DNA from: Prevotella sp. UBA3208
Lineage (GTDB): Bacteria; Bacteroidota; Bacteroidia; Bacteroidales; Bacteroidaceae
Length of the DNA stretch: 7,765 nt
Direction: 5' to 3'
NCBI GenBank assembly: GCA_002363695.1
Contig: DEWO01000127.1
Location: forward strand, 1 to 7,765
The notes below the pieces were generated by a model. The model was given only the letters and a program-made list of their open reading frames with translations. It was not told where the DNA came from and ran no database searches. The translations under genes and the position numbers were made by a program. The first letter of the stretch is position 1. Each line of letters starts with the position of its first letter. Below, piece after piece: positions 1 to 7,765 of this stretch.

Positions 1-131
1 ACGAAGGCTCAAAGGATGGTCGCGCATACACAAAGGTTATCAAGATGGTAAAGAGCCCCAAGACTGGTGCTTACATCTTTGACGAGCAGATGGTTCCTAA
101 CGAGGCTGTTAAGGACTTCTTCAAGAACTAA
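1..131 (+). CDS. DUF4295 family small protein, 3' end only
   Basis: This is the 3' part of a short, lysine-rich protein cut by the window edge. The reading frame begins with the last two bases of a codon and then gives EGSKDGRAYTKVIKMVKSPK and so on, ending in KDFFKN and TAA at 129-131. The sequence matches my memory of the roughly 50-residue DUF4295 family of Bacteroidota, which usually lies just after the ribosomal protein genes rpmB and rpmG and just before ftsY; about 42 residues are visible, so only the first few are missing. The high lysine content and that usual position suggest a ribosome-associated role, but this is inference. A strong terminator follows 22 bases after the stop, so this is the last gene of its transcript. 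Confidence 0.8.
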   Translation, partial: EGSKDGRAYTKVIKMVKSPKTGAYIFDEQMVPNEAVKDFFKN

Positions 132-153
132 TATTTAGATTTCCGATAAATTT

Positions 154-189
154 AAGGCTGCAATGTTTGGTTGCAGCCTTATTTTTTTG
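154..189 (+). terminator. Rho-independent terminator
   Basis: A perfect 10-bp stem (AAGGCTGCAA at 154-163 paired with TTGCAGCCTT at 171-180) closes a 7-base loop and is followed by ATTTTTTTG. This is a textbook intrinsic terminator for the DUF4295 transcript. Its loop and T-run overlap the promoter that reads on into ftsY. Confidence 0.9.
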
Positions 190-197
190 TACCTTTG
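166..197 (+). promoter_or_regulatory. Bacteroidota-type promoter for ftsY
   Basis: The -7 box TACCTTTG (190-197) fits the Bacteroidota consensus TAnnTTTG. A TTTG at 166-169, 20 bases upstream, fits the -33 box. Transcription would begin near 202-205, leaving a leader of only about 15 bases before the ftsY ATG at 218. The -33 box lies inside the loop of the preceding terminator. The box match is seen directly; promoter activity is inferred. Confidence 0.7.
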
Positions 198-217
198 CAG
201 ACGTAATATGTTATATT

Positions 218-1174
218 ATGGGTATTTTCGGTTTTTTTAGTAAGGATAAGAAGGAAACGCTGGACAAGGGCTTGGAGAAAACCAAGACCAGCGTGTTCGA
301 CAAGTTAGCCCGTGCTGTGGCTGGCAAGTCTAAGGTTGATGACGACGTGCTCGACAACTTGGAGGAAGTGTTGATTACGTCGGATGTAGGCGTAGAAACT
401 ACATTGAAGATTATTGAGCGCATTGAGGCACGTGTGGCTCGCGACAAGTACGTCTCAACCAATGAACTGAATGCTATATTGCGTGACGAGATAGCCTCAT
501 TATTGGCTGAAAACAATAGCGAGGATAATGACAACTGGGACCTTCCTGCAGATCATAAGCCCTACGTGATACTTGTCGTTGGTGTCAATGGAGTGGGCAA
601 AACCACCACTATAGGTAAACTGGCCTGGCAGTTCAAGCAGGCTGGCAAGAAAGTCTATCTGGGTGCTGCCGATACCTTCCGTGCTGCTGCTGTCGAGCAA
701 TTGTGCATCTGGGGCGAGCGCGTAGGTGTGCCTGTGGTCAAGCAGCAGATGGGGTCAGACCCCGCCTCGGTGGCTTTCGACACCCTGCAGAGCGCTAAGG
801 CAAACGGTGCCGACGTGGTACTGATAGATACGGCAGGGCGACTGCACAACAAGGTTGGTCTGATGAACGAGCTGAAGAAGATTAAGGAGGTGATGAAGAA
901 GGTGCTGCCCGATGCCCCTGATGAGGTGATGCTCGTGCTGGATGGCTCAACGGGACAGAATGCCTTCGAGCAGGCCAAGCAGTTCTCGGCTGTCACACAG
1001 ATAACCTCGCTGGCCATTACTAAACTCGACGGTACTGCCAAGGGTGGAGTCGTTATCGGCATTAGCGACCAGTTGAAGGTGCCTGTGAAGTACATCGGTT
1101 TGGGTGAGGGTATGAAAGACCTGCAACTCTTCAACAAGACACAGTTTGTTGACTCATTGTTCAAGCATGAATAA
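218..1174 (+). CDS. ftsY: Signal recognition particle receptor FtsY (SRP GTPase)
   Basis: FtsY is the membrane-associated GTPase that receives ribosome-SRP complexes and hands nascent membrane proteins to the Sec translocon. The protein has 318 residues. A helical N domain (about 20-110) is followed by the G domain. The motifs visible are G1 GVNGVGKTTT (122-131), the DTFRAAA motif (152-158), G3 DTAGR (204-208), G4 TKLDG (268-272) and a C-terminal GLGEG. The long acidic A domain of E. coli FtsY is absent, leaving a short amphipathic start (MGIFGFFSKDKK), as in many Bacteroidota. I chose ATG 218 because the frame extends upstream only through the terminator and promoter, and because MGIFGFF is a typical FtsY start. 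The 3' end overlaps rimO by 8 bases, so the two are probably cotranscribed. Confidence 0.97.
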   Translation: MGIFGFFSKDKKETLDKGLEKTKTSVFDKLARAVAGKSKVDDDVLDNLEEVLITSDVGVETTLKIIERIEARVARDKYVSTNELNAILRDEIASLLAENNSEDNDNWDLPADHKPYVILVVGVNGVGKTTTIGKLAWQFKQAGKKVYLGAADTFRAAAVEQLCIWGERVGVPVVKQQMGSDPASVAFDTLQSAKANGADVVLIDTAGRLHNKVGLMNELKKIKEVMKKVLPDAPDEVMLVLDGSTGQNAFEQAKQFSAVTQITSLAITKLDGTAKGGVVIGISDQLKVPVKYIGLGEGMKDLQLFNKTQFVDSLFKHE

Positions 1175-2456
1175 GCCAACCATAGATATTATCACGCTGG
1201 GGTGCTCCAAGAATCTGGTAGATTCAGAGAACCTGATGGGACTCTTCGAGGCCAATGGCTATCATGTCACCCATGATGCTGAGGAGCCTCAGGGGGACAT
1301 TGCCGTGGTGAACACCTGTGGATTCATTGAGGATGCCAAGCAAGAGAGCATAGATACCATTTTGGAATTGGCTCAGGCCAAAGAAGAGGGGAGGTTGCAG
1401 AAACTATATGTGATGGGCTGTCTGTCAGAGCGCTATCTGGCGGATCTGGAGAAGGAAATTCCCGAAGTGGATGGCTGGTACGGCAAGTTCAACTATAAGC
1501 AGTTGTTGAAAGACCTCTCGGCTGAAGCTGTTTGCACGGGTTGCCGCCACATTACCACGCCCAGACACTATGCTTATCTGAAGATTTCAGAAGGCTGCGA
1601 CCGCCATTGTGCCTATTGTGCCATTCCGTTGATTACGGGTCGTCACCAGAGTCGTCCGATGAAGGACATTCTGGACGAGGTGCGCTATCTGGTCAGTCAG
1701 GGCACCAAGGAGTTTCAGGTCATAGCCCAGGAGTTGACCTACTATGGTGTCGACTTGGACGGCAAGCAGCACATAGCAGAGTTGATAGAGCAGATGGCCG
1801 ATATAGAGGGCGTTGAGTGGATTCGTCTGCACTATGCCTATCCGGCTCATTTCCCATGGGACCTGTTGCGCGTTATGCGTGAGAAGAAGAACGTCTGCAA
1901 CTATCTGGACATTGCCTTGCAGCACATCTCGGATCACATGTTGAGCCGAATGCAGCGTCATGTGACCAAGGAAGAGACCTACGAGTTGATTCGCCGTATG
2001 CGCAAGGAAGTGCCAGGCATTCATCTCCGTACCACGCTGATGGTGGGGTTCCCTGGAGAGACTGATGAAGACTTCCGCGAACTGTTGGAGTTTACCAAAT
2101 GGGCTCGTTTTGAACGAATGGGAGCCTTTGCCTATTCTGAAGAGGACGGCACCTATTCAGCCCTTCACTATGAGGACGATGTACCTGCAGAGGTCAAGCA
2201 ACAGCGTCTGGATAAGCTCATGCGCGTTCAGCAGAACATCTCGACAGAGATAGAAGCAGCAAAGATAGGCCAAACCCTGCTTGTGGTCGTCGACCGTCAG
2301 GAGGGTGACTGGTATGTAGGCCGTAGCGAGTTCTGCTCACCCGAGGTTGATCCAGAGGTGCTGATACCCATTGACGAAGGATTGACCATCGGTGAGTTCT
2401 ATCCAGTCCGCGTGACGGACGCTGAGGAGTTTGACTTATACGCGACCACCCAATAA
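1167..2456 (+). CDS. rimO: Ribosomal protein uS12 methylthiotransferase RimO
   Basis: RimO is a radical-SAM enzyme that uses two 4Fe-4S clusters and S-adenosylmethionine to add a methylthio group to a conserved aspartate of ribosomal protein S12. The protein has 429 residues, a normal length. The N-terminal UPF0004 domain carries the three cluster cysteines: C13 (TLGCSKN), C51 (NTCGF) and C85 (MGCLSER). The radical-SAM motif CDRHCAYC supplies C143, C147 and C150. A TRAM domain fills about 363-429. The TLGCSKNLVDSE start and the EGCDRHCAYCAIP motif favour RimO over MiaB or MtaB. ATG 1167 gives the proper start MNKPTIDIITLGCSKN and overlaps ftsY in the form ATGAATAA, suggesting translational coupling. 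An additional CTGC pair (C122, C125) lies between the two domains. Confidence 0.96.
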   Translation: MNKPTIDIITLGCSKNLVDSENLMGLFEANGYHVTHDAEEPQGDIAVVNTCGFIEDAKQESIDTILELAQAKEEGRLQKLYVMGCLSERYLADLEKEIPEVDGWYGKFNYKQLLKDLSAEAVCTGCRHITTPRHYAYLKISEGCDRHCAYCAIPLITGRHQSRPMKDILDEVRYLVSQGTKEFQVIAQELTYYGVDLDGKQHIAELIEQMADIEGVEWIRLHYAYPAHFPWDLLRVMREKKNVCNYLDIALQHISDHMLSRMQRHVTKEETYELIRRMRKEVPGIHLRTTLMVGFPGETDEDFRELLEFTKWARFERMGAFAYSEEDGTYSALHYEDDVPAEVKQQRLDKLMRVQQNISTEIEAAKIGQTLLVVVDRQEGDWYVGRSEFCSPEVDPEVLIPIDEGLTIGEFYPVRVTDAEEFDLYATTQ

Positions 2457-2489
2457 ACGCATCATTAACGTACAAAGCATGATTAGCTA

Positions 2490-2771
2490 ATGAATAACAA
2501 GGAATTTATTAACGAGTTGGCTGAACGTACAGGTTACAGTTCCAAAGACACCCAAAAGCTGGTAGATAACATCATCAATGCCATGGGGGATGCTTTTCAG
2601 GAGGACCATGCCGTGCTGGTGCCTAACTTTGGGACCTTCGAACCTAAGAAGAAACTGGAGCGAGTCATCGTCAATCCTGCTTCGGGGCAGCGTATGTTGG
2701 TGCCGCCCAAACTGGTGTTGGGTTTCAAACCCAACCAGACGTGGAAGGATAAACTGAAAGGAGGAGAGTAG
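2490..2771 (+). CDS. HU family DNA-binding protein
   Basis: This is a small, soluble nucleoid protein of 93 residues, the usual HU/IHF length. It has the N-terminal helical dimerisation region (about 3-40), the conserved turn PNFGTF (45-50), a basic beta-arm with KKKLERVIVNPASGQ (53-67) that keeps the proline of the RNPxTG DNA-kinking motif (P63), and the closing strand and helix LGFKPNQTWKDKL (77-89). It should bind and bend duplex DNA as a dimer with little sequence specificity. It lies 33 bases after rimO, with no terminator between them, so it may share that transcript. Its last codons (KGGE) also form the Shine-Dalgarno of the next HU-type gene, 2 bases downstream. The two might form a heterodimer, but that is inference. 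Confidence 0.92.
   Translation: MNNKEFINELAERTGYSSKDTQKLVDNIINAMGDAFQEDHAVLVPNFGTFEPKKKLERVIVNPASGQRMLVPPKLVLGFKPNQTWKDKLKGGE
2757..2764 (+). promoter_or_regulatory. Unusually strong Shine-Dalgarno before the HU-LysM gene
   Basis: AAAGGAGG lies 9 bases before ATG 2774 and is perfectly complementary to the CCTCCTTT tail of 16S rRNA. It is embedded in the final codons of the upstream HU gene. Bacteroidota usually initiate translation without such a site: of the other starts seen here (ftsY, rimO, HU, moxR, DUF58, the DUF4381-like gene and batA), none has a comparable site at the right distance. Confidence 0.6.
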
Positions 2772-2773
2772 TC

Positions 2774-3988
2774 ATGGGAAAGCTGACTATACAAGAGATA
2801 GCGTCTGTGCTGACCGAGAAGAATGGCTTTGAGAAGAGCGAGGCCAACAAGTTCGTATCGGCCATGTTTTCGTTGATACAAGAGCGTTTGGAAACTGATC
2901 AACTGGTAAAAATCAAAGGTCTCGGCACGTTCAAGATTATCGGTGTGGAGGCCCGCGAGAGCATCAGCGTCCGTACAGGCGAGCGCGTCACCATTAATGG
3001 GCATTCCAAGGTGTCGTTCACGCCCGATGCCACCATGAAGGAGTTGGTCAACAAGCCCTTCTCCCAGTTCGAGACCGTAGTGCTGAACGATGGGGTGGAG
3101 TTTGATGACATCAAAGACGAGCCGGAAGGAGATGAGCCCGTTGAGGACGCATCCCAGGAATCTGCTCCCGTGCAACCCTTGATAGAGGTCGTGGAAGAGG
3201 ATACTATCCCTCAGGAAGCGGAAGAACCGTTGCCGGAATCGTCTTCGTCTGAGGAACCTTTGCCAGAGGTGTCTGAGGAACCATTGTTAGAGGTGGTGGA
3301 AGAACCGTCGTCTGAGTTGGCAGAAAAAGCAGAACCTCAGGAGGCTGCAGTTATACAACCTCAGAGAATAGAAGAGCCTGTAGCCAGACAGACTGTCGAA
3401 CCTGCTCCTGTTGCTAATTCCCATTCGATAGGACATTGGATATTGTATGCTGTTCTTTCATTGCTATTGATGGCTGTTTCGGGCTTTGCTGGCTATTATT
3501 ATGGCAGCTACAAGACACTGATGTCCACGCCTCAGCCCGATACCGTTGTGGTACACGATACGGTGACCGCAGTCCCTGTAGACACCATTCCTGCACAGCA
3601 GACTCTGTCAGAGCAGCCTGACGTGAAGCCCGAACCTCAGAAACCTGCAGCAGAAGTGCCCAAGGTAGAGCCCGTTCAGGCTCCTGCCAAACCACAGCAG
3701 ACAGCAGCACAGGCTGAGAGAAAGGACACCAAGCCTGACGAGGACTTTGACAAGTATGCCGAGAAGGACTCCCGTGTTCGCTTGGGTGCCTATCGCATTG
3801 TCGGTCTCTCCCACGAGGTGAAGGTGCAGAAGGGGCAGACTTTCTACAGCATCTGTCGAGGCAACCTCGGTCCGGACATGGAGTGCTATGTAGAAGTATA
3901 TAACAACCTGTCACAGAACCCCAAACTTAAAGAAGGTCAGATTATCAAGATTCCCAAGCTCCAGCTGAAGAAAAGACGCAAACAGTAG
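2774..3988 (+). CDS. Membrane-anchored HU domain protein with C-terminal LysM-like domain
   Basis: The protein has 404 residues. An HU-like domain occupies about 1-95, with the signature GLGTF at 49-53. In its beta-arm the usual NPxTG is replaced by SVRTGE (65-70), so the DNA-intercalating proline is missing. A long Glu/Pro-rich linker (about 105-215) contains near-repeats beginning EEP at 150, 160, 168 and 176. One hydrophobic segment (about 222-243, WILYAVLSLLLMAVSGFAGY) is a clear transmembrane helix with no signal peptide before it. A Pro/Gln/Lys-rich spacer (about 250-335) leads to a LysM-like domain (347-395: VKVQKGQTFYSICRGNLG, then VEVYNNLSQNPKLKEGQIIKIP) and a basic tail KKRRKQ. The likely topology is HU in the cytoplasm and LysM in the periplasm, so the protein could tether the nucleoid to the cell wall; this is inferred from domain order only. 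It is probably cotranslated with the upstream HU. Confidence 0.85.
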   Translation: MGKLTIQEIASVLTEKNGFEKSEANKFVSAMFSLIQERLETDQLVKIKGLGTFKIIGVEARESISVRTGERVTINGHSKVSFTPDATMKELVNKPFSQFETVVLNDGVEFDDIKDEPEGDEPVEDASQESAPVQPLIEVVEEDTIPQEAEEPLPESSSSEEPLPEVSEEPLLEVVEEPSSELAEKAEPQEAAVIQPQRIEEPVARQTVEPAPVANSHSIGHWILYAVLSLLLMAVSGFAGYYYGSYKTLMSTPQPDTVVVHDTVTAVPVDTIPAQQTLSEQPDVKPEPQKPAAEVPKVEPVQAPAKPQQTAAQAERKDTKPDEDFDKYAEKDSRVRLGAYRIVGLSHEVKVQKGQTFYSICRGNLGPDMECYVEVYNNLSQNPKLKEGQIIKIPKLQLKKRRKQ

Positions 3989-4049
3989 TTCTATGTGTCA
4001 CTGACTGTTAACTGCATGTTAACGTTCCGTAAAAAGTGGCATCCTTTAA

Positions 4050-4415
4050 GTTATATTCTTCTGTACGCTGACCGTCTATCTCGAAGAATTGATGCCGTTT
4101 CAGCATTTCTTCATGAGTCTCACCATTGCCGGCTTCATCCGCAACGGTGTGGTTGACAGCATCTGCGGCGGTGTCTACAGCTATCTGTTCCGTTATCATG
4201 TGGCCGACAATTTGGTTCGTGCTTTGCAACCGATAGACGTCACTCAGAGTATTATGATGGCTGTGAAGTATCTCTATGGTGTGGTTTGTCTGGCCGGCTG
4301 TTTCTTCTTGCTGCTTCTTATGTTGTGGCACGTGCAGCCTGTGCGTTCCACTCTGAAGCACATACCCTATTGGAACAAGATAGGTCGCGACATGCGCAGA
4401 GAGTTATCATCATAA
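4050..4415 (+). pseudogene. Remnant: C-terminal end of a membrane transporter, probably MFS type
   Basis: After an in-frame TAA (4047-4049), the frame stays open for about 120 codons to TAA 4413-4415. It reads VIFFCTLTVYLEELMPFQHF, then SLTIAGFIRNGVVDSICGGVYSYLFRYHVADN, then a final hydrophobic helix (VKYLYGVVCLAGCFFLLLLMLW) and a charged tail (RSTLKHIPYWNKIGRDMRRE). This resembles the last part of the 14-helix MFS drug-efflux transporters of Bacteroidota as I remember them. The first in-frame ATG (4092) falls inside the protein-like stretch, so most of an expected protein of over 500 residues is missing. No transporter sequence remains upstream, where the HU-LysM gene ends at 3988. The best reading is a gene that lost its 5' part by deletion. 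A small expressed one-helix membrane protein is possible but less likely. Confidence 0.5.
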
Positions 4416-4588
4416 CGTTATGCCTTTCGTAAATGTGGGCACACTCATAGGAATTCTGCTTCCCTTGGTATCATCGTCATCGTTGTCATCGGCTGAAAAA
4501 CCGGGGAAGTATACGCCATAGTAAGTTTTAGAAAACTCTTTTAATATTATTTAGGTATGCGGATGTGTGTAATGACGGGGAAAATGCG
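4416..4588. other. Intergenic stretch, possible small ORF of uncertain strand
   Basis: No recognisable gene. On the + strand, ATG 4420 opens a 33-codon frame (MPFVNVGTLIGILLPLVSSS then SLSSAEKPGKYTP) ending at TAG 4519-4521. On the - strand, a frame without an ATG at its head runs leftward from about 4550 to TGA 4412-4410 and reads KTYYGVYFPGFSADDNDDDD then TKGSRIPMSVPTFTKGITL, which looks like a protein C-terminus. The two cannot both be coding, and I recognise neither. Around 4524-4542 there is a weak A/T-rich hairpin before CTTTT. Confidence 0.3.
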
Positions 4589-4596
4589 TACTTTTG
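4589..4596 (+). promoter_or_regulatory. Bacteroidota-type promoter -7 box for the moxR-bat operon
   Basis: TACTTTTG fits the TAnnTTTG consensus of the Bacteroidota housekeeping sigma factor. The -33 region is weak (TGTG at 4566-4569, 19 bases upstream). Transcription would begin near 4602 and give an A-rich leader of about 33 bases (AAATTAAAAGTAAATAGG then TAAAAAAGTAATATT), typical of Shine-Dalgarno-free initiation in this phylum. Confidence 0.65.
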
Positions 4597-4634
4597 CATC
4601 CAAATTAAAAGTAAATAGGTAAAAAAGTAATATT

Positions 4635-5630
4635 ATGGCAGAAGCTATTGACATCCGCGAACTGAATGTGCGGATAGAACAACAGAGTGGATTCGTGACC
4701 AACCTCGTGACGGGCATGGATCAGGTGATTGTAGGACAGAAGCATTTGGTGGACTCATTGCTGATTGGTCTGCTGAGTGATGGTAATATTCTGCTGGAGG
4801 GCGTTCCTGGTTTGGCAAAGACGCTGGCTATCAAGACGCTGGCGCAGCTGATTGACGCAACCTATAGCCGTATTCAGTTTACGCCTGACCTGTTGCCTGC
4901 CGACGTGACGGGTACGATGATATATTCGCAGAAGGACGAGCGGTTCCAGGTGAAGAAGGGACCGGTGTTTGCCAACTTCGTGCTGGCTGATGAAATCAAC
5001 CGTGCTCCGGCCAAGGTGCAGAGTGCCTTGCTGGAGGCCATGCAGGAGAAGCAGGTAACTATTGGCAGCGACACCTTCGAACTGCCGAACCCGTTCCTGG
5101 TGATGGCTACGCAGAACCCCATCGAGCAGGAGGGTACCTATCCGTTGCCTGAGGCCCAGATGGACCGTTTCATGCTGAAGGTGGTCATCGGCTATCCTAC
5201 CATCGAGGAGGAGAAGAAGATTATCCGCGAGAACATTGGCAGCGGTTTGCCCAAGGTGACGCCTGTGACCACGGCTGACGAGATTGTCAAGGCCCGTCAG
5301 GTGGTGCGCGAGGTTTATCTGGACGAGAAGATTGAACAGTATATTGCCGACATCGTGTTTGCTACCCGTTTCCCTGACCGTTATGGCCTGAAGGATATGA
5401 AGGACATGATTTCGTTTGGTGGTTCGCCCCGTGCCAGCATCAACCTGGCAAAGGCTGCCCGTGCCTATGCCTTCATCAAACGCCGTGGCTACGTGGTGCC
5501 CGAGGACGTACGTGCCGTGGCTCACGACGTGCTGCGCCATCGTATCGGCCTGACCTACGAGGCTGAGGCTTCGAATGTAACCAGCGAGGAGATTGTCTCG
5601 AAGATTGTCAACAAGGTGGAAGTGCCCTAA
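4635..5630 (+). CDS. MoxR family AAA+ ATPase
   Basis: This is a cytoplasmic AAA+ ATPase of 331 residues, the normal length for the family, thought to act as a chaperone-like partner of vWA-domain proteins encoded beside it. Visible motifs are Walker A GVPGLAKT (56-63), Walker B LADEIN (117-122), sensor 1 in MATQNP (N161), the MoxR signature EQEGTYPLPEAQMDRF (164-179) containing the likely arginine finger R178, and sensor 2 in GGSPRAS (R266). The C-terminal helical lid follows, about 195-325. It is the first gene after the promoter and heads the moxR-DUF58-bat operon. In Bacteroides fragilis the equivalent bat locus was linked to aerotolerance, and in other bacteria such loci are linked to envelope stress; the role here is inferred from these. 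Confidence 0.95.
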   Translation: MAEAIDIRELNVRIEQQSGFVTNLVTGMDQVIVGQKHLVDSLLIGLLSDGNILLEGVPGLAKTLAIKTLAQLIDATYSRIQFTPDLLPADVTGTMIYSQKDERFQVKKGPVFANFVLADEINRAPAKVQSALLEAMQEKQVTIGSDTFELPNPFLVMATQNPIEQEGTYPLPEAQMDRFMLKVVIGYPTIEEEKKIIRENIGSGLPKVTPVTTADEIVKARQVVREVYLDEKIEQYIADIVFATRFPDRYGLKDMKDMISFGGSPRASINLAKAARAYAFIKRRGYVVPEDVRAVAHDVLRHRIGLTYEAEASNVTSEEIVSKIVNKVEVP

Positions 5631-5680
5631 AAACTAGTCAAACTAGTAATAACTAGTCAAACTAGCATATGGAAACTAGC
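5631..5680 (+). repeat. CTAG-centred short tandem repeat array
   Basis: AACTAGT occurs at 5632-5638, 5641-5647 and 5651-5657, with AACTAGC at 5660-5666 and again at 5674-5680 (inside the first codons of the next gene). The first four can be read as two 16-base copies of AACTAGTCAAACTAG(T/C) separated by AAT. ACTAGT is its own reverse complement, so each full unit is also a small palindrome. By eye I found no other CTAG in the window. The array fills the whole gap between moxR and the DUF58 gene. Confidence 0.8.
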
Positions 5681-6538
5681 GAGATATTAAAGAAAGTACG
5701 GAAGATAGAGATTAAGGCTCGTGGCCTGAGCTCAAACGTCTTCGCTGGCCAGTACCACTCGGCCTTCAAGGGTAGGGGTATGGCCTTCTCGGAGGTGCGT
5801 GAGTATCAGTATGGCGACGATGTTCGCGATATTGACTGGAATGTGACGGCCCGTTTTCATCGCCCTTATGTCAAGGTGTTCGAGGAGGAGCGCGAGTTGA
5901 CGGTGATGCTGCTGATAGACGTCAGCGGCTCGCTGGATTTCGGTACGCAGTGCCAGATGAAGCGTGATATGGTGACGGAAATTGCTGCTACGATAGCCTT
6001 CTCGGCCATCCAGAATAACGACAAGATTGGCGTGGTGTTCTTCTCGGACCGCATAGAGAAGTATATTCCCCCCAAGAAGGGTCGCAAGCACATTCTCTAT
6101 ATCATCCGTGAACTGCTGGACTTCAAGCCGGAATCCAAGCGTACCGATGTGAAGCAGGTGCTGGAGTTCCTGACCAGCGTGGCGAAACGCCGTTGTACGG
6201 CCTTTGTGCTGAGCGACTTCTACGACCGCCAGGACTTCTTGCAGCCGTTGCAGATAGCCAATCGTAAGCACGACGTGGTTGCTCTGCAGGTCTATGACCT
6301 CCGTGCTCGTGAACTGCCTGATGTTGGCTTGATGCGCGTGGTGGATGCCGAGACGGGATATGAACAGTATATCGACACGTCAAGCAAACAGCTGCGCCAA
6401 GCCCACCAGAAGTACTGGAACAACTGCCAGCAGCAGTTGCGCGAAACTATGAATAAGAGCAATGTCGATCTGGTGAGCATAGCTACCAATGAGGACTATG
6501 TAAAGGCATTGCTGATGCTGTTTAAACAACGAAGCTGA
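5669..6538 (+). CDS. DUF58 domain protein (vWA-like), MoxR partner
   Basis: The protein has 289 residues, normal for the short DUF58 type. It begins with a KIEIKARGLSSNVFAGQYHS segment, then the family signature EYQYGDDVRDIDWNVTAR (45-62), then a von Willebrand A-like fold. The metal-ion-dependent adhesion motif DVSGS (84-88) is intact, and LSDF provides a later conserved turn. No signal peptide or membrane helix is visible, so it should be cytoplasmic, bound to the ATPase or to the membrane Bat proteins. It begins 38 bases after moxR, within the CTAG repeat array. Its stop overlaps the next start in TGATG, which predicts coupled translation. The molecular function of the family is not established. 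Confidence 0.93.
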   Translation: METSEILKKVRKIEIKARGLSSNVFAGQYHSAFKGRGMAFSEVREYQYGDDVRDIDWNVTARFHRPYVKVFEEERELTVMLLIDVSGSLDFGTQCQMKRDMVTEIAATIAFSAIQNNDKIGVVFFSDRIEKYIPPKKGRKHILYIIRELLDFKPESKRTDVKQVLEFLTSVAKRRCTAFVLSDFYDRQDFLQPLQIANRKHDVVALQVYDLRARELPDVGLMRVVDAETGYEQYIDTSSKQLRQAHQKYWNNCQQQLRETMNKSNVDLVSIATNEDYVKALLMLFKQRS

Positions 6539-7581
6539 TGAGAAGATATATATCATTAATTATTCTGATTGCCAGTTCGTTGTGCTGTTTGGCTCAATCG
6601 TCTGTTACGGCTAAGATAGAGCCGATAGAGATGATGATTGGTGAACAGGCAACGGTGACGCTGACCGTTCAGGCAACTGACGATGCGAAGGTGGAATGGC
6701 CCACTTTCCAGCCCCGTCAGATGCTGGCACCCGGTGTTGAGGTGCTGAATGTACAACGCCCGTCAGACCACACGATGGTCATCACGCTGACCTCGTTTGA
6801 CGGTAACCTGTATCATCTGCCTCCCTTCAAGGTGAAGATTAACGGCAAGGAACAACAGAGTGCTGACTTGGCGCTGAAAGTCGTTGAAGTAGAGGTTGAC
6901 ACCACCCAACTGAACAAGTTCTTCCCCCCCAAGGACGTACAGGACAATCCCTTCCAGTGGAGCGACTGGAGTCTGTCGTTCTGGCTCAGTGTGCTGCTTT
7001 TGATGTTGACGGCCCTGTGCGGTTATCTTTACCTTCGTCTGCGCGACAACAAGCCCGTTATTTCACACATCAAGATTGTGAAGCGCTTGTTGCCCCACCA
7101 GAAGGCCATGAAGGAGATTGAGCAGATCAAGGCAGACCGCATGGTGGCATCCGAGAATGCCAAGGAGTACTATACCAAACTGACAGACACCCTGCGTAAG
7201 TATATTGAGGAACGCTATGGCTTCTCCGCCATGGAGATGACCAGTTCCGAGATTATAGAGCGTCTGACTGCTGCTGGTGACCAGCAGTCGCTGGACGAGT
7301 TGCACCAGCTGTTTATGACCGCTGATTTGGTGAAGTTTGCCAAATACTCTACGATGATCAACGAGAACGATGCCAATCTGGTCAGTGCCATCGACTTCAT
7401 CAACCAGACCAAGCTGGAGAACCTGCCTGTGGAAGAGGTGCAGAAGCCCGTGCTGTCGGAGGCCGACCAGCGCTCGCAGAAAGAGCGTCGCGTGCTGAAG
7501 ATGGTCATCTGGGGCATTGTGGCAGTTGCCGTGCTGCTGTTCTGCTATATTGTGTATAGCATCTGGCAGTTGTTAGTGTGA
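6538..7581 (+). CDS. Membrane protein of the Bat operon (BatD-like N-terminus, DUF4381-like layout)
   Basis: The protein has 347 residues. A signal peptide (MRRYISLIILIASSLCCLAQ, probable cleavage after A19) leads to a beta-rich periplasmic domain (about 21-140) that resembles the N-terminal part of BatD-type proteins (KIEPIEMMIGEQATVTLTVQ). A transmembrane helix follows (about 146-166), then a cytoplasmic helical region (about 167-320) with YYTKLTDTLRKYIEERYGFS (214-233), the kind of sequence seen in DUF4381 proteins, and a second transmembrane helix at the very C-terminus (about 322-343). The predicted topology is periplasm, cytoplasm, then a C-terminus outside. The CC near the cleavage site is not a proper lipobox because the residue before the first Cys is Leu. 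It is joined to DUF58 by TGATG and lies between it and batA, as in other Bacteroidota. I am sure of the layout, less so of the family name. Confidence 0.75.
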   Translation: MRRYISLIILIASSLCCLAQSSVTAKIEPIEMMIGEQATVTLTVQATDDAKVEWPTFQPRQMLAPGVEVLNVQRPSDHTMVITLTSFDGNLYHLPPFKVKINGKEQQSADLALKVVEVEVDTTQLNKFFPPKDVQDNPFQWSDWSLSFWLSVLLLMLTALCGYLYLRLRDNKPVISHIKIVKRLLPHQKAMKEIEQIKADRMVASENAKEYYTKLTDTLRKYIEERYGFSAMEMTSSEIIERLTAAGDQQSLDELHQLFMTADLVKFAKYSTMINENDANLVSAIDFINQTKLENLPVEEVQKPVLSEADQRSQKERRVLKMVIWGIVAVAVLLFCYIVYSIWQLLV

Positions 7582-7621
7582 CGATGCCGGTATAAAGTAA
7601 AAAGGAATAACGAAAGAAGAA

Positions 7622-7765
7622 ATGGAATTTGCCAATAAAGAATATCTGTTGCTGCTGGTCCTGCTGATACCATACCTTATCTGGTATCTCATGTACAGGA
7701 AGAAGAGCGAGCCCACCATGCGGATGAGCGATACCAATGTCTATCGCTTCGCTCCCCGTTCATGG
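7622..7765 (+). CDS. batA: BatA-like vWA membrane protein, 5' end only
   Basis: The first 48 codons are visible, and the frame runs off the window. The sequence MEFANKEYLLLLVLLIPYLI and WYLMYRKKSEPTMRMSDTNV matches the typical start of BatA: a short F-A-N periplasmic end, a hydrophobic helix (about 8-25), then a basic cytoplasmic stretch that leads to a vWA domain in full-length members. The vWA domain itself is outside the window, so BatA is preferred to BatB on position (first after the DUF4381-like gene) and on this N-terminus. It begins 40 bases after the preceding gene in an A-rich leader with no promoter box that I can see, so it should belong to the same operon. Confidence 0.75.
   Translation, partial: MEFANKEYLLLLVLLIPYLIWYLMYRKKSEPTMRMSDTNVYRFAPRSW

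Follow-up and report, generated by a model that had tools for sequence, protein, structure and literature searches.

We found that a gene fusing an HU/IHF-type domain to a transmembrane helix and a LysM-fold domain lies directly behind a gene for a small HU/IHF-family protein, in Prevotella and in its near and distant relatives. We give roughly even chances to the reading that the two products pair as an IHF-like heterodimer, one subunit of which is anchored in the wall, and so would tether the nucleoid to peptidoglycan. A preliminary description of the same DNA had proposed a tether made of the fusion protein by itself; the small HU gene directly upstream was absent from it. We find its interpretation plausible, but it should be attached to a conserved pair of genes and not to one protein. 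Chromosome placement and separation in Bacteroidota have, to our knowledge, been little explored. If true, the tether would connect chromosome and cell wall physically and directly, with an HU dimer split between a soluble half that grips DNA and a half anchored in the wall. If the pair holds DNA to the wall, it would also give access, through just two genes, to the coupling of nucleoid and envelope in the major gut genera Bacteroides and Prevotella.

The window (the whole stretch of DNA that was analysed, 7,765 bases) contains the following features.

227-1174: ftsY.
1170..2456, + strand: rimO (NCBIfam TIGR01125, 447.7 bits), upstream context outside the proposed tether.
2490..2771, + strand: small HU/IHF-family gene (93 aa; Pfam PF00216, 7.9e-23), the proposed partner subunit, with the 'NP' arm tip kept.
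2774-3988, + strand: HU-transmembrane-LysM fusion gene, 404 codons, with the six parts that follow.
2774..3055, + strand: HU/IHF domain, residues 1-94 (Pfam PF00216, 8.8e-20), with the arm tip SISVRTG, which lacks the wedging proline.
3050..3103, + strand: conserved extension after the HU fold, residues 93-110, NKPFSQFETVVLNDGVEF in the window (from the alignment of relatives).
3104..3427, + strand: acidic proline-rich linker, predicted cytoplasmic, residues 111-218 (from composition).
3437..3505, + strand: single transmembrane helix, residues 222-244 (hydropathy peak 1.97 at 222-240).
3506..3748, + strand: proline-rich linker, predicted periplasmic, residues 245-325 (from composition; variable in alignments).
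3749..3967, + strand: LysM-fold domain with a short helical lead-in, residues 326-398, core ~347-398 (from AlphaFold2, Foldseek and profile search).
4635-7581: moxR, DUF58 and a BatD-like gene, starting ~650 bases past the fusion; the BatD score is below the cut-off.

Between the pair and moxR, positions 4008-4415 hold two overlapping frames of 117 and 108 aa on opposite strands. No Pfam or NCBIfam family scored above its cut-off for the + strand frame, and both look like chance frames. ARAGORN found no tRNA in the window and an Rfam scan found no family.

Relatives were compared in three groups, 130 loci in all: the 80 closest, titled Prevotella, Prevotellaceae or uncultured Bacteroidales plus one Xylanibacter and one 'uncultured bacterium' (here called Prevotella-type), 25 from a first Bacteroidales draw, and 25 distant loci from outside the order draw. 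The 130 loci do not stand for 130 independent events: L106 duplicates L036, which leaves at most 129 distinct loci, and closely related species are among them. For the distant member L150, the relatives with a named organism are Balneola, a separate phylum in the NCBI taxonomy.

The preliminary description had seen an HU-like domain, an acidic linker, one transmembrane helix and a LysM-like domain in one 404-residue frame, and each of these was borne out. Residues 5-93 match PF00216 with 71.2 bits (E 8.8e-20; cut-off 22.4), which places the fusion in the HU/IHF family; the small HU scores 81 bits against the same cut-off. A profile built from the fusion HU domains of 27 relatives had IHF alpha chains as its best solved match (6.3e-12). 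In the extension that follows the HU fold, N93 is invariant and P95 and F96 are conserved in at least 90% of 25 Bacteroidales members, with looser conservation in the distant group; this stretch may be a partner-binding surface. The linker (residues 111-215) carries 33 D/E and 16 P for a net charge of -29, and its mean D/E fraction is 0.28-0.33 across the three groups of relatives. Hydropathy analysis gave exactly one peak of at least 1.6 in 121 of the 130 fusion proteins and two peaks in none; the remaining nine peak at 1.09-1.53, and the best peak of L035 lies away from the expected segment. A low-confidence model of the full-length protein also has a helix there, at 219-250. We rejected the idea of a signal peptide and an all-periplasmic protein, since the HU domain starts at the N-terminus and the sole hydrophobic segment is internal. 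A chimera created by assembly error was set aside because the same architecture recurs in many genomes.

The identity of the C-terminal domain is not obvious from its sequence, because the window protein scores only 13.2 bits (E 0.09) against the Pfam LysM family (PF01476), below the cut-off of 20.9. Its predicted structure was more informative. AlphaFold2 folded residues 320-404 with a mean pLDDT of 87.1 and a pTM of 0.76 into strand-helix-helix-strand after a short helix, the beta-alpha-alpha-beta order of LysM. The Foldseek top 20 and the VIA-align top ranks were mostly LysM chains; the best Foldseek E was 0.034, and no Foldseek match for this domain had E < 0.001. The LysM assignment of the preliminary description is upheld by this fold and by these ranks. 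A profile of the C-terminal domain found LysM chains in the PDB (best 1.8e-11), with the potassium-binding protein Kbp second-best at 1.5e-10. A second profile, from eight sequences (seven distant ones and L190), found Kbp best at 4.6e-11 and then other LysM chains, and it matched the first C-terminal profile with 98.6% probability. Ecp6 and a T. thermophilus NlpC/P60 protein, which are wall or chitin binders, were among the other close structural or profile matches. Single-sequence searches of relatives with the Pfam family were uneven: five of eight chosen relatives exceeded the cut-off, none of ten other Bacteroidales matched at E 0.01, and two of ten further sequences (nine distant ones and L190) gave weak matches at E 0.1 that stayed under the cut-off. 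The Prevotella domain diverges from the LysM consensus, and this blindness of Pfam may be why the HU-LysM design escaped notice. At G234:C22:5187-5840, in a genome of the Prevotella-type genus, an 887-aa frame carries two LysM-type matches, and a third lies on another contig.

We examined the charges that flank the helix. K/R were in excess on the N side in 80 of 121 proteins and on the other side in 22, with 19 ties; in the distant group the split was 23 to 1 with one tie. The window protein itself gives no guide, with no K/R among the 16 residues that precede the helix and one among the 16 that follow it. The bias in its relatives suggests that HU is inside and LysM outside, as proposed earlier, and LysM outside is the coherent reading because HU must be inside to meet DNA.

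How widespread is the design? For the genus to which G002 belongs (Prevotella sp. tc2-28, which carries locus L036), 200 genomes were sampled, and the C-terminal profile matched in 169 of them at 1e-6. In the Bacteroides/Prevotella family, that of G168, a genome encoding the Bacteroides ihuae protein at 100% identity, a diverse HU profile at 1e-18 matched in 125 of 151 sampled genomes; this count rests on the HU profile, over open frames of 175-639 residues whose C-termini were left unread. An even draw across the order Bacteroidales gave a long-frame match in 27 of 198 genomes, separated from solo HU genes by a gap (3.7e-22 versus 2.2e-16), and an even draw across the phylum gave one in 28 of 247 (8.2e-22 versus 1.6e-18). 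Recognised by motif and by eye, a LysM-type domain lies near the C-terminus in 25/25 loci of the first order draw, in two added loci and in 25/25 distant loci; in many relatives more sequence follows it. Judged from these matches, the design is widespread in the Bacteroides/Prevotella family; at the scale of order and phylum its distribution is patchy. Among the homologue matches listed, 115 of 120 align over at least 98% of the query, and 308 of 333 pattern-matched genome stretches were confirmed relatives. Full-length homologues, confirmed relatives and the joint recurrence of the HU, transmembrane and LysM parts across families thus argue that the architecture is more than chance. At the Bacteroides ihuae locus (L085), a 412-aa frame (1814-3052) lies just 3' of the fusion and, when read by eye, resembles a transposase.

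The small HU gene lies directly 5' of the fusion at 130 of 130 loci, with a gap of -17 to +14 nt; at 120 of them the two genes overlap by 1-11 nt or are spaced by 1-4 nt, and the two added loci (L189 and L190) show the same adjacency. Other neighbours are also well kept near Prevotella: at the Prevotella-type loci the small HU gene is found in 80/80, rimO in 80/80 and ftsY in 78/80, and moxR is present in 46/80, as it is in 16/25 loci of the first Bacteroidales draw. Neither rimO nor moxR was detected within the 1.5 kb flanks of the 25 distant loci. All 25 keep the upstream small HU gene, so the pairing is not mere synteny. As a control, we tabulated the adjacency of all HU-family matches in eight genomes (60 matches). 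The small HU and the fusion were adjacent in seven of the seven fusion-bearing genomes, and the only other close HU neighbours were two matches each in G561 and G569; the neighbouring pair in G569 coincides with a match to PF18175 (CCDC81-type). Of the tether proposed earlier, the domain order stands, and the likely unit is the pair and not the single polypeptide.

In classical HU and IHF, both subunits carry a proline at the HU P63 position, which wedges into DNA and helps to kink it. The small HU has this proline at 130 of 130 loci. In the fusion it is present at 0/80 Prevotella-type loci, 1/25 loci of the first Bacteroidales draw and 25/25 distant loci. This makes 104 losses among the 105 Bacteroidales loci counted, whereas L189 and L190, which joined the set afterwards, retain the proline; in the order draw, three of the 27 fusion members do (L127, L189 and L190), so the loss is not uniform. 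In Prevotella-type fusions the position is V in 79 of 80 and I in one; the window fusion has V. By its sequence, the window fusion keeps the HU fold but its arm is altered. The arms also differ in mean charge, +3.7 to +4.7 for the small HU and -0.7 to +0.2 for the fusion, the distant group included; the reference arms are +4 in E. coli HU beta and +3 in IHF alpha. The preliminary description had treated the fusion HU domain as a DNA binder. The HU fold is there; self-sufficient binding is improbable, because the wedging proline is lost and the charge is about neutral, and in most Bacteroidales the fusion HU may no longer touch DNA. Proline and arm charge fit a pair whose anchored member lost some of its contact with DNA and whose other member retained it.

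To what extent do the two HU domains change together? With rimO and ftsY removed, their distance matrices correlated with a partial r of 0.69 (p 0.001; n 75 of 80), versus 0.08 (p 0.16) and 0.05 (p 0.22) for ftsY against either HU given rimO. The LysM end of the fusion correlated at 0.41 with the small HU and at 0.40 with its own HU end. Against a four-gene background (rimO, ftsY, moxR and DUF58; n 44), the HU-HU correlation was 0.56, and batD correlated with the fusion HU at 0.36 (p 0.001) and with the small HU at 0.24 (p 0.002). Because batD correlates too, the signal is not specific, and the HU-HU correlation is support for the pair and not proof.

Taken together, these results suggest the following mechanism. 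The small HU and the fusion HU domain would pair on DNA in an IHF-like manner, the small HU giving most of the charge of the DNA-gripping arms and, for the majority of Bacteroidales, the sole proline that wedges into DNA. From there the fusion would run through the acidic spacer, one transmembrane helix and a flexible periplasmic stretch to a LysM domain seated on peptidoglycan glycan. The nucleoid would thus be held to the cell wall, most likely so that the chromosome is positioned or spread relative to the growing envelope. The acidic spacer could compete with DNA for the HU pair, which would make the tether weak and reversible. We regard a nucleoid-to-wall tether as plausible, and the interpretation of the preliminary description as partly supported.

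The same features can be read in other ways. In CCDC81 the HU fold has been proposed as a protein-protein module. If it were one here, the fusion could be a RodZ-like scaffold, a wall-anchored landmark that recruits cytoplasmic partners, the small HU among them, and tethers no DNA. The loss of the proline from the fusion at 104 of the 105 Bacteroidales loci counted and its nearly neutral arm would suit this, as would the strong conservation of the extension in Bacteroidales, which is what one expects of a partner-binding surface; the acidic linker also resembles the client-binding region of HubP, as described in PMC8789113. However, the small HU retains its proline everywhere together with a basic arm, and the distant fusions retain the proline too (25/25), so we hold the scaffold to be unlikely. 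A ToxR-like, membrane-bound gene regulator is quite unlikely. Here LysM would sense the state of the wall and the HU pair would bend DNA at particular promoters, in a layout that is known from such regulators (DNA-binding domain inside, one transmembrane helix, sensor-type domain outside); IHF-type proteins can bind specific sites. HU folds nonetheless usually bind with low specificity, LysM is a binding module for which no switch is known, and no shared target operon is suggested, since rimO and moxR were not found beside the distant members.

The remaining alternative concerns the wall end. LysM does not always mean wall binding, because Kbp, named as a potassium-binding protein, is among the closest solved profile matches in both searches. 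The domain might bind another ligand, dimerise or act in the cytoplasm as in Kbp, leaving a nucleoid protein that is attached to the membrane only, and the divergence of the Prevotella domain would sit well with this. Against it, the charge bias (80 versus 22 of 121 relatives) places the LysM side outside, and the wall or chitin binders Ecp6 and the NlpC/P60 protein are close matches as well; we think this reading very doubtful.

Our search of the open-licence PMC literature found no HU-transmembrane-LysM protein; in PMC10434189, an HU gene and a LysM gene stand in separate table rows. The nearest working analogues are HubP and FimV, polar landmark proteins of gammaproteobacteria, which have a periplasmic LysM domain, one transmembrane helix and a highly acidic cytoplasmic region; the fusion has these domains and an acidic region, on membrane sides that are predicted from charge bias. 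PMC8789113 describes how HubP influences, via ParA1, where the origin of chromosome 1 lies, and PMC12918733 reports that the LysM of PpFimV binds peptidoglycan and that PpFimV is not involved in chromosome segregation. HubP contacts DNA via ParA1, whereas the fusion would do so via its own HU pair. Unlike HubP and FimV, the fusion has LysM at its C-terminal end and HU at its N-terminal end, and a Pfam scan at E 1 found no C-terminal TPR (FimV) domain in it, the chain ending in LysM. By analogy, the fusion may work like HubP/FimV without being a member of that family.

IHF and HU dimers, whose IHF alpha chains are the best solved relatives, also consist of two HU-fold subunits, which in the window are encoded by adjacent genes; they carry the proline in both subunits, whereas here one proposed subunit has a membrane-wall extension and, in most Bacteroidales, no wedging proline. 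RodZ likewise combines an inward-facing DNA-binding fold with one transmembrane helix and a periplasmic domain, but its fold is HTH and not HU, it contacts MreB and it has no LysM.

Nearest in design is a Bacteroidota architecture of HU-CCDC81_bac_1, HU-CCDC81_bac_2 and SPOR (PF18174, PF18175 and PF05036), with N-terminal HU-type domains, a C-terminal domain of peptidoglycan-binding type and two HU units. A parallel HU-SPOR design had been mentioned in the preliminary description, and we did find it in the phylum: the full architecture was confirmed in three proteins (L159, L162 and L166). It holds both HU units in one chain, whereas the window pair has a separate small HU gene, and it ends in SPOR and belongs to another HU subfamily, whereas the window fusion ends in LysM. 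The window fusion scores 15.2 bits against PF18175, below the cut-off of 35, and so is not a HU-CCDC81_bac member; a search for SPOR in it gave no hit at E 1. Of the 247 phylum genomes, 47 had a PF18175 match that exceeded the cut-off. Among the 28 fusion-bearing phylum genomes PF18175 matched at E 1e-5 in 14 and above the cut-off in five, and L159 comes from G002, which also carries the LysM pair. Two parallel wall-ended HU designs thus occur in the phylum, partly within the same genomes. For the HU-CCDC81-SPOR type, Burroughs and colleagues reportedly predicted a chromosome-partition role in their 2017 survey of the HU superfamily. We advance tentatively, at somewhat less than even chances, that Bacteroidales and Balneola-type bacteria have a dedicated nucleoid-peptidoglycan tether, an HU/IHF-type heterodimer of a soluble subunit and a membrane-spanning, wall-binding one, which would work alongside another HU tether that ends in SPOR. 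Each of the two tethers may bind DNA to its own zone of the wall, LysM to general glycan and SPOR to septal denuded glycan.
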